A stretch of DNA of 64,000 nt from Mycobacteriales bacterium (GTDB taxonomy: Bacteria; Actinomycetota; Actinomycetes; DATLTS01): assembly GCA_035533475.1 (NCBI GenBank), contig DATLTS010000020.1:1-64000 (forward strand). Direction: 5' to 3'. The translations under genes were made by a program, and so were the position numbers. The notes under the pieces were generated by a model, which was not told the DNA's origin, ran no database searches, and worked only from the letters and a program-made list of their open reading frames with translations. This document shows positions 1 through 64,000 of the stretch, one piece after another; the first letter of the stretch is position 1; each line of letters opens with the position of its first letter.

Positions 1-2766
1 GACCACGTTGAGGTTCGAGCTGTTCGGTCCGCGGGTGTCTCCGGTCGGGTAGGCCGACAGATAGCTGATCGAACTCACGTCCGTCGCGGTCAGGTTGAGC
101 GTGACCGCGTTCACCCCGCTGGCCGGCAGCCCGCCGACCCCAGCGACGGTGAGCATGACTGTGCCGTGCGGGCCGACCTTGGCCCGGGGCGCTCCCAGCC
201 CGTAGCGGGTGTCCAACGCCCGGTAGGGCGCCACCGCGTGATAGGTCGCCGGGCCACCGGGCGGCGGACCGAGCACCGCCAGGTTGTGCCAGAAACTGGC
301 CGCGACTTGCGTCGCCGTACCGTTCCCGGGCAGCGACACGAGCACCGGCGTGTCGCTTTGAGCGCCCACCTGGCCGTCGCCCAACTGAGCGTCCTCGTTT
401 CGGCCCCAGGCATAGACCTGCCCGGTGTCGCTGAGCGCCAGACTGTGCCCGTTGCTGGCGACCACCTCGCTGATCGCTACCCCTGCTGGCAGCTCAGCGT
501 AGGCGGGGGCGGAGCCCGACTGGTTCGTCCCGTCGCCCAAGTCGCCCCAGTAGTTGTAACCCCACCCGATGACCTGCCCGGTGGAGGTCACGGCAAGTAC
601 GTACAGGTCACCGGCGGAGATCTGGGTAAGACTCACCCCGGCTGGAAGAACGATCTGGACGGGGGTGGTCGGATCGCTGGCTGGCGCCTGCCCGAGGAAC
701 TGGGCGGCCCCCCACGCGTACAACTGCCCGGTCGAGGTGAGTGCGTAGCTGTCCTGCCAGCCGGCGCTGACCTGGGTTACGCTCACTCCGGCCGGCAGTT
801 GCACGAGGACCGGGGAGGCCCTGGACGTGGTCGAGCCGTCCCCGAGCTCGCCGGAGGCGTTGTCCCCCCAGGCATAGACCGTGCCGGCGCTGCTCAGCGC
901 CAGCACATGATCGAGCCCCACAGAAGCTTGCACGATCTGTACGCCCGCAGGGAGTGCGACCCGAATCGGGACGGGCTGGTCATCGGTGTTGGCGTTACCG
1001 AGCTGACCCGAGGCGTTGTCCCCCCAGGCGTAGACGCTGCCGTCGGTCATGACGGCGACGCTCGTGTTGCCGGTACCCAGCTCCCGACTGGTGTCGGCGA
1101 GCGGATCGGTGGCCACCTGATGCACCTGCGCGCCGGCGGGTAACGCCACCGGCACCGGTTGGCTGTTCGCGGCGAAGGTCCCGTCGCCCAGTTCGCCCTC
1201 GTTGCCGTAGCCCCACGACCAAACCGAACCGTCGCTCGCCAGCGCCACTGCATGCAGGAACCCGGCCGCGGCCTGTACCGGTCGTAGACCGGCGGGGAGC
1301 GGGGAGAACGCACCGCTGGTTTGCGGCGACGGCGCGCTTGCCGGCGTCGGCGTGAAATACGGCTCCCCCCAGGTCGCGACGCCGCTGGGTGGGGTCGTGT
1401 TGCCAGCCGAAGCGATCGTCAGGACGACCGCGTCAGTGCTGGTGCCGGCCGAGTTGCTGGCAGTGACGGTGAAGGAGAAGCTTCCCGCAGCCGACGGTGT
1501 GCCGGAAAGAGTCCCGGCGGTGGACAGCGACAGGCCGTCGAGGTTGCTACTCGATGCGGTGCTGTAGGAGGGACTCGGCTCCCCGCTCGCGAGGAAGGGG
1601 TAGGAATACCCGCTGCCCGTGACACCGACCGGCGGAACCCTGTCGAGAAACACCGGAGCGGCTGCCGCCGTCCCATCCACCAACAGCGTGTCGTCCGCAC
1701 CGGCGACAACCCCCACCGGCGACAGACCCGCCGGCTCGGCCACCGGGGTGGGCAGATCGCGGTCTCCCTGGGCGCCGTCTCCCAGCTGACCCGCGTACCC
1801 GCTGCCCCAGCCATAAACCACCCCGGACGAGCTCAGGGCCCCTCCGTGCGCGCTACCGGCCGCAATATCGGTGATCAGCGCGCCGGAGGGGAAGAGGACC
1901 TGCGTCGGCTGTGTGCTGATCGCCGAGCTGACGGTGCCGTTGCCGAGCTGTCCGTGGCTGTCCGCTCCCCAGGCGTAGGCCTTGCCGTCTTGGGTTCGTA
2001 CTAGACCCACGCCCCCATAAGCCACCTGGACCGCGAGTTCCCCCGTTGGCAGCGGCACGGGGCTCACCGTCCCGGTTTGCCAGCTGTAGAGCCCCCCGGC
2101 AGAACTCACGGCGAAAAACGGCGCGACCTGAACGATCGTGACGTCCGGGGGAAAGACGATCGGCACCGGTGTGGCGGACTGGCCGGTCGGCTGCGTCGGC
2201 ACCTGCCCCCAGGCGTAGACCGTCCCGTCCGCGGCAAGTGCCACCGCCTCGCCCAGGTCCGCAGCCACCTGCGTGATCGTCGCGGCGGCGGGGAAGCTGA
2301 CCGGCGTCGGTACGTTGGATGCCCCCGATCCCCACTGGTACAGCGATCCGTTGGTCGCGGTCGCGTAGCTTGCGCCGTTATCCGCCGCCACCCCGGTCGC
2401 GATCACGCCGCTGGGCATCTCCACCTGAACCGGACTATCTGTGTCGGCCGTCTCGCCGTCACCGAGTTGACCCGAGCCGTTCAACCCCCAGGCGAAAACG
2501 CTACCGGTCGAGGTCACCGCCAACCCATGATCGAGATTGACCGCGGCCTGGCGTACCGCAGTTCCAGCCGGCAATGACACCGGCACCGGACTGTCGGCCG
2601 GCATCGTTCCGCCCGTGCCGAGCTGTCCATTGACCCCCTCTCCCCAGGCCCAAAGCGCTCCCGCGGAACTCGCCGCCTGTGCCGCGGGAACTTCCGTGGC
2701 CGTCGTCACGACGGCTAGCACAAGGCTGCCAGCACTCAGAGCAATCCCCAGCGCCCGCGCGCACAT
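1..2766 (-). CDS. Secreted RCC1-repeat protein, C-terminus beyond window
   Basis: The frame is open from ATG 2766 to the left edge (922 codons, no stop). The N-terminus is a signal peptide: a short basic start, about 20 hydrophobic residues and an AQA-type cleavage site near residue 31. RCC1 beta-propeller blades follow, with repeated YAWG..GQLG signatures roughly every 50 residues. A putative Ig-like domain (about residues 375-442, with LSGTPSAAGSFSFTVTASNS) interrupts the blades, and a second RCC1 set follows. From about residue 850 comes the PYRALDTR-type domain found at the ends of actinobacterial secreted proteins. RCC1 propellers usually bind proteins; the ligand here is unknown. An extracellular role is inferred from the signal peptide. 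The start has only a weak ribosome site. Confidence 0.85.
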   Translation of the reverse strand, partial: MCARALGIALSAGSLVLAVVTTATEVPAAQAASSAGALWAWGEGVNGQLGTGGTMPADSPVPVSLPAGTAVRQAAVNLDHGLAVTSTGSVFAWGLNGSGQLGDGETADTDSPVQVEMPSGVIATGVAADNGASYATATNGSLYQWGSGASNVPTPVSFPAAATITQVAADLGEAVALAADGTVYAWGQVPTQPTGQSATPVPIVFPPDVTIVQVAPFFAVSSAGGLYSWQTGTVSPVPLPTGELAVQVAYGGVGLVRTQDGKAYAWGADSHGQLGNGTVSSAISTQPTQVLFPSGALITDIAAGSAHGGALSSSGVVYGWGSGYAGQLGDGAQGDRDLPTPVAEPAGLSPVGVVAGADDTLLVDGTAAAAPVFLDRVPPVGVTGSGYSYPFLASGEPSPSYSTASSSNLDGLSLSTAGTLSGTPSAAGSFSFTVTASNSAGTSTDAVVLTIASAGNTTPPSGVATWGEPYFTPTPASAPSPQTSGAFSPLPAGLRPVQAAAGFLHAVALASDGSVWSWGYGNEGELGDGTFAANSQPVPVALPAGAQVHQVATDPLADTSRELGTGNTSVAVMTDGSVYAWGDNASGQLGNANTDDQPVPIRVALPAGVQIVQASVGLDHVLALSSAGTVYAWGDNASGELGDGSTTSRASPVLVQLPAGVSVTQVSAGWQDSYALTSTGQLYAWGAAQFLGQAPASDPTTPVQIVLPAGVSLTQISAGDLYVLAVTSTGQVIGWGYNYWGDLGDGTNQSGSAPAYAELPAGVAISEVVASNGHSLALSDTGQVYAWGRNEDAQLGDGQVGAQSDTPVLVSLPGNGTATQVAASFWHNLAVLGPPPGGPATYHAVAPYRALDTRYGLGAPRAKVGPHGTVMLTVAGVGGLPASGVNAVTLNLTATDVSSISYLSAYPTGDTRGPNSSNLNVV

Positions 2767-3181
2767 TCCCAAGCCGACGCCGAGTTCACCGCGCTCCTCG
2801 GCATGGTCTCCGCTGGAGAACAAAGCGCGGGCTCCCAACTCTCGGCGGGCTGAGCCACGGTACCTACCAAGCTGGCAGCCTGTTCAACAATGTCCCACCC
2901 CGACCGTACTGGGCCGCGCGTCCCGGAAAATGCTGACACGGAAACCGGTTATCTCCGCAGCCAGGAGTCCGCTCGTCTCGCCGTCTGGTGGCGGAAGAGG
3001 GTGGTGTACGAGAGCCGCGCTGACCGCTGCCGCGACGAAGAACGGCGCGCTGTCCCCCCGCGCCGCCTGGATCGCGAATAGTTACTGTAGCTATTCCGCC
3101 CGCGCGGGCACCCCTCGAAGACGACCGGTCAGCTGCCCGAGCTCTGGTGCTTGGTGTGCCCCAGCCGCGGGGAAGGTATGG
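2767..3181. other. Intergenic region, no gene recognised
   Basis: This 415-base stretch lies between the start of the RCC1 gene and the end of the SIMPL pseudogene. Open frames here have compositions typical of antisense or random high-GC DNA, and I recognise no motif. It should hold the promoter of the RCC1 gene, but I cannot place convincing -35 and -10 boxes. Confidence 0.4.
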
Positions 3182-3879
3182 CTAATCGGTAAGTTGCCAC
3201 GTCGCCAAGACGTGCGCCGTCAACTCGAATTTGCCGGCTTCAACCGGCATCGAAGCGGTCGGAGCCCGAGACGACATGGCGGCTCGGACCGGCCCGCCCA
3301 CGTCGCGGGACACCTCGCTGAGATCCAGCAGACCCCCGAGGCGCAGCACGCCCAGACCAGCGTACTGGTCAGCCCGTGCCTGCGCGTCGGTGAAGGCCAG
3401 CTCCCGGGCCGTCACCTCGGCCGGGCCGCGATCAGCGACCACCAGGCCCCGCGGGACGGACGACTCCCGCCTCACCGGTAGCGCCGAGCGCGGCCGCCGC
3501 GAGATGCCCGGCGGCATCCAGATCCGGGCTACGCACCCGCAGCGTGCTTCGGCGACGTAGCCGAGATGGCGCCGTCCGTCCGGCCCGTGATCAAACTCCG
3601 GACCCACCCTGAGCTGGCCAGACTGCACAGCGGTCGCGTCGCGTCGACCCCGTGGCCACGCACCGCATCGATGACCGCTCGCCTCGTAGCGGCGCGCGAC
3701 TCCAGAGCCTCGCCCGGGCGCTCACCCCTCGTCTGGACACCCAGGGTGAGAACCGCAACGTCGGGCGCGATGGGCACGCTGCCCGCCCCGACCACGGTCA
3801 CGCGGCGAATGGCTGCCTTCGGCACACCGGCGACGATAGCCGCCGCGACACGCCCTGGCGCCCGGCCAGCAGCCGGCAT
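3182..3879 (-). pseudogene. SIMPL-domain (DUF541) protein, frameshifted
   Basis: The first part (3879 to about 3610) reads RRVTVVGAGSVPIAPDVAVL and continues as a typical SIMPL N-terminus. The family sequence then moves to another frame (TAVQSGQLRVGPEFDHGPDG). The cause is visible: GCGAC occurs twice in tandem near 3624-3633, and removing one copy restores VDATAVQSG. Between about 3548 and 3435 a third frame gives the better protein (LRVRSPDLDAAGHLAAAALG), which implies a further compensating pair of one-base indels. The C-terminal third (LVVADRGPAEVTARELAF onward) is back in the second frame and ends at 3182. SIMPL proteins are usually periplasmic or secreted, with poorly defined function. 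The gene looks dead. Confidence 0.75.
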
Positions 3880-4001
3880 GCGCTTTAAGGCTGGCGTCGG
3901 GCCGGCCCCGGGCAGCGCGCCCCCGATCGGTTACGGATGGCATCAGGGCTCGTCCTTCAGCGTGAAATGCACGCTTGCGTCGGTTACCCCGGAGGCATTG
4001 A

Positions 4002-4418
4002 CGCGAATGCCTCGATCTGCTGATCGCGCTGAACTCCGGGATCCCGGGCATGTGCACGATCCATGCGAACTCGGCCCGGGAAGCGATCACGAAGATGTGC
4101 ACGTTGCCGTTGCTCGCCGGGGAGAACGTCGGTTACCAGTTCGTCGTCCCGACCGTCGCGGCGAGCGTCGACCTCGTCGTGCACATGGAGAGCGACCCGC
4201 ACGGCCGGCGGCGCGTCCGGGAGATCGTGGGCGTGCCGGGTCGCGTCGAAGGCGACGTCGTGGAGTCTGCGGAGCTGTTCACGACTCGCGGGGGTCGTCT
4301 GGTGCGTGGCGACGGGTGGCCGCCTCGGCGGGATCGGTTCGAGTTGGCCGGCATCGATCTCGGCCGGTTGCTGTCACCGCTGGACACGTCCGTGCGGCCG
4401 GACCCGGCGGTGCCGTGA
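4002..4418 (+). pseudogene. tadA: C-terminal fragment of TadA/CpaF pilus ATPase
   Basis: From about 4005 the frame reads ECLDLLIALNSGIPGMCTIH and then HANSAREAITKMCTLPLLAG. This is the arginine-finger and His-box region and C-terminal end of TadA/CpaF secretion ATPases, which assemble Flp pili. A stop (TGA) lies in frame at 3999, and no frame upstream shows the N-terminal domain, Walker A or Walker B. About two thirds of the gene is therefore missing. A 122-residue product could start at ATG 4050 but would lack ATP-binding sites. Its stop overlaps the ATG of the next gene (TGATG), so the old operon coupling is still visible. Confidence 0.8.
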
Positions 4419-5278
4419 TGGGGGCGTTTCTCGGGCTGGTGCTGGGGGTCGGCCTGGTCCTGATCTGGTGGTCCGGACCGCGCCGCCGGCCGCCTCGGCA
4501 CCCACCGGGCCGGCCGGTAGCCGACCGGCTCGCGGAGTTGCTCACCCAGGCGGGATACCCGGGCATCTCGCCGAACCGGCTGCTGGCGCTTAGTGCCGCG
4601 CTGGGCGGTGGCGGGTTCGTCCTGGTCGCTGGCGTCTCCGGCTCGGCGCCGATCGGCCTCGCCTTCGCTGGCTTCGCCGGGTATGCACCGCTGGCGTTGG
4701 TCCGCGCCCGGCGACGTCACCGGCGGGTCGAGCTGCGTGAGCTGTGGCCCGAGGTGGTGGACAACCTGGCATCGGCGGTCCGGGCCGGGCTCAGCCTGCC
4801 GGAGGCGCTATCCGCGCTCGCCACCCGGGGCCCCGAACCGCTCCGCCCGACATTCGCCCGGTTCGGTGAGGATTACCGGGCCACCGGGCGTTTCGGCGAC
4901 AGCCTCGACCGGCTGAAGGCTGCCCTAGCCGACCCGGTGGCCGACCGGATCGTGGAGTCGCTGCGGATGGCCCGCGAGGTCGGCGGCAGCGACCTGGGCC
5001 GGTTGCTGAGGACCCTGGCCCAATTCCTCCGCGAGGATGTGCGGACCCGGGCGGAGATCGAGACCCGGCAGGGGTGGACCGTCAACGCCGCCCGGCTCGC
5101 GCTGGCCGCACCCTGGCTGGTCCTCGGCCTGTTTTCGCTGCGACCCGAGGCGGTACGGGCTTACAACTCGCCGTCCGGAGTGGTCGTGCTCGCCGTCGGG
5201 GGTGGCGTGTCCCTTATCGCCTACCGGCTCATGATGAGGATCGGGCGCCTGCCGATCGAGGATCGGGTCTTGCGGTGA
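4418..5278 (+). CDS. tadB: Tad pilus platform protein TadB-like (T2SS F domain)
   Basis: A 286-residue inner-membrane protein starting at ATG 4418, which overlaps the stop of the tadA fragment. An N-terminal membrane helix (about residues 2-18) and a second hydrophobic segment (about 55-90) are followed by a type II secretion F domain (LRELWPEVVDNLASAVRAGL, then GDSLDRLKAALADP). Two C-terminal membrane helices end the protein. TadB and TadC form the membrane platform for Flp pilus assembly and work with the TadA ATPase. The gene is intact although its ATPase partner is truncated. Confidence 0.88.
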   Translation: MGAFLGLVLGVGLVLIWWSGPRRRPPRHPPGRPVADRLAELLTQAGYPGISPNRLLALSAALGGGGFVLVAGVSGSAPIGLAFAGFAGYAPLALVRARRRHRRVELRELWPEVVDNLASAVRAGLSLPEALSALATRGPEPLRPTFARFGEDYRATGRFGDSLDRLKAALADPVADRIVESLRMAREVGGSDLGRLLRTLAQFLREDVRTRAEIETRQGWTVNAARLALAAPWLVLGLFSLRPEAVRAYNSPSGVVVLAVGGGVSLIAYRLMMRIGRLPIEDRVLR

Positions 5279-6213
5279 GCCCGGGCTGGGTGGGCGCCGG
5301 GCTTGGCCTCCTCGCCGGGCTCGGAATCGTCGGCGCGGTCGCCGCCAGCCCGCCGCTGCGCCGACCGCGCCTCGACGCACGGCTAGGTCCCTACCTGCGA
5401 GACTCGAACCGGCCCTTCCGGGCGCCCGCGGATCCCCCAACCCGAACGCCGTTCCCTACGGCCGAACGGCTCCTCAGGCCGTACCTGGATGGTCTCGCTC
5501 GGGGCGTCGATCGGGCGGTGGGTGCCAGCCCCTCCGTGCGGCGTCGGCTCGACCAGGCCGGCCGGGGCCAGAGCCTCGAGCAGTTCCGTGCCGAACAGGT
5601 GCTCTGGGGTGCCGCCGGCTTCGGAGTCGGGTTGCTCGTGGTCGGGCTGGCCGCGATCCGCGGCCAGGGCAACCCGGTTGCGCTCCTCCTGTTCTGCGTT
5701 CTGACCACGACTCTTGGCGTTCTGGCGCGTGACCGGTGGCTCAGCCGCGAGCTACGCCGGCGGGAGAGCCGAATGCTCACCGAATTCCCGACCGTGGCCG
5801 AGCTGCTGGCGCTCGCCGTGTCAGCCGGAGAGAGCCCGCTGGCTGCCCTCGCCCGGGTGAGCCGGCTCTCCCGCGGAGAACTGGCCCAGGAACTGGCCCG
5901 GGCGCTCGCGGACGCCCGGGCCGGCGCGCCTCTCGTCGTCGCGCTCGAAGGGGTCGCCCGGCGGACCTCGTTGCCGTTGCTTGCGCGCTTCGTCGATGGA
6001 ATCGCGATCGCGTTGGAACGTGGAACGCCGCTCGCCGACGTCTTGCGGTCCCAGGCCGCGGACGTCCGGGAAGCCGGCAAACGCACCCTGCTCGAAGCCG
6101 GGGGCCGCAAGGAAATCGCCATGCTCGTGCCGGTCGTGTTCTTGGTCTTGCCGGTCGTCGTCCTGTTCGCGCTCTTCCCGGGGTTCTACACGCTGAATCT
6201 CACCGTCCCCTAA
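5275..6213 (+). CDS. tadC: Tad pilus platform protein TadC-like
   Basis: A 312-residue membrane protein starting at GTG 5275, overlapping the tadB stop by four bases (GTGA). It has an N-terminal helix, a paired hydrophobic segment near residues 110-150 and a T2SS F domain (LTEFPTVAELLALAVSAGES, then GTPLADVLRSQAADVREAGK). The C-terminal anchor is strongly hydrophobic. Together with TadB it should make the pilus assembly platform. The earlier in-frame extension to 5074 overlaps tadB and is not needed. Confidence 0.88.
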   Translation: MSPGWVGAGLGLLAGLGIVGAVAASPPLRRPRLDARLGPYLRDSNRPFRAPADPPTRTPFPTAERLLRPYLDGLARGVDRAVGASPSVRRRLDQAGRGQSLEQFRAEQVLWGAAGFGVGLLVVGLAAIRGQGNPVALLLFCVLTTTLGVLARDRWLSRELRRRESRMLTEFPTVAELLALAVSAGESPLAALARVSRLSRGELAQELARALADARAGAPLVVALEGVARRTSLPLLARFVDGIAIALERGTPLADVLRSQAADVREAGKRTLLEAGGRKEIAMLVPVVFLVLPVVVLFALFPGFYTLNLTVP

Positions 6214-6218
6214 CCCAC

Positions 6219-6235
6219 GGCGGGGCCCGTCCGCC
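6219..6235 (+). terminator. Small hairpin between tadC and the pilin gene
   Basis: GGCGG and CCGCC arms enclose a seven-base loop just after the tadC stop and just before the pilin ribosome site. There is no T-run. It may act as an attenuator or mRNA processing site, so that the pilin is expressed at a different level from the platform genes. This is a weak call. Confidence 0.25.
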
Positions 6236-6259
6236 GCCTAGACGAAGGAGCTGGTCGCC

Positions 6260-6460
6260 GTGTTTACGCGACTCCTCGGCGCAGTTTGCGCCGCCCACGC
6301 CCGGCTGGCCGCCGGTGGCCGCGACCGGGGCGACGTCCCCGGCTGGGTCATGATCACCCTTATGACGGCCGGCCTCGTCGTGTTGCTCACCGGGTTGGCG
6401 ACGGCGGCATTCGGCAACATCTTCGACAAGGCCGTGAAGTCGGTGTGCTCGAGCTGTTGA
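6260..6460 (+). CDS. Flp-type pilin-like small membrane protein
   Basis: A 66-residue protein starting at GTG 6260, preceded by a good ribosome site (AAGGAG at 6244-6249). A hydrophilic leader ends at DVPGWV and is followed by one hydrophobic segment (MITLMTAGLVVLLTGLATAA) and a short FGNIFDKAVKSV tail. This fits actinobacterial Flp pilins or DUF4244-type pilin-like proteins, which are cleaved by a prepilin peptidase and polymerised by the Tad machine. It lies directly after tadC and overlaps the next pseudopilin gene. Confidence 0.75.
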   Translation: MFTRLLGAVCAAHARLAAGGRDRGDVPGWVMITLMTAGLVVLLTGLATAAFGNIFDKAVKSVCSSC

Positions 6461-6831
6461 GGTCGGCCCGGGGCTCGGCAGCGGTCGACTTCCTGCTCGT
6501 CGGCACCCTCGTCACGGCGATGTTCCTCGGGCTGCTCCAGCTCGGTTTCGACCTGCATGTCCGCAACGTCCTCGCCGCGGCCGCCGCGGACGGTGCCCGG
6601 TTTGGCGCCAACGCGGACGCCACCCCACAGGACGGTGCGGACCTGGCGAACAGCCTGATCCGTCATGCGCTCGGGCCGCGCTACGCCCAGGCCGTCGTCG
6701 TGTCCGGGCAGGCGATCGACGGGGCGCAACTCGTGACGATCCGGGTAACTACCCAGCTGCCGTTGCTCGCCGGGTTTCTCCCTGCCCTTCAGATCAGCGT
6801 CGTCGGCCGCGCCCTGGCCGAGTCGCGATGA
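6445..6831 (+). CDS. TadE-like pseudopilin
   Basis: A 128-residue protein. I choose GTG 6445, which overlaps the pilin stop; a TTG at 6457 is an alternative. It begins with RSARGSAAVDFLLVGTLVTA, the TadE signature of a short basic leader, then G-S-x-A-V-D/E-F followed by a hydrophobic helix. The rest is a small extracellular domain. TadE-like minor pilins prime or support Flp pilus assembly. The next gene overlaps by four bases (ATGA). Confidence 0.8.
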   Translation: MLELLRSARGSAAVDFLLVGTLVTAMFLGLLQLGFDLHVRNVLAAAAADGARFGANADATPQDGADLANSLIRHALGPRYAQAVVVSGQAIDGAQLVTIRVTTQLPLLAGFLPALQISVVGRALAESR

Positions 6832-7310
6832 GCCGGCGGGCGCCGTGGCGACGGTTCGAGCGCGCGATCCCGGAGGACGGCAGCGCCCTCGTTGAGTTCG
6901 TCGGCTTGGCTGTAGTGCTGATCGTGCCGGTCTTCTATCTCGTTCTCGTCGCCGGTCGAGTGGAAGGCGCGGCTTTCGCGGTCTCCAGCGCCGCCCGGGC
7001 AGCCGGCCGGGCCTACGTCACGGCTGGTTCCGATGCGGTGGGGCGGCTCCGGGCGGAACTGGCAGCGGAGCTCGCGCTGGCTGACGACGGAATCTCTGCC
7101 GGCCCGGCGACGACGACCATCGACTGCGGGACATGTACCTACGCCCCCGGCTCCCCGGTGACCGTGACGATTCGTGTCGACGTGCCGCTGCCGGGACTCT
7201 CGGCCGCCTTCTGTGGCGGAGGGCATTGCGTGGCCGCAGTTCCGGTCACCGCTCGCCACGTGGAGCAGATCGGCTGCTTCGTCCCCGGCGGCGGGCCATC
7301 GGCGTGCTGA
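6828..7310 (+). CDS. TadE/TadF-like minor pilin
   Basis: 160 residues starting at ATG 6828. PEDGSALVEFVGLAVVLIVP is a TadE-family N-terminus with the conserved G-S-A-x-V-E-F before the membrane helix. The extracellular part has paired cysteines (DCGTCTYAPG, FCGGGHC), suggesting disulphides outside the cell. It sits between another TadE-like gene and a TadG-like gene in a tightly overlapping operon. Confidence 0.78.
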   Translation: MSRRAPWRRFERAIPEDGSALVEFVGLAVVLIVPVFYLVLVAGRVEGAAFAVSSAARAAGRAYVTAGSDAVGRLRAELAAELALADDGISAGPATTTIDCGTCTYAPGSPVTVTIRVDVPLPGLSAAFCGGGHCVAAVPVTARHVEQIGCFVPGGGPSAC

Positions 7311-7798
7311 GCCGGCTGTCTCGGGTGCACGACGCGTCGGGGCAGGTGACCCTGCTCATCATCGCCTACATGATCATTTCGCTGTGTTTCGTCTTGACCG
7401 CGATCGACGCGGCCGAGGTCTTCCTGGCGCAGCGGGCGTTGGCCAATTTGGCCGACGGCGCAGCCCTGTCCGGTGCGCAGGCCGTCGACCGGTCGGCGCT
7501 GTACGCCGGGACCGCCGGATGCCGCCTGCCGTTGTCCCCGTCCGGGGCGGTTGCGGCCGTCGAGGGCTATTTCGCCACGGGCGGCCTGCCGGCCGGCTAC
7601 GGAGACGTTCTCCCGGCTGGGGTCACGGTCGACCCCGCGTCGGACACGGTGACCGTCACCCTCGTGCATCGGGTCCGGCTGCCGTTGCAGGGCATCCTCG
7701 GCGGGATCGTCTCCCAATGGGCCGGCGGCGTTCCGCTGACCGTTTCGGCGAGTGCCCGGTCGCCGCTCATCTCGGCCGGTGGCGCCGCGGGCTGTTGA
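7304..7798 (+). CDS. TadG-like/Rv3660c-type pilus locus protein
   Basis: A 164-residue protein starting at GTG 7304, overlapping the previous gene by seven bases. [20 protein letters not shown] is a pilin-like start with a long membrane helix. It is followed by [20 protein letters not shown], the TadG/DUF2134 pattern of helper proteins in actinobacterial tad loci. The rest is an extracellular beta-rich domain. It closes the tad operon, and prfB starts 52 bases later. Confidence 0.72.
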
Positions 7799-7850
7799 CC
7801 GCTCAGGCTGTCGGCCGCCCGCGTCTGTGCCGGCGGTTACCCTCGACCCC

Positions 7851-8960
<1,110 letters not shown>

Positions 8961-8993
8961 GCCCCGCCCGGTGCGGCAAGCTGACGAGCGCGC

Positions 8994-9182
8994 TCAGCCG
9001 CCCAGATGTAGGGCCGCCAGCGCGGCGAATGTCGCGAGCAACAGGGCGAGCAGTGTGATCGCCTGCGTCGAGAGTGGGATGCCGTGGCGATGCAGGTTGG
9101 TGCGGGCGGCGCGGCAGCTTGGGCATCGTCCCTCGACGACCGGGGCCGCGCACTGGGCGCACACCAGGTGCTCGCACGACAT
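8994..9182 (-). CDS. Small zinc-ribbon membrane protein
   Basis: A 62-residue protein with four cysteines in two CxxC pairs (CEHLVCAQCAAP, GRCPSCRAAR) forming a probable zinc ribbon. One C-terminal membrane helix follows (AITLLALLLATFAALAALHL). The zinc-ribbon/single-helix plan suggests a cytoplasmic metal-binding head anchored to the membrane; the role is unknown. It is antisense to the flanking prfB and ftsE genes. Confidence 0.65.
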   Translation of the reverse strand: MSCEHLVCAQCAAPVVEGRCPSCRAARTNLHRHGIPLSTQAITLLALLLATFAALAALHLGG

Positions 9183-9336
9183 ACGGCCGTCCCCTTCCCG
9201 GTAGCGCGCCGTCGGGTGCGCGCCTGTCTTTCAACGTCTCGGCACCGATCATTGTGCCCTGGAATTCCGACCGGATACACCTGGGTGGCCCCGGGTGGGG
9301 TTCCGAGCCGGTAAACTGGCGTCCCGTGATGTCCCC

Positions 9337-10026
9337 GTGATCCGGTTCCAGGCCGTAACCAAGGTCTATCCCACGAGTACCCGCCCCGCCCTGGACGCGA
9401 TCAGCCTCGAGGTGGAAAAAGGGGAATTCGTCTTCCTGGTCGGGCAGTCCGGGTCGGGCAAGTCGACCTTCCTACGGCTCGTGCTCAAGGAGGACAAGCC
9501 CAGCTCCGGGTCGATCCACGTCGCGGGAAAGGACCTGAGCCGGCTCACCTCCTGGAAGATCCCGACCCTCCGGCGGCAGATCGGAACGGTGTTCCAGGAC
9601 TTCCGACTGCTGCCCAACAAGACGGTCAGCGAGAACGTCGCTTTCGCCCTGGAGGTCATCGGGCGGCCGAAGGCGACGATCGACAAGGTCGTTCCCGAGG
9701 TACTGGACCTGGTCGGCCTCACCGGGAAGGGCGCGCGGATGCCGCACGAGCTCTCCGGCGGTGAGCAGCAGCGGGTGGCCATCGCTCGCGCCTTCGCCAA
9801 CCGGCCGATGATCTTGTTGGCCGACGAGCCCACTGGCAACCTCGACCCGACGACCAGCGTCGGGATCATGAAGTTGCTCGACCGGATCAATCGAACAGGC
9901 ACCACCGTGCTGATGGCGACGCACGACGCGGCGATCGTCGACTCGATGCGCCGTCGGGTGATCGAGCTCGACGGCGGGAAGCTGATCCGCGACCAGACCC
10001 GAGGCGTCTACGGCTACTCGCAGTAA
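9337..10026 (+). CDS. ftsE: Cell division ATP-binding protein FtsE
   Basis: A 229-residue ABC ATPase. It has Walker A (GQSGSGKST), Q-loop ([14 protein letters not shown]), signature (LSGGEQQR), Walker B (MILLADEP) and H-loop (ATHD). I choose GTG 9337 because [11 protein letters not shown] is the normal FtsE start; the longer frame from 9295 adds non-homologous residues. FtsE with FtsX forms the divisome complex that activates peptidoglycan hydrolases. A possible -10 box (TAAACT, 9312-9317) lies close upstream. Confidence 0.96.
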
Positions 10027-10108
10027 CCGATCGAGGTCGACCGGCGAGATCTTGACGCAACGGTCACGAGGGTGTGGGGCCGTGCCCCGCTCCAGATAGG
10101 CAGGGCAG

Positions 10109-10984
10109 ATGCGCGCGCAGTTCGTGGTCTCCGAGGTCGCGATCGGCCTGCGGCGCAATCTCACTATGAGCATCGCTACCGTCATCACCGTCGGGGTGGC
10201 GCTCGTCCTTGCCGGGGTCGGGTACTTCATGTACGACACCGTGCAGCACACGAAGGCCTACTACGACACCCAGCTCGACGTGCAGGTCTACCTCACCAGC
10301 GACGTCACCCAAGCCGACCGGGACGCCATCGGCGCGAAGCTGGCATCCCTGCCCGGCGTGGAGTCGGTGCACTACGTCTCCCAGCAGGAGGCGTACCAGA
10401 TCTTCGTGAAGGACTTCGCCGGCGAACCCGAGCTGGTTCACGCCACCGTGCCGTCCTCGTTGCCAGAGTCGTTCGACATCAAGCTCCAGGACCCGAGCCG
10501 GTTCGACATCATCGTGAGCGCAATGCAGAACCAGCCCGGAGTGCAAGAGGTCGCCACCCAGTCGAAGGTGCTCAAGCAGATCTTTCGGCTGTTCAACGCG
10601 CTGGAACTGTCCTCCTGGATCGTCGCCGCCCTCGGCCTGCTGGCCGGCATCTTGTTGGTGTACAACGCGACACGGGTGGCGGCGTTCAGCCGACGGCGCG
10701 AGACGGGCATCATGCGTCTCGTCGGGGCGTCCAACGCCTACATTCAGCTCCCGTTCGTGCTCGAGGGAGCCCTCGCCGGCGCGGTCGGCGCGCTTCTGGC
10801 CGACGCCGGTCTGGCTCTCGTCAAGGCACAGCTGCTGGATCGGGTGCTCAAACCCTCGCTGAAATTCATCATCTTCTTCGATTGGGGTGCCGTAGCCGGG
10901 ACGGCGGTGTTCCTCCTCGTCTTCGGCGTCGTCTTCACGTCGCTGGCCTCGGCACTGTCACTCCGCCGCCACCTCGCGGTCTGA
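10109..10984 (+). CDS. ftsX: Cell division permease-like protein FtsX
   Basis: A 291-residue membrane protein. The first helix (about 20-42) is followed by an extracellular domain (about 45-170) and three C-terminal helices around the FtsX core (AAFSRRRETGIMRLVGASNA). It partners FtsE and passes the cytoplasmic ATPase signal to cell-wall hydrolases outside the membrane. It lies 82 bases after ftsE and is followed by ctp and smpB as in many actinobacteria. Confidence 0.96.
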   Translation: MRAQFVVSEVAIGLRRNLTMSIATVITVGVALVLAGVGYFMYDTVQHTKAYYDTQLDVQVYLTSDVTQADRDAIGAKLASLPGVESVHYVSQQEAYQIFVKDFAGEPELVHATVPSSLPESFDIKLQDPSRFDIIVSAMQNQPGVQEVATQSKVLKQIFRLFNALELSSWIVAALGLLAGILLVYNATRVAAFSRRRETGIMRLVGASNAYIQLPFVLEGALAGAVGALLADAGLALVKAQLLDRVLKPSLKFIIFFDWGAVAGTAVFLLVFGVVFTSLASALSLRRHLAV

Positions 10985-11009
10985 CGCCGACGCCACCTAT
11001 CCTTCGGGG

Positions 11010-12182
11010 ATGCTTCGGATGCCGAGCCCGGCGCGGACCCGGCGGGTTGCCGGGCTCGTTGCCGTTGTCGCACTTGGCTACGTCGGCGGGATCCTCACGA
11101 TGACGCTGGCCCGACCCTCCGGGCGCGCGCTCGACCCGCTGGTCGCCCAGGCCGAGCGTCAGATCGCCGCCGACGCCGGGCGGCCGATCAGTCAGGCCGT
11201 GCTGGACCGGGCTGCCGTCCAGGGCATGCTGGCGGCGCTGGACGATCGGTGGGCGAGCTACTACTCGCCGAGCGCCTACCGGCAGTTTCAAGGGATGCTC
11301 GCCGGCCATTACAGCGGAGTCGGGATCTGGGTCGGGCGGGACGCCCTCGGGGTGGTCCGGGTGGTCAGCGTGCAGCCGGGATCGCCGGCGGCCGGGCAGG
11401 CGGTCGCCGTCGGGGACGTGTTGATCGCGGTGGCCGGGGAGCCGGTGGCCGGCCGGTCGATCGCCGACATCGTGGCCGGATTGCGGGGGGACCCGGGGAC
11501 GAAGGTCGTGCTGCTGATGGAGCGGTCCGGCGTTACGCGTCGGGTGACGCTGCTCCGGGCCCCGGTCATGGATGATGACGTCTGGGCCCGCCAGCTCACG
11601 CCGGGGGTGGAGCTGCTCCGGATCACCGCCTTCACCGGAGGCGTCGGCCGTTGGGTGCGCGATCAGATCGCCTCCGCGCACGCACACCATGTCTCCGGGA
11701 TCGTGCTCGACCTGCGTGACAACCCCGGCGGCCTGCTCGACGAGGCGGTGGAGACCGCGTCGGTTTTCCTCGACGGGGGCCCCGTCGTGTCCTACGTCCA
11801 CCGGGGATCCCCGCCGCAGGTGCTCGACGCGCTGGGCGTCGGGGACACCTCGATCCCCCTCGTCGTCCTGGTCGACGGCGGAACGGCGAGTGCCGCTGAG
11901 ATCGTTGCCGGCGCGCTCCAGGACCGGGGTCGGGCGGTCATCGTCGGTTCGCGGACGTTCGGTAAGGGATCGATTCAGCGGCCCACTGAGCTGCCCGACG
12001 GTTCCGGCTTCGAGGTCACGGTGGGGCAGTACCTCACGCCGAGCGGCCGGGCCCTCGACGGTGTGGGCATCGAACCCGATGTCGAGGTGGCGGGCAGCGC
12101 GGCGCCTGGCGTTGCCGAGCAGCGTGCCGTCCAGGTGCTCTCCGGCATGGTCGCGGACACCGGGTCGAGCGGCGGGGGCTGA
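11010..12182 (+). CDS. C-terminal processing peptidase (S41, PDZ)
   Basis: A 390-residue protein with an N-terminal membrane anchor (about residues 11-33), a PDZ domain (about 100-180: SGVGIWVGRDALGVVRVVSV) and a tail-specific protease core. The catalytic serine is in DGGTASAAEIVAGAL and the general-base lysine in SRTFGKGSIQ. LDLRDNPGGLL is the conserved S41 strand. CtpA-type enzymes trim or degrade exported proteins at their C-termini. It sits between ftsX and smpB. Confidence 0.92.
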   Translation: MLRMPSPARTRRVAGLVAVVALGYVGGILTMTLARPSGRALDPLVAQAERQIAADAGRPISQAVLDRAAVQGMLAALDDRWASYYSPSAYRQFQGMLAGHYSGVGIWVGRDALGVVRVVSVQPGSPAAGQAVAVGDVLIAVAGEPVAGRSIADIVAGLRGDPGTKVVLLMERSGVTRRVTLLRAPVMDDDVWARQLTPGVELLRITAFTGGVGRWVRDQIASAHAHHVSGIVLDLRDNPGGLLDEAVETASVFLDGGPVVSYVHRGSPPQVLDALGVGDTSIPLVVLVDGGTASAAEIVAGALQDRGRAVIVGSRTFGKGSIQRPTELPDGSGFEVTVGQYLTPSGRALDGVGIEPDVEVAGSAAPGVAEQRAVQVLSGMVADTGSSGGG

Positions 12183-12203
12183 TCGTCGGGCTACCGTGGC
12201 CCG

Positions 12204-12695
12204 GTGGCCAAGGATGTGCAACGGGACGGTGGGCGCAAGCTGATTGCCCAGAACAAGCGGGCGCGACACGATTACCTGATCGAGGATGTCTACGAGGCGG
12301 GCCTCGTGCTAACCGGCACCGAGGTCAAGGCGCTGCGCGCCGGCCGCGCCTCGCTCGTCGATGGATATGCGCGGGTCAAGGAGGGCGAAGTCTGGCTCGA
12401 GAACGTCCACATCCCGGTCTACGCGCTCGGCACCTGGACTAACCACGAGCCGAGACGTCCCCGAAAGCTGCTCCTGCACCGCGGGGAGATCCTTCGACTG
12501 ATCGGGAAGACCAAGGAGGGCGGACTCACGCTCGTCCCGCTTTCGCTGTATTTCAAAGACGGCCGAGCCAAGGTCGAGATCGCGCTCGCTCGCGGACGGC
12601 GGGCTTACGACAAAAGGGCAGCGCTCGCGGAGCGTCAGGCCGGCCGCGAGATCGCCCGGGAACTTGGCCGTCGGGCTAAGGGGCGGCCCAGATGA
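12204..12695 (+). CDS. smpB: tmRNA-binding protein SmpB
   Basis: 163 residues from GTG 12204. It carries the family core [20 protein letters not shown] and [19 protein letters not shown], followed by a basic C-terminal tail ([12 protein letters not shown]) that reads the empty A site. SmpB binds tmRNA to rescue stalled ribosomes. Its RNA partner, ssrA, begins 77 bases downstream, so the two are probably expressed together. Confidence 0.97.
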
Positions 12696-12748
12696 TCGGC
12701 CGGTCGGCCGCGGTTTCGACCGACCCCGGACTGTGGGAGAATGCCGGT

Positions 12749-12769
12749 GGAAGATCGCTGGGATCTTCC
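12749..12769 (+). terminator. Hairpin between smpB and ssrA
   Basis: Eight-base perfect arms (GGAAGATC and GATCTTCC) enclose a five-base loop, four bases before the tmRNA 5' end. It lacks a T-run. It could end smpB transcripts or mark a processing site that frees the tmRNA 5' end. Confidence 0.35.
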
Positions 12770-12772
12770 AGA

Positions 12773-13131
12773 GGGGGTGACAGGTTTCGACTTCGGATGT
12801 TGATGCAGGGGAAGCGGGCCGAGGAAGGCGACGATGATCTCGTTAACCACCCGTCGCACAACAAATAAGCGCCAATAACAACGCGCACGCTCTCGCTGCC
12901 TGATAGGTAGCTAGGGCTGTCAGCCCGGGATGCTCCCGACCCGGAATCTGGCATCGACAGGGAGCTCACCGGAAGACCCGGCTGCGGGGTCGTCCGGAAC
13001 ATCTCACAGCAGCTGGGCCCGTCACCGGCTCGCCTGCGAGACCGGTGGGGCCGAGAAAAGCACAGCAGGATGCGCCCGGAGAAGCCCTGTTTTAATGCCG
13101 AAGGACGCGGGTTCGATTCCCGCCACCTCCA
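12773..13131 (+). ncRNA. ssrA: Transfer-messenger RNA
   Basis: The 5' end (GGGGGTGACAGGTTTCGACT) pairs with the 3' acceptor CACCTCC (13124-13130), and a T-arm GCGGGTTCGATTCCCGC precedes it. Discriminator A is at 13131; the CCA end is not encoded. The tag frame reads GCC AAT AAC AAC GCG CAC GCT CTC GCT GCC TGA at 12871-12903, giving ANNNAHALAA. The LAA end is the usual protease signal. The tag is short, at ten residues. The 3' end is the apparent integration site of the island to its right. Confidence 0.95.
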
Positions 13132-14710
13132 CATGATGTGACCCATTACGAACCGGTGTCCCGTTGGCCCGGTCTTGTGAGGGTTTCGATAGTTGCCCGT
13201 CCGGCATGGGGACTCTGTAGAACGGGTGCGCCTGCCGGTCCGGGCCGATGTCGACGCGGTCGATGAGGGCGCGCAGGAGTTGCTTGATGGTGTCGCGGGA
13301 GCCTTCAGCGACGGCTTCTCGGATGGCGGTCCCGATGGCGTGCAGTTCGTCGCGGCTGGGCAAGGTGGGTGTGGTGGTGGCGAGTTGGACGGCGAGTTGG
13401 TCGCGGTGGGCGTTGAGTTCGTCGCGGCGGGCGGCTAGTTCGGCGACTCGCGGTGCGCACAGCGTGTCGGGCATGCTGCCGGCTTCGAAGGCTTTGAGGT
13501 AGCGGTCGATCGCGGTGGTGGCCTCGCGCAGTTGTGCCTCGGTGCTGGCGAGTTCGGCTTCGATTTGGGGTCGTTCGTCGTCGTGATGCCGGTAGGCACC
13601 GGTGATGGCTTCTTCGAAGAGGTCGACGTCGTCGTAGAGGGTGAGCAAGCCGGCGACGACGGCTTCTTCGAGGTCTTCGGCGGGGACGGGTTGGCTGTGA
13701 CAGCCGCGGGCGCCTCGGACCTGGCGGGTGCGGCAGGCGTAGTAGCGGTACTGGCCGCCCCGTCCGTGCGCGCTGACGCCGAGGTAGGCGCGGCGGCAGG
13801 TCAGGTAGCGCAGCAGCCCGGTGAGCAGGTAGTCCGAGGTGCGGGGGGTCGCCGCGGCGGCGTCGGCGCCGCGTTCGTCTAGCAGGGCTTGCGCGGCGGC
13901 GAAGGTGGCCGCGTCGACGATCGGTTCGTGTTTGCCGTCGTGCACCTGGTCGTCGTGGCGGATCTTGCCGACGTATGTGGGGTTGCGCAGCAGCCGCAGC
14001 ACGGCCTGGTTGCTCCACAGCCGGCCGTTGCGGGAGCGCCGGCCGGTGTCGTTGAGCCGGTGCGCGATGGCGGTGGCGCCAAGGCGCTCCTCGACGTAGG
14101 CGGCGAAGATGGATTGCACGACGGCGGCTTCCTCGGGATCGGGGAGCAGGGTTTTGCTGGCCGGGTCGTGGGTGTAGCCGTAGGGGCCGGGGCCGGTGAG
14201 CCACTCGCCGCGGGCGGCCTTGCGGGCGAAGCCTTTGGTGATCCGGTCGATGAGCAGACCGCGTTCGAACTCGGCGAAGATGCCGAGCAGTTGCAGCAGC
14301 ATCCGACCGACCGGGCCCTGGGTGTCGATCGGTTCGGTGGCCGAGCGCAGCGCGAGCCCGAAGCCGTCGAGGTCTTCGACGATGGACATCAGCCCGACGA
14401 TGGAGCGGGTGAGCCGGTCGATGCGGTAGACCAGCAGCACGTCGAACTAGCCGGCCCGGGCCGCGGTCAGCGCGGCCTGCAGGCCGGGGCGCGCCAGGGT
14501 GGCGCCGGAGGCTTGGTCGACGAAGCGGTGGCTGATGACGTGGCCGGGCTGGGAGGCGACGAAGGCGTCCAGTCCGCTGGCTTGGGCTTCCAGCGAGTAG
14601 GGCTGGTTGACCTCGTCGGTGGAGATCCGGGTCAAGGTGGCGACCCGCACCGGCCCGGGCCCGGCTAGGCTCGGCCGGGCCGGTGCTCGGCGTCGGGTGT
14701 TGGCTGGCAT
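13022..14710 (-). pseudogene. Large serine recombinase interrupted by TAG
   Basis: The N-terminus (ATG 14710) has the resolvase domain VATLTRISTDEVNQPYSLEA with the nucleophilic serine. It reaches TAG at 14449-14447 and continues in the same frame as FDVLLVYRIDRLTRSIVGLM, with a recombinase domain, a zinc ribbon (LTCRRAYLGVSAHG, YYACRTRQVRGARGC) and a C-terminal coiled coil. Apart from the amber codon the frame is intact, about 562 codons. The last ~36 codons read antisense through the ssrA 3' end, so the original stop may have been lost or supplied by the target. It would have catalysed integration at ssrA. Confidence 0.82.
13109..13127 (+). repeat. Left copy of 19-bp direct repeat (putative attL core)
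   Basis: GGGTTCGATTCCCGCCACC lies in the T-arm and acceptor of ssrA. An identical 19-base copy is at 24586-24604. A serine recombinase gene runs up to the left copy, which is the expected layout of an element inserted at the 3' end of ssrA. T-arm sequences are common in tRNA genes, so the match alone is not proof. Confidence 0.5.
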
Positions 14711-14982
14711 GGGCTGGCTCCTGGGCTTCGCTGGCGTCGGTCGGGATCAAGGAGCGCTCGATCCGGCTGCGAAGTCAAGGCCGGCCGCCGGCCGGCCCCG
14801 GCGGCGCGTCCGCGGCGCAGGTAAGGGATGAGTAGCGCGCGCAACGCGGCGACCGCGCGGGCCCGCTCCTCGGCGCCGAGCGGCACGTACTGCGGCGGGT
14901 GCACGACCAGCGGAGGCCGCGACGCCGGGGTCGGCCGGCCCGGTGGCTGGCCGTGGACCCTGTCTGCCTGGGGATCGCTCAC
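14665..14982 (-). CDS. Small element protein upstream of recombinase
   Basis: A 105-residue protein from GTG 14982, which overlaps the previous gene's stop (GTGA). The middle part (PPQYVPLGAEERARAVAALR, then ALLIPYLRRGR) resembles short conserved proteins encoded just before serine recombinases in actinobacterial elements. The function is unknown. The C-terminal half overlaps the recombinase start and is low in complexity. Confidence 0.5.
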   Translation of the reverse strand: MSDPQADRVHGQPPGRPTPASRPPLVVHPPQYVPLGAEERARAVAALRALLIPYLRRGRAAGAGRRPALTSQPDRALLDPDRRQRSPGASPCQPTPDAEHRPGRA

Positions 14983-15265
14983 CGCTTCGGTGGTGGCGGT
15001 CCGGCCGGCACGGCCGGCTCGGCGTCGAGGCGGCCTTCGACCCGGGCCAGCCGTTCCCGCACACCGCCGACGGCGACTCGACCCGGCCGATCGCGGTCTC
15101 CATGCGCCAGCCTGCCTGCCCGAGCAGGTTCACGGTGGCGGCCAGCCCGGCCAGGTCGGTGCGTTCGCCTTCCCGCCGGGCCGCGCGGGCGTTGGTGTAG
15201 GCGAGCAGCGCGGCCAGTGTGGGCGGGGTGGCGCCGACCGCGGCGGCGAGCACGGCCGCGCTCAT
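14979..15265 (-). pseudogene. Small membrane-anchored element protein, frameshifted
   Basis: It starts at ATG 15265, overlapping the methylase stop (ATGA). It has an N-terminal hydrophobic segment (AAVLAAAVGATPPTLAALLA) and then a charged helix up to WRMETAIGRV. After that the natural sequence is in another frame (GVRERLARVEGRLDAEPAVP, then PPPPKR) and stops at 14979, overlapping the next gene's GTG. The restored start/stop overlap supports a one-base indel near 15070. Function unknown. Confidence 0.6.
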
Positions 15266-16097
15266 CGCCGTCTCCACACCACGACGTCCTCGTGCCCGAC
15301 GACCTGGCGGGGCAGGCCGTTGGCGCGGGCCCGGCGGACCTGGTCGAGGGCGAAGAACGACACCCGGGGGACGAGCGCGTCGTCGCGCAGCCCGGCGAGC
15401 AGCGCGACGTTGCGCTCGTAGAGCACCAGCCCGGCGTCCTCGCCGACGCGGGCGAGCAGGCCGGGCAGGTCGACCAACTCGCCGGCCCGCCAGTACGGCC
15501 GCACCGTCATCGCGACCACCCCGCCGGGACGCAGCAGCTTGGTCGATCCGGCGAGCACGTCGCGCATCGCGGCGAGCAGCGCGCCGAGGCCGACGTGGGC
15601 GAGGTTGGCCGGGTCGCTGCTGTAGCGCCAGTGCGCCTTGCGCACCCCGGCGCCGGGGCGGGTGGTGACCTGGCCGTGCACGCTCGGTCCGTACGGTGGG
15701 GAGGTGAATACGAGCGCGGCGAGGCCAGCCACCGCCGGGTCGAGCAGTCCCGGCAGATGACGGGCGTCGCCGCAGACGACCTCACCGTGGCCGCTGGCGC
15801 CGTGCTCGCGGGCGCGCTCGACGTTGGCCCGGGCCAGCTCGGCCCACACCGGCTCGTACTCGACACCGATCCCGTCCCGGCCGAGGTGGACAGCTTCGAC
15901 GACGGTGGTACCGATCCCGCACATCGGATCGACGACGAGGTCCCCTGGCTTGGTGTAGGCGGCGACGACGGCGCGGGCGATGGCCGGCAGCATCTTCGCC
16001 GGGTGCCGGCCGGAGACGGCCAGGTAGCGCTCGGCCCGTTGGGCTCGGGCGGTGTGCTGGGCGGTGCCCACACCGAGATTCCTAGCTCGACGCTCAC
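15262..16097 (-). pseudogene. SPPY-type DNA methyltransferase, frameshifted near N-terminus
   Basis: The catalytic core is intact: SAM motif LVVDPMCGIGTTVVEA and motif IV LVFTSPPYGPSVHG, which suggest N4-cytosine or N6-adenine DNA methylation. The family start VSVELGISVWA comes from GTG 16097, overlapping the upstream gene's stop. The sequence then jumps frame to TAQHTARAQRAERYLAVSGR near 16066-16070, consistent with loss of one base. A shorter protein from an internal start would lack the first ~20 residues and might still be active. It is the second gene of the element operon. Confidence 0.7.
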
Positions 16098-16309
16098 CGG
16101 CCCACCGCCGCGCTCGGGCGCAGGAACGCGCACACGTCCTCGTGCACGACGAGGTGGGCGGGCTCACCACGGGCGCGGGCACGGCGAGCCTGGCACCTGT
16201 TGTGACCGCTACCGCACAGCGTCAGAGCAGGCCCCGAATCGAATCCCGGGGCGCCGCAGACGTCCGGGCGTTCATTCGACGATCGCCGGCGAGCCACCCG
16301 GCGTGACAT
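16094..16309 (-). CDS. Small hypothetical element protein
   Basis: A 71-residue frame ending at TGA 16094, overlapping the methylase start. The second half (CQARRARARGEPAHLVVHED, then VCAFLRPSAAVGR) looks conserved and protein-like; the first part may be non-coding. It is the first visible gene of the methylase-recombinase operon, divergent from the HEPN-like gene 10 bases away. The start is uncertain. Confidence 0.4.
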   Translation of the reverse strand: MSRRVARRRSSNERPDVCGAPGFDSGPALTLCGSGHNRCQARRARARGEPAHLVVHEDVCAFLRPSAAVGR

Positions 16310-16318
16310 TGTCGACCT

Positions 16319-17680
16319 ATGAGTCAGGCAGAGGAAGGGGCCGTGCCAGAACCGTTGGGTTGGCCGTTCGGTATGGGCGACGTGGCGGACGGACAGCCGG
16401 GCGCGCCAGAAGACTTGTGGTCGGGCCCGGGAACGGTGGAGCTACCGCCGGCGAAGCCAGGCGATCCCATGGTGGCTTATACCTCCAACATGACGCTTCA
16501 GAGGCGATGGTCAAGGGATGCCGATCTGCAACTCACATCAGTGGGAGATCAGCCCTGGACCGGCGGTCCTCGAGACACGAGCGGGCTCCCCAGCATCGAC
16601 GGAGGCACACTCGTTGACCCCACGTGTTGGCGGGTCTCCGGTCACGCGCCTACCACCCGGATATTCACGGTGAGTGAGGTCCTGCTTGGCGACACCAACG
16701 CTGTCGCCACGGCCGTCCGCTTCGGGCTCGCCAACTGGGTCCACTACGTCGGCGGCCCTGTCCAAACCGATACGCGGTCATACGCCTCGCGCCTTGAATT
16801 AACTGCTGGCGCGCACAGACTGCGCCTCGATCAGGTGGCAGACGATTGGACGCCCGACTGGCAAGAAGTCGGCTACAGAGCGGGCATTACTCACATTGGA
16901 GAACTTACTCGGGCGGACGGCACGGTCATGAGCTACGCCGAGGCCAGGGGGATGTTAGAAGCGATCTTCTTCTGGGCGAGCCTGTTGCGGGGGGCTTATT
17001 CGGCACCGATCACTGCCATTGGCCGCGGCCCGGACTCAGAGGCATTGTGGACGCAGCACGCCGCCTGGCACGTCGACCCCTGGTCGAACGATCATGGCGC
17101 TCTACCTTGGCCAATTGCAACCGAGCTTGACGAGTCCAAGCCGACCGTGGAAGCACTCGGTAGGTCGCTCAACAGGGTCGCCAAGCTATTGGAAGACGAG
17201 CAGTGGAAAGAGACGCTGGGTCGAGCAATCTTGTGGCTGTGTACCGCCAACACCGGCCAGACGGATGGCGACTTGATCCTTGCCCAGGCAGGACTAGAAC
17301 TGCTTGCCTACGTCATCGGCACGCGCCGGGGTCTTCTCACAGACGAGGCGTTTACGAAGCTCACTGCGGCCGACACGATCCAGCTGGCACTGACGACGCT
17401 GGGTATCTCTCTTGACATCCCCGTCGCAATGCAGCAACTCTCGACGTACGCAGCGGGTCGACAACTCAATGCTGCCCAGGCTGTCGCACAGATCCGAAAT
17501 ACGGTCGTTCATCCCCCGACGAGCCAGAAACAGCGGCACAAGGACCTGCGAGATCACCGGTTGAAAATCCAGGCCAAACGGCTGGCGTTGACACTTCTCG
17601 AACGTGCCCTTCTGAGGATCTGCGACTACGACGGTGCCGTCTGGGACCGTGCCGTTGGCCGAGCGACCGTGTCCTGGTGA
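16319..17680 (+). CDS. HEPN-like (ApeA-like) putative defence protein
   Basis: 453 residues from ATG 16319. The N-terminal half (about 1-260) is a beta-rich domain of unknown role, with RLELTAGAHRLRL. The C-terminal half is helical, with LAQAGLELLAYVIGTRRGLL and QIRNTVVHPPTSQKQR. RNTVVH is an Rx4H motif with a polar residue after R, as in HEPN ribonucleases. The layout recalls ApeA-type abortive-infection proteins, but I assign the family only tentatively. It converges on a TIR gene, and both sit in the ssrA island with lower GC than the flanks. RNA cleavage on phage infection is inferred, not shown. Confidence 0.6.
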   Translation: MSQAEEGAVPEPLGWPFGMGDVADGQPGAPEDLWSGPGTVELPPAKPGDPMVAYTSNMTLQRRWSRDADLQLTSVGDQPWTGGPRDTSGLPSIDGGTLVDPTCWRVSGHAPTTRIFTVSEVLLGDTNAVATAVRFGLANWVHYVGGPVQTDTRSYASRLELTAGAHRLRLDQVADDWTPDWQEVGYRAGITHIGELTRADGTVMSYAEARGMLEAIFFWASLLRGAYSAPITAIGRGPDSEALWTQHAAWHVDPWSNDHGALPWPIATELDESKPTVEALGRSLNRVAKLLEDEQWKETLGRAILWLCTANTGQTDGDLILAQAGLELLAYVIGTRRGLLTDEAFTKLTAADTIQLALTTLGISLDIPVAMQQLSTYAAGRQLNAAQAVAQIRNTVVHPPTSQKQRHKDLRDHRLKIQAKRLALTLLERALLRICDYDGAVWDRAVGRATVSW

Positions 17681-18050
17681 CGTCCAGCCGGGCGTAGTGC
17701 ACGTGATCGTTGGGGGCGGTGGCGAGGTGATCCTTTAGCGAGGGCCATTGACATGCGCGGGCGTTCAGGCCGTCGGACATTGTGGCTGGTCATTGCCCTA
17801 TCGGGTAACTGAACCCCACGGGCGGGGAAAACCGTGCCATTACGACGACGACGGTCTGTACCTACATGCTGCGGTGCTTGGAGTGGAGGTGCTTCGGGCC
17901 CCGGAGAGTACCTGCGTCGGCGCTCGCCGGGGGAACCGGGCTGAGCGGCTACCTGGCAGAACCGTCGCAGCCGGTCTCCGGCAGACCGGTAATTGATGAC
18001 GGCAGTTTCTCGGTCGCGCCGGCTGCTAGCACGGGAACTCTGGTGACTCG
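17681..18050. other. Gap between HEPN-like and TIR genes
   Basis: 370 bases between the 3' ends of two convergent genes. Short frames exist on both strands, but none has a recognisable motif or good start. No terminator hairpin with a T-run is seen. Confidence 0.4.
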
Positions 18051-18971
18051 CTACTCGGCCTCGTCGAACCGGAGGCGCTCGGCTATCTCGCGGATCTGTC
18101 GGTCGTGCTCGGCCGCGGCTTGCTCAGCGGCTTCGGCACGCGCGCGTTCGGCCCGCAGGTGCTGTGCAGTCGTTTCGTTGAGCTGCCGTACGACCAGCTG
18201 GAGCGTCTGGAGGTGGTAGCGCTCCAGTTCATCGATGGTCGTACTGTCGAGCACGATCCGATCGCCATGTACCGAGGCAATACCGGGCCGGTGCATGGAT
18301 GTCCACGCAGGCGGCGAGTTCCAAGCGTCGGCGAACCTCGCCGACCACACTTCAGGCGGGACTCTGTTGAGCACCAACGGAACCCGATAGAGCCCGCTGC
18401 CTCGCGTCACGTCGTTTCGCGGACGACCGACGCCCTCGGTGTCCACACCGACGATCCGGACCGGCTCGTCGTTACTCACGACTCGCGCTGCCGCCGTCCA
18501 ATCACGGCTACTGCGGCGGGCGCCGTGCCCAGGCGTTGGAGGTGCTGCGGTAAGCCCAAGATGCCGCGCCGCATCCTTGACAACTCGCACCGCGCAATGA
18601 TCGAGAGCCTCCGGGTCGAGTTGCAACCAATTCACGTCGGCGAGCGACGGCGGCATCGCGACGTCCGCAACGCGCAGTGGCAGCACCGTCACCCGCCGAG
18701 GGCGGCGCCGCAGTTGTTTGCTCATGGCTAGCGCCCTCTCCTTGCGGCACCAGTTCGACTCCACCGATGCCGGACTGACGAGTGCCGCGACAAAGTCGAA
18801 CTCGGCAATCGCTTCGGAGATCCGGTCGATGAGCGAATCGCCAATCAGCAATTCACCCTGGTCCAACCAGACCCGGGCCCCCGCCGCCTCAAGTGCCGCT
18901 GCCAACGCATGCGCGAGGCCGGCGTCCTCGTGCGCATAGCTGATGAAGATCGAAGGCTGCAGGTCTGCCAT
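18051..18971 (-). CDS. TIR-domain protein with extra C-terminal domain
   Basis: 306 residues from ATG 18971; a start at 18995 is possible. Residues 5-125 form a TIR domain: PSIFISYAHEDAGLAHALAA, DQGELLIGDSLIDRISEAIA and SPASVESNWCRKERALAM, where the Glu of NWCRKE sits at the usual TIR NADase position. A linker leads to a second domain (about 170-255: LYRVPLVLNRVPPEVWSARF, then MHRPGIASVHGDRIVLD) that I do not recognise. A coiled coil (about 265-300) ends the protein. NAD-depleting defence is inferred from the TIR family. A SIR2-like remnant lies directly upstream on the same strand. The gene ends with TAG. Confidence 0.8.
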   Translation of the reverse strand: MADLQPSIFISYAHEDAGLAHALAAALEAAGARVWLDQGELLIGDSLIDRISEAIAEFDFVAALVSPASVESNWCRKERALAMSKQLRRRPRRVTVLPLRVADVAMPPSLADVNWLQLDPEALDHCAVRVVKDAARHLGLTAAPPTPGHGARRSSRDWTAAARVVSNDEPVRIVGVDTEGVGRPRNDVTRGSGLYRVPLVLNRVPPEVWSARFADAWNSPPAWTSMHRPGIASVHGDRIVLDSTTIDELERYHLQTLQLVVRQLNETTAQHLRAERARAEAAEQAAAEHDRQIREIAERLRFDEAE

Positions 18972-19041
18972 ATCGTCACGGTAACCGGCCGCCACTCGAG
19001 ATGTTCGGTGATTTGTCCTGACTCGACAGCGTCCGCGGCAC

Positions 19042-19319
19042 TCAGCCCGTCCACCCGGTCACCCTGCCCTCCAGCAGCGCGCTGATCCGCCGGAGTCGGT
19101 TCAATACCTGCTCAAGGTTGCGGCCGGCGAGCACCGCACCGGACACGGATTGCTGCGCCGGCACCAGCCCGTCGGAGACGCGCTGCTCCAGGCCGGAGAC
19201 ATCCGGCAGGCCGCACGCGCGGGCTGCGCCCCTCCGAGTAACGCGCACACGTGACGGGAGTGGGCGGAGAGCTTCGCGCTCAAGCCGTTCGCGAAGGCCA
19301 CGACGTTGTGCGAGCCCAC
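19042..19319 (-). pseudogene. SIR2-like N-terminal fragment, frameshifted
   Basis: The frame from GTG 19319 gives NVVAFANGLSAKLSAHSRHV and CALLG. After one extra G the family continues in the next frame as ARACGLPDVSGLEQRVSDGL and GRNLEQVLNRLRRISALLEG, ending at 19042. HVCxLLGAGAxxACGLPDVxGL with NLExxLxRLRRI is characteristic of bacterial SIR2-like proteins, where GAGA is the NAD-binding loop. Only about 92 codons remain, so the gene is truncated. It lies 70 bases upstream of the TIR gene in the same direction. Confidence 0.6.
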
Positions 19320-20012
19320 GCATAGAAACTAGTGCCTGCTGAACACGCCCGCCTCGGCTCAGTCCAACCTCGCTACGGAGAGGATGAGCATCCGACGCTG
19401 TCCGAGGACATCGCTCGCCACCTTGGCGGTGGGACGTTGCGTGAGCGGACGCGCGCTGTCCGTGATCCGTGCGGGCGTGGCCCGGCATGTTCACTGACGT
19501 GAGAATCGGCGGGTGACCAGCGGTTTCGCCCTCGTCGGCGTTGCGCATCGGATCCACTTCCAGCCGCAACCGGTCCCCGCCATCCCGATCGTGTGCTCCA
19601 CCCATGCCGTACTCCCTTCTGCTCACGACGCTCGCCACCGGCACCATGCCGGCGGCGCAGGCACACCGGCGGACGGCTCGCCCGGCGGCGTGGTGACGCA
19701 GGCAGCGCGAAGCCGCGTTCCGGGATCCGGCCGCGACACGCGCCACGACACTCGTTCGGTTACCTCGGTCAGCCGCCCTCGCGGCGTAGCTCGGTGGTTA
19801 CACGGGGACGCTGGACCGTCGATGGACGCTCCATCTCGCCGCGAGGTCAAGGGCGTCCTATAACGGTTTGGTAACGGCTCCCCCGACTCGGCTGGCGCCC
19901 GGTCACGGTTTACGGCCCGCCGGGTCTTCTACACGACATAGCTGTTTCACCGGCGCAGCGCTGGGGCGGCCCTCATGACGCTGCGCTGGTGCTACCGGAG
20001 GGGAGAACTCTG
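19320..20012. other. Unassigned stretch upstream of the secreted-protein cluster
   Basis: About 690 bases with no frame I can support. Some open frames exist on both strands but look like shadow coding. The right part (19850-20000) is relatively AT-rich (TATAACGGTTTGGTAACGG) and probably holds the promoter of the secreted protein at 20013. Confidence 0.35.
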
Positions 20013-20555
20013 ATGGGCTGGACTCGGAGGATGAGCGCGATCGGCGTCATTGCGACGGTCGCCGTCTTTGCGTGCTCAGTGGCGGTACTGCCCGCATCGG
20101 CTTCGACTGGTGATACCGCCACGCCTCCGCAAGGCGGCAGCCTGACCGGTAGCACTGTGAGCCTGATTGTCCCGGGGCTTTCCGCGACTTGCACTGTGTA
20201 CCAGCAGGGTCATGGGTTGGTCACGGTGTACACGAACGCGAACGTTCAAGAGGAGTCCCTGAACAACTCCTGGTCTACCTGTGGTTCGTTCCTAACGCGG
20301 CTGGTGACATTCGCCGAAGTGGAAAACCTCAACCCTGTGTACTACCGCGCTGCGTCCAATTCGAAGACAGGGTCCGGAGATGGTCCGGTGTCTGTGGTTG
20401 CCAGTACCAACGTCCCAGCGACCTTCTACGGCCCCTCGTTGCGATTCACCTGGACCACGAACGCATATTTCTCGAACGGAACATCGCTCAGAATCTGCCA
20501 ACAAACCACGACGAACGTGGCCTTGGAAGCTACTTCATATACCGCCTCGTGTTGA
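20013..20555 (+). CDS. Secreted protein of unknown function
   Basis: 180 residues. ATG 20013 follows an excellent ribosome site (GGAGGGGAG, 19997-20005), so I prefer it over the upstream start at 19989. The signal peptide is clear: basic start, IGVIATVAVFACSVAVL and an ASA cleavage near residue 30. The mature part is rich in Ser, Thr and Asn, with four cysteines (SATCTVY, WSTCGSF, LRICQQ, YTASC), suggesting two disulphides. First gene of a four-gene secreted cluster. No homologue recognised. Confidence 0.72.
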   Translation: MGWTRRMSAIGVIATVAVFACSVAVLPASASTGDTATPPQGGSLTGSTVSLIVPGLSATCTVYQQGHGLVTVYTNANVQEESLNNSWSTCGSFLTRLVTFAEVENLNPVYYRAASNSKTGSGDGPVSVVASTNVPATFYGPSLRFTWTTNAYFSNGTSLRICQQTTTNVALEATSYTASC

Positions 20556-20605
20556 TGATTCGTCTCAGCCGTGGGAGGTCTTTACGGCCATAGAAAGGTT
20601 CGACT

Positions 20606-21157
20606 ATGAAACGAAGGATCTAGGCCTTGGTGGGCGTTGCGTCGCTGCTCGTCGCGGCCGCCTGTGGTAGTTCGCTTGATACCGCCAAGGTCACCACTGA
20701 CAAGAGTTCATACAACCTTGGGCAACCGGTGGTTTATACATTGCAAGTCATCGCGGCGGGGACCCCGGCGACAATCACCTACTACGCCACCGCGAGCGAC
20801 ACATGGCAAATCAGTTGCTACTCGATCCTGTTCATACACGAGTGCAACAACGCAGAATTCGACTTCGCAACGAACGTGCCCATTGGCCCCATGACAGTCC
20901 CCGGCTTCGGGGGGCAGATTGTCCTAACTGTGGCCGAGCACTCCGGGCCTCATGAAGCTGGCGAGGACATCACGTCATGTCAAGTCGACAGCGGGACGCA
21001 GAAATGTGTGGTGAGCGGAAACAGCACGGATCAAAGTGCCTTCGATGTATCCTCGACTGGCATTGGTGGAGGATCCGTGGTCCAGTTGGGTGTGCACGTT
21101 TCTACCTCGGGGGAAGCACGGGTGACCTCGAGGCCTGGGCGCAGTTCGGGGAACTAG
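20606..21157 (+). pseudogene. Lipoprotein gene with TAG at codon 6
   Basis: A ribosome site (GAAAGG) precedes ATG 20606, which reads MKRRI and then TAG (20621-20623). The same frame continues as ALVGVASLLVAAACGSS, a lipoprotein signal peptide with its lipobox cysteine, and a ~155-residue mature domain (TTDKSSYNLGQPVVYTLQVI) to TAG 21157. Restart at TTG 20627 or GTG 20630 would give a signal peptide without its basic start. So it is either a nonsense mutant, suppressed, or weakly expressed. The mature part looks beta-rich and Ig-like. Function unknown. Confidence 0.65.
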
Positions 21158-21158
21158 C

Positions 21159-22046
21159 GTGACGAAGAGGGACCGGGCGGTCGGCTTCGCCGTCGCGATG
21201 TGCGGGGCGCTTTTGCTCGCCGGTTGTGCCTCATCGTCGGGCACCAAGGGGGGAGCGACCCCCGGCACCACGGCTCGGCCTGCACACTCGTCCGTTCGGG
21301 GCGGCAGCAAGGTCGCTCAATCGGCGACGGCTTCCCAGTTGGCGGCGCCGGATGGAACGAACGGATCGGGCAATTCGTCGCAGGCATGTTCCTCCCTTCT
21401 CTGTGATCGCGTGATCGCCCCTTCGACCACAGCGGACATACACGGTTGGGCTGAGGGATTCCTAGGTCAGGGATGGGCACGAGCCACGGGTGCGGAATCA
21501 GGTTCGTTCGGTGTTCCACGGTTTTGGAACAGCTCTTATTCCGAGGCGACACACGAAGTGGACTTCTCGGGGACCAACTCCAATGGCTCGTCCATGGGAT
21601 TCGGCATCGAGTTGAATAATGCTGGTGCCGCTCTTTTTGAGGGCTTCTTTGTCACCGTGCCCTATTCGCCTCCGCAGGGTGGCGGCGGGTCAATCACCTA
21701 TACGTTTACGACTGTGGCAGCTGCTCGTTTCCTAGGCGCTCCGGTCGGCTCGAACTGGCAGTCCCCAACGCAAGACCACCGATATCTCGTCACCCTCCAG
21801 CACCCGAATAGTGCGGAGTGGGAAATGTCAATTCGGCCAAACCCCGGAGGCCCGGGACCACAGCCCGAGTTGACCAGCGGTTCTTTAAGTCTCTCAACCT
21901 CAAGTGTTCGCCCGCCGTGGTCCGAGGTTCAGATGCAACTGACAGCTCGCTCGCCGTATGGGCTGGTGCAGGGCTCGGTAAAGCTAAGTCGACATAGCGG
22001 CCCGTTTACCTACACCACGAAGACGTCCTCGTCTGCCAGTCCATAG
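21159..22046 (+). CDS. Putative lipoprotein
   Basis: 295 residues from GTG 21159, one base after the previous stop. The signal peptide MTKRDRAVGFAVAMCGALLL is followed by the lipobox LLAGC. A Ser/Gly/Thr-rich linker (residues 24-75) leads to a beta-rich domain (HEVDFSGTNSNGSSMGFGIE). The C-terminus is Ser-rich. It should be anchored on the outer face of the membrane. Same strand and tight spacing indicate an operon with its neighbours. Function unknown. Confidence 0.72.
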   Translation: MTKRDRAVGFAVAMCGALLLAGCASSSGTKGGATPGTTARPAHSSVRGGSKVAQSATASQLAAPDGTNGSGNSSQACSSLLCDRVIAPSTTADIHGWAEGFLGQGWARATGAESGSFGVPRFWNSSYSEATHEVDFSGTNSNGSSMGFGIELNNAGAALFEGFFVTVPYSPPQGGGGSITYTFTTVAAARFLGAPVGSNWQSPTQDHRYLVTLQHPNSAEWEMSIRPNPGGPGPQPELTSGSLSLSTSSVRPPWSEVQMQLTARSPYGLVQGSVKLSRHSGPFTYTTKTSSSASP

Positions 22047-22070
22047 TGTTCACTTCAGCAGGGTGGGCCA

Positions 22071-22508
22071 TTGCGGCGCGTGCGGGGTAGGCGGGGGCGT
22101 TGGCTTGCGGGAGCCGCCTTCCTACTATTGGTCATTTTTGGCGGGCTGATCCTGCGCACGGTCTTGCAGGATAACCAGCGGGCGTCTATTACTGCGAACA
22201 CCCTTATAGCGTTGGCTCGGCACGCAGGCCACGTGCAAGTCGTCGCGAACCAACACTATGTTGGCACCAATAGTGATGGCCTGTCTGGGCCGGGGGGACA
22301 ATATTGCTTCTTCTTTGCGAACGTAAGATTCCGGACATCGACATCGCGCGCGAGCCTAATTGACGGGGTAAACGCGCAGATCCGCCAGGGCCTTGCCAAA
22401 GCCGGGTACCTGGTCAGCGCCGCCGCCGTGCAAATCGCCCCTGACTTGATTGAGCTGGAGGGCGTCGGCATTGGATCTGGTGGTCGCTTCGACCCGCGAT
22501 GCTGGTAG
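22071..22508 (+). CDS. Membrane-anchored hypothetical protein
   Basis: 145 residues, probably from TTG 22071. A basic start (RRVRGRRGRW) precedes one strong helix (LAGAAFLLLVIFGGLILRTV). The extracellular part has Cys in GQYCFFF and at the C-terminal RCW. Last gene of the secreted cluster, 24 bases after the lipoprotein. No family recognised. Confidence 0.6.
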   Translation: MRRVRGRRGRWLAGAAFLLLVIFGGLILRTVLQDNQRASITANTLIALARHAGHVQVVANQHYVGTNSDGLSGPGGQYCFFFANVRFRTSTSRASLIDGVNAQIRQGLAKAGYLVSAAAVQIAPDLIELEGVGIGSGGRFDPRCW

Positions 22509-22703
22509 CGGCCCGACAGGTCCGCTAGCACCTCCGCTCCGATTCCGTTGCCCATGGAGATCATCGGACCCCTGACCAACGGACGGCGGTTCGGATTGCG
22601 ACACCAGGACCAGGAGGGCCGTTTTTCCCGGCCGGTATGTCGCGAGTTACCGGACATCCGATATTCGGCACGTCCGGACGGGTTGGTTCGGCGACACCGC
22701 GCT

Positions 22704-23084
22704 TCACGATGGGTGACGGAAATCTTGGTGCAAGCTCTCGGGGTCGCAGGAGGTGCTGAGGTTAGACAGGTCCGCGCCCACGAGCCGAAAGCCCTCCCTG
22801 CCGACCCGTTCGAGGCGGACGAACGGTCGCCGGACCGGCTCCTCTTTCATCCGCTGCATCGTCTTGAAGGCGGTCGCCTTGGCGTACGCAGACCCGGCCG
22901 TGACCATCTCGGCGTGAACCTCGCGGACGGTGAAGGTTTCCGCGCCGGTGCGCGCGCGCAAGGTCTGCAGCGCGGTCAAGACGGCCTCACGGCAGGTAGG
23001 CGCTGACCATCTGTGCCGTCCCAGGCGCAGACGGTCACCGGGGAAGCTGGGACGGCGGTTCGTATTCGGAGGCATCATCACCAC
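22704..23084 (-). CDS. Winged-helix-like hypothetical protein
   Basis: 126 residues. The core CREAVLTALQTLRARTGAET, FTVREVHAEMVTAGSAYAKA and FVRLERVGREGFRLVG has the spacing of small winged-helix proteins found in actinobacteria (a recognition helix after FTVREV, then a wing ending in GxxGFRL). It lies inside the region that is otherwise duplicated near 28 kb but is absent from that second copy, so it may be a separate insertion. Confidence 0.5.
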   Translation of the reverse strand: MVMMPPNTNRRPSFPGDRLRLGRHRWSAPTCREAVLTALQTLRARTGAETFTVREVHAEMVTAGSAYAKATAFKTMQRMKEEPVRRPFVRLERVGREGFRLVGADLSNLSTSCDPESLHQDFRHPS

Positions 23085-23145
23085 CGTTGATCATGCCTTT
23101 GACATGGGCGTACGCGAATTTGTCCGTTTCGGCGGTAAGACCACG

Positions 23146-23164
23146 GTGTGGCCACGGGGCACAC
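23146..23164. repeat. Degenerate GTGTGGCC-N3-GGCCACAC palindrome
   Basis: GTGTGGCC ACG GGGCACAC: one mismatch from the perfect palindrome seen at 28075-28093 and inside the hairpin at 24467-24503. It lies upstream of the MNT gene and may be an operator. Confidence 0.4.
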
Positions 23165-23330
23165 GCCGGCGCCGTCCCGGGCAAAGTGCCTGGTCAGGGG
23201 CACCGGCGCTGCCGGTAGTGGAAGTGCGGTTTCCCGCCACTGTGGTGTGACCACCGTTCCCGCCACTGGCGACTTGGGTATCGTGATCAATACTTGAGTA
23301 TTGTGCACAGTACTACGGTATCGTAGCTCG

Positions 23331-23954
23331 GTGGACGTTTCTGATCCTGGTCGTGCGCTCGCGACCGGCTTGACCATGCCGATCTTGCGGGCGATGTCGT
23401 CCCGCTCGAACCCGACGACCGCGGCGCAGATCTACCGGGTGATGCAGCAGGGGACGGAGGCGGGGGTTCGGCGGGCGATTGAGCGCCTAGCGGCTCAGGG
23501 TGTGGTGCTCGGTGAGCCGGTGGGGGATCGGACGGTCTATTCGCTCAACCATGACCACGTCCTCGACCGGGCCATCCGAGCGCTGCTGCGGGCGCCCGAG
23601 GAGCTGCCGCGACGGCTGCGCGTGGAGCTGGCCGACTGGAGTATCCAGCCGGTCTCCGCTGCCTTGTACGGTTCGGCGGCACGCCGTGACGGGGACGCGG
23701 ACAGCGACATCGACATCCTGCTCGTGCGTCCGGTCCTGGGTCGGTCCGCGACACGGGACCAGTGGGTGCGGCAGGTGCATCAGCTGCGTGAGGCGGTGCG
23801 CCGTTGGACGGGTAACCGCGTTCAGATCACCGACCGCTCCAGAACGACGCTTCGGCGGTTGGCCGCGGCGCGCGAGCCGATCGTTGACCAGTGGCTCACC
23901 GATGCAGTTGTGATTGCCGGCCAGCCGCTGGATGAGCTTGTTGACGTGGCATGA
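23331..23954 (+). CDS. MNT-type nucleotidyltransferase (TA-like antitoxin)
   Basis: 207 residues from GTG 23331. The N-terminal winged helix (TAAQIYRVMQQGTEAGVRRA) is followed by a minimal nucleotidyltransferase domain with the full catalytic signature ALYGSAARRDGDADSDIDIL (G-S, then D-x-D). MNT proteins commonly pair with HEPN proteins as type VII toxin-antitoxin systems, in which the MNT enzyme AMPylates the HEPN toxin. The stop overlaps the ATG of the HEPN gene (ATGA). The promoter region holds small palindromes (AATACT-TG-AGTATT, about 23291-23304) that may be operators. Confidence 0.8.
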   Translation: MDVSDPGRALATGLTMPILRAMSSRSNPTTAAQIYRVMQQGTEAGVRRAIERLAAQGVVLGEPVGDRTVYSLNHDHVLDRAIRALLRAPEELPRRLRVELADWSIQPVSAALYGSAARRDGDADSDIDILLVRPVLGRSATRDQWVRQVHQLREAVRRWTGNRVQITDRSRTTLRRLAAAREPIVDQWLTDAVVIAGQPLDELVDVA

Positions 23955-24398
23955 GTCCGGCTGGGCGGCGCCAACGATGCAATACCAACGACGCCCGATT
24001 GCGGCTCGCGCATGCCCGGGCGTACCTGGAGGACGGCGAAGCTGATAAGCGGCGACCCGGCGAAACCCGAGGAGGTCGACTTCAACCATGTCGCAGCCGG
24101 TAATGCTGTGCTCGCGGTGATCGCGGCCGGTAACGCGCTGTGCTGCCGTCTGCTCGGGGAACGAGCGCGCGGTCAGGACCACCGGGAAGCCGTGCGCCTG
24201 CTCGAGCAGGTCAGGTTCGGCCCAGGGGCGGCGACGGAGCAGACGCGCCGAAGCCACGCCTTGGCTGCCGCACTGGCCACCGCCTTGGACCTCAAGGACG
24301 ATTCCCACTACGGCACCCTCATGGTCGGCGCGGCAGAGCTGCGTCGCCTGATCCGTGCCGCGGACAAGCTGGTATCCGCCGCAACATCGGTCATGTAA
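23951..24398 (+). pseudogene. HEPN partner of MNT, one-base frameshift
   Basis: It starts as MSPAGRRQRCNTNDARLRLA and ARAYLE. A single extra G near 24031 then shifts the frame, and the native frame ends at a TAA about 20 codons later. The HEPN sequence resumes in the next frame (TAKLISGDPAKPEEVDFNHV, CCRLLGERARGQDHREAV, LKDDSHYGTLMV) to 24398. Copy 2 at 28241 shows the unshifted reading, which proves the indel. A shorter product from ATG 24012 (128 residues) would keep most of the HEPN core. Confidence 0.75.
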
Positions 24399-24466
24399 CC
24401 CGCGCCCGCTGACGAGAACGGCCGCCGTGGCATGCTCTTCTGGGCGGGTGAGGCGCTGTCAAGATC

Positions 24467-24503
24467 GGTGCTTCGGTGTGGCCTGTGGCCACACCGAAGC
24501 ACC
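24467..24503. repeat. Perfect 17-bp inverted repeat, 3-base loop
   Basis: Arms GGTGCTTCGGTGTGGCC and its exact complement surround TGT. The inner part is the same GTGTGGCC-N3-GGCCACAC palindrome found upstream of the MNT module. It lies 68 bases after the HEPN gene. It has no T-run, so it may be an operator or end-sequence rather than a terminator. Confidence 0.6.
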
Positions 24504-24585
24504 CCGAATGCGTCCGAGAGGCGGTGAAAGCAGCCGAGTTCCTTGATACTTTGAGCGGGCGCGGCGCCAAGAGCGTGAATCCGTG

Positions 24586-24604
24586 GGGTTCGATTCCCGC
24601 CACC
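24586..24604 (+). repeat. Right copy of 19-bp ssrA repeat (putative attR core)
   Basis: GGGTTCGATTCCCGCCACC is identical to 13109-13127 in ssrA. The T-stem and acceptor around it do not form a complete tRNA or tmRNA end, and a short run of GCCACC-like triplets follows. It is the candidate right end of the island. Confidence 0.45.
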
Positions 24605-24669
24605 GCTACCGCCACCGCCACCGACGAATTGCGACAAATTATTTCCGCCAACTTATCGCTACCCGGCGA

Positions 24670-25320
24670 CTAGTTACCGGCAAGATTCGGGACGCGGAAT
24701 CGCAGACGGCGCAGAACTGTCGTCGAGCCCTCGGTTCGCAGCCCGAGCTGGCGGGCGTCCGCCAGCTTGAGCATGCCCGACAGAACGCCGAGGACCATCG
24801 GGGGGTCGCCGTCCAGAACGAGGTCGGGCGACGGCGCGGTGCCGAGGTGCGTGGTGATCGCGCCGCCGCCCACCTCGATGACGACGGGCTGGTCCCCGGT
24901 CCGGACCTCGATGGTGGCGGGCGGGCCGTCGGGCTCGCCGTCTTGCAGGAACTGCGACACCGGGAAGGCGAGCCAGTGACTTCGAAACACCTCGTTGCCC
25001 GTGGGGTCGGGCATGAACCTCACTCCCCAGCCCCCGAGCGCCTGCAGCACCGGTTCCAGCTCGCGGCCGGCATCGGTCAGGTCGTACAGGGTCGTCGCTA
25101 CGGGAGGCGGGACCGCCTCCCTGCGCACCAGTCCTTGCTCCTCGAGCTCTTTGAGGCGCTGGCTGAGCAGGTTGGTGGCGATCCCGGGCAAGCCGTGTTG
25201 AAGATCGGTGTAGCGGCAGCCGCCTTGGAGCAGCAGCTCTCGGACGATGAGCAGAGTCCACCGGTCGCCAACTACGTCAAGGGCCTTGGCCACTGAGCAG
25301 TACTGGCCATACGAGCGCAT
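24670..25320 (-). CDS. HxlR-family transcriptional regulator
   Basis: 216 residues from ATG 25320 (MRSYGQYCSVAKALDVVGDR). The N-terminal winged helix (WTLLIVRELLLQGGCRYTDL, then GIATNLLSQRLKELEEQGLV) is the HxlR type, with a conserved early cysteine. The C-terminal part (about 120-216) resembles an SCP2-like domain. It is divergent from the MFS transporter 80 bases away and probably controls it. Confidence 0.85.
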   Translation of the reverse strand: MRSYGQYCSVAKALDVVGDRWTLLIVRELLLQGGCRYTDLQHGLPGIATNLLSQRLKELEEQGLVRREAVPPPVATTLYDLTDAGRELEPVLQALGGWGVRFMPDPTGNEVFRSHWLAFPVSQFLQDGEPDGPPATIEVRTGDQPVVIEVGGGAITTHLGTAPSPDLVLDGDPPMVLGVLSGMLKLADARQLGLRTEGSTTVLRRLRFRVPNLAGN

Positions 25321-25365
25321 CTCGGCAGCGTAGCCGCCCCCCACTGGAGTTTCAATAGTTGTAGC

Positions 25366-25394
25366 TTGACTTTCTAAAGAGCCTGGGTTAAAAA
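25366..25394 (+). promoter_or_regulatory. Promoter of MFS transporter, probably leaderless
   Basis: TTGACT (25366-25371), a 17-base spacer and TAAAAA (25389-25394) form a good -35/-10 pair. The ATG at 25401 is seven bases after the -10 box, where transcription should start, so the mRNA is likely leaderless. The AT-rich spacer may also hold the HxlR site. Confidence 0.55.
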
Positions 25395-25400
25395 CGCGGC

Positions 25401-27074
25401 ATGCGCACCAAGCCCCTGATCCTTGCTTCGCTCCTCCTGGCCTCCTTCGCCATCAACCTGGACACGACCATCGTGAACGTGGCCCTGCCCACCCTGGTGC
25501 GGGAGCTACACGCCACCACCACCCAGCTCCAATGGGTGGTGGACGCCTACAACCTGGTCTTCGCCGCTCTGCTCCTCACCTCAGGGAGCCTGTCGGACCG
25601 CTTGGGTCGCAAGGGGATGCTGCTCGGGGGCCTGGCCGTGTTCGGGCTGGCCAGCCTGGCGGGCGCATTCACCACCATGCCGTCGGCGCTCATCGCTGCC
25701 CGGGCCGTGATGGGCCTCGGGGCGGCCATGATCTTCCCGGCCACGCTGTCCGTCATCGCCAACGTCTTCACCGAGCGCCGGGAGCGGGCCCTGTCGATCG
25801 GCCTGTGGGGCGCCAGCGCCGGCGTGGCTATCGCCGTTGGTCCCATCGTGGGGGGTTTCCTGCTGGAGCACTTCTCGTGGGCGAGCATCTTCGTGTTCAT
25901 GGCCCCGGTGGCCGCTGTCGGCGCGCTGCTGGTGGCGCTCAGCGTGCCAAGCTCGAGGGACCCAGCCGCGACGCGTATCGACGTGCCCGGCTTCGCCATG
26001 TCCACCGCCGCAATGGCAGTCGTGGTCTTCACGATCATCGAGGCTCCCGACGTCGGCTGGTCCAGCGGGCGCAGCGTGGCCGGCTTCGCCGTCGCCGCCG
26101 TGTTGTTCGCGCTGTTCATCGGGTGGGAGCGCAGAGTCGAGACGCCCATGTTGGACGTGCGAATGTTCCGCAACATGCGCTTCACCGCCGCCAGCGGGTC
26201 GGTCACCATCGCCTTCTTCACGCTGTTCGGCTTCATCTTCCTGATGACCCAGTACTTCCAGTTCATCCAGGGCTTCAGCCCGCTATCCACGGGCGTGCAC
26301 TTGCTGCCCGTGGCGGCCTCGGTGGCGGTGAGCTCGGTGATCGGCACCCGGCTGGCGGTGCGCGCCGGGAGCAAACTCGTGGTCGCGATCGGGCTTCTCG
26401 CCATCACCGCCTTCTACGTGTGGGTGGCAAGCGTGATCACCGCTCATACCACCTACGGGGTGATCGCCGCCCAGATGGTCCTCTACGGCGTTGGCATGGG
26501 CTTCACCTCCGCGCCGGCGACCGAGTCGATCATGGGGGCGGTGTCGATCCACAAGGCCGGGGTGGGCTCCGCTGTCAACGACTCGACCCGCCTGCTCGGT
26601 GGCACCCTCGGCGTGGCAGTGATCGGCAGTGTGTACGCCTCGCTGTACGGGTCCAAGCTCACCGCCGGCCTGCCGGCCCGTCTCCCCTCGGGCCTGTCCG
26701 CTGTCGCCCACCAGTCGGTCGGCGCCGCCATCGCCGCGTCGAACCGCCTGTCCGCGGTCGGCCTGACCCACGTCGGTGCCGCCGTGCACCGGGCCGCCTT
26801 CGACGCCTTCCTGCACGGCATCAGCGTGGGGTGCCTGGTGGCAGGCGGCGTGGCCGTGCTGGGTGCCCTCATTGCCATCGCCTTCCTCCCCGCCCAGCCA
26901 GCTTCGGCAGCCGCGCCCGAGGCGAGCGGGGTGCTCGAAAGGGCGAGCCAGATCGCCGTCGGCTCGTCTTTCCTGTCGTTCGAGCCGCTGCCTGTCGCAG
27001 CGGGTTCCGGGGGGGCTGCCCTCGGAACCGCGAGCCCGGTCGGCCCGACCGCCGGAGGGTGCACCGATGTCTGA
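25401..27074 (+). CDS. MFS drug exporter, DHA2 (EmrB/QacA) family
   Basis: 557 residues with about 14 membrane helices. Motifs: helix 1 NLDTTIVNVALPTLVREL (motif D1), loop 2-3 GSLSDRLGRKGMLLGG (motif A) and helix 5 GASAGVAIAVGPIVGGFL (motif C of antiporters). Proton-driven efflux of hydrophobic drugs is the expected role. The cytoplasmic tail after residue 500 is long and Ala/Gly-rich. Divergent from an HxlR regulator, which is a common drug-responsive pair. Confidence 0.9.
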   Translation: MRTKPLILASLLLASFAINLDTTIVNVALPTLVRELHATTTQLQWVVDAYNLVFAALLLTSGSLSDRLGRKGMLLGGLAVFGLASLAGAFTTMPSALIAARAVMGLGAAMIFPATLSVIANVFTERRERALSIGLWGASAGVAIAVGPIVGGFLLEHFSWASIFVFMAPVAAVGALLVALSVPSSRDPAATRIDVPGFAMSTAAMAVVVFTIIEAPDVGWSSGRSVAGFAVAAVLFALFIGWERRVETPMLDVRMFRNMRFTAASGSVTIAFFTLFGFIFLMTQYFQFIQGFSPLSTGVHLLPVAASVAVSSVIGTRLAVRAGSKLVVAIGLLAITAFYVWVASVITAHTTYGVIAAQMVLYGVGMGFTSAPATESIMGAVSIHKAGVGSAVNDSTRLLGGTLGVAVIGSVYASLYGSKLTAGLPARLPSGLSAVAHQSVGAAIAASNRLSAVGLTHVGAAVHRAAFDAFLHGISVGCLVAGGVAVLGALIAIAFLPAQPASAAAPEASGVLERASQIAVGSSFLSFEPLPVAAGSGGAALGTASPVGPTAGGCTDV

Positions 27075-27094
27075 GCGATCGAAACACCGAGGTC

Positions 27095-27589
27095 ATGGCC
27101 GACACGAAGATGCCTGTCGGGCGACCGGCGTGGGTTGATGCCGAACTCTTCCCCTTTCAGAGCCGTTTCGTTGACATCGATGGGCACACCGTCCACTACG
27201 TGGACGAAGGATCGGGGCCGACGCTGCTGTTGCTTCACGGCAACCCGACCTGGTCGTTTGTGTACCGCGACGTGATCCGCACGTTGCGGAACGAGTTCCG
27301 CTGCATCGCCCTCGACTACCCCGGATTCGGGCTGTCGACCACCGTCCCGAGCCGAAAGAACAGCCAGCGCCGCCACTACCTCATCGCGGCAGGAACTACC
27401 TGCAGGCTCCCGTCCGCCCAGTCCATGAAGCCGGCTGCTTTGCGCGCCCGCCTGATGGCGGGGGCTTTCGCGAACGTCGCTTTCGTCGATGCTCAGCGCC
27501 TCGTCGAGGCCCTCGGGTTCGAGCGGCTGCGGGTGACGGGCAGCCACCATGTCTGTGCCCGACCCGGCATCCCCGAGCAGCTCAACTAG
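27095..27589 (+). pseudogene. Haloalkane dehalogenase-like fragment
   Basis: The first ~85 residues match the N-terminus of alpha/beta-hydrolase dehalogenases: SRFVDIDGHTVHYVDEGSGP, LLLLHGNPTWSFVYRDVIRT and CIALDYPGFGLST. After PSRKNSQRRHYL the sequence no longer fits. The nucleophile elbow with its Asp and the catalytic His are missing. A weak VDAQRLVEALGFERLRVTG near the end may be a rejoined piece just before the elbow, so there is at least one internal rearrangement. Confidence 0.65.
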
Positions 27590-27703
27590 CAGGACCGACG
27601 CGGGCAGGCGAAGCCTTATCAGCTTCGTCAGCTGGTGGCCCTGATTCGCCAGTACGATTTGGGCATCGAGGAGGACAGGCCGTGACTCCGGGATCCGATC
27701 AAC

Positions 27704-27892
27704 GTGTTCTGGAGCGACGAGGACACGGCATGGGTGGCCGATGTCCCCGACCTGCCCTACTGCTCGGCCCTGGGCGATAGCTCGCACGAGGCCGTGGCGG
27801 AGGTCGAGGTGGCGATCAAGGCGTGGCTCGACGCGGCTCGGTCCAGCGGCCGGCAGGTTCCTCCGCCGTCGGCTCGAGTAGCGCAGGCATGA
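27704..27892 (+). CDS. HicB-like antitoxin, N-terminus uncertain
   Basis: 62 residues reading FWSDEDTAWVADVPDLPYCS, ALGDSSHEAVAEVEVAIKAW and LDAARSSGRQVPPP. This is the partially degraded RNase H-like fold of HicB antitoxins. The usual start (VTPxYxINVFW) seems to lie at GTG 27682 but in another frame, so a small indel may have removed it. A short upstream frame ending at the same place (KPYQLRQLVALIRQYDLGIE) may be the end of a lost partner gene. Confidence 0.55.
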   Translation: MFWSDEDTAWVADVPDLPYCSALGDSSHEAVAEVEVAIKAWLDAARSSGRQVPPPSARVAQA

Positions 27893-27985
27893 ATGTCCTG
27901 TCCCCGACCGGCATGGGTGATCGCGGCCACCACCGCTGATTACGCGGAACCAAGACCGATCACAGGGCCGACAAGCAGCGGGTAG

Positions 27986-28492
27986 CGGTTCGGATTGTGT
28001 GACATCAGGACCACATGTGATCATGGCCTGAGCATGGCGGTCGCAAATTTGTCCGGTTCGGCGGTGTGACCAGGGTGTGGCCTCGGGCCACACGGCTGTG
28101 GGGTCTGGTGCCAGGTGCCTGGTCAGGTGGTGTCGCTGCCGAGGCCGGAAAGCGGTTTCCCGCCGCTGTGGTGTGACCACCGTTCCCGCCACTGGCCGCG
28201 TGCGCATCGGCCGGCCGCTGGATGAGCTTGTTGAGGTGGCATGAGTCCGGCTGGGCGGCGCCAACGGTGCAACACCAACGGCGCCCGATTGCGGCCTGCG
28301 CACGCCCGGGCGTACCTCGAGACGGCGAAGCTGATCAGCGGCGACCCGGCGAAACCTGGGGAAGTTGACTTCAACCATGTCGCAGCGGGTAATGCTGTAC
28401 TCGCCGCGATCGCGGCCAGCGACGCGCTGTGCTGCCGTCTGCTCGGGGAACGAGCTCCCGGTCCGGACCACCGGGAAGCCGTACGCCGGTTC
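27986..28492. repeat. Copy 2 of MNT/HEPN module, MNT gene deleted
   Basis: This repeats the upstream region of the MNT gene (to about 28200) and then jumps directly to its last ~11 codons (28206 onward), followed by the first ~84 codons of the HEPN gene. The MNT body, equivalent to about 23270-23917, is missing. Confidence 0.7.
28075..28093. repeat. Perfect GTGTGGCC-N3-GGCCACAC palindrome
   Basis: GTGTGGCC TCG GGCCACAC lies at the position equivalent to 23146-23164 in copy 1. It shares its core with the hairpin at 24467. Candidate operator of the module. Confidence 0.5.
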
Positions 28493-28714
28493 GCGCCCCG
28501 ACCACGGTCGGGTAGTCGGGCCGCGTTTCCCTACCTATGCTCGGGGTCGTGGGCAGACTCCTCTACTCGGCGATCGCATCGCTGGACGGTTACGTGGCGG
28601 ACGACAACGGAGACTTCCAGTGGGGCGCGCCCGACGAGGAGGTCCATGGCTTCGTCAATGACCTCGAACGGCCCATCGGCACGTACCTGTACGGCCGGCG
28701 GATGTACGAGGTGA
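28241..28714 (+). pseudogene. Truncated HEPN gene of copy 2
   Basis: It reads MSPAGRRQRCNTNGARLRPA, ARAYLETAKLISGDPAKPGE and CCRLLGERAPGPDHREAVRR without frameshift, then runs into unrelated sequence at about 28492. The real HEPN part is ~84 residues. The remaining frame is a shadow of the DHFR-like gene, with which it overlaps. The C-terminal LKDDSHYG block of the family is absent. Confidence 0.7.
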
Positions 28715-29112
28715 TGCGGTTTTGGGAGGACCCGGCGGCAGGGGGGCGCTCGGTGGTGTCTCGGGACTTCGGCGAGGTGTGGAGGGCCGCCGACAAGGTG
28801 GTGTTCTCGCGGACCCTGGAGGTGCCGTCGACAGCGAAGACGAGGCTCGAACGGAGCTTCGATCCAGCCGCGGTACGGGCCATGAAGGCAGATGTGACGC
28901 GGGACCTCACCGTGGGGGGCCCGTGCCTGGCCGGCGAGGCCTTCCGGGCCGGACTGGTGGACGAATGTCATCTGTTCCTCACGCCCATCCTGGTTGGCGG
29001 CGGCAACAGCGCCCTTCCCGATGGCGTGCGGACGGACCTGGAGCTGCTAGGCGAGCGACGATTTGCGAGTGGAGTTGTCCACCTCCACTACCGGGTGAAC
29101 GGTCTCGCCTGA
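28537..29112 (+). CDS. Dihydrofolate reductase-like (RibD C-domain) protein
   Basis: 191 residues; ATG 28537 or GTG 28549, of which the latter gives the usual family start GRLLYSAIASLDGYVADDNG. The fold is that of DHFR/RibD C-terminal reductases, with IGTYLYGRRMYEVMRFWEDP and a late FLTPILVGGGNSALPDGV. These proteins bind NADPH; the substrate is usually unknown. It follows directly on the truncated module copy. Confidence 0.85.
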   Translation: MLGVVGRLLYSAIASLDGYVADDNGDFQWGAPDEEVHGFVNDLERPIGTYLYGRRMYEVMRFWEDPAAGGRSVVSRDFGEVWRAADKVVFSRTLEVPSTAKTRLERSFDPAAVRAMKADVTRDLTVGGPCLAGEAFRAGLVDECHLFLTPILVGGGNSALPDGVRTDLELLGERRFASGVVHLHYRVNGLA

Positions 29113-29618
29113 TCACTGCGGAGCTGCGCAGTGCCCTCGACGGTCAGAATCACCCCGGAGACTTACGAGACTCCAGTCCGTCGGGTGGCTGTGCGGGCTT
29201 GCTCGCTCCGTCCGCCGTGGTTGTCTGCTCGATGCCCTGGAGGCCGTGCTTCCGGAGGTAGGTGACGAAGGGCGCTCGTCGGGCTGCGACGGCGCGGGCT
29301 CGCCTTCTGCACTCATTGGTGCGACCCCAGGCGGAAGGACGACCAGCGGCGATACGCGCTTCACCCTCGGTCGCTAGAGCTGGCGCTGGAGCTAGCCCTA
29401 GCGCCGCCGGCACGGCCGTGCTGGCCTTCGACTCCAACGCGCGTGGGGTTGCTGGCTACCGCCGAACCGCCGGCGTGCTGGATGTGCTTCACATAGACAC
29501 CCACGCCGCAAGCCGCGGTCAGCGAGGCGATTGCAGCGAGCGGGACCAGCCGGACGGGAGTCCGGGTCGGAGGTGCCGTCGTTGGAGGGCGCCAAGGGGC
29601 GTACTCCGCGTGGGGCGG
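29113..29618. other. Stretch without a supported gene
   Basis: 506 bases between the DHFR-like gene and the end of the ABC permease. A 95-codon minus-strand frame (29150-29437) and others exist, but none has a recognisable domain. CTAGAG/CTAG-rich bases near 29370-29402 are noted without interpretation. Confidence 0.35.
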
Positions 29619-31481
29619 TCACGCCGCCTCCGCCTGGAGCACTTCAGCGACGGGACGACGCGCGCCGATGCGGGTGGCGATCGTCGTCAGCACGGCTATG
29701 ACCAGCAGCGTCAGGACGATCAACGCGAGAAACCACAACGCGGAGGGGAGTGTCATGGTGCCGGGGCCGCTCTTGACGGCGGCGTAGATACCGATCCCGC
29801 CGGGTATGCCGAGCAATGCTCCGAGCAGGGCAGGGACCAGCTGGGCCCCTGATAGGCCGGCGGTGATCTGCCCAGGCGTGGCCCCGAGCGCTTGCGCGAG
29901 CGCCGCTGAGTGCCGAACGTCTAGCGCGGTCGTCCAGGCGATGAAGACGGCGTTGACGGCGGCCAGGACGACGAGCATGACCGAGATGATGGTGGTGGCA
30001 TCGGCCAGGCGGGGACCCAGGGGCCAGCCGGTTGCGGTTGCATGCTGGATCAGTATGGCGACAAGAACGAGACCGCTTGTGGTGACAGCGATGCTCAAGA
30101 CGCTCAGTAGGAGTCGTCGCGGGCGGCGAGCCAGGAGCCTTGTGCCAAGCAGCAGCGGTGCCGGCAAGCGCGTGGAGAACCGGATAACCCACTCGCGGCG
30201 CCGTGGGCGCGGTGCCGAGTCGTTGAGCGCGGCAACCGTGCTCTGACGAGCGGCGCGAACCGCTGGCACCAACGTTGCGATAATCGCCACCCCGAGTGCC
30301 AGAGCGGCTACAAACGCGACCGTGGTCCCTGTCACGCTGGGGGCGCCAGCGGCACCCAGGAGACCAGCGGCCGGACCATCGATCAACGGCGCTGCTAGCC
30401 ATCCGACGACGAGCCCGACGAGGGCGGCGCACAGACCTACTACTACGTGCTCGAAGAGGAGCACGGCGGCGACTAGCCAGGGGGTGCCCCCGACCGCCTT
30501 CAACAGACCGACGCGGCGGGTCTGCTCGGCCATTCGTCCACCGACAAGGACGGTCACGCTCGCGAGCGCCAACAGCGCCAAGAACCAGCTGCCCGTCAGT
30601 AGTACCGTCCGGATCTTGGCGAGTGTCTGGGCGTCCCCATCTTGGATGTTCTGCCAGGAAACGAGGACAGGAGCGGTGGGCGAGTTACTTGCGTTGTAAC
30701 GGTTGACGAACGTCGGAGCAACCGCAGCGTCGCGTAGCTTCAGGTTCAGGAAGTAGGCATCGGGGCCGAAGGTCCCCGTGAGCTGCATGACGTCGGCTTG
30801 AGTGGCCCAAACCAACCCCGGGTCGTGCGAGGCCACCCCGTTCGCCAGAAAGCAGCCTTCTGCCTGACCGCAGGTATTGGGGTAGGAAGGGATAGCTGCG
30901 GTGACCGCCGTCCCTACGACACGGAAGCTGATGCTTCCAAGGTTCAGCAGAGAGCCGACGTGGACGTCGAGTGCGCTCGCGAAGCCGGCCTCGACGACTA
31001 CGCCGCCGGGGCGAACCCAGCTGCCTTGCAGCAGCCTCGGTTGATCGACGGAGGCTGTTGTGGCGCTTCGGCCTTCGACCTCGGCGCTTCCAGTGGTGCG
31101 CCCCGTTCGCAGCAGCCTCCACGTCACCGGGAACGGTCCGCTGTGCGCGACGACGCCCGGAGCGTCCGTAAGAGGTGCGAGGGCGGCGGCATTCGCTTGA
31201 TCGTTCCCGGCCGTCGGATTGCTAACCCCCGGCGTGGCCGAGGCCACTGGCCCGGCGGGCGAGCCGCCCTGGAAGACGGTGGCGACCACGTCCGGTCCGT
31301 TCGTGGCCGCGCGGGTTCTTGCGTAGGGACTGTCGGTCGTGCCGTGAACCGCCAGGCTCAGGGTCAGCGTCGCGGCTCCGGCCGAGATCGCGATCAGCAG
31401 AAGAATCGCCTGGGCCGGACGGTGGCGAAGGTCTCTCATTCCGAGCCGGCAGACGAGGAGGAAGCTACCCATCGCGGTCAA
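29619..31481 (-). CDS. ABC transporter permease, FtsX-like
   Basis: 620 residues; ATG 31472 may be the true start (MGSFLLVCRLGMRDLRHRPA). The first helix is followed by a ~240-residue extracellular domain, with two cysteines in SYPNTCGQAEGCFLANG. Two sets of helices with FtsX cores follow (VGLLKAVGGTPWLVAAVLLF, AALAQALGATPGQITAGLSG). It pairs with the ATPase encoded just upstream (overlap of a few bases) as a MacB-like exporter. The substrate is unknown. Confidence 0.85.
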   Translation of the reverse strand: MTAMGSFLLVCRLGMRDLRHRPAQAILLLIAISAGAATLTLSLAVHGTTDSPYARTRAATNGPDVVATVFQGGSPAGPVASATPGVSNPTAGNDQANAAALAPLTDAPGVVAHSGPFPVTWRLLRTGRTTGSAEVEGRSATTASVDQPRLLQGSWVRPGGVVVEAGFASALDVHVGSLLNLGSISFRVVGTAVTAAIPSYPNTCGQAEGCFLANGVASHDPGLVWATQADVMQLTGTFGPDAYFLNLKLRDAAVAPTFVNRYNASNSPTAPVLVSWQNIQDGDAQTLAKIRTVLLTGSWFLALLALASVTVLVGGRMAEQTRRVGLLKAVGGTPWLVAAVLLFEHVVVGLCAALVGLVVGWLAAPLIDGPAAGLLGAAGAPSVTGTTVAFVAALALGVAIIATLVPAVRAARQSTVAALNDSAPRPRRREWVIRFSTRLPAPLLLGTRLLARRPRRLLLSVLSIAVTTSGLVLVAILIQHATATGWPLGPRLADATTIISVMLVVLAAVNAVFIAWTTALDVRHSAALAQALGATPGQITAGLSGAQLVPALLGALLGIPGGIGIYAAVKSGPGTMTLPSALWFLALIVLTLLVIAVLTTIATRIGARRPVAEVLQAEAA

Positions 31482-32221
31482 CCGCCCAGGCCGGCGATGT
31501 CCGCGAGATTCCCCTGGGTGCCACCGACCAGGCGGGTCTCGTCGATGAATGCGCCGTCCCGCATCGAGATGAGCCGATCGGCGGTGGCCGCGATCCGCTC
31601 GTCGTGGGTGGCGATGACCAGCGTGAGACCAGAGGCATGAAGGGCCTCGAACAGGCGCATCACCTCTAAGGTGGCGGTGCTGTCGAGGTTGCCGGTCGGC
31701 TCGTCGGCCAGCACGATTTGTGGTTCATTGGCGAGCGCGCGGGCCACAGCAACCCGTTGACGCTGCCCACCCGAGAGCATCGACGGGAGATGTCCGGCGC
31801 GATCGCCGAGGCCGACCTGTTCAAGCAGCTGCCCGGCGCGCCGTCGAGCTTCCTGGGGTGAGCGTCCGGCGAGCAGGGCGGGCAGCTCGACGTTTTCCTG
31901 GGCGGTCAGCTCATCCATCAGATGGAACGCTTGGAAGACGAAACCGACCTCATGGCGACGCAGGTGGGCCAGCGCCCGTTCGGAAAGCTGGTCGATTCGC
32001 CGTCCGGACAGCCACACCGCGCCGGCAGTCGGCCGGTCCAGCCCGCCGAGCAGGTGCAGCAGCGTGGATTTCCCGCAGCCGCTCGGCCCCATCACAGCGA
32101 CTGTCTCGCCGCGGGCGAGATCCAGGTCGACATCGTCCACGGCACGGACCAGGGCTTCACCGCTGCCGTAGTCCTTGCGCAGACCTCGGGAGGAGACCAA
32201 CGTTGCCCCGGACTCGTTCAT
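31478..32221 (-). CDS. ABC transporter ATP-binding protein (LolD/MacB type)
   Basis: 247 residues from ATG 32221, which overlaps the PadR stop (ATGA). Walker A GPSGCGKST, Q-loop FVFQAFHLMDELTA, signature LSGGQRQR, Walker B IVLADEP followed by TGNLD, and H-loop ATHD are all present. It energises the FtsX-like permease. The gene order regulator-ATPase-permease with overlaps indicates one operon controlled by the PadR protein. Confidence 0.9.
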   Translation of the reverse strand: MNESGATLVSSRGLRKDYGSGEALVRAVDDVDLDLARGETVAVMGPSGCGKSTLLHLLGGLDRPTAGAVWLSGRRIDQLSERALAHLRRHEVGFVFQAFHLMDELTAQENVELPALLAGRSPQEARRRAGQLLEQVGLGDRAGHLPSMLSGGQRQRVAVARALANEPQIVLADEPTGNLDSTATLEVMRLFEALHASGLTLVIATHDERIAATADRLISMRDGAFIDETRLVGGTQGNLADIAGLGG

Positions 32222-32748
32222 CGCCGTGCCTTCCTGCGGCCTATCCAACTGCGCTCACAGGCCGCCAACCACCGCAGGTCGGCTTGGAGGCGCAGCGCGA
32301 TGCCCTCGAGCAGCAACCCGGCATCGGAACCCTCCGGTTCGGCCATCGCCGCCCGCTCGGCGTCCCTCAGCCGGCGCAGCAGTTCCCGGCGTTGCAGGTC
32401 GACGATCGAGATCGGATCGGCGAGGCCTGCCTGCGCCGCGGCGATCAGCTTCAAGTGAAACTCGGCCAGGTCGGGCTTCGGCCAGCTGACCTCGGCGAGC
32501 CATTCGCTGACCCGCTCGTGGCCTGCAGGTGTGAGCTCGTAGACCTTTCGGTCGGGGCCATCGGAGGTCCGGGGAGCACCCTGGCGGGTGATTAGGCCGG
32601 CGTTCTCCAGCCGGCCCAGCGTGACGTAGATCTGGCCGTCGTTCATGCCCTCGCCCAACGGACCGAGGGCATGGCCCAGCCGCGCGCGCAGTTGATAGCC
32701 CTGTGCAGGCTCCTTCGCCAGCAACGCCAATACCACTTCCTGCTGCAT
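32218..32748 (-). CDS. PadR-family transcriptional regulator
   Basis: 176 residues. The winged helix reads QQEVVLALLAKEPAQGYQLR, GQIYVTLGRLENAGLITRQG and DRKVYELTPAGHERVSEWLA. The C-terminal helical part (about 100-176) is the PadR/Vir dimerisation region. PadR proteins repress detoxification or exporter operons and release on ligand binding. The palindromic operator just upstream suggests autoregulation. Confidence 0.88.
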   Translation of the reverse strand: MQQEVVLALLAKEPAQGYQLRARLGHALGPLGEGMNDGQIYVTLGRLENAGLITRQGAPRTSDGPDRKVYELTPAGHERVSEWLAEVSWPKPDLAEFHLKLIAAAQAGLADPISIVDLQRRELLRRLRDAERAAMAEPEGSDAGLLLEGIALRLQADLRWLAACERSWIGRRKARR

Positions 32749-32760
32749 CCCAGACTCCCG

Positions 32761-32793
32761 ACCTAACCGTTAGGCGAACTATAACGGTTAGGT
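32761..32793. promoter_or_regulatory. PadR operator: 12-bp inverted repeat
   Basis: ACCTAACCGTTA and TAACGGTTAGGT form perfect 12-base arms with a nine-base spacer, 13 bases upstream of the padR start. The left arm extends into its own palindrome, CCTAAC-C-GTTAGG. This is a likely pair of dimer sites over the promoter of the regulator-exporter operon. Confidence 0.7.
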
Positions 32794-32908
32794 CTTCAAG
32801 GCGCAAGGCCGCCCTTCGTTATCGGGTGGTCCGAACGAATGAGCGGGATTGGTGGCCGATCCGTCGCCTCGGCGACCATCTGCCGGCTCACTCGGTTACG
32901 GTGCTGGT

Positions 32909-33319
32909 GTGGAGCCGGAAGGTCACGCCGCGGACGGTGGGTCGTCTCTGGCGCAGGTTGCCGAAAGGGTGCGCGCGGCGCTGGACTCAGCTGACCTGGA
33001 GGCGTTCGGAGACCTTCTCGACCCGAACGTCACCTGGGGCGCTCCGGGCGACCCGTCGCCGTCGTGCCGAAACCGGCGCCAGGTGCTCGACTGGTACCGG
33101 CAGGGCCGGGCGGACGGTCGGCGCGCACAAGTCCTTGATGTCACCAGCCACCGAGACAAGATCCTCGTCTCGATGACGGTAACCTCGCCGCGAGCGACCG
33201 CCGACCAAGCCCGCGCCGATCGGTGGCAGGTCCTCACGATCGCCGACGGCCTCATCCGGGACATTCGGGGCTACGACCTCCGCGAGGATGCGCTCGCCGC
33301 CACCGGGCTCCCGAACTGA
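32909..33319 (+). CDS. SnoaL-like (NTF2 fold) protein
   Basis: 136 residues from GTG 32909. Features of small NTF2-like proteins: AERVRAALDSADLEAFGDLL, DPNVTWGAPGDPSPSCRNRR, QVLDWYRQGRADG and IADGLIRDIRGYDLREDALA. Such proteins bind small molecules or act as isomerases or hydrolases, but no catalytic residue is evident here. Upstream starts in the same frame reach into the padR promoter and are unlikely. Confidence 0.7.
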   Translation: MEPEGHAADGGSSLAQVAERVRAALDSADLEAFGDLLDPNVTWGAPGDPSPSCRNRRQVLDWYRQGRADGRRAQVLDVTSHRDKILVSMTVTSPRATADQARADRWQVLTIADGLIRDIRGYDLREDALAATGLPN

Positions 33320-33490
33320 TCGACCGCTCGGGTGCGCGGGACAAGGTGTCCCCACCCCCGTCCAGGACAGGGTGGGCGGGCAAGCCCGCCAGCCATGGCC
33401 CCGCCGGTCCGACGACCCGATGGGGCGTCGGCCTAGGCTGGTGCGCCGGATGAGAGTGGCGCGAAGCCGCGCGGTTGACCTGGAGGGCGC

Positions 33491-35251
33491 GTGACACAAG
33501 CAGCTTTCGTGTCGGCGAACCCTGGTCGCGACGTTCAGCGGGTCGGCACCGCGCGCTTCATCGGTGAGGATCCAGCAAAGATCCACCAGCCGGTATGGGC
33601 GGTGACCGGCAATCTTGGCGACAGTCAGTGTTACCTCGGGGTCCAGGCCAAGGTTGCGGCCATCCAGGTCGCACTGTCGAACCGCATCCGTCGCGATGAC
33701 CTGCCGGCGCGGCTCATCTCGCCGGCGTACACGCTCGGGGTCTCCGACGGGCAGCTGAACGGCACGGACCGGATGCGCTACTCGTTGATCGGCCGCGAGC
33801 TCGTCAACGACAGCATCGATATGCACCTGCACGCGAACGAAGTCGCGGGCCTCGTCGCCGTTGTGGCGTGCGACAAGCCACCGGTCGGGACTCTTTCCGC
33901 TGCCCTGGAACACAACGCGCCCGCCGTATTCACCTCGGATGGGTCCATCAGGCCAGGCATCGATCCGGAAACCGGCGAGCGCATCGACTTGGTTACGGCC
34001 TTCCAGTACGCTGGCGAACCCGACCCGGCTACCCGCACGCGGGTTGCGCTGCATGCCTGCCCAGGCCAGGGGAGCTGTGGCGGGATGTTCACTTACAACA
34101 CCATGCAGACCTTCATTGGCGTCCTCGGCATGGAGCCCCTGCACATGGTCGCCCCGCCGTCAGACGACCCGCGGCGGTTGACCGACTTCCCAGACCAACT
34201 GGTGGACTGCCTGGTCGCGATGACCGATGCGGGCATTCGTCCGCGTGACATCGTCACGCCCGCCTCGCTGCGCAATGCGCTCACCGTCACGATCGCGATG
34301 GGGGGCTCAACGAACGTAGCGTTGCACAGCGTCGAGATCGCCCGCGCCGCCGGGATCGACCTGTGGGGCGAGGTATTGAGTCAGAGCGAGTTCAACACGC
34401 TTTCTCGGCGGTTGCCCGTGCTGGTGAACATGCGGCCCTTCGGCTACTACTCGATGATCGACATCGACGCCAAGGGCGGCCTACAGGTCATCGTCAAGGA
34501 GCTGCTCGACGCCGGCCTGCTCGACGGATCTGCCATCACATGTACCGGTGAGACGCTCACCGAACAGGTGCACCGGCTCGATCCATCCAAACCGGATCAT
34601 GACGTGATCCATGCGGTTTCCAAGCCGTTCAAGGACACTGGCGGCCTGCGGCTATTGAGCGGCAACCTGGCACCGGCTGGAGGGGCGATCCTCAAGGTCG
34701 CCGGCGTGGAAGGCGGTATGACGGATGGCGTCTTCACCGGCCTGGCACGTATTTTCAACGGCGAGCGGGCGCTGATCGCGGCACTCGAAGAGCGCCCCGA
34801 TTCGTTCGCCGACAAAGACATGGTTGTGATCCGCTACGAAGGTCCGCGCGGCGCACCCGGCATGCCCGAGCTGCTCGATCCCACATCGCGCATCACGGCG
34901 CTGTGCCGGCGTAAGGACATCACGGTCGCGTTGATGACCGATGCCCGGTTCTCGGGAGGATCGGTAGGGCTCGTGATCGGTCACGTGGCGCCGGAGGCCT
35001 ACCTCGGTGGTCCGATCGCGCTGATCGAGGACGGAGACACCGTCGTCGTCGACATCAACACCGATCGCATGGACTGCATCGAGCTCGAGGACCCGGACGT
35101 GTACGCGCGCCGCGCGGCGGCGTGGCAGGTGGCCGCGGACGCCAACGGAGGCCTCCACCCCGACGTGGCCCCGGTTACCAGCCGAGTCCTCACGCGGATG
35201 CGCGCTACAGCACGTCCTGCCCTGTGCGGCGGGGGAATGTCGGCCGGGTAG
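33491..35251 (+). CDS. Dihydroxy-acid/sugar-acid dehydratase (IlvD/Edd family)
   Basis: 586 residues from GTG 33491. Family landmarks: VAVVACDKPPVGTLSAALEH (Fe-S ligand Cys), HACPGQGSCGGMFTYNTMQT (second ligand), TVTIAMGGSTNVALHSVEIA and VALMTDARFSGGSVGLVIGH (catalytic Ser region). The N-terminus AVTGNLGDSQCYLGVQAKVA departs from canonical IlvD, so it may act on a sugar acid rather than in branched-chain amino-acid synthesis. It stands alone without ilv neighbours. Confidence 0.85.
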   Translation: MTQAAFVSANPGRDVQRVGTARFIGEDPAKIHQPVWAVTGNLGDSQCYLGVQAKVAAIQVALSNRIRRDDLPARLISPAYTLGVSDGQLNGTDRMRYSLIGRELVNDSIDMHLHANEVAGLVAVVACDKPPVGTLSAALEHNAPAVFTSDGSIRPGIDPETGERIDLVTAFQYAGEPDPATRTRVALHACPGQGSCGGMFTYNTMQTFIGVLGMEPLHMVAPPSDDPRRLTDFPDQLVDCLVAMTDAGIRPRDIVTPASLRNALTVTIAMGGSTNVALHSVEIARAAGIDLWGEVLSQSEFNTLSRRLPVLVNMRPFGYYSMIDIDAKGGLQVIVKELLDAGLLDGSAITCTGETLTEQVHRLDPSKPDHDVIHAVSKPFKDTGGLRLLSGNLAPAGGAILKVAGVEGGMTDGVFTGLARIFNGERALIAALEERPDSFADKDMVVIRYEGPRGAPGMPELLDPTSRITALCRRKDITVALMTDARFSGGSVGLVIGHVAPEAYLGGPIALIEDGDTVVVDINTDRMDCIELEDPDVYARRAAAWQVAADANGGLHPDVAPVTSRVLTRMRATARPALCGGGMSAG

Positions 35252-35495
35252 GCGCCATGCGGCGCGGCCACCCCCGCTAGGCACCCGCCCCCCGGCCAGC
35301 ACATGGTGGCCACATGGTCACAGCGGCGAAAACCCGGCGCCGGGGCGTCACTCCAGACGAGCCGCACCCATGCCGGATACAGGCAGGCGACCTCACCGAG
35401 GCCGTGGACCTGTTCGTGACTGCGGCCCGCTCGGCACCGGGTACGGGCGAACCCGACCAGCTGCTTCGCCGCGCCGCCCCCCGGTCGCTGGGCGT

Positions 35496-36843
35496 TCAGC
35501 CTGCTTCGATGATGGTCGAGGGTGGTGCCGGGCGGGGAACTGAATGACGCTGGATCGTCAGGGCGAGGCGTCTGCCAATACGCACCAGGGCCAGGGCGGC
35601 CAGCACGATCAGGAATGGGTCCGCGGGAACACGGTACCGAAAATCGTCCAGCGCGATGACCGCGCTCGCGACCAGTAGCAGCGGCGTTAGCCAGATCAGC
35701 AGGGCGGCATCTCGTCGTGCCTCCGGCCAGGCTAAACCGAAGAGGGCCAAGGACCCGAGAACCCAGGAGCTAAATCGCTCTAGCTCCGCCCACTGATGAA
35801 GCCCATCGAGCGAAACCCCGATTGAGTATAGAAAAGTGGCGCGATTCCGAGAATGCGGGCAGAGTTGCGAACCACCTCGAGAGCTACGTAGTCGGGGTGA
35901 TGCGCCATATAGGCTTCGGCGTAGCTGGAGAGTTGTTGGCTCAGTTGCGCCTCGTCGAGTCGGCGGTTTGCCAAGAGGGGCTGGAAGGTTGTGACGAGAT
36001 TCTCTGGCCGCCAGGCGCCTGGAAATCGATGATCCAACCGAGCGGCGTCATTGTAGGTGCCCGCGAGGACTGGCTCCGATTGATCGGTGATCGGGATGAA
36101 CCGATGAAAGGCAACAGCATCCCGCGCTAGCCATGGGGCCAGGCAGATGGCCGAGCAAACGCCGGCAAGGGCAAACGCGCCCCACTTCTGCCGGCGCGCC
36201 GTGACTATGATCAAGCCGGCTGGGACGGCTACGAGTAGTCCATTCGGTCGGGTGAGTCCAGCGCATGCGACCAACGCCCCGGTGGCGACGGCCTAGAGCA
36301 GGCCGCCCGCACGGCGAAAACGCAGAGCCGTCAGCAATGCGCCGAGCATCAGCGGGATGAACAGACTCTCGGTGAGTAGAGCCGCATCGACCAGAATCAG
36401 GGCTGGATAGACGGCAGCCACGCCGAGCGCGACGAGGCCTACGCTTCGGCCGAACAAGCGGTAGCCGAGGAGACTGATCAGAGCCACGGTGACCGTTCCC
36501 AGGACCGTCTGAGTCAGCCGTGGAACCAGGATTGCGTGGCCGAGTGCCAGATACTCACCGGCCAGCAGGATTGGGTACATCGGGGCTCGAAGGGTCGTTG
36601 GGCCACCCGATCGAGCAAGCCTCGAAACGCCGAAGCCGTGCCCGGAAGCGATGGAGATGGACAGGCGACGGTAGTCGGCGCCGTCAGCGAGGCAAGGTAG
36701 TTCTTGGTCACAAAGACGGTGGCCAACCGCAGGCCCCAGGCCAGCGCGAGTAGCCCCGCGATGAGGTAGAGGTCCCGCCTTCGCCTGTTGTTACAGAATT
36801 CCGCGATGCGTGAATCCCGGCCCGTCACCGAGGTAGTCAACAT
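35496..36843 (-). pseudogene. GT39/PMT-like glycosyltransferase, broken
   Basis: The N-terminus (RDLYLIAGLLALAWGLRLAT) starts near 36843. The family sequence changes frame near 36580 (MYPILLAGEYLALGHAILVP), meets an in-frame TAG at 36295-36293 (RRAGGLL, stop, AVATGALVACAGLTRPNGLL), changes frame again near 35770 and ends with LLIWLTPLLLVASAVIALDD and FRYRVPADPFLIVLAALALV. Many membrane helices and the LTRPNG loop match integral-membrane glycosyltransferases that use lipid-linked sugars. At least three lesions make it non-functional. Confidence 0.75.
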
Positions 36844-36939
36844 CGTGGTTGCGGACCTGACAAGTTCGCTCGGGCTCCGGAGCTTCTTCGCGGGGGCTCG
36901 ACCCCCAAGCCGGATCTGTCGGCTGCCGAGAATCGACGG

Positions 36940-38439
36940 TTAGGCGAGGGCGTCGCCGATCAGTCCGAGCGGCGGGGCCCCCAGCGCCAGCAGGGCCTCG
37001 TGGAACCGCCGGTGCGAATACCCGTCCCGCCAGCTCGCCCGGGCTTGCTCGCGAAGATCGAGGATGAGCAGCTTGCCCCAGGTGTAGCGACCGTAGGTCG
37101 GGTCGAACGTGGCTCTTACCGCCTCGCTGCGTGCAGCCGGCCCGCGCAGGAACGCATCGGTCTCGAACGAGCGCACTACCTCGTCCAGCGTCATCGCCGA
37201 CGTGTGCAGCCCGATCGCGGCCCGCAGCCGGGTCACCCGGAGCAACGCCTCGATGCAGACCCCGATGCAGTAGCGCGGGTCTTCGGCACGGAAGCCCTCT
37301 TCGAGCAGCAGTTCCTCCGCGTAGTGCGCCCAGCCCTCGACGAAGGCCGCCGAGAACAGGCTGCGCCGCACGTCGCCGGCCACCGTGCGCAGCATCCGTC
37401 CGTGCGCGTAATGCCCGGGGGTCACCTCGTGCACGGTGATCGCCGGGAGCGTGGTGCGGCTGAACACCGCCAACCACTCTTCCTGCTGCTCGGCCGGCCA
37501 TGCGTCGTCGGGCGGGGTGACGTGGTACCAGGACGGCGCATCCGCCTCGAACGGCGCGGACCAGGACATCATCGCCATGGCGTAGCGCCGTGATCCGGGG
37601 GCCGGGCCGACGAGACACCTTCCCCCGGGATCGGCGAGCAGACCGTGGTCGATGGTGAAGGCCGTCGCCTCCTCGATCAGATCCCCCGCGGCGGCGTAGA
37701 TGCCGTCCGCGTCCGGATGGTCGCGGAGCAGGCTGTCGATGAGCTCCGGCTGCGGAGTGCCGGCGGACAGCGCGGCGCACGCATCGGCGAGCAATCCCTT
37801 GAGCCGGGCGGACTCGGCGTCCGCATGCTCGGCCAGCCGACCCAGGTCCACGCTGATCGCTTCCCCGTCGGCCATGAGCGAGGCCAGCACAGCGGAGCCG
37901 AGTCCGGCTTCGATCCGCCCGGACGTGGCCGCGGCCTCGAAATGCGCGGTCAACCGATCGACCGCCGCCCGGCCCTCGGCGGCACCCGGTTCGTCTTGGC
38001 TCAGGGCAGCGGTCAGCCCACGCGCCGCCGGCAGCAGCGCGCTCGCAACCGGTGCCGGGACCGCGTCGAGCGAATTGATCGAAGCGTCGACTGCGTCCGG
38101 CCAGGCAGCCAGATGCCGGCGCCTCGCGGCGAGCCGCTCCTCCGCCGGTGCGTATTCCCGGTCGTAGCAAGCCAGATCGAGGTTGGCCAGATGAACCATC
38201 GGGTTCCACCGGTGAGCCTCGGCGACCCCGAAGACCGTCCGCAGCCCGGCCTCGGCCGCCACCAGGTGCGCCTGGTCATGCGGATCAGGCTCGGCCGGCC
38301 CGACTCCGAGCCGGGCCAGCCCGGCCGATATGCCGCTGGGTGACAGGTCCTGGACGATCCCGTCGTAGCGATGTAGCCCGGCGTACTCGCGTGCTTCGGC
38401 GATCTCGAGTTCGTGTACCGCCGACAGTCTGGAGTTCAC
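36940..38439 (-). CDS. DUF885 family metallopeptidase-like protein
   Basis: 499 residues from ATG 38439. The zinc-peptidase-like motif TVHEVTPGHYAHGRML (HExxxGH) and the following FVEGWAHYAEELLLEEGF match DUF885 proteins, which are thought to be peptidases. Mostly helical, with no signal peptide, so probably cytoplasmic. Length is normal for the family. It stands alone and marks the return to conserved chromosomal genes. Confidence 0.85.
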   Translation of the reverse strand: MNSRLSAVHELEIAEAREYAGLHRYDGIVQDLSPSGISAGLARLGVGPAEPDPHDQAHLVAAEAGLRTVFGVAEAHRWNPMVHLANLDLACYDREYAPAEERLAARRRHLAAWPDAVDASINSLDAVPAPVASALLPAARGLTAALSQDEPGAAEGRAAVDRLTAHFEAAATSGRIEAGLGSAVLASLMADGEAISVDLGRLAEHADAESARLKGLLADACAALSAGTPQPELIDSLLRDHPDADGIYAAAGDLIEEATAFTIDHGLLADPGGRCLVGPAPGSRRYAMAMMSWSAPFEADAPSWYHVTPPDDAWPAEQQEEWLAVFSRTTLPAITVHEVTPGHYAHGRMLRTVAGDVRRSLFSAAFVEGWAHYAEELLLEEGFRAEDPRYCIGVCIEALLRVTRLRAAIGLHTSAMTLDEVVRSFETDAFLRGPAARSEAVRATFDPTYGRYTWGKLLILDLREQARASWRDGYSHRRFHEALLALGAPPLGLIGDALA

Positions 38440-38528
38440 CGCCCGAGGTTATCGTCGGCGCGGTGCGGCCGGATCGCTGCCGCCGAGGCCACGCTGCGTG
38501 CGGTCGGTGCGGTCCCGGAGGCGCCAGC

Positions 38529-38876
38529 TCAGCTCACGTAGACGTCGCCGTCGCGCCGGGTAACCCGGCCGCGGCCCAGCGGTAGCACGTGGGTGAGCAT
38601 CCGGAACATCAGGCCGAGGCCCGGCACCTTGGCGAACATCCCCTGCGGGCCGCGGACCATGTGGCCGGTGGTGACGTCGTAGGCCGCCCGGTGCCAGGGG
38701 CAGACCAGGCAGCCGTTCTCGTCGATCGTGCCGCCCGCCAGGTCGGCCCGCAGATGCCGGCAGCGCCGGGTGACCGCGAAGTACTCCCCGTTGTTGCCGA
38801 CCGCGTACGGACCGGCGCCGAGCACCGTGCCTGGCGGCAGCTCCGCCACTGCCGCCACCCGCAGATCCTCGTTCAT
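38529..38876 (-). CDS. Rieske [2Fe-2S] domain protein
   Basis: 115 residues from ATG 38876, overlapping the reductase stop (ATGA). The Rieske ligands are complete: CRHLRADLAGG (C-x-H) and CLVCPWHRAAYDVTTG (C-P-W-H). A single small domain of this type usually carries electrons between a reductase and an oxygenase. Translational coupling to the upstream NADP-dependent oxidoreductase suggests a functional link, although the partner is not itself a flavin reductase. Confidence 0.85.
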   Translation of the reverse strand: MNEDLRVAAVAELPPGTVLGAGPYAVGNNGEYFAVTRRCRHLRADLAGGTIDENGCLVCPWHRAAYDVTTGHMVRGPQGMFAKVPGLGLMFRMLTHVLPLGRGRVTRRDGDVYVS

Positions 38877-39880
38877 TCCGCTACCGCAAGCACCAGCTTG
38901 CCGTGGTTCTCCCCGCGGAAGAGCTTGAGCAGCGTGTCCGGGAACGTGTCGAGCCCGACGACGATGTCCTCCCGCGAGGTGAGGTCTCCGCTCGCGATCC
39001 AGCCGGCCATCTCGTGGATGGCCTCGGCGTAGCGGGCGGCGAAGTCGAATACGAGGAACCCGGTCATGCTCGCCCGGTTCACCAGCAGCGACATGTAGTT
39101 CGACGGCCCCCGCATCGGCGTCGTGTTGTTGTACTGCGAGATCGCGCCGCAGATGACCACCCGGGCCCGCATGGCGAGCTGGGCCAGGGCGGCGTCGAGG
39201 ATCTCCCCGCCCACGTTGTCGAAGTACACGTCGATACCGTCCGGGCAGGCCGAACGGAGGGCCGGGCCGAGGTCCTCGCTCTTGTAGTCGATGGCCGCGT
39301 CGAACCCGAGTTCCTTCGTCAGGTACTCGCACTTGTCCACCCCGCCGGCGATCCCCACCACCCGGCAGTCCTTCAGCTTGGCGATCTGACCGACGACCGA
39401 GCCGACCGCGCCGGCGGCGCCGGAGACGACGACGGTCTGCCCCGGCTGGGGGTGGCCGAGATCCAGGAGTCCGAAGTAGGCGGTCAGCCCGGTCATGCCG
39501 AGGGTGCTGAGGAACACGGGCAGTGGCGCGACCTGCGGGTCGACCTTCGTCACCTCCTCGCCCCGGGCGACGGCGTATTCCTGGACGCCGAACGCCCCGG
39601 ACACGTGATCCCCGGGGGAGAAGGCCGGGTGCTTCGACTCGAGCACCCGCCCGATCGCGAGGGCCCGCATCACTTCGCCGATGCCGACCGGGGGAGCGTA
39701 GGAGCGGCCCTCGTTCATCCATCCGCGCATGGCTGGGTCCAGGGAGATATAGCGGACCTGGACCAGCAGCTCACCCTCGGCCGGCTCCGGCACGGCCGCC
39801 TCGGTGTAGTTCCAGTCTGTGGGTTTCGGCAGGCCGACCGGGCGGGCCGCCAACTCGAACCGGTGGTTGACGGCGCTCAT
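38873..39880 (-). CDS. NADP-dependent MDR oxidoreductase (enone reductase type)
   Basis: 335 residues. The zinc-free MDR fold of leukotriene/prostaglandin reductases: YISLDPAMRGWMNEGRSYAP, TVVVSGAAGAVGSVVGQIAK (Rossmann loop), KLKDCRVVGIAGGVDKCEYL and ICGAISQYNNTTPMRGPSNY. It should reduce alpha,beta-unsaturated ketones or aldehydes with NADPH. Coupled to the Rieske gene downstream. Confidence 0.9.
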   Translation of the reverse strand: MSAVNHRFELAARPVGLPKPTDWNYTEAAVPEPAEGELLVQVRYISLDPAMRGWMNEGRSYAPPVGIGEVMRALAIGRVLESKHPAFSPGDHVSGAFGVQEYAVARGEEVTKVDPQVAPLPVFLSTLGMTGLTAYFGLLDLGHPQPGQTVVVSGAAGAVGSVVGQIAKLKDCRVVGIAGGVDKCEYLTKELGFDAAIDYKSEDLGPALRSACPDGIDVYFDNVGGEILDAALAQLAMRARVVICGAISQYNNTTPMRGPSNYMSLLVNRASMTGFLVFDFAARYAEAIHEMAGWIASGDLTSREDIVVGLDTFPDTLLKLFRGENHGKLVLAVAE

Positions 39881-39998
39881 CTGGGTCCCCGCCCTTTGCG
39901 CCCCGACCCGGACGGTCGAGGATGTCCCCGCACCCTAGACAGGCCCGGTTTCGGCGTCCAATCGCGGACCGGGCCCCGCCCAGGTCCCCGCGCCGGCG

Positions 39999-40066
39999 CG
40001 AGTGTGCAATTTCCGACAGCTTTCGCCCTCGGCTGAGCGTGGCCCCCGTCGGAAATTGCACACTCG
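39999..40066. repeat. Perfect 19-bp inverted repeat between divergent genes
   Basis: CGAGTGTGCAATTTCCGAC (39999-40017) and its exact complement (40048-40066) flank 30 bases. They lie in the intergenic region between the reductase and the tmsA-like gene, which are divergent, so a terminator role is unlikely. It may be a regulator site pair or a dispersed palindromic element. The AT-rich centre (CAATTTCC) stands out from its GC-rich surroundings. Confidence 0.7.
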
Positions 40067-40126
40067 CTGGTCGATCGGGCCGGCCCCGGTCGGGCGGCCG
40101 GCCGGCGCGCGGGGGACGATTGTCGG

Positions 40127-41551
40127 GTGAGCATCGCCACCCGGACGCCGACGGACCCGCGACGGGTCGACGGGTCGACGGGTCCCGCCGCCGCCCCCGA
40201 CTGGTTCGCAGCCGCCCGCGACCGGCTGCGGGCCGACCTGGACGCCATCCCGGCGGGGGCGCCGGTCCGGCTCGCGAAACGCACCTCCAACCTGTTCCGG
40301 CCCCGCCAGCCGGTCGGCCGGGGGCTCGGTGTCGGCGGTTTCGACCGCGTCCTGTCGGTCGACCCGCAACGCCGGACGGCGGATGTCGGTGGCATGACGA
40401 CCTACGCCGACCTGGTCGACGCGACCTTGCCGCACGGTCTCATGCCGCTCGTCGTCCCGCAGCTGCGCACGATCACCCTCGGCGGTGCGGTCACCGGGCT
40501 GGGCATCGAGTCGACGTCGTTCCGCAACGGGCTGCCGCACGAGTCGGTGCTCGAGGCGGAGGTGCTGACCGGGGCCGGGGAGATCGTGATCGCCGATCCG
40601 GCCGGGGAGCATGCCGAGCTGTTTCGCGCGCTGCCGAACTCCTACGGCACGCTGGGTTACGCGCTTCGCCTGCGGATCGAACTGGAACAGGTCCGGCCGT
40701 ATGTCCGGCTCACCCATCTGCGGTTCGCGGACGCGGACTCGTGCATGGCGGCGCTGGACGAGCTGTCGGCGACGCGCCGGCACGGCGGCGACAACGTGGA
40801 CTTTCTCGACGGCGTGGCATTCGGCCCGGACGAGCTCTACCTGACGATCGGCGCGTTCGCCGACACCGCGTCGAGCACCTCGGACTACACCGGGCGGCAG
40901 ATCTACTACCGCTCGATCCGGGAGCGCCGGGCGGACGTCCTGCGTGTCCACGACTACCTGTGGCGCTGGGACACCGACTGGTTCTGGTGCTCCCGGGCTT
41001 TCGGAGCCCAGCATCCGGTCCTGCGCCCGCTGTGGCCCCGGCGCTGGCGGCGTTCGGACGTGTACTGGAAGCTCGCCGGCCTCGACGAGCGGTTCGGGGC
41101 TTCCCGCACCCTGGACCGGCTCCGCGGCCGGCCGGGGGTCGAGAAGGTCATCCAGGACGTCGAGATCCCGATCGAGCACGCGGCCGGCTTCCTCCGGGAC
41201 CTCGACCGGATCACCGGACTGCGACCGGTGTGGCTCTGCCCGGTCCGCCAGCGCGACGGCTCGCCGCGCTGGCCCCTGTACCCGCTCGAACCGAACCGCC
41301 GCTATGTGAACGTCGGTTTCTGGGGAGGGGTGCGGCTCGGGCCGGGGGAGGTGGCCGGGAGCCGGAACCGGCAGGTCGAGGCTGCGGTGGACCGCTTCCA
41401 CGGGGCGAAATCGCTGTACTCCACCGTGTTCTACGAGCGGACCGACTTCGAACGCCGCTACGGCGGCCCGGCTTATGCCGCGGCCAAGGCCCGCTACGAC
41501 CCGGACTCCCGGCTGCACGACCTTTACGCGAAAGCGGTTCAGGGGTGCTGA
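40127..41551 (+). CDS. FAD-binding oxidoreductase, TmsA/BfaA-like
   Basis: 474 residues from GTG 40127. The N-terminal FAD-binding PCMH domain is intact (LSVDPQRRTADVGGMTTYAD, PQLRTITLGGAVTGLGIEST, LPNSYGTLGYALRLRIELEQ). A helical C-terminal part follows (DYLWRWDTDWFWCSRAFGAQ). The pairing with the following cyclopropane-synthase-like methyltransferase is that of the 10-methyl fatty acid pathway, in which this enzyme reduces the 10-methylene intermediate. The substrate is inferred from context. Confidence 0.82.
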   Translation: MSIATRTPTDPRRVDGSTGPAAAPDWFAAARDRLRADLDAIPAGAPVRLAKRTSNLFRPRQPVGRGLGVGGFDRVLSVDPQRRTADVGGMTTYADLVDATLPHGLMPLVVPQLRTITLGGAVTGLGIESTSFRNGLPHESVLEAEVLTGAGEIVIADPAGEHAELFRALPNSYGTLGYALRLRIELEQVRPYVRLTHLRFADADSCMAALDELSATRRHGGDNVDFLDGVAFGPDELYLTIGAFADTASSTSDYTGRQIYYRSIRERRADVLRVHDYLWRWDTDWFWCSRAFGAQHPVLRPLWPRRWRRSDVYWKLAGLDERFGASRTLDRLRGRPGVEKVIQDVEIPIEHAAGFLRDLDRITGLRPVWLCPVRQRDGSPRWPLYPLEPNRRYVNVGFWGGVRLGPGEVAGSRNRQVEAAVDRFHGAKSLYSTVFYERTDFERRYGGPAYAAAKARYDPDSRLHDLYAKAVQGC

Positions 41552-41595
41552 GGAAACCAGGGACACCGAGGCAACCGAGGCAACCGAGGACACTG
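41551..41595 (+). repeat. Five degenerate 9-bp tandem repeats
   Basis: Units AGGAAACCA, GGGACACCG, AGGCAACCG, AGGCAACCG and AGGACACTG follow directly on the tmsA-like stop and end 20 bases before the tmsB-like ribosome site. Two units are identical. Confidence 0.6.
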
Positions 41596-41628
41596 GAGAC
41601 TGCTATTACCGATCGGGAAGGAGGGCCC

Positions 41629-42876
41629 GTGCAGCTCGCAACGCTGTTCGCCCGGCTGGTGGGGGCCGACCTGGGCGTCCGGTTCGAGGCCTACGACGGG
41701 AGTGTGTCCGGCCCGGCCGCGGACGTCGCCGACGTGACCATCACGGTGAACACGCCCCGGGCGCTGGGGCACCTGGCCCGCGCGCCGGGCAGCCTCGGGC
41801 TCGGCCGGTCCTACGTCGTCGGCGACCTGGACGTGCACGGGGACATGCGGACCGCGCTCGGGGCGCTGTCTTCGGTGGCTGTCGACCGGCTGGACCCGGG
41901 AACCCGCCGGGACCTGTTCCGCGCGCTGGCGCGGAGCGGGGCGGCGCTCATCCAGGCCCGGCACCCGTCGGTGGAGGTGCGGCGCCTGCCCGGTCGTCGG
42001 CATTCCCGGCAGCGGGACGCGCAGGCCATCGCGCACCACTACGACGTGTCGAATCGGTTCTACGAGCTGGTGCTCGGCCCGTCGATGGCCTACACCTGCG
42101 CGGTCTACCCCACCGAGGAGGCCACCCTCGAGCAGGCCCAGGCGGAGAAGTTCGACCTGGTCTGCCGCAAGCTGGGGCTGGCGCCGGGGATGCGGTTGCT
42201 CGACGTGGGTTGCGGTTGGGGCGGGATGGTGCGCCACGCCGCCGAGCATTACGGAGTCACCGCGGTTGGTGTCACGCTGTCCCGGCACCAGGCTGAGTAC
42301 GGCGCGAAGCTGATCGCCGATGCCGGGGTCGCGGATCGGGCCCGGGTCCTGCACCTGGACTACCGGGACGCCCCCGGGGACGGCTACGACGCGGTGTCTT
42401 CGATCGGGCTCACCGAGCACATCGGCCGCCGTCAGCTCGGACCGTACTTTCGGAGCCTCTACGACCGGCTGCGGCCGGGCGGCCGCCTGCTCAACCACTG
42501 CATCATGCGCCCGGACACCCGGGGTCCGGCTCTCGTCCGGCGCGGCTTCATCAACCGGTACGTGTTCCCCGACGGGGAGCTGTCCGGGTTGGGCCCGATC
42601 GTGTCGGTCATGCAGGACACGGGTTTCGAAGTGCGGCACGAGGAGAACCTTCGTGAGCACTACGCGCGAACCCTGACCGACTGGGGGCGCAACCTCGACA
42701 CGAACTGGGAGGAGGCGGTCGCCGAGGTGGGCGAGGAGAAGGCCCGGGTCTGGCGGTTGTACATGGCCGGATCGCGGCTCGGCTTCGAACGCAACCAGAT
42801 CCAGCTCCACCAGGTGCTCGCGGTGCGGCCGGACGCCGACGGGGCCGCTTGGATGCCGCTGCGCCCGACCTGGTGA
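41629..42876 (+). CDS. SAM-dependent fatty-acid methyltransferase, TmsB/BfaB-like
   Basis: 415 residues. GTG 41629 follows a strong ribosome site (GGAAGGAGGG), so I prefer it over longer frames. Cyclopropane-fatty-acid-synthase fold: AIAHHYDVSNRFYELVLGPS, YTCAVYPTEEATLEQAQAEK, RLLDVGCGWGGMVRHAAEHY (SAM motif) and SSIGLTEHIGRRQLGPYF with the catalytic Glu. With the FAD enzyme it should turn oleoyl chains in phospholipids into 10-methylene and then 10-methyl-stearoyl chains (tuberculostearic acid). Confidence 0.85.
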   Translation: MQLATLFARLVGADLGVRFEAYDGSVSGPAADVADVTITVNTPRALGHLARAPGSLGLGRSYVVGDLDVHGDMRTALGALSSVAVDRLDPGTRRDLFRALARSGAALIQARHPSVEVRRLPGRRHSRQRDAQAIAHHYDVSNRFYELVLGPSMAYTCAVYPTEEATLEQAQAEKFDLVCRKLGLAPGMRLLDVGCGWGGMVRHAAEHYGVTAVGVTLSRHQAEYGAKLIADAGVADRARVLHLDYRDAPGDGYDAVSSIGLTEHIGRRQLGPYFRSLYDRLRPGGRLLNHCIMRPDTRGPALVRRGFINRYVFPDGELSGLGPIVSVMQDTGFEVRHEENLREHYARTLTDWGRNLDTNWEEAVAEVGEEKARVWRLYMAGSRLGFERNQIQLHQVLAVRPDADGAAWMPLRPTW

Positions 42877-42886
42877 GGAAACGGCG

Positions 42887-43420
42887 ATGGACGAGCTGCT
42901 GACCGGGCGCCTGCTCGTCGCCGCACCGGTGCACCGCGACGGGGTCTTCGACCGCAGCGTGGTGTTCGTGCTCCATCACGACGACGAGGGTGCGCTCGGC
43001 ATCGTGCTCAACCGCCCGTCCGAAGTCGACCTGCTCGCCGTGCTGCCGCGCTGGTATGCCACCGCCAGCTCGCCGAGCGTGCTGTTCAGCGGCGGCCCGG
43101 TCTCTCCCGGGCAGGTCCTCGGCCTGGCCCGGTTCCAAACCGACCCGGAAACCGGGTCCACCGCGGTGGGCACCGTGGACCTCGAGACCGATCCGGAACC
43201 GGGACGGGTCGACGCGGTGCGGGTGTTCTCCGGTTACGCCGGCTGGTCCGCCGGGCAGCTCGAGACCGAGATCGCGTCCGGCGGCTGGTACGTCGTGGCT
43301 GCGGACGTCGACGATCCGTTCACCGCGGACCCGGTCGACCTGTGGCGGCGGGTGCTCCGCCGACAGACCGGTCAGCTCGCGCTGGTCGCCAGCTACCCGG
43401 ATGATCCGGCGATGAATTGA
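42887..43420 (+). CDS. YqgE/AlgH family (UPF0301) protein
   Basis: 177 residues from ATG 42887. Family blocks: LTGRLLVAAPVHRDGVFDRS, VVFVLHHDDEGALGIVLNRP, LFSGGPVSPGQVLGLARF and VRVFSGYAGWSAGQLETEIA. The family is conserved but its biochemical role is not settled. It is coupled to the next gene by a TTGA overlap. Confidence 0.92.
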   Translation: MDELLTGRLLVAAPVHRDGVFDRSVVFVLHHDDEGALGIVLNRPSEVDLLAVLPRWYATASSPSVLFSGGPVSPGQVLGLARFQTDPETGSTAVGTVDLETDPEPGRVDAVRVFSGYAGWSAGQLETEIASGGWYVVAADVDDPFTADPVDLWRRVLRRQTGQLALVASYPDDPAMN

Positions 43421-44331
43421 CCAGGCCGCCGTCCGGCGAGCAATTCGTCATCCATAACGACACCCACGCGGTCACCGTGGTCGAGGTCGGTGCCGGACTG
43501 CGGTCCTACTCGTTCCGCGGCCGCCCGGTGCTCGACGGCTATGCCGAGGCGGCGGTGTGCGACGGCGCGCGGGGACAGACCCTGCTGCCCTGGCCGAACC
43601 GGATCGCCGGCGGGAGCTACGAGTTCGATGGCGTCGCGCATCAGCTGGCATTGACCGAGCCGGACAACGGCGCGGCGATCCACGGCCTGACCCGCTGGGT
43701 GAACTGGCACCGCACGGAAAACACCGAGGACCGGGTGGTGCTGCGCTATGTGCTGCACCCCCAACCCGGCTGGCCCGGCCTGCTCGAGTGCGAGGTCGAG
43801 TACCGGCTCGACGATCGCGGACTGACGGTGTCCACCCGGGCCCGCAACGCCGGCGCGGAGCCCTGCCCCTACGGAGCCGGCGCGCATCCGTATCTCACGG
43901 TGGGCACGCCCCTGATCGACCAGGCGACGCTCACCGTCCCGGCGGATCGGTACTACCTCAACGACGAGCACAAGATCCCGTTCGGGGTCGAGGCCGTGGA
44001 CGGGACCGGATTCGACTTCCGCGAGCCCCGTCCGCTCGGCGACCGCCAGCTGGACGTGGCGTACACGGCGCTGCGCCGCGACCCGGATGGGCGGGCCCGG
44101 GCCCGCCTCGCCAACCCGGACGGCCCGACGGTGAGCCTGTGGGTGGACGCGGCGTACGGCTATCTGGAGATCTTCACCGGCGACTCGTTGCCCAACCCGG
44201 ACCGGCGACGGACCGGCCTCGGGGTCGAACCGATGACCTGCGCCCCCAACGCATTCCGCTCGGGGGACGGGCTGATCGTCCTGGCGCCGGGGCAGAGCCA
44301 CGTGGCCGGCTGGGGGATCGAGCCGGGCTGA
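43417..44331 (+). CDS. Aldose 1-epimerase family protein
   Basis: 304 residues from TTG 43417, overlapping the YqgE stop. The galactose-mutarotase fold shows LLPWPNRIAGGSYEFDGV, NGAAIHGLTRWVNWHRTENT (first catalytic His), YGAGAHPYLTVG (second His) and GLGVEPMTCAPNAFRSGDGL (catalytic Glu). It interconverts alpha and beta sugar anomers; the exact sugar is not clear. Confidence 0.9.
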   Translation: MTRPPSGEQFVIHNDTHAVTVVEVGAGLRSYSFRGRPVLDGYAEAAVCDGARGQTLLPWPNRIAGGSYEFDGVAHQLALTEPDNGAAIHGLTRWVNWHRTENTEDRVVLRYVLHPQPGWPGLLECEVEYRLDDRGLTVSTRARNAGAEPCPYGAGAHPYLTVGTPLIDQATLTVPADRYYLNDEHKIPFGVEAVDGTGFDFREPRPLGDRQLDVAYTALRRDPDGRARARLANPDGPTVSLWVDAAYGYLEIFTGDSLPNPDRRRTGLGVEPMTCAPNAFRSGDGLIVLAPGQSHVAGWGIEPG

Positions 44332-44583
44332 CTACGCGGACTCGGTCCGCGCGACGACGCCGTCGGTGACCAGCGCCTCGCCGAGCGCGGCACCCAGCGC
44401 GCCGACCAGCCGAGCCGCGTCCGCCGGGGCCAGCCGGGCGCTGGCCACGCAGGTACCGGCCTGCCAGAACGAGAGCACGACCAGGCCGACCTCGGTGTGC
44501 CACGACACCCGCAGGGACCGGTCCGCGCCACGGACGTCCGGGAACACCGCCCCGGAGGCGGGCAGCGGCGCGACGGTGGGCAT
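44332..44583 (-). CDS. Small hypothetical protein
   Basis: 83 residues from ATG 44583 (MPTVAPLPASGAVFPDVRGA). The pattern DRSLRVSWHTEVGLVVLSFW, then AGTCVASARLAPADAARLVG and AL, is typical of short actinobacterial proteins of unknown function. Convergent with the epimerase, whose stop abuts it. The longer frame from 44733 overlaps the start of the ligase gene and is rejected. Confidence 0.6.
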   Translation of the reverse strand: MPTVAPLPASGAVFPDVRGADRSLRVSWHTEVGLVVLSFWQAGTCVASARLAPADAARLVGALGAALGEALVTDGVVARTESA

Positions 44584-44635
44584 GCTGAGAGCGTCCTCGT
44601 CGTCCCCGCACCTGTAAAGAGCCTGAGGTTGCGCC

Positions 44636-46273
44636 GTGATGCTGCCGTCGGCCCTGGATCCCGGGGTCAGCCCGTGGCTCGCCGCCCGGGTGCTGGTGCG
44701 TTCCGGGCTGATCCGCCCGGTGCGCCCGGACAAGCTGCTCGGGATGTGCCTGTCCCTCGCCCAGTGGCGGACGACACCTGCCGCCGCCTACGCGGCCGCC
44801 GCCGCACACGTCCCGGACCGGTTGGCGGTCATCGACGAGCACGGGGCGTCGACCTTCGCCGAGATCGACCGGCGCAGCAGCCAGGTAGCGGCCGGGCTCC
44901 GTCGCCGCGGCGTGGTCAGCGGCGATCGGGTCGCCCTGCTGGTCCGCAACAGCGCCGACTTCGTCGTAGCCGAGGCGGCGCTGTCCAAGCTCGGCGTCGA
45001 CCTGGTCTATCTCAACACCGGCGCGGCCCCCCCGCAGATCGCCGACGTGCTCGACCGCGAGCGGGTCGTCGCCGTCATCGCCGACCGCGAGTTCGCCGAC
45101 TCGCTGCGAGCCGCGGCCGGCGAGCGACTCGTGGTGCTCACCGGCTCGGGGGACGACGGCCGGCCGACGCTCGCCTCGCTCGTCGAGGACACGTCTCGGG
45201 AGTCCGGGGCGGCGCCCCTGCCGCCGGTGGCGCGGGCGGGGCGGCACGTCATCATGACCAGCGGCACCACCGGGCGGCCCAAGGGCGCCGAGCGCGAGAC
45301 GCCGGGTGGCGCGGCCGGGATCGGCTCGCTGGTGGCCCTGCTCTCGGCGATCCCGCTGCGGGCCCGTGAGGTGACGGTGCTGGCCGCACCGATGTTCCAC
45401 TCATGGGGTTTCGCCAACTTCACCCTGTCGATGGTGCTCGAAACGACCCTCGTGCTCGACCGCAAGTTCGACCCGGAGCGCACCTTGGCCCGGGTGCAGG
45501 AACACCGGGCGCAGGTCCTGGTCGCGGTGCCGGTCATGCTCCAGCGGATCCTCGAGCTCCCGCCCGAGGCCCGCCGCCGCTACGACACCTCGTCGCTGCG
45601 GGTCATCGCGGTGAGCGGGTCCGCCGTGCCGGTCGGCCTCGCCGAGCGCGTCCGGGACGAGTTCGGCGATGTTCTCTACAACCTCTACGGCTCGACCGAG
45701 GTCGCCGCGGCCAGCGTGGCCACGCCCGAGGACATGCGGGTCGCGCCGGGCAGCGTCGGCCATCCGCTGTCCGGTGTGCAGGTCTCGATCCTCGACGGGT
45801 CCGGTGCGCCGCTGCCGACGGGGCAGTCCGGGCGGATCTTCGTCGGCAGCTCCCTGGCCTTCCGGGGCTACACCGGCGGCGGAGACAAGGACCGGGTCGG
45901 CGGCCTGGTCGCCACCGGGGACGTGGGTCATCTCGATCGCGATGGGCGGCTGTGGGTCGACGGGCGCGACGACGAAATGATCGTCTCGGGCGGGGAGAAC
46001 GTGTTCCCGGCCGAGGTGGAGGAGTGCCTGCGCGCACACCCGGAGGTGGCCGACGTCGCGGTCGTGGGCGTGCCGGACGAGAAGTTCGGGGCCCGGTTGG
46101 TCGCACACGTCGTCTTCGCCGGCGGGGCCTCCGGTGCCGACGGGGACGCGCTGCGCGACTACGTCCGCCAGCGGCTGGCCGGGTACAAGGTGCCCCGCGA
46201 CGTGGTGCTGCACGACGAGCTGCCCCGCAACGAGACCGGCAAGGTGGTCAAGCGCCAGCTCACCGGGCCGTGA
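44636..46273 (+). CDS. Long-chain acyl-CoA synthetase / AMP-binding ligase
   Basis: 545 residues from GTG 44636. AMP-binding motif IMTSGTTGRPKGAE, substrate-binding YNLYGSTEVAAASVATPEDM, hinge GRLWVDGRDDEMIVSGGENV and C-terminal catalytic lysine in LPRNETGKVVKRQL. It activates a carboxylic acid, probably a fatty acid, to its CoA ester through an acyl-AMP. It lies near the fatty-acid-modifying pair but is not coupled to it. Confidence 0.9.
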   Translation: MMLPSALDPGVSPWLAARVLVRSGLIRPVRPDKLLGMCLSLAQWRTTPAAAYAAAAAHVPDRLAVIDEHGASTFAEIDRRSSQVAAGLRRRGVVSGDRVALLVRNSADFVVAEAALSKLGVDLVYLNTGAAPPQIADVLDRERVVAVIADREFADSLRAAAGERLVVLTGSGDDGRPTLASLVEDTSRESGAAPLPPVARAGRHVIMTSGTTGRPKGAERETPGGAAGIGSLVALLSAIPLRAREVTVLAAPMFHSWGFANFTLSMVLETTLVLDRKFDPERTLARVQEHRAQVLVAVPVMLQRILELPPEARRRYDTSSLRVIAVSGSAVPVGLAERVRDEFGDVLYNLYGSTEVAAASVATPEDMRVAPGSVGHPLSGVQVSILDGSGAPLPTGQSGRIFVGSSLAFRGYTGGGDKDRVGGLVATGDVGHLDRDGRLWVDGRDDEMIVSGGENVFPAEVEECLRAHPEVADVAVVGVPDEKFGARLVAHVVFAGGASGADGDALRDYVRQRLAGYKVPRDVVLHDELPRNETGKVVKRQLTGP

Positions 46274-46843
46274 TCAGCCGAGCCGCGGCTGGCCGACCAG
46301 GCGGACCCCCGCGGCGGCGAGCTCGGCCAGCGCCGAGGCGGTGCTGGCCTCGGCGACCCCCGCGGTGAGGTCGAGCAGGACGGTGGTCGCGAACCCGGCG
46401 GCCACCGCGTCCAGCGCCGTCGCGCGCACGCAATGGTCGGTGGCGAGGCCGACCACGTCGACCGCCGTCACGGCCCGGGCGGACAGCCAGTCGGCGAGGC
46501 GGGTCCCGGTCTCGTCCGCGCCGTCGAAGCCGCTGTAGGCGGCGGACCGTGCGCCCTTGCTGAAGACCGCCTCGACGCGCTGGGTGTCGAACGCCGGATG
46601 GAAGGCCGCGCCCGGGGTCCCCACCACGCAGTGCGGCGGCCACGAGTCGGCGAAGTCGGGCGTGGCCGAGAAGTGGTCGCCGGGATCGCGGTGATGGTCC
46701 CGGGTGGCGACGACGTGGTGGTAGTCGGAGGTGGCCAGGTGCGCGCTGATCGCCGCCGCCACGCCGGCCGCGCCGGCGACGGGCAGGCTGCCGCCGGCGC
46801 AGAAGTCGTTCTGCACATCGACCACGACCAGGGCGCGGATCAC
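46274..46843 (-). CDS. pncA: Nicotinamidase
   Basis: 189 residues. Isochorismatase-like fold with catalytic Asp in VVVDVQNDFCAGGSLPV, metal-binding DHHRDPGDHF, Lys in VFSKGARSAAYSGFDGAD and nucleophile Cys in VGLATDHCVRATALDA. It converts nicotinamide to nicotinate. The upstream gene pncB (overlap ATGA) uses the product, so this is an NAD salvage operon. Confidence 0.94.
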   Translation of the reverse strand: MIRALVVVDVQNDFCAGGSLPVAGAAGVAAAISAHLATSDYHHVVATRDHHRDPGDHFSATPDFADSWPPHCVVGTPGAAFHPAFDTQRVEAVFSKGARSAAYSGFDGADETGTRLADWLSARAVTAVDVVGLATDHCVRATALDAVAAGFATTVLLDLTAGVAEASTASALAELAAAGVRLVGQPRLG

Positions 46844-48162
46844 GGCGGTTCCGGCAGGTAGCGGGTCTGGAGCACCGGGTCACCGGGGGACAGCGCAAGA
46901 GCCGGCGGCGGCAGTTCGGCGCGGACCCGCAGGCAGTGCTCCCGGGCCTCCGGCAAGCCGGCCAGTCGCACCGGCCGGCCGGCCCGGATGACCGGGACGT
47001 GCAGCGGGCGGGACCCGGGCGCCGCCGGTGGCGGGCGCCCGACGAAGACCAGCTCCTCGGAGGCCCGGCCGGTCGGGTCGTACCCGCGGGCTGCCCACTT
47101 GCGACCGCCGGGGGAGACCTTGCCCGGCGAAGCCTTCTCCACCGGCTCGAGCCGGGCGCCCGGGTCGGCCGAACCGGCCCGTGCCACGAGCTTGTACACG
47201 AACCCGGCGGTCGGGACCCCGCTGCCGGTGACGACCGAAGTGCCCACGCCGTAGGCGTCCACCGGGGCCGCGGCGAGGGCGGCGATCGCGTGCTCGTCGA
47301 GGTCGCCGGTGACGACGATCCGCGTTCCGGTCGCGCCGAGCTCGTCGAGCAGCGCCCGGGCCGTGTGCGCGAGGCTGCCCAGGTCGCCGGAGTCGAGCCG
47401 GATCGCGCCGAGGCCGGGGCCGGCGGCCGCGACGGCGTGGCGGATGCCGGCTTCAACGTCGAACGTGTCCACGAGCAGCGTGGTGCCGGTGCCGAGCGCG
47501 GCGACCTGGCCGGCGAATGCCGCCGGTTCGTCGTCATGGACCAGCGTGAACGCGTGCGCCGCGGTGCCGGCGGTCGGGACGCCCCAGCGCAGCCCGGCGG
47601 CTAGATTCGAGGTGGCGGTGAAGCCGGCTAGGTAGGCGGCCCGGGCCGAAGCCACGGCGGCCGCCTCGTGCGTCCGCCGCGACCCCATCTCTATGCAGGG
47701 CCGGTCTCCGGCTGCCTGCACCATCCGGGCCGCCGCACTGGCCACCGCGGAGTCGAAGTTGAGGATGGACAGCACGACGGTTTCCAGGACCAGGCCCTCG
47801 GCGAACCCGGCCTCGACGACGAACACCGGCGAACCGGGGAAGTACACCTCGCCCTCCGGGTAGGCGCGCACCGAGCCGCGGAACCGGTAGTCCGCCAGCC
47901 AGCGCGCGGCCGCGGCGTCGACGACCCCGGAGCGGGTGAGGAACTCGAGGGTCGGCGGGTCGAAGCGGAAACGGCCGATCGCGTCGACGATCCGGGCGAG
48001 CCCGGCGACGACGCCATATCGACGACGTCCCGGCAGCGACCGGGCGAACACCTCGAAGACGGCCGGTCGCTCGGCGACGCCGTCCTCGAGGGCGGCGCGC
48101 AGCATGGTGAGCTCGTAGTGGTCGGTGTACAGCGCCGTGCTGTGCGTCGGCTCGGCGGTCAC
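46840..48162 (-). CDS. pncB: Nicotinate phosphoribosyltransferase
   Basis: 440 residues. Conserved [20 protein letters not shown] at the N-terminus, then [60 protein letters not shown] and [10 protein letters not shown], as in PncB. It makes nicotinate mononucleotide from nicotinate and PRPP. It overlaps pncA downstream and the transporter gene upstream by four bases each. Confidence 0.94.
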
Positions 48163-49142
48163 GTCGGCCGGGTGGCCAGCTCAGCGGTTTCGCTCTGCCC
48201 GGCGGTCGCGCCGCTTACCTGGGCCCGCCGGGTGACGATGAGCAGCACGCCGCCAATGATGCACCCGGTCGCGACCGCGGTCCGCCAGGTCAGGGGCTCC
48301 CCGGCGAGCAGCGCCCCGAGGAAGACGGCGACCAGCGGGTTGACGTAGGCGTAGGTGGTGGCGAGGCTCAGCCGGGCGTTGGCGAGCAGCCACGCGTAGG
48401 CGGTGTACCCGATCATCGCGCCCGCGACGATCAGGTACGCCAACGACGCCCATGCGGACACCGGGACCGCCCCCGGGTGGAACTGGCCGATCTCCCCGGT
48501 CAGGGCGGCGACGACCAGCAGCGCAGCCCCGCCGCAGAGCATCTCCATGCCGGTGAGGACGAGCGGCCGGCGGGGCAGCGGCGCGGTCTTGGCGTAGACC
48601 GAGCCGAGTGCCCAGGTGAGCGCCGCGATCAGGGTCAGCCCGACCCCGAACGGACCCACCCGGCCACCGCCCTGGCCGACGACGAGCGTCGCCACCCCCG
48701 CGAAGCCGAGGAGCAGGCCGGATCCGATCCGTCGGGTGATCCGCTCCCAGCCGCGGAGCGCGGCGAAGACGGTGGTCCAGATCGGCACCGTGGCGATGAC
48801 GACGGCGGTCGCGCCGGACGCGATGTGCTGCTCGGCCAACGTGACGAACCCGTTGCCGCCGAGGAGCAGTGCCGTGCCGACGACCGCCGTGGCGAGCCAC
48901 TGGCGCCGACCGAGCCGGTCCGGGAGGCCGTCCGGCGCGGGCCGGCGGGCGGTGAGTGCGAGCATGACGGCCCCGGCGCTCGTGAACCGGACGCCCGCCA
49001 TGAGCAGCGGCGGGAGACCGCGGCCATGGGTCGGCGCCACGGCGAATCGGATCGCCAGGTAGGTCGATCCCCAGACCAGGTACACGGTCCACAGCGCCAG
49101 CCAGAGCCGGGCAGCCGAGACCGGGCGTGGCGTCTGGGGCAT
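48159..49142 (-). CDS. EamA/DMT family transporter
   Basis: 327 residues from ATG 49142, with ten predicted helices in two EamA repeats ([40 protein letters not shown]). Drug/metabolite exporter of unknown substrate. It is the first gene of an operon with pncB and pncA, so a link to nicotinate or another pyridine is conceivable but is inferred from position only. The longer frame from 50417 is antisense to clpS and mec and is rejected. Confidence 0.88.
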
Positions 49143-49211
49143 GCCCCACCTAAGCACGTCCGGGCCCGGGGTCCCCACGCCTTTTCCGCCGCGATGCGGG
49201 AAGATGGGCGA

Positions 49212-49523
49212 ATGGACATCGGGCTGGCCGCGGGCGCCACCGTCGCCCCCGAGCGGGTCGATGCCCCGCGGGACGAGGAGACCATCGAGCCGCAGCGCCC
49301 GTGGATCACGATCGTGTGGAACGACCCGGTGAACCTGATGTCCTACGTGACCTACGTCCTCCAGAAGCTGTTCGGCTACCCCCGGGAGAAGGCCCACCGG
49401 CTGATGCTCGACGTGCACCACAAGGGGAAGGCGGTCGTCTCGAGCGGCCCCCGGGAGCAGATGGAGAACGACGTCACCCGGCTGCATGCGGCCGGGCTTT
49501 GGGCGACCGTGGCGCAGGACTGA
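49212..49523 (+). CDS. clpS: ATP-dependent Clp protease adaptor ClpS
   Basis: 103 residues from ATG 49212. [40 protein letters not shown] and [20 protein letters not shown] are the ClpS landmarks; [10 protein letters not shown] forms the N-degron pocket and HHKGKA the ClpA/C contact. It delivers N-end-rule substrates to the Clp protease. It starts the conserved clpS-DUF2017-mec-cysO-cysM cluster. Confidence 0.95.
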
Positions 49524-49526
49524 GCG

Positions 49527-50102
49527 GTGGTTGGGCGCTTCCGCCGGTCCGGGCGTGGGGTGCGGGCCAGGTTCGACCCACTCCAACGCAACCTGCTGCT
49601 CTCCCGTTTCGACCAGTTGCGCCGGCTGCTCGAAACCGCCGGTGCTGACCAGCCGATGCCGCCGGTCGACGCCGATCCGCTCGAGGCGCTGGTCGGGGGA
49701 GCGGGTTCGACCGCGCCGTTCGAGGATCCGGCCCTGGCCCGGCTGTTCCCGGCGGCGTATGCCGACCCGCAGGCCGCCGCGGAGTTTCGCCGATTCACCC
49801 AGGACGACCTGCGGCTCGGCAAGATCGCCAACGCGATCGCCGCGCGGGATCAGCTGGCGGCCGCGGAGGATGGCCGGGTGGTGCTGGATCTGCCCGCGGC
49901 GGAGGCATGGCTCTCGGCCCTCAACGATCTCCGTCTCGGGCTGGGCGCCCGGCTGGACGTCACGGAGGAGACCGAGCGGGAGCTCGACGACCTCGACCCC
50001 GAAGCCCCGCGATCCGCCGAGCTGCTCGAGTACTTCTGGCTGGGCTACGTGTTGGAGACACTGGTCGAGGCGCTGGCCGGTTCCGGGCGGGGGTCCGACT
50101 AG
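49527..50102 (+). CDS. DUF2017 family protein
   Basis: 191 residues from GTG 49527, three bases after clpS. Mostly helical: LARLFPAAYADPQAAAEFRR, FTQDDLRLGKIANAIAARDQ and WLSALNDLRLGLGARLDVTE. The family almost always sits between clpS and mec in actinobacteria; its role is unknown, with a proteolysis link suggested by position. Confidence 0.9.
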   Translation: MVGRFRRSGRGVRARFDPLQRNLLLSRFDQLRRLLETAGADQPMPPVDADPLEALVGGAGSTAPFEDPALARLFPAAYADPQAAAEFRRFTQDDLRLGKIANAIAARDQLAAAEDGRVVLDLPAAEAWLSALNDLRLGLGARLDVTEETERELDDLDPEAPRSAELLEYFWLGYVLETLVEALAGSGRGSD

Positions 50103-50111
50103 TCTGCGGCC

Positions 50112-50543
50112 ATGCTCACCGTGGGTCGCGACGTCTACGAGGCGTTGGTGACGCACGCCCGGCGGGATCATCCGGACGAGGCCTGTGGCGTGGTCGCCGG
50201 CGCGGCCGGCAGCGACCGGCCGGTGCGGGTGATCCCGATGACCAACGCCGAGCGTTCCCCCACGTTCTACCGGTTCGACTCGCTGGAGCAGCTGCGGGTG
50301 TGGCGGGACATGGACGACCGTGACGAGGAGCCCGTCGTCATCTACCACTCGCACACGGCCACCGCCGCCTACCCGTCGCGCACCGACGTCTCCTACGCCG
50401 CCGAGCCCGCCGCCCACTACGTCCTCATCTCGACCCGCGATCCGCAGACGGTCGAGTTCCGCTCCTACCGGATCGTCGACGGGGAGGTCACCGAGGAGCC
50501 GGTGCGGATCCTCGAGGAAGGGCTGGAATCAGCGACCGGCTGA
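50112..50543 (+). CDS. mec: JAMM metallopeptidase Mec (CysO-cysteine hydrolase)
   Basis: 143 residues. The JAMM zinc motif is complete: a Glu in HPDEACGVVAG, then YHSHTATAAYPSRTDVSYAA (HxH...S...D). Mec releases cysteine from the C-terminus of the carrier protein CysO. CysO and CysM are encoded next, so the complete pathway is present. YHSH followed by YPSRTD matches the mycobacterial type. Confidence 0.92.
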   Translation: MLTVGRDVYEALVTHARRDHPDEACGVVAGAAGSDRPVRVIPMTNAERSPTFYRFDSLEQLRVWRDMDDRDEEPVVIYHSHTATAAYPSRTDVSYAAEPAAHYVLISTRDPQTVEFRSYRIVDGEVTEEPVRILEEGLESATG

Positions 50544-50615
50544 GCCGGTTGCGACAATGGGGCGAGGGACGGCGCGCCCGAACCCGCCGCGTCGAGGAGC
50601 AGGAGAGGCCCCCGG

Positions 50616-51877
<1,262 letters not shown>

Positions 51878-51924
51878 CCGCGGCCGCTCCGCCGCCGGCC
51901 CACCCGAGCGGTACGTTGTCGCCC

Positions 51925-52737
51925 ATGGACGACCGGCCGATCGGCATCTTCGACTCCGGGGTCGGTGGCCTCACCGTTGCCCGGGCGATCCTCGACCAGC
52001 TCCCGCACGAGCCGCTCGTCTATGTCGGCGACACCGCCCGCTCCCCGTACGGGCCGCGCCCGCTCGCCGAGGTCCGCGGGTTCGCTCTCGACATCCTCGA
52101 CCATCTCGTCGCGGAGGGCGCGAAGCTGCTCGTCATCGCCTGCAACGCCGCGTCGGCGGCCTGCCTGCGCGACGCCAGGGAGCGCTATCCGGTGCCCGTC
52201 GTCGAGGTGATCACCCCAGCCGTGCGACGGGCGGTGCGGGCCACCCGAACCGGCCGGGTGGGGGTCATCGGCACCGCCGTGACGATCGCCAGCCGAGCCT
52301 ACGATGACGCGTTCGCGGCCAATCCCGATCTCGTCGTGACCACCGCGGCCTGCCCGCGATTCGTCGAGTTCGTCGAGCGGGGGGACACGTTCACCCCTGA
52401 GCTGCTCGACGTGGCCGCCGAGTACCTGGAGCCGATCCGGGCGGCGGGTTGCGACACCCTGGTGCTCGGCTGCACCCACTACCCGTTGCTGACCGGTGTG
52501 CTCGCGAGCGTCCTGGGCGACGGGGTGACGCTGGTCTCGAGCGCCGAGGAGACCGCGAAAGACGTCTATCGAGAGCTGGCCCGGGACGGGCTGGCCCGCG
52601 GCGAGTCGCTGCCCGCACCGGAGCACCGTTTCCTCGCCACCGGAGACCCCGCGCCGTTCGCCCAGCTAGGCCAGCGTTTTCTCGGTCCGGAGATCGGCAC
52701 CGTCGGGCGGGCCGCCGGTCTGGTGGGGAGCAGATAG
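51925..52737 (+). CDS. murI: Glutamate racemase
   Basis: 270 residues from ATG 51925. Both catalytic cysteines are present ([14 protein letters not shown] and [14 protein letters not shown]), with [18 protein letters not shown] at the N-terminus. It makes D-glutamate for peptidoglycan. Its TAG stop overlaps the GTG of the next gene by one base. Confidence 0.96.
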
Positions 52738-53483
52738 TGCGGTTCACCGTTCTCGGCTGTTCGGGGACGTTCCCGGGGCCGGACTCGCCCTGCTCCGGGT
52801 ACCTGTTCGAGTCCGAGGGCTACCGGCTGCTCGTCGACCTGGGCAACGGGGCCACCGGGGTGATGCAACGCTGCATCGGCCTGCTCGACGTCGACGCCGT
52901 CATCGTCAGTCACCTGCACGGCGACCACTATCTCGACATCGTCACCTACACCTACGCCCGCCGATACAACCCGGCGGGACGCCCACCCCGGCTGCCGGTG
53001 TACGGCCCGCGCGGAGTCGGCGAGCACGTCGCCGGCGCCTTCGGCCGGCCGGTCAGTTCGCTGCTCGACGAAGTCTTCGACTTCCACACCCTGACCGAGG
53101 ACCGGCTCGACCTGGGCCCGTTCAGCGTCGACTGCGCCCGGGTCAACCACCCGGTGGAGACCTTCGCCCTGCGGATCGGCGCCGGGTCGAGATCGGTGGC
53201 CTACTCGGCGGACACCGGTGTGTGCGACCGACTCGTCGAGCTGGCCGGCGGGTCCGACCTGTTCCTCTGCGAGGCGTCCTATCTCGACGGCGAGGAGAAC
53301 CCGCCCGATGTCCACCTGACCGGAGGCCAGGCGGCCGAGCACGCCAGCCGGGCCGGCGTGGGCCGGCTGCTGCTCACCCATCTGGTCCCCTGGGGCGACC
53401 CGGAGCGGACCCTCGCGGCCGCCCACGACTCCTTCGCCGGGCAGATCGAGCTGGCCCGCACGCAAGCGTCGTTAGAGATATAG
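52737..53483 (+). CDS. MBL-fold metallo-hydrolase (RNase Z-like)
   Basis: 248 residues from GTG 52737. [20 protein letters not shown], metal motif [11 protein letters not shown] (HxHxDH), [20 protein letters not shown] and a late [11 protein letters not shown]. It resembles short RNase Z-type hydrolases; in actinobacteria this gene is fixed between murI and rph, and a role in RNA or phosphodiester metabolism is plausible. It ends in TAG. Confidence 0.9.
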
Positions 53484-53493
53484 GCACAGGAAG

Positions 53494-54261
53494 GTGGAGC
53501 AGGTGCTTCGTCCCGACGGACGTGCCGGCGCGCAACTCCGGCCGGTCGCCATCACCCGCGACTGGCTCGACCACGCCGAGGGTTCGGTGCTCGTCGAGTT
53601 CGGCCGGACCCGGGTGCTCTGCGCCGCGTCGGTGACCACCGGGGTCCCGCGCTGGCGGGCCGGAAGCGGCCGAGGGTGGGTGACCGCCGAGTACGCGATG
53701 CTGCCGCGGTCGACGAACACCCGCAACGACCGGGAGTCGGTTCGCGGTCGGCTCGGCGGGCGGACCCAGGAGATCTCCCGGCTGGTCGGCCGCAGCCTGC
53801 GCGCGTGCGTCGACCCGGCAAAGCTGGGCGAGAACACGATCGTCCTCGACTGCGATGTGCTCCAGGCCGACGGGGGCACCCGCACCGCAGCCATCACCGG
53901 TGCCTACGTCGCGCTCTGCGATGCGGTCGGCTGGCTCCGGGCCAAGGGGGCGCTGGCCGGCGAGCCGCTGATCTCGTCGGTGTCGGCGGTGAGCGTCGGG
54001 ATCGTGGCGGGCGAGCCGCTGCTCGACCTGTGCTACCAGGAGGACGTGGCCGCCGACACCGATATGAACGTCGTGTGCACCGGGGATGGGCGTTTCGTCG
54101 AGGTCCAGGGGACCGCCGAGCAGGAGCCGTTCGACCGCGCGCTGCTCGACCGGCTGCTGGACCTGGCGGTGGCCGGCTGCGCCGAGCTCACCAGGCTCCA
54201 GAAGCTCTCCCTCGAAGCGGCTCGACGCCACCCCGGAGGCACCCCGCCGGAGCGGATGTGA
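53494..54261 (+). CDS. rph: Ribonuclease PH
   Basis: 255 residues. Landmarks: [60 protein letters not shown] and [20 protein letters not shown]. It trims tRNA 3' ends by phosphorolysis. GTG 53503 is an alternative start with a nearer ribosome site. It overlaps rdgB by four bases. Confidence 0.96.
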
Positions 54262-54935
54262 AGGCGGTTCTCGCCAGCCGCAACCCGGGCAAGCTGGCGG
54301 AGCTTCGTCGGATCCTCGCCGGTCTCGGCATCGAGCTCGTCGGGCTGGACGACTACCCGGAGGTCGGCGACGTCGAGGAGACCGGCGAGACCTTCGTCGA
54401 CAACGCCCGACTGAAGGCGCACGCGGTGGCGGCGGCGACCGGTCTGCTGGCGATCGCCGACGACAGCGGGTTGGAGGTCGACGCGCTCGGGGGCATGCCG
54501 GGCGTCCTGTCCGCCCGGTGGTCGGGGCGACACGGTGACGATGAGGCCAATCTGGACCTGCTGCTCGGTCAACTCCAGTCGGTGCCCGACGACCGGCGCG
54601 GGGCGGCATTCGTGTGCGCGGCCGCGGCCGCGATGCCGGACGGGACCGAGCGGGTCGCGTTGGGTCGCCTCGAGGGCAGCGTGATCCGCGAGCGCCGGGG
54701 CAGCGGCGGCTTCGGCTACGACCCGGTCTTCCGGCCGCTCGGGGAGACCCGCACCACGGCCGAACTCGACGCGGCGGAGAAGGACGCGATCAGCCATCGC
54801 GGGCTGGCCTTCCGGGCCCTCGCCGCGGACATCGCGACGTTGGCCGACGCCCTCACGCGCCCCGGCCTCCACGGTTCTGCCGGATCCGGATCTGGACGAG
54901 AATCCGAAGCGCCTCCACGCCGTCCCGCCAGGTGA
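54258..54935 (+). CDS. rdgB: Non-canonical purine NTP pyrophosphatase (RdgB/HAM1)
   Basis: 225 residues from GTG 54258. [60 protein letters not shown] and [12 protein letters not shown] are the family blocks. It removes ITP and XTP from the nucleotide pool. The last ~28 residues are beyond the usual end and lie antisense over the GT2 gene, a convergent overlap of 83 bases. Confidence 0.95.
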
Positions 54936-55557
54936 TCTTCTTGCCCTCTTCGTGGCTGCGCGCCTTGTAGCTGATCGGAACCTCGTAGGGGCGGATGCCG
55001 CGGCTGAGCAGCAGGCCGGTGATCTCGGTGTCCAGACCGAACCGGTCCTCGCGTGGGGCGAGGTCGCGGAACAGCTCCAGTGGCATCAGCTTTAGGCAGG
55101 TGTGCAGGTCGGTGATCCATGAGTTGAAGAGCGCGTTCGCGACAAAAGTCGTCAGCTTGTTCCCGATGACGAACCAGAAGGAATGCGCCGTCGAGCTTCC
55201 GAAGGTCCGCGCGCCGTAGACGACTGCGGCATCGCCGCGAAGCACCGGCTGGAGCAGCCCGGCGACGTCGTCCGGCGAGTACTCCAGGTCGGCGTCGAAG
55301 ATGAGCAGGTAGTCGCCGGTGGCGAGCTGGGCGGCGGTCTTGACCGCGGCGCCCTTGCCACGGTTTCGCTCGTGGCGGCCGCGGACGATCCGCGGGTCGT
55401 CGAGGGATTCGAGGACCTGGCCGGTCGCGTCGACGCTGCCGTCGTCGACGACGACAAGTTCGATCTCGCACGGGTACCTGGCGTCGAGGACGCGCTTCAC
55501 CGCGGTGTCGAGGGTCGCGGCCTCGTTGTAGACCGGCATGAGCATGGACAGCTTCAC
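54853..55557 (-). CDS. Family 2 glycosyltransferase (DPM-like)
   Basis: 234 residues from GTG 55557, overlapping the decarboxylase stop (GTGA). [40 protein letters not shown], nucleotide-sugar motif [18 protein letters not shown] and [20 protein letters not shown]. No membrane helices, so it is a soluble dolichol-phosphate-mannose-synthase-like enzyme. With the UXS gene it probably builds a surface glycan or lipid-linked sugar. Confidence 0.88.
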
Positions 55558-56573
55558 AGGTGCTCCGTTCCGGCTGGTGCGTCGGGCCGCGGCTCCAGGG
55601 TAGCGGGCCGTCCGCCCGGTGCGGACCAGACGATTTCCGGGTGTTGCCGGAACCAGTCGATGGTGCGGGTCAGCCCGTCTTCGAGGGAAACCTTCGGCAT
55701 CCAGCCCAAGACGCGGCGGGCCTGGGTGATGTCCGGCTGCCGCACGGTCGGATCGTCCTCCGGCCGGGGGACGTGTTGGATCGGGCTGCTCGAGCCGGTC
55801 AATCGCCGGATCGTTTCGGCCAGTTCCAGGACGGACAGCTCGTGCGGGTTCCCGATGTTCATCGGCCCGGGATGCCCGGAGCGCAGCAGCAGCACCACCC
55901 CGTCGACGAGGTCGTCGACGTACTGGATCGAACGGGTCTGGCTGCCGTCCCCGGCCACCGTGATCGGCTCGCCCTTGAGCGCCTGCCGGATGAACGTTGG
56001 GATGGCCCGGCCGTCCTCCGGCCGCATCCGCGGTCCGCAGCAGTTGAAGATCCGCACGATCGAGGTGTCCAGGCCGTGGTAGCGGCGATAGGCCATCGTC
56101 ATCGCTTCGGCGAACCGCTTGGCCTCGTCGTAGACCCCGCGCGGGCCGACCGGATTGACGTGGCCCCAGTAGCTTTCGGGCTGCGGGTGGATCTGCGGGT
56201 CACCGTAGGTCTCCGACGTGGACGCCAGCAGGTAGCGCGCGTTCTTCTCCTTCGCCAGGCCGAGCGTGTGCAACGTTCCGATCGAGCCCACCTTGAGCGT
56301 CTCGATCGGGAGTTGGAGATAGTCGATCGGCGATGCCGGGGAGGCGAAGTGCAGCACGTAGTCGACCGCGCCCACGACGTGGACGTAGTCGGTCACGTCG
56401 GTTCTGACCAACCGGAAACCTTCGTGTTCGAGCAGATGGGCGACGTTGTGCGGTGTGCCGGTGACGAAGTTGTCGAGGCAGACGACGTCGAGGCCGTCGG
56501 CGAGCAGCCGCTCGCACAGGTGGGACCCCAGGAAGCCGGCACCCCCCGTGATCACAGCACGTTGCCGGTCCAT
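55554..56573 (-). CDS. UDP-glucuronate decarboxylase-like epimerase (UXS type)
   Basis: 339 residues from ATG 56573, with an excellent ribosome site (GGAGGTG). NAD-binding [19 protein letters not shown], substrate [18 protein letters not shown], catalytic Thr-Ser-Glu in [20 protein letters not shown] and YxxxK in [17 protein letters not shown]. This fits UDP-xylose synthases. The usual FNTYGPRM is FNCCGPRM here. It supplies nucleotide sugar for the coupled GT2 gene. Confidence 0.88.
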
Positions 56574-56639
56574 CCACACCTCCTGCGGGTCGGGCGCGCC
56601 GTGAAACGTTAGCGTGAGCACTCAGGAAATATCCTGACA

Positions 56640-56712
56640 GGGGCCGTAGCCCAACGGCAGAGGCACGTGCCTTAGGAGCACGCCAGTGTGAGTTCGACTC
56701 TCATCGGCCCCA
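56640..56712 (+). tRNA. tRNA with anticodon UAG, class I shape
   Basis: 73 bases: acceptor GGGGCCG/CGGCCCC, anticodon stem CGTGC/GCACG with loop CTTAGGA (anticodon TAG, reading CUA, Leu), T-stem GTGAG/CTCAT and discriminator A73; CCA not encoded. All stems pair well, with a three-base D-stem. The variable region is only five bases (CCAGT), whereas bacterial tRNA-Leu normally has a long variable arm. Isotype is therefore uncertain although the anticodon says Leu. Its 3' end is the target of the second island. Confidence 0.85.
56692..56709 (+). repeat. Left 18-bp repeat in tRNA 3' end (putative attL)
   Basis: GTTCGACTCTCATCGGCC in the T-arm and acceptor of the tRNA recurs exactly at 62830-62847. 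The next four bases also agree in three positions (CCAC versus GCAC). An integrase pseudogene lies next to it. Confidence 0.7.
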
Positions 56713-56793
56713 CGTCGTCGTCTTCGTGAATGCCGAGGTCCGCCTGGTGTCGGTTCTCGGTGAATCGCCCGAATCGGCCGGTTGGTTGCAGAA

Positions 56794-57780
56794 ACGTTCA
56801 CGATCTTCGTCGGAACTGAAGAAGAGCGCGGCCTATTTGCTCCGCAGCGTCCGCGTGCATGGCCGGTGAAACGTGTAGATGTCCAGCGTGATGCCGACGC
56901 TCGGGTGTCCGAGCCGCTCCTGAACGATGCTGGGATGGACCATCTGATCGATACTGGTAACCAGCAGTGTTCGGATTCGGTCGGATGGCCAATCCGTGGT
57001 TCATCTGGGGGAGGCAACTCTCACCCTTGGTAATCGCCTTCCTGGTGCTGCGTCGCCGCGCACCGGCAGCATGCTGGGTGCCGCTTTCTCGGGCGCCTTC
57101 CTCGTTGCTGCCGTTGAGTTTCGAGACTTTCTGCCAGCGTCCGGGACTCAGCCGGCACAGTGGATCCAACCCGGGCGGCGCCCAAGCTCGAGCGAGCCGA
57201 CCGACATGGCGGCAGCTGCCACATTGCGCCGTCGAACACAACGCTACCGGGTACCGCATCTTGGCATCAGATGCAACAGGCTTGCGTAACCGCAGGTCAC
57301 ACGGCGTGTGGAAGGCGGCCACGCCGTCGAGCCGCCTGCCCGAAAACGGCAATCCCCGCAAGGCCAACGGTTACGCGATCCGTCGAATGCCTCCCGCAGT
57401 TGCATCAGATGCAACTCTGCCGGTTAGCGCCAACGTCGCCCAAGTGTGCCGCAGACCGTGCAGGCTCAGTCGCGGCAACCCCAGTTTCTTGACCGCTGCG
57501 CTGAACGTCCACGAGACCGTCCGGGGGGTGCAGCGGGCTGCCGTCGGTGCGGGTGAAGACCAGGTCGTGGTCCTGCCAGGCCTCGCCAAGAGCAAGACGC
57601 TGCTCGAGCTACCGGGTCCGGTGTGCACGGAGCAGAGCGAGCGTTGCTGTGTCGAGAACGATGACCCGGCGGCTTCGTTCGGTCTTGGGCGTGGCCCACA
57701 TCCAGCCCACGCCGTCGTCACACGCTTCCACTTCGACGATCGAATTGCGGATGGACAGGCGCCCGGTCGTGAAGTCGAAT
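56794..57780 (-). pseudogene. Tyrosine recombinase (integrase) remnants
   Basis: Pieces in order: GRLSIRNSIVEVEACDDGVG and PKTERSRRVIVLDTATLALL to an in-frame TAG (57611-57609). In the same frame follow LEQRLALGEAWQDHDLVFTR and TDGSPLHP. After one extra C comes RTVSWTFSAAVKKLGLPRLS and LHGLRHTWATLALTG (box II, R and H). About 450 bases later comes IVQERLGHPSVGITLDIY, followed after another shift by HVSPAMHADAAEQIGRALLQ. The second catalytic block and Tyr region survive, but separated by an insertion. Clearly inactive. Confidence 0.8.
57398..57416. repeat. Perfect 19-bp palindrome at the integrase break
   Basis: AGTTGCATCAGATGCAACT lies exactly where the integrase sequence stops matching (after ALTG). 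A 14-base part (GCATCAGATGCAAC) recurs at 57264-57277. It may mark the end of an inserted segment. Confidence 0.6.
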
Positions 57781-57929
57781 TGTGGGGGCGGCGCTTCGGC
57801 GACCGCGTCCAGGACAGCCATCAGCCGGGCGCGGACCTTCACCGGGCACTTGCGCAGGAACTCGTCGCCGGGAACGGCCCCGTCAGCGACCTGGTAGAAG
57901 ACGACGTCCCACGCGGCCTCCACTGCCAT
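57609..57929 (-). pseudogene. HigB/RelE-like toxin N-terminus fused to integrase fragment
   Basis: A 106-residue open frame. Residues 1-50 (WDVVFYQVADGAVPGDEFLR, then KVRARLMAVLDAVAEAPPPQ) are the start of a phage-derived Gp49-like/HigB toxin. The rest (FDFTTGRLSIRNSIVEVEAC onward) is integrase. The toxin's catalytic C-terminus is lost. The antitoxin gene lies 14 bases upstream. Confidence 0.7.
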
Positions 57930-57943
57930 GCGTTATCGGAGAG

Positions 57944-58282
57944 CTAGGCGACGGAGCGGGAGGAGCGGCGGCGGGGCCGAGCCGCCTCGTTCGGCGCCTC
58001 GACGATCTGCAGACGTACGCCGAGGGCGCTGGCAAGGGCTACGACGGTCTTCAGCTCCGGGTTGACCTCAGCGGTGAACAGCCGGCGCACGGTCGACGGG
58101 TTCTTGCCGATCCGACGGGCGAGTTCCGCCTTCGAATAACCCGAGGCGACGCGCAAGGTGTCGAGCTGGCGCATGATGGCGTCGACCTGAGCGATCTCGG
58201 CCCGGGCCAGTTCGTACTCGGCCCGGAATTCGGGGTCGCGCAACTCCTCGGCACGCCGGCGCTGGTAGTAGCTGGTCGACAC
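57944..58282 (-). CDS. XRE-family antitoxin-like regulator
   Basis: 112 residues from GTG 58282, with ribosome site GGAGGGGA. The helix-turn-helix lies at about residues 50-90 (SGYSKAELARRIGKNPSTVR, then RLFTAEVNPELKTVVALASA). Its toxin partner downstream is truncated, so it is probably an orphan. A palindrome upstream (58332-58344) could be its operator. Confidence 0.8.
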   Translation of the reverse strand: MSTSYYQRRRAEELRDPEFRAEYELARAEIAQVDAIMRQLDTLRVASGYSKAELARRIGKNPSTVRRLFTAEVNPELKTVVALASALGVRLQIVEAPNEAARPRRRSSRSVA

Positions 58283-58331
58283 GCGACGGTCCCCTCCTGC
58301 TAGAAGAACGTAGTGTATCACCTATGGTACG

Positions 58332-58344
58332 CCTACCTGGTAGG
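58332..58344. promoter_or_regulatory. Palindromic operator candidate for XRE regulator
   Basis: CCTACC-T-GGTAGG, a perfect 13-base palindrome, lies between the divergent XRE gene and the 58355 gene, 50 bases upstream of the XRE start. Confidence 0.5.
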
Positions 58345-58354
58345 GTTCGGCGGC

Positions 58355-58711
58355 GTGGAGCACTCCGGCTACTGCGATGACTGCGGGGCCTCACCTGCAA
58401 CGCACTCACTGACCGCCCTCGGCACCTTCTGTGACCCCTGCGCCGATCGCCACCTCTCCGAGATCACCGGCTTTCCGCTGCTTCCCGCGCCGCCGGATCC
58501 GATCACGATCACCGGCCCGGACGGCCGACAGCATCGGCTGCGGTTTCGGCTGCGGCGGGTGCCGACCGGGATCTCGGTCGACCTCGAAGAGACCCTCGAT
58601 GGCGACGGTGAAGAGGACCTATTGAGCGCCGGTGCAGGAGCACCTCGCGCGCACTGGAGCGGCACCTCGCGCGCGACCGCTAGCGGCAGACGTTTCCCAT
58701 GCGAACAGTGA
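58355..58711 (+). CDS. Hypothetical protein with zinc-finger-like start, probably truncated
   Basis: 118 residues from GTG 58355. HSGYCDDCGASPATHSLTAL and FCDPCADRHL give two CxxC pairs for a metal site. They are followed by DPITITGPDGRQHRLRFRLR and RVPTGISVDLEETLDGDGEE, which look like the core of a conserved actinobacterial family of unknown function. The last ~25 residues are low-complexity and overlap the next gene antisense, so the native C-terminus may be lost. Confidence 0.55.
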   Translation: MEHSGYCDDCGASPATHSLTALGTFCDPCADRHLSEITGFPLLPAPPDPITITGPDGRQHRLRFRLRRVPTGISVDLEETLDGDGEEDLLSAGAGAPRAHWSGTSRATASGRRFPCEQ

Positions 58712-59063
58712 CAACCGTGGCCGATGGGACGGTCACGGCCGCCGGCTCGTCCGGAATGTTCAGAGTGCGTATGGCGTACGAGCCGGGCACGAGGGCGACC
58801 CGGTACGGTCGGCCTCCCGCGATGGTTCGATCGAAGACAACCTCGCCGTTGTGCAGAATCTGGACGTGCACCGGGTAGTAGATCTTTGCCGGGTTTGCCC
58901 CGGCCCCGACACACGGCGCGGCCAAGATCACCACTGCGCCAGAAAACCCGCTCGCGGCGTGGGGACTCGGTCGTGACGCGCTTCCGGCGTCGCTGCCGTG
59001 GTTCGTACAGCCAGTGAAAAGCATGATTGCCGCAAGCCACACCGCGCCTGAACCACGCTTCAC
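58680..59063 (-). CDS. Putative lipoprotein
   Basis: 127 residues from the ATG at 59063. The signal peptide MKRGSGAVWLAAIMLFTGC ends in the lipobox FTGC. The mature domain (SGAVVILAAPCVGAGANPAK, ILHNGEVVFDRTIAGGRPYR, VALVPGSYAIRTLNIPDEPA) looks like a small beta-sandwich. It ends in VCR with a partner Cys. Convergent overlap with the 58355 gene. Confidence 0.7.
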   Translation of the reverse strand: MKRGSGAVWLAAIMLFTGCTNHGSDAGSASRPSPHAASGFSGAVVILAAPCVGAGANPAKIYYPVHVQILHNGEVVFDRTIAGGRPYRVALVPGSYAIRTLNIPDEPAAVTVPSATVVTVRMGNVCR

Positions 59064-59285
59064 AACTGCTAAGACACCGCCTTCACCTGCTCGGTTCCAT
59101 GGTGGACCAAGGGTCTGGGCAACCCACTCTCCGTACCGTATGCGAACGCCGGGTATCTGCTAGGCGGACGGTGGCCGCAACCCGCTCGAGAATGCGCACT
59201 CGCGGCCGCTGCCCATCGCGGAACTGCACTTCTTCCCCTAGCGAGAATGCGACGCATAACTGCTCGTGGATAAAGGTGGACAACG

Positions 59286-59765
59286 ATGTCTGACGAGAAG
59301 ACCGCTATGGGTGACGGCGGCACCCACGTCCCCGTGACCTACGAGCGCTGCGAGCACATCAAGGGGCCCTTTTACCACGGGACGAAGTCCGCGCTCGAGG
59401 CCGGCGATGAGCTCGTGCCCGGCTACCGCTCCAACTTCCAGGAGGGTCGGGTGTCGAACAACATCTACTTCGCCGCGCTCGTAGAGACAGCCGCCTGGGG
59501 AGCGGAGCTTGCGACAGCCCTGGCCGAGACCGGAGAGCGGGGACGCATCTACGTCGTGGAACCTCTGGGTCCGTTCGAGGACGACCCGAACGTGACCAAC
59601 AAGAAATTCCCCGGCAACCCCACACAGTCCTACCGCACCCGCCATCCGCTGCGCGTCATCGACGAGGTGGACAACTGGAAGGGGCATGACGCTGAGGTTC
59701 TGAAGGGGATGCTGGATCGCCTCGCGCTGCTACGGGAGCAGGGGCTGGACCTCATCGAGGACTAG
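59286..59765 (+). CDS. arr: Rifampin ADP-ribosyltransferase-like protein
   Basis: 159 residues from ATG 59286. FYHGTKSALEAGDELVPGYR, SNNIYFAALVETAAWGAELA, GRIYVVEPLGPFEDDPNVTN, KKFPGNPTQSYRTRHPLRVI match Arr enzymes, which ADP-ribosylate a hydroxyl of rifampin with NAD. The N-terminal ~20 residues are an extension. Full-length and undamaged, unlike most of the island. Resistance activity is inferred from the family. Confidence 0.9.
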   Translation: MSDEKTAMGDGGTHVPVTYERCEHIKGPFYHGTKSALEAGDELVPGYRSNFQEGRVSNNIYFAALVETAAWGAELATALAETGERGRIYVVEPLGPFEDDPNVTNKKFPGNPTQSYRTRHPLRVIDEVDNWKGHDAEVLKGMLDRLALLREQGLDLIED

Positions 59766-60018
59766 CGAGTCCTCGCTTACCCAGGCGGCGTCGGCGCTCT
59801 GGACGCGGCTTCCAGTCACGCGCCCACACCCTGACAGGCGACTCGAAATGCCGGCTAAGATCGCTGATCTTGAGGGCAGAGCCCGACCGCGAACCGCCGC
59901 TATTCGCTGCCCGCGGCGGACGCCCACCGACGTTTCCGGTGACTCGACTCGGGACGGCTGGTCACCCCCTCAACGACCGACGAGGCACGGTGACGTCTAA
60001 TAAGGTATCATTCGGGTT

Positions 60019-60366
60019 GTGGCGCAGATGGGTCCCACCACCGAGGAGAAGGTCTCCCGGCTGGCCGGTAACCTGCTGGCGTCGGCGCGTTCGAAGCGCG
60101 GGTTGTCCCAGCGGGAGCTGGCCCGACGTGCCGCGGTGCCGCAGGCGATGATCGCCCGGATCGAGTCGCATCGCCAACAGCCGAGCCTGCCGACGCTGTA
60201 CCGCTTGTTGGCGGCGGCGGAGCTGGAGTTGCGGACCCGGCTGGCCGATTACGACGATCACGACGACGTGCTCGACGCTCGCCGCCGCCGGCGTACGGCG
60301 GCGGAGCGAAAAGCCGCACGCAAGGCACAGGATGAGTTCGCCGCGGCGCTGGCTGGGCGGCGGTGA
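60019..60366 (+). CDS. XRE-family regulator paired with a nucleotidyltransferase
   Basis: 115 residues from GTG 60019 (ATG 60028 is an alternative). HTH at about 25-60: GLSQRELARRAAVPQAMIAR, IESHRQQPSLPTLYRLLAAA. A -10-like TATCAT at 60006-60011 is seven bases before the GTG, so a leaderless message is possible. The stop overlaps the next gene's GTG. This is the usual layout of XRE antitoxin plus AbiEii-like nucleotidyltransferase pairs. Confidence 0.8.
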   Translation: MAQMGPTTEEKVSRLAGNLLASARSKRGLSQRELARRAAVPQAMIARIESHRQQPSLPTLYRLLAAAELELRTRLADYDDHDDVLDARRRRRTAAERKAARKAQDEFAAALAGRR

Positions 60367-60830
60367 ACGCTCGACTTGAGCCCGAAGAGATTGTCCGGGT
60401 GTTGGAGGAGGAGCGGGTCAGCTACGTCCTGATCGGCGGCTACGCCGCGCGACTGTACGGGCCGGCCGTCCGACCGAGGACATCGAAATAACCCCGGCAA
60501 CCGACGCGGCGAACCTGGCAGCGGTCGTGCGCGCACTCAAGCGGCTGAACGCCAGGATCCGGGTGGCCGATGTCCGGAAGGCCTACCGTTCGACACCTCC
60601 GCGGAACCCTTGCGCGGCATCCGTTTGCTCAACCTGACCACTTGCCACGGCGATCTCGATCTGTGCGTGGTCCCGGCCGGCAACGAGGGTTATGAGGATC
60701 TGGTCCGTGCGGCCGTAGCGCGGACTCCGGCGGTTGTCGCCTGCCAACCGAACTTTCCCCAAGCCCGCGACGAAACGGCTGAAACCGGGTCGAGACCATC
60801 CGCCTCGACGAATATGGCGGCAGCGTAGTC
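60363..60830 (+). pseudogene. Nucleotidyltransferase (AbiEii/MNT-like), frameshifted twice
   Basis: From GTG 60363: PEEIVRVLEEERVSYVLIGG and YAARLYGPAV. A shift near 60470 leads to TEDIEITPATDAANLAAVVR and ALKRLNARIRVADV, and another near 60575 to PFDTSAEPLRGIRLLNLTTC and HGDLDLCVVPAGNEGYEDLV. GG...D-x-E/D is the transferase signature. The C-terminus is also degraded. The paired XRE gene is intact. Confidence 0.72.
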
Positions 60831-60907
60831 GTGGATTGGGCTGGCGATAAGCCAGTACCGGGGCCGCCGCGCACCGGTGCCGGCCGCTCCGCGGCCCTGG
60901 GCATCGG

Positions 60908-61525
60908 TCATGCGGGAAGCGCGGTGCCCTCGTACATCGCCGCGTACGGCTTCGGCTCCCCCTTCCCGTAGTAGTTGTCCAACCGGGTGATCCTCATCCC
61001 GCCCGACTCGATGATTGCGGCGATGTCCCGGTTCAGGTTGCACCCGCCGCCAACACGTCGTTGGATCCCGTTGAGGCGGTCCTGCCATCGACGCACCCGC
61101 TCGTCGGGGGCACGGCCGTGTTCGACGAAGTGGAACTCTCCGCCCGGGCGTAACACCCGACGCGCCTCCCGAACGGCGGCCTCGGCATCCGGGATCGTGC
61201 ACAGACTCCACGTGCACAGGACCGCGTCGACACTCCCGTCGGGGACCGGCAACCGCTGCCCGTCCAACCCGACGACCTCGACCTCGACCGGCGCCGCGGC
61301 CATCCGCCCGCGGGCGAGCCGGACACCGACGCCGGATGGTTCGACCGCCATCAGCCGTGTGACGTCCAGCGGCAGGAACGGCAGGTTGTGACCGGTGCCG
61401 AAACCGATCTCGAGCACCTCACCCTTCAGCCGCGCACACACTCGCGCGCGGATCAGCCGGGTCTGCCCGGTGTTCATGACCACGTTGATGATGTGCGGTA
61501 GAACGCGCTCGTCATACAAACCCAT
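60908..61525 (-). CDS. Class I SAM-dependent methyltransferase
   Basis: 205 residues. ATG 61525 has a good ribosome site (GAGGAG), so I prefer it to the upstream start at 61618. SAM motif EVLEIGFGTGHNLPFLPLDV, then DAVLCTWSLCTIPDAEAAVR and VLRPGGEFHFVEHGRAPDER. UbiE/Coq5-like small-molecule methyltransferase; substrate unknown. Appears intact. Confidence 0.85.
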   Translation of the reverse strand: MGLYDERVLPHIINVVMNTGQTRLIRARVCARLKGEVLEIGFGTGHNLPFLPLDVTRLMAVEPSGVGVRLARGRMAAAPVEVEVVGLDGQRLPVPDGSVDAVLCTWSLCTIPDAEAAVREARRVLRPGGEFHFVEHGRAPDERVRRWQDRLNGIQRRVGGGCNLNRDIAAIIESGGMRITRLDNYYGKGEPKPYAAMYEGTALPA

Positions 61526-61649
61526 CGGCTCCTCCTCGGCCGCGCCCCACACGTCGCGCTTGCAGATCATCGCTGAATCCAGGGCGCGCGGCCACGCTAC
61601 CGCTGTGACGAGCCCCATGATCCAGCACCGGCTGTAACCCGCGCGGGGG

Positions 61650-62189
61650 ATGCGGGTGCAGGCGCTGGCCCGCCGTGACCCAGGTGTGGTTGTCGTGGGC
61701 GGCTCGGCGGAGGCACTGCCGATCCGATCCGCCGCAGTGCGGGCGGTCTGGGTATCTCAGGTCCTGCATCATGTGACCGACCTCTCGGCGGCAGCGGCGG
61801 GATTGCGCCGGGTGCTCGTTCCAGGTGGACGCGTCTTGGTTCGCGGTATGTACCGGGACCTGGCCGGGCAGTGGCCGTTGGTGAGCTTTTTCCCCGGCAT
61901 TCTTAAAGTCGAGGTCGAACGGTTTCCACCTTGGTCCAGGATTCAGGATCATCTGGAGGGGGCGGGGCTCCGGCTGACGGCCTGGGACCGTGTCGAGCAG
62001 ACCCTCGCGGGTGGCATGGCTGAGCTCGACGCGCGAACCTGTCACCGGGCAGATAGCGGGCTGGCGTTGCTGCCCGATGAACAGTTCCACGAAGGTCTGG
62101 CGCGGATGCGCGCGCTGGCCGAGGCGGAGGGGGTGCCTACACCGGTGAGCGAAACTCTCGACTTCGTCGTGTTCGCCTCAGAGGCCTGA
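61650..62189 (+). pseudogene. Methyltransferase lacking its SAM-binding N-terminus
   Basis: 179 residues. PIRSAAVRAVWVSQVLHHVT and LRRVLVPGGRVLVRGMYRDL correspond to motifs II-III of class I methyltransferases, but the glycine-rich motif I that should precede them is absent. The frame begins at ATG 61650, directly after the divergent methyltransferase region. Probably a 5'-truncated gene. Confidence 0.65.
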
Positions 62190-62413
62190 TCAGCATCGTC
62201 CAAGGCGCGGCCTGTCCGGGCGAGTCGGGGTCGCACGATGTATCCACCCGGGCAGCCCGCGCGGCCTGACAGACTCACTCGGATCCGGCTGGTCGAAGAT
62301 GGTTTCGAGCGCGAAGGAGGAGCGGGAACGATGACTTCGCGAACTCACGAACGTCTGTCCCCCTCTCCGGTCAGCACCGTCGGCCGCTGGCGACCCATCG
62401 ATGGAGTGAGTCG

Positions 62414-62599
62414 ATGGGCAAGGTCCGTGCGGGTATCACGATGTCGGTCGACGGATACATCACCGGACCGGATGACCGCCCCGGGTGCGGTCTCGGGAAG
62501 CGTCTGTTCGAAGGGTTCACACAGCCCCTTGACCTAGAGCACCTCGGGGTCCGCCAATCGCCGTACGCCACGTTCATCGACTACCGGGTCAGGAAATGA
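62414..62599 (+). pseudogene. DHFR-like gene with in-frame internal deletion
   Basis: 61 residues. The N-terminus GKVRAGITMSVDGYITGPDD joins after CGLGKRLF directly to the C-terminal EGFTQPLDLEHLGVRQSPYA and TFIDYRVRK of RibD-C-domain proteins. About two thirds of the usual ~190 residues are missing, yet the frame is kept. ATG 62414 has no clear ribosome site. Confidence 0.65.
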
Positions 62600-62933
62600 C
62601 CGAGGCGCTGGGTTCACGCGGGGGTCTCAGCAGCGTCCGACGAGCAGGGGAACTGGGATAGGAGCCGAGCGGGGGTGCGCCTCGCGGGCACTGTTTCGCG
62701 GCCAGTGAGCGCGCCCGGCTGCTCGTCAGACCCGCCAGCCGCGGTCAGTCAAGGTCGGTGATCAGCACTCGACCGGCACGAACGTGGATGTCGCCGTGCA
62801 TGAGTCGCCAGGGTCATCCGGCTGGGGGTGTTCGACTCTCATCGGCCGCACAACGCGGAGCCCGGCCACACCTGGCGAACCTTCGAGCGTGGGCTGACCG
62901 GCGACGTCGCGGTGGGTCGGCATGTGGCTTGCA
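62600..62933. other. Right end of island 2, no gene
   Basis: 334 bases containing the right-hand tRNA repeat at 62830-62847. Short frames here have no recognisable motif. Beyond 62847 the sequence should be ancestral chromosome. Confidence 0.4.
62830..62847 (+). repeat. Right 18-bp repeat of tRNA 3' end (putative attR)
   Basis: GTTCGACTCTCATCGGCC is identical to 56692-56709 and followed by GCAC where the tRNA has CCAC. There is no tRNA body upstream of it, so it is a displaced 3' end. Confidence 0.7.
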
Positions 62934-63947
62934 CTACCGCTCGCTCAGCAGCAGGTTCCGTGCGTCTGGCCCTGCGGGCCGCGGGTCATGTCGCGTGGAA
63001 GGAGTAGGCGCTGCGTCCTTCGCTGCGTCGTTCGAGGATGAGCCCACATAACCGTTGAGCCAGGCATTGATGTCATCAACGGCTGCCCGCGCCATCGGGG
63101 TCGGGTGTGCGGTGAAGCCGTGAGGCGAGTCGGGGTAGAGCCGGAGATCGACTTCGACTCCGGCCGCTGACAGTCGGGCGGCCATCGCCAGGTTGTCCTG
63201 GAGCAGGATGTCGAGCTCTCCGACAACGATGAGGACAGGAGGAAGGCCCCTAAGGTCGGCGTAGATCGGGGACAGGTCGGGATGCGTCCGGTCGGACGTG
63301 GCCCCGGCGTAGGCATCGAGGAAGTACTCGTCCGCGATCAGGCGGCCCGCGGGTGTGTGCGCGCTCAGATCGTAGGTTCCGAACTGCAGCACAGCGGCAT
63401 CGAATGCGGAGATCCCCCGATCGCGCAGGCGGAGAAGTGTGGTGACCGCCAGCGTTGCGCCAGCCGAGAAGCCTAGGATCCCGAGCCTGGTCACGCCGAA
63501 CCGGGACGATGCCTTGTCGGCGAGCCAGAGAGCTGCGGTTTCGCAGTCCTCGGGTGCCGCTGGCCACGGGTGTTCAGGTGCCAGTCGGTAGTCCACGCTC
63601 GTGATCGCAACGCCGAGGGCATCCGCAAGCTCCCTGTTGCGGATGTCGCTGGAAGCGGCCGATCCTAAGTAAAAGCCGCCGCCGTGGATCTCGAGGAGGA
63701 CCCCCGTTGCTGTCCTGCCCACAGGGAGATGGATCCGCAGCGGGACGCTGCGGCCGTCGACACTGACGAGCTCCTCCACGGCCGGCGGTTGCGACGGGGT
63801 AGCCGCGACGAGATCGGCTCGGACAGCGCGAAGCTCCTCCCAGCTATCGGGCCCACGCCCAGCCGCACGCTTCGCGTAGAAAGCGCGAGAACCTTCGACA
63901 AGAGGCAGAAGGCGCGAGTCGATCAGCTGTGTGAGTCCGAGTTTCAT
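62934..63947 (-). CDS. Alpha/beta hydrolase (HSL-type esterase)
   Basis: 337 residues from ATG 63947 (63977 is an alternative). Oxyanion motif LEIHGGGFYLGSAASSD (HGGG), nucleophile LGILGFSAGATLAVTTLLRL (GFSAG), Asp in VLIVVGELDILLQDNL and His in YPDSPHGFTAHPTPMA complete the hormone-sensitive-lipase family triad. It hydrolyses small esters or lactones; substrate unknown. It lies outside the island repeat. Confidence 0.9.
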   Translation of the reverse strand: MKLGLTQLIDSRLLPLVEGSRAFYAKRAAGRGPDSWEELRAVRADLVAATPSQPPAVEELVSVDGRSVPLRIHLPVGRTATGVLLEIHGGGFYLGSAASSDIRNRELADALGVAITSVDYRLAPEHPWPAAPEDCETAALWLADKASSRFGVTRLGILGFSAGATLAVTTLLRLRDRGISAFDAAVLQFGTYDLSAHTPAGRLIADEYFLDAYAGATSDRTHPDLSPIYADLRGLPPVLIVVGELDILLQDNLAMAARLSAAGVEVDLRLYPDSPHGFTAHPTPMARAAVDDINAWLNGYVGSSSNDAAKDAAPTPSTRHDPRPAGPDARNLLLSER

Positions 63948-64000
63948 CCAGCGAACAGTACGAGCAGGAGCTACCAACCCAGGCCCCGACGCGCCTGCCG

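Follow-up and report, generated by a model that had tools for sequence, protein, structure and literature searches.

ApeA, a single-gene system, is a protein of ~460 aa in which an N-terminal domain (ApeA_NTD1, PF18862) is followed by a helical C-terminal domain (HEPN_Apea, PF18739) carrying an RN-x3-H motif. The ApeA-NTD1 domain has been described as mostly beta, poorly conserved, ~300 aa long and fused to HEPN (PMC3710099). Thoeris combines ThsA, a SIR2-SLOG protein, with the TIR protein ThsB, and in bSEFIR (PADLOC PDLC03957) a TIR/SEFIR head is joined to a C-terminal region. SEFIR has been placed among the NAD-depleting defences (PMC12774641), and a narrow protective activity of SEFIR has been found in S. 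thermophilus (PMC12322248). In SIR2-HerA, the SIR2 protein is encoded together with HerA (DUF87) and KTSC genes.

The window, that is, the whole stretch of 64,000 nucleotides of a Mycobacteriales bacterium (contig DATLTS010000020.1) that was analyzed here, carries a HEPN-like gene, a TIR-domain gene and a piece of a SIR2 gene side by side (Table 1). The HEPN-like and TIR genes are, in the reading that we consider likely, two intact single-gene abortive-infection systems that are independent of each other and lie in a decayed ssrA hotspot beside the debris of a third system.

Table 1. Coordinates of the main features of the island (positions in the window)
Feature	Position	Strand	Remarks
ssrA (tmRNA) gene	12773..13132	+	ARAGORN; Rfam RF00023; last 24 bp form one island end
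Large serine recombinase (integrase) pseudogene	13022..14710	-	In-frame TAG stop; Resolvase profile split
DNA methyltransferase-like gene	15262..16182	-	Partial N6_N4_Mtase profile match (Pfam, PADLOC)
Putative ApeA-like HEPN protein, YopA-like family	16319..17680	+	453 aa; divergent N-terminal domain and predicted C-terminal helical HEPN domain; E327, R393-N-x3-H398-P399
TIR protein	18051..18995	-	TIR head aa 16-127; conserved C-terminal domain aa ~174-312; bSEFIR-like architecture; ATG start possibly 18971
SIR2 gene remnant, SIR2-HerA type	~19022..19319	-	About residues 1-100; frameshifted
Second copy of ssrA 3' end	24586..24609	+	22/24 identical; other island end

The HEPN-like protein had been singled out in a preliminary description of this DNA for a candidate HEPN Rx4H motif, RNTVVH, which occupies residues 393-398. 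In an alignment of 16 family members, E327, R393 and H398 are unchanged in 16/16, N394 and P399 show one change each, and 14 members retain H192, which lies in the N-terminal part. Because R393 and H398 are invariant throughout these 16 members, RNTVVH is not a chance match and can be taken as a real active-site-like motif. The 15 relatives, with roughly 20-35% identity, come from genomes of the same class and phylum, from plasmids and from phages; they include YopA of SPbeta, actinobacterial proteins, and proteins encoded on plasmids of the cyanobacteria Oscillatoria and Planktothrix and of Methylophaga, so that homologs are located both on plasmids and in a prophage. Searches of Pfam, of PADLOC and of the PDB with the protein gave no match; NCBIfam yielded nothing significant and PHROGs one weak match. 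HEPN models of Pfam matched no scanned member of the family, and the HEPN_Apea and ApeA_NTD1 models gave 0 matches for the window protein and none in the members scanned.

The same description had likened this gene to ApeA-type abortive infection, and profile-profile comparison supports the analogy. Sequences gathered via PF18739 and plasmid searches provided a set of 12 ApeA proteins, against which the 16-member family aligned by hhalign with a probability of 80.9%, an E value of 1.2e-5 and a score of 51 over 289 columns; 100 column-shuffled ApeA profiles reached a maximum score of 25. The RN-x3-H motifs fall in register, and part of the N-terminal region is also aligned. With only two ApeA sequences the comparison was not significant. 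The architecture is likewise comparable, as both are single proteins of similar length in which an N-terminal domain precedes a helical C-terminal domain with the motif. However, identity to ApeA is ~12%, and the motifs differ in detail, the family having RNxxxHP and a YxG...VPW tail, and ApeA having RNYxxHY. The protein is called ApeA-like rather than ApeA because the ApeA models of Pfam do not match it, and the reading that we favor is a putative HEPN RNase with a distant likeness to ApeA; its family would then be an uncatalogued ApeA-like variant. A sequence search for solved structures of ApeA relatives gave none. An AlphaFold model computed from two sequences (the protein and one relative) is poor, with a mean pLDDT of 41; its C-terminal third is predicted to be helical (278-434) with the motif between two helices, pLDDT being below 50 over most of this part. 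Additional scans of viral sequences supplied no further relative that could be used for the model.

The family member from Bacillus phage SPbeta, YopA, shares 22% identity with the window protein (E 4e-10) and has the same invariant E, R and H. Unlike the window gene, yopA is phage-borne and is followed by yopB, a small HTH gene. A literature search found nothing on SPbeta yopA, and the function of YopA is not recorded there. The adjoining yopB, and the occurrence of family members singly, often in mobile DNA and with no constant partner, would suit a view in which the HEPN-like gene serves a mobile element as a toxin or regulatory HEPN gene and has no defence role, as may be the case for YopA itself, leaving the TIR gene alone as a defence gene. 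We consider this unlikely, as the profile similarity to ApeA extends into part of the N-terminal domain and no conserved antitoxin-like neighbor is seen in the 15 loci of the family.

The TIR gene is as first described, a TIR domain (TIR_2, E 6e-27) with extra C-terminal sequence. This extra sequence holds a conserved domain of ~135 aa without a Pfam name that is common to 65 loci from Actinomycetota, Bacillota, Bacteroidota, Chloroflexota, Planctomycetota and others, and that is 31-51% identical to its relatives. Mean identity of the relatives to the window protein is 43% in this domain and 26% in the head; therefore, the heads of the family appear either to evolve faster or to have been swapped. 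The catalytic-type residue E86 is invariant in a 41-member alignment, in which the C-terminal domain is conserved as well, and a structure model of the protein (pLDDT 81) has bacterial TIR domains as its best PDB matches, at E values of about 1e-6.

GVGYE is a motif of most heads in the TIR family; four relatives that have it were scanned, and all of them match the bSEFIR model of PADLOC with 139-255 bits (E 7e-41 to 4e-76). These relatives share the C-terminal domain of the window protein, which itself joins a TIR head to a C-terminal region as bSEFIR does. However, the head in the window is a plain TIR_2 domain without GVGYE, and its bSEFIR match is 36 bits, over residues 8-75 only; the plain heads of the window protein and of its nearest relative, from Cellulomonas, lie at 28-36 bits. 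Taken by itself, the C-terminal domain gives no match to the bSEFIR model. Because its match is so weak, the window head may act differently from bSEFIR heads. Judged from sequence, the window protein is probably a defence-type TIR whose kin are bSEFIR-like, and not a Thoeris protein. A second TIR_2 protein is encoded elsewhere in the same genome (L122; G000:C8:12108-12371).

Upstream of the TIR gene, a truncated SIR2-like N-terminus had been reported on the same strand. Both its strand and its truncation are borne out. The piece also contains frameshifts: roughly residues 1-100 of 386 are spread over two or more frames, and it ends some tens of bases from the TIR start. Over 58 aa it is 53% identical to the start of annotated SIR2 family proteins from Methylocystis and Paraburkholderia plasmids, each of which is followed by a gene for an ATP-binding protein and a KTSC gene; the Paraburkholderia locus, when checked, proved to consist of SIR2_2, DUF87/HerA and KTSC. 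In contrast to such SIR2-HerA loci, only the first 100 or so residues are left here, and no HerA or KTSC partner was found beside the remnant. The piece is thus read, from its sequence, as what is left of a dead SIR2-HerA type gene, not as Thoeris ThsA.

A variant of Thoeris, with the TIR protein as ThsB and the SIR2 protein as ThsA, had been brought to mind by the two genes lying side by side, although a mismatch had also been noted. The adjacency stands, with TIR and SIR2 sequences on the same strand and a few tens of bases apart, and so does the mismatch. Because the SIR2 piece is dead and of SIR2-HerA type, its relatives being encoded with HerA and KTSC, and because no SIR2_2 protein was found in a search of the whole genome, the Thoeris reading fails; the kin of the TIR protein, moreover, are bSEFIR-like and lack a recurrent SIR2 neighbor. 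We give a Thoeris variant practically no credence.

The HEPN-like and TIR genes are both intact and converge on opposite strands of one island, with 370 bp between their stop codons. This adjacency had suggested an unlisted defence pair, which could be pictured as one two-gene system in which, for example, a TIR product (a signal of the cyclic ADP-ribose type) activates the HEPN RNase. However, convergent genes do not form an operon, and the two families were never found together elsewhere: the HEPN-family profile matched in 0/65 TIR-family loci and the TIR profile in 0/15 neighborhoods of the HEPN family, although some of these loci stop at contig ends, which limits the weight of the absence. 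An obligate HEPN-TIR pair was accordingly rejected. In addition, ApeA needs only one gene, and the alignment of the HEPN family with it extends to part of the N-terminal domain. A two-gene system would find some encouragement in Cellulomonas, where the nearest TIR relative has a HEPN-superfamily DUF4209 gene immediately upstream, but is in our view highly improbable; the alternative that had been named alongside it, a hotspot housing two independent systems, is to be preferred.

No partner gene recurs across either family, except in closely related Firmicutes elements. Weak single-segment matches, to the UvrD gene in L002 and in L008-L011, were discarded as chance. Defence genes found near TIR relatives comprise AbiG (in Enterococcus), GmrSD, DUF7380-DUF4209 and ApeA, which is what clustering in defence islands gives. 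In Cellulomonas hominis (L022:4972-6843), a DUF7380-DUF4209 gene of the HEPN superfamily lies directly upstream of the closest TIR relative, and in Staphylococcus hominis (L081:8010-8936), an ApeA-type gene (HEPN_Apea and a portion of ApeA_NTD1) is located two genes downstream of a TIR relative that is bSEFIR-like. Because HEPN-superfamily genes of other kinds thus lie near TIR relatives twice, a loose functional partnership is possible.

The label of an ssrA island, which had been attached to this region, is correct because the tmRNA gene is present together with a second copy of its 3' end. The two copies of the 24-bp repeat (13109-13132 and 24586-24609; 22/24 identical) enclose ~11.5 kb; no such second copy is expected in shuffled sequences. 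At its 3' end the integrase ORF reads into ssrA. This gene has an in-frame TAG at 14447-14449, and the Resolvase profile of Pfam is split (4-61 and 66-145) across two abutting ORFs; since the integrase carries the stop codon, the element is probably immobile. Third-position GC is 70% and 75% in the two putative defence genes, compared with 88-91% in the flanking FtsX, S41 and MFS genes. The att repeats, the broken integrase, the SIR2-HerA remnant and the lower third-position GC all point to a decayed, immobile defence hotspot.

Other parts of the island show further features. Its middle (19989-22508) is filled by successive ORFs of lower G+C that are predicted to be secreted or lipoprotein-like and that have no significant Pfam match. 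Near its far end, a gene resembling a nucleotidyltransferase (23301-23954; weak match to NTP_transf_2) is followed by a small gene (24012-24398) with a HEPN-like R-x-QDH motif, and this couple (23301-24398) looks like an MNT-HEPN toxin-antitoxin pair. About 290 bp of the pair, together with stretches upstream of it, recur outside the island at 28036-28496 with 79-92% identity, without an intact first gene.

A mechanism can be proposed for the two independent systems, for both of which we infer the enzyme activities, what triggers them and their role in defence. The N-terminal part of the HEPN-like protein would sense infection, by analogy perhaps through a nucleic-acid breakdown product, whereupon the HEPN domains would pair and, as expected from the family, cut cellular RNA via R393 and H398. 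In the TIR protein, the C-terminal domain would detect an infection cue or drive assembly, and the head would then deplete NAD, as the conserved Glu and the bSEFIR relatives suggest. The remnant is consistent with a SIR2-HerA locus that was lost, its 3' side having presumably been overwritten by the TIR gene.

Overall, the pairing of HEPN and TIR genes probably has no meaning other than as a sign of turnover in an ssrA hotspot, and each gene is of interest for its own family. The HEPN gene leads to a family that was missed by the defence catalogue searched and that has one member in a classic B. subtilis prophage. In the TIR family, one conserved C-terminal domain under more variable heads offers a handle on what bSEFIR-like proteins sense. 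We tentatively suggest, with slightly less than even confidence, that the YopA-like proteins, including that of SPbeta, may be an unrecognized and widespread single-gene family of HEPN abortive-infection proteins distantly related to ApeA and that, separately, the TIR/SEFIR C-terminal domain may be an undescribed sensor module joined to different TIR-type heads.
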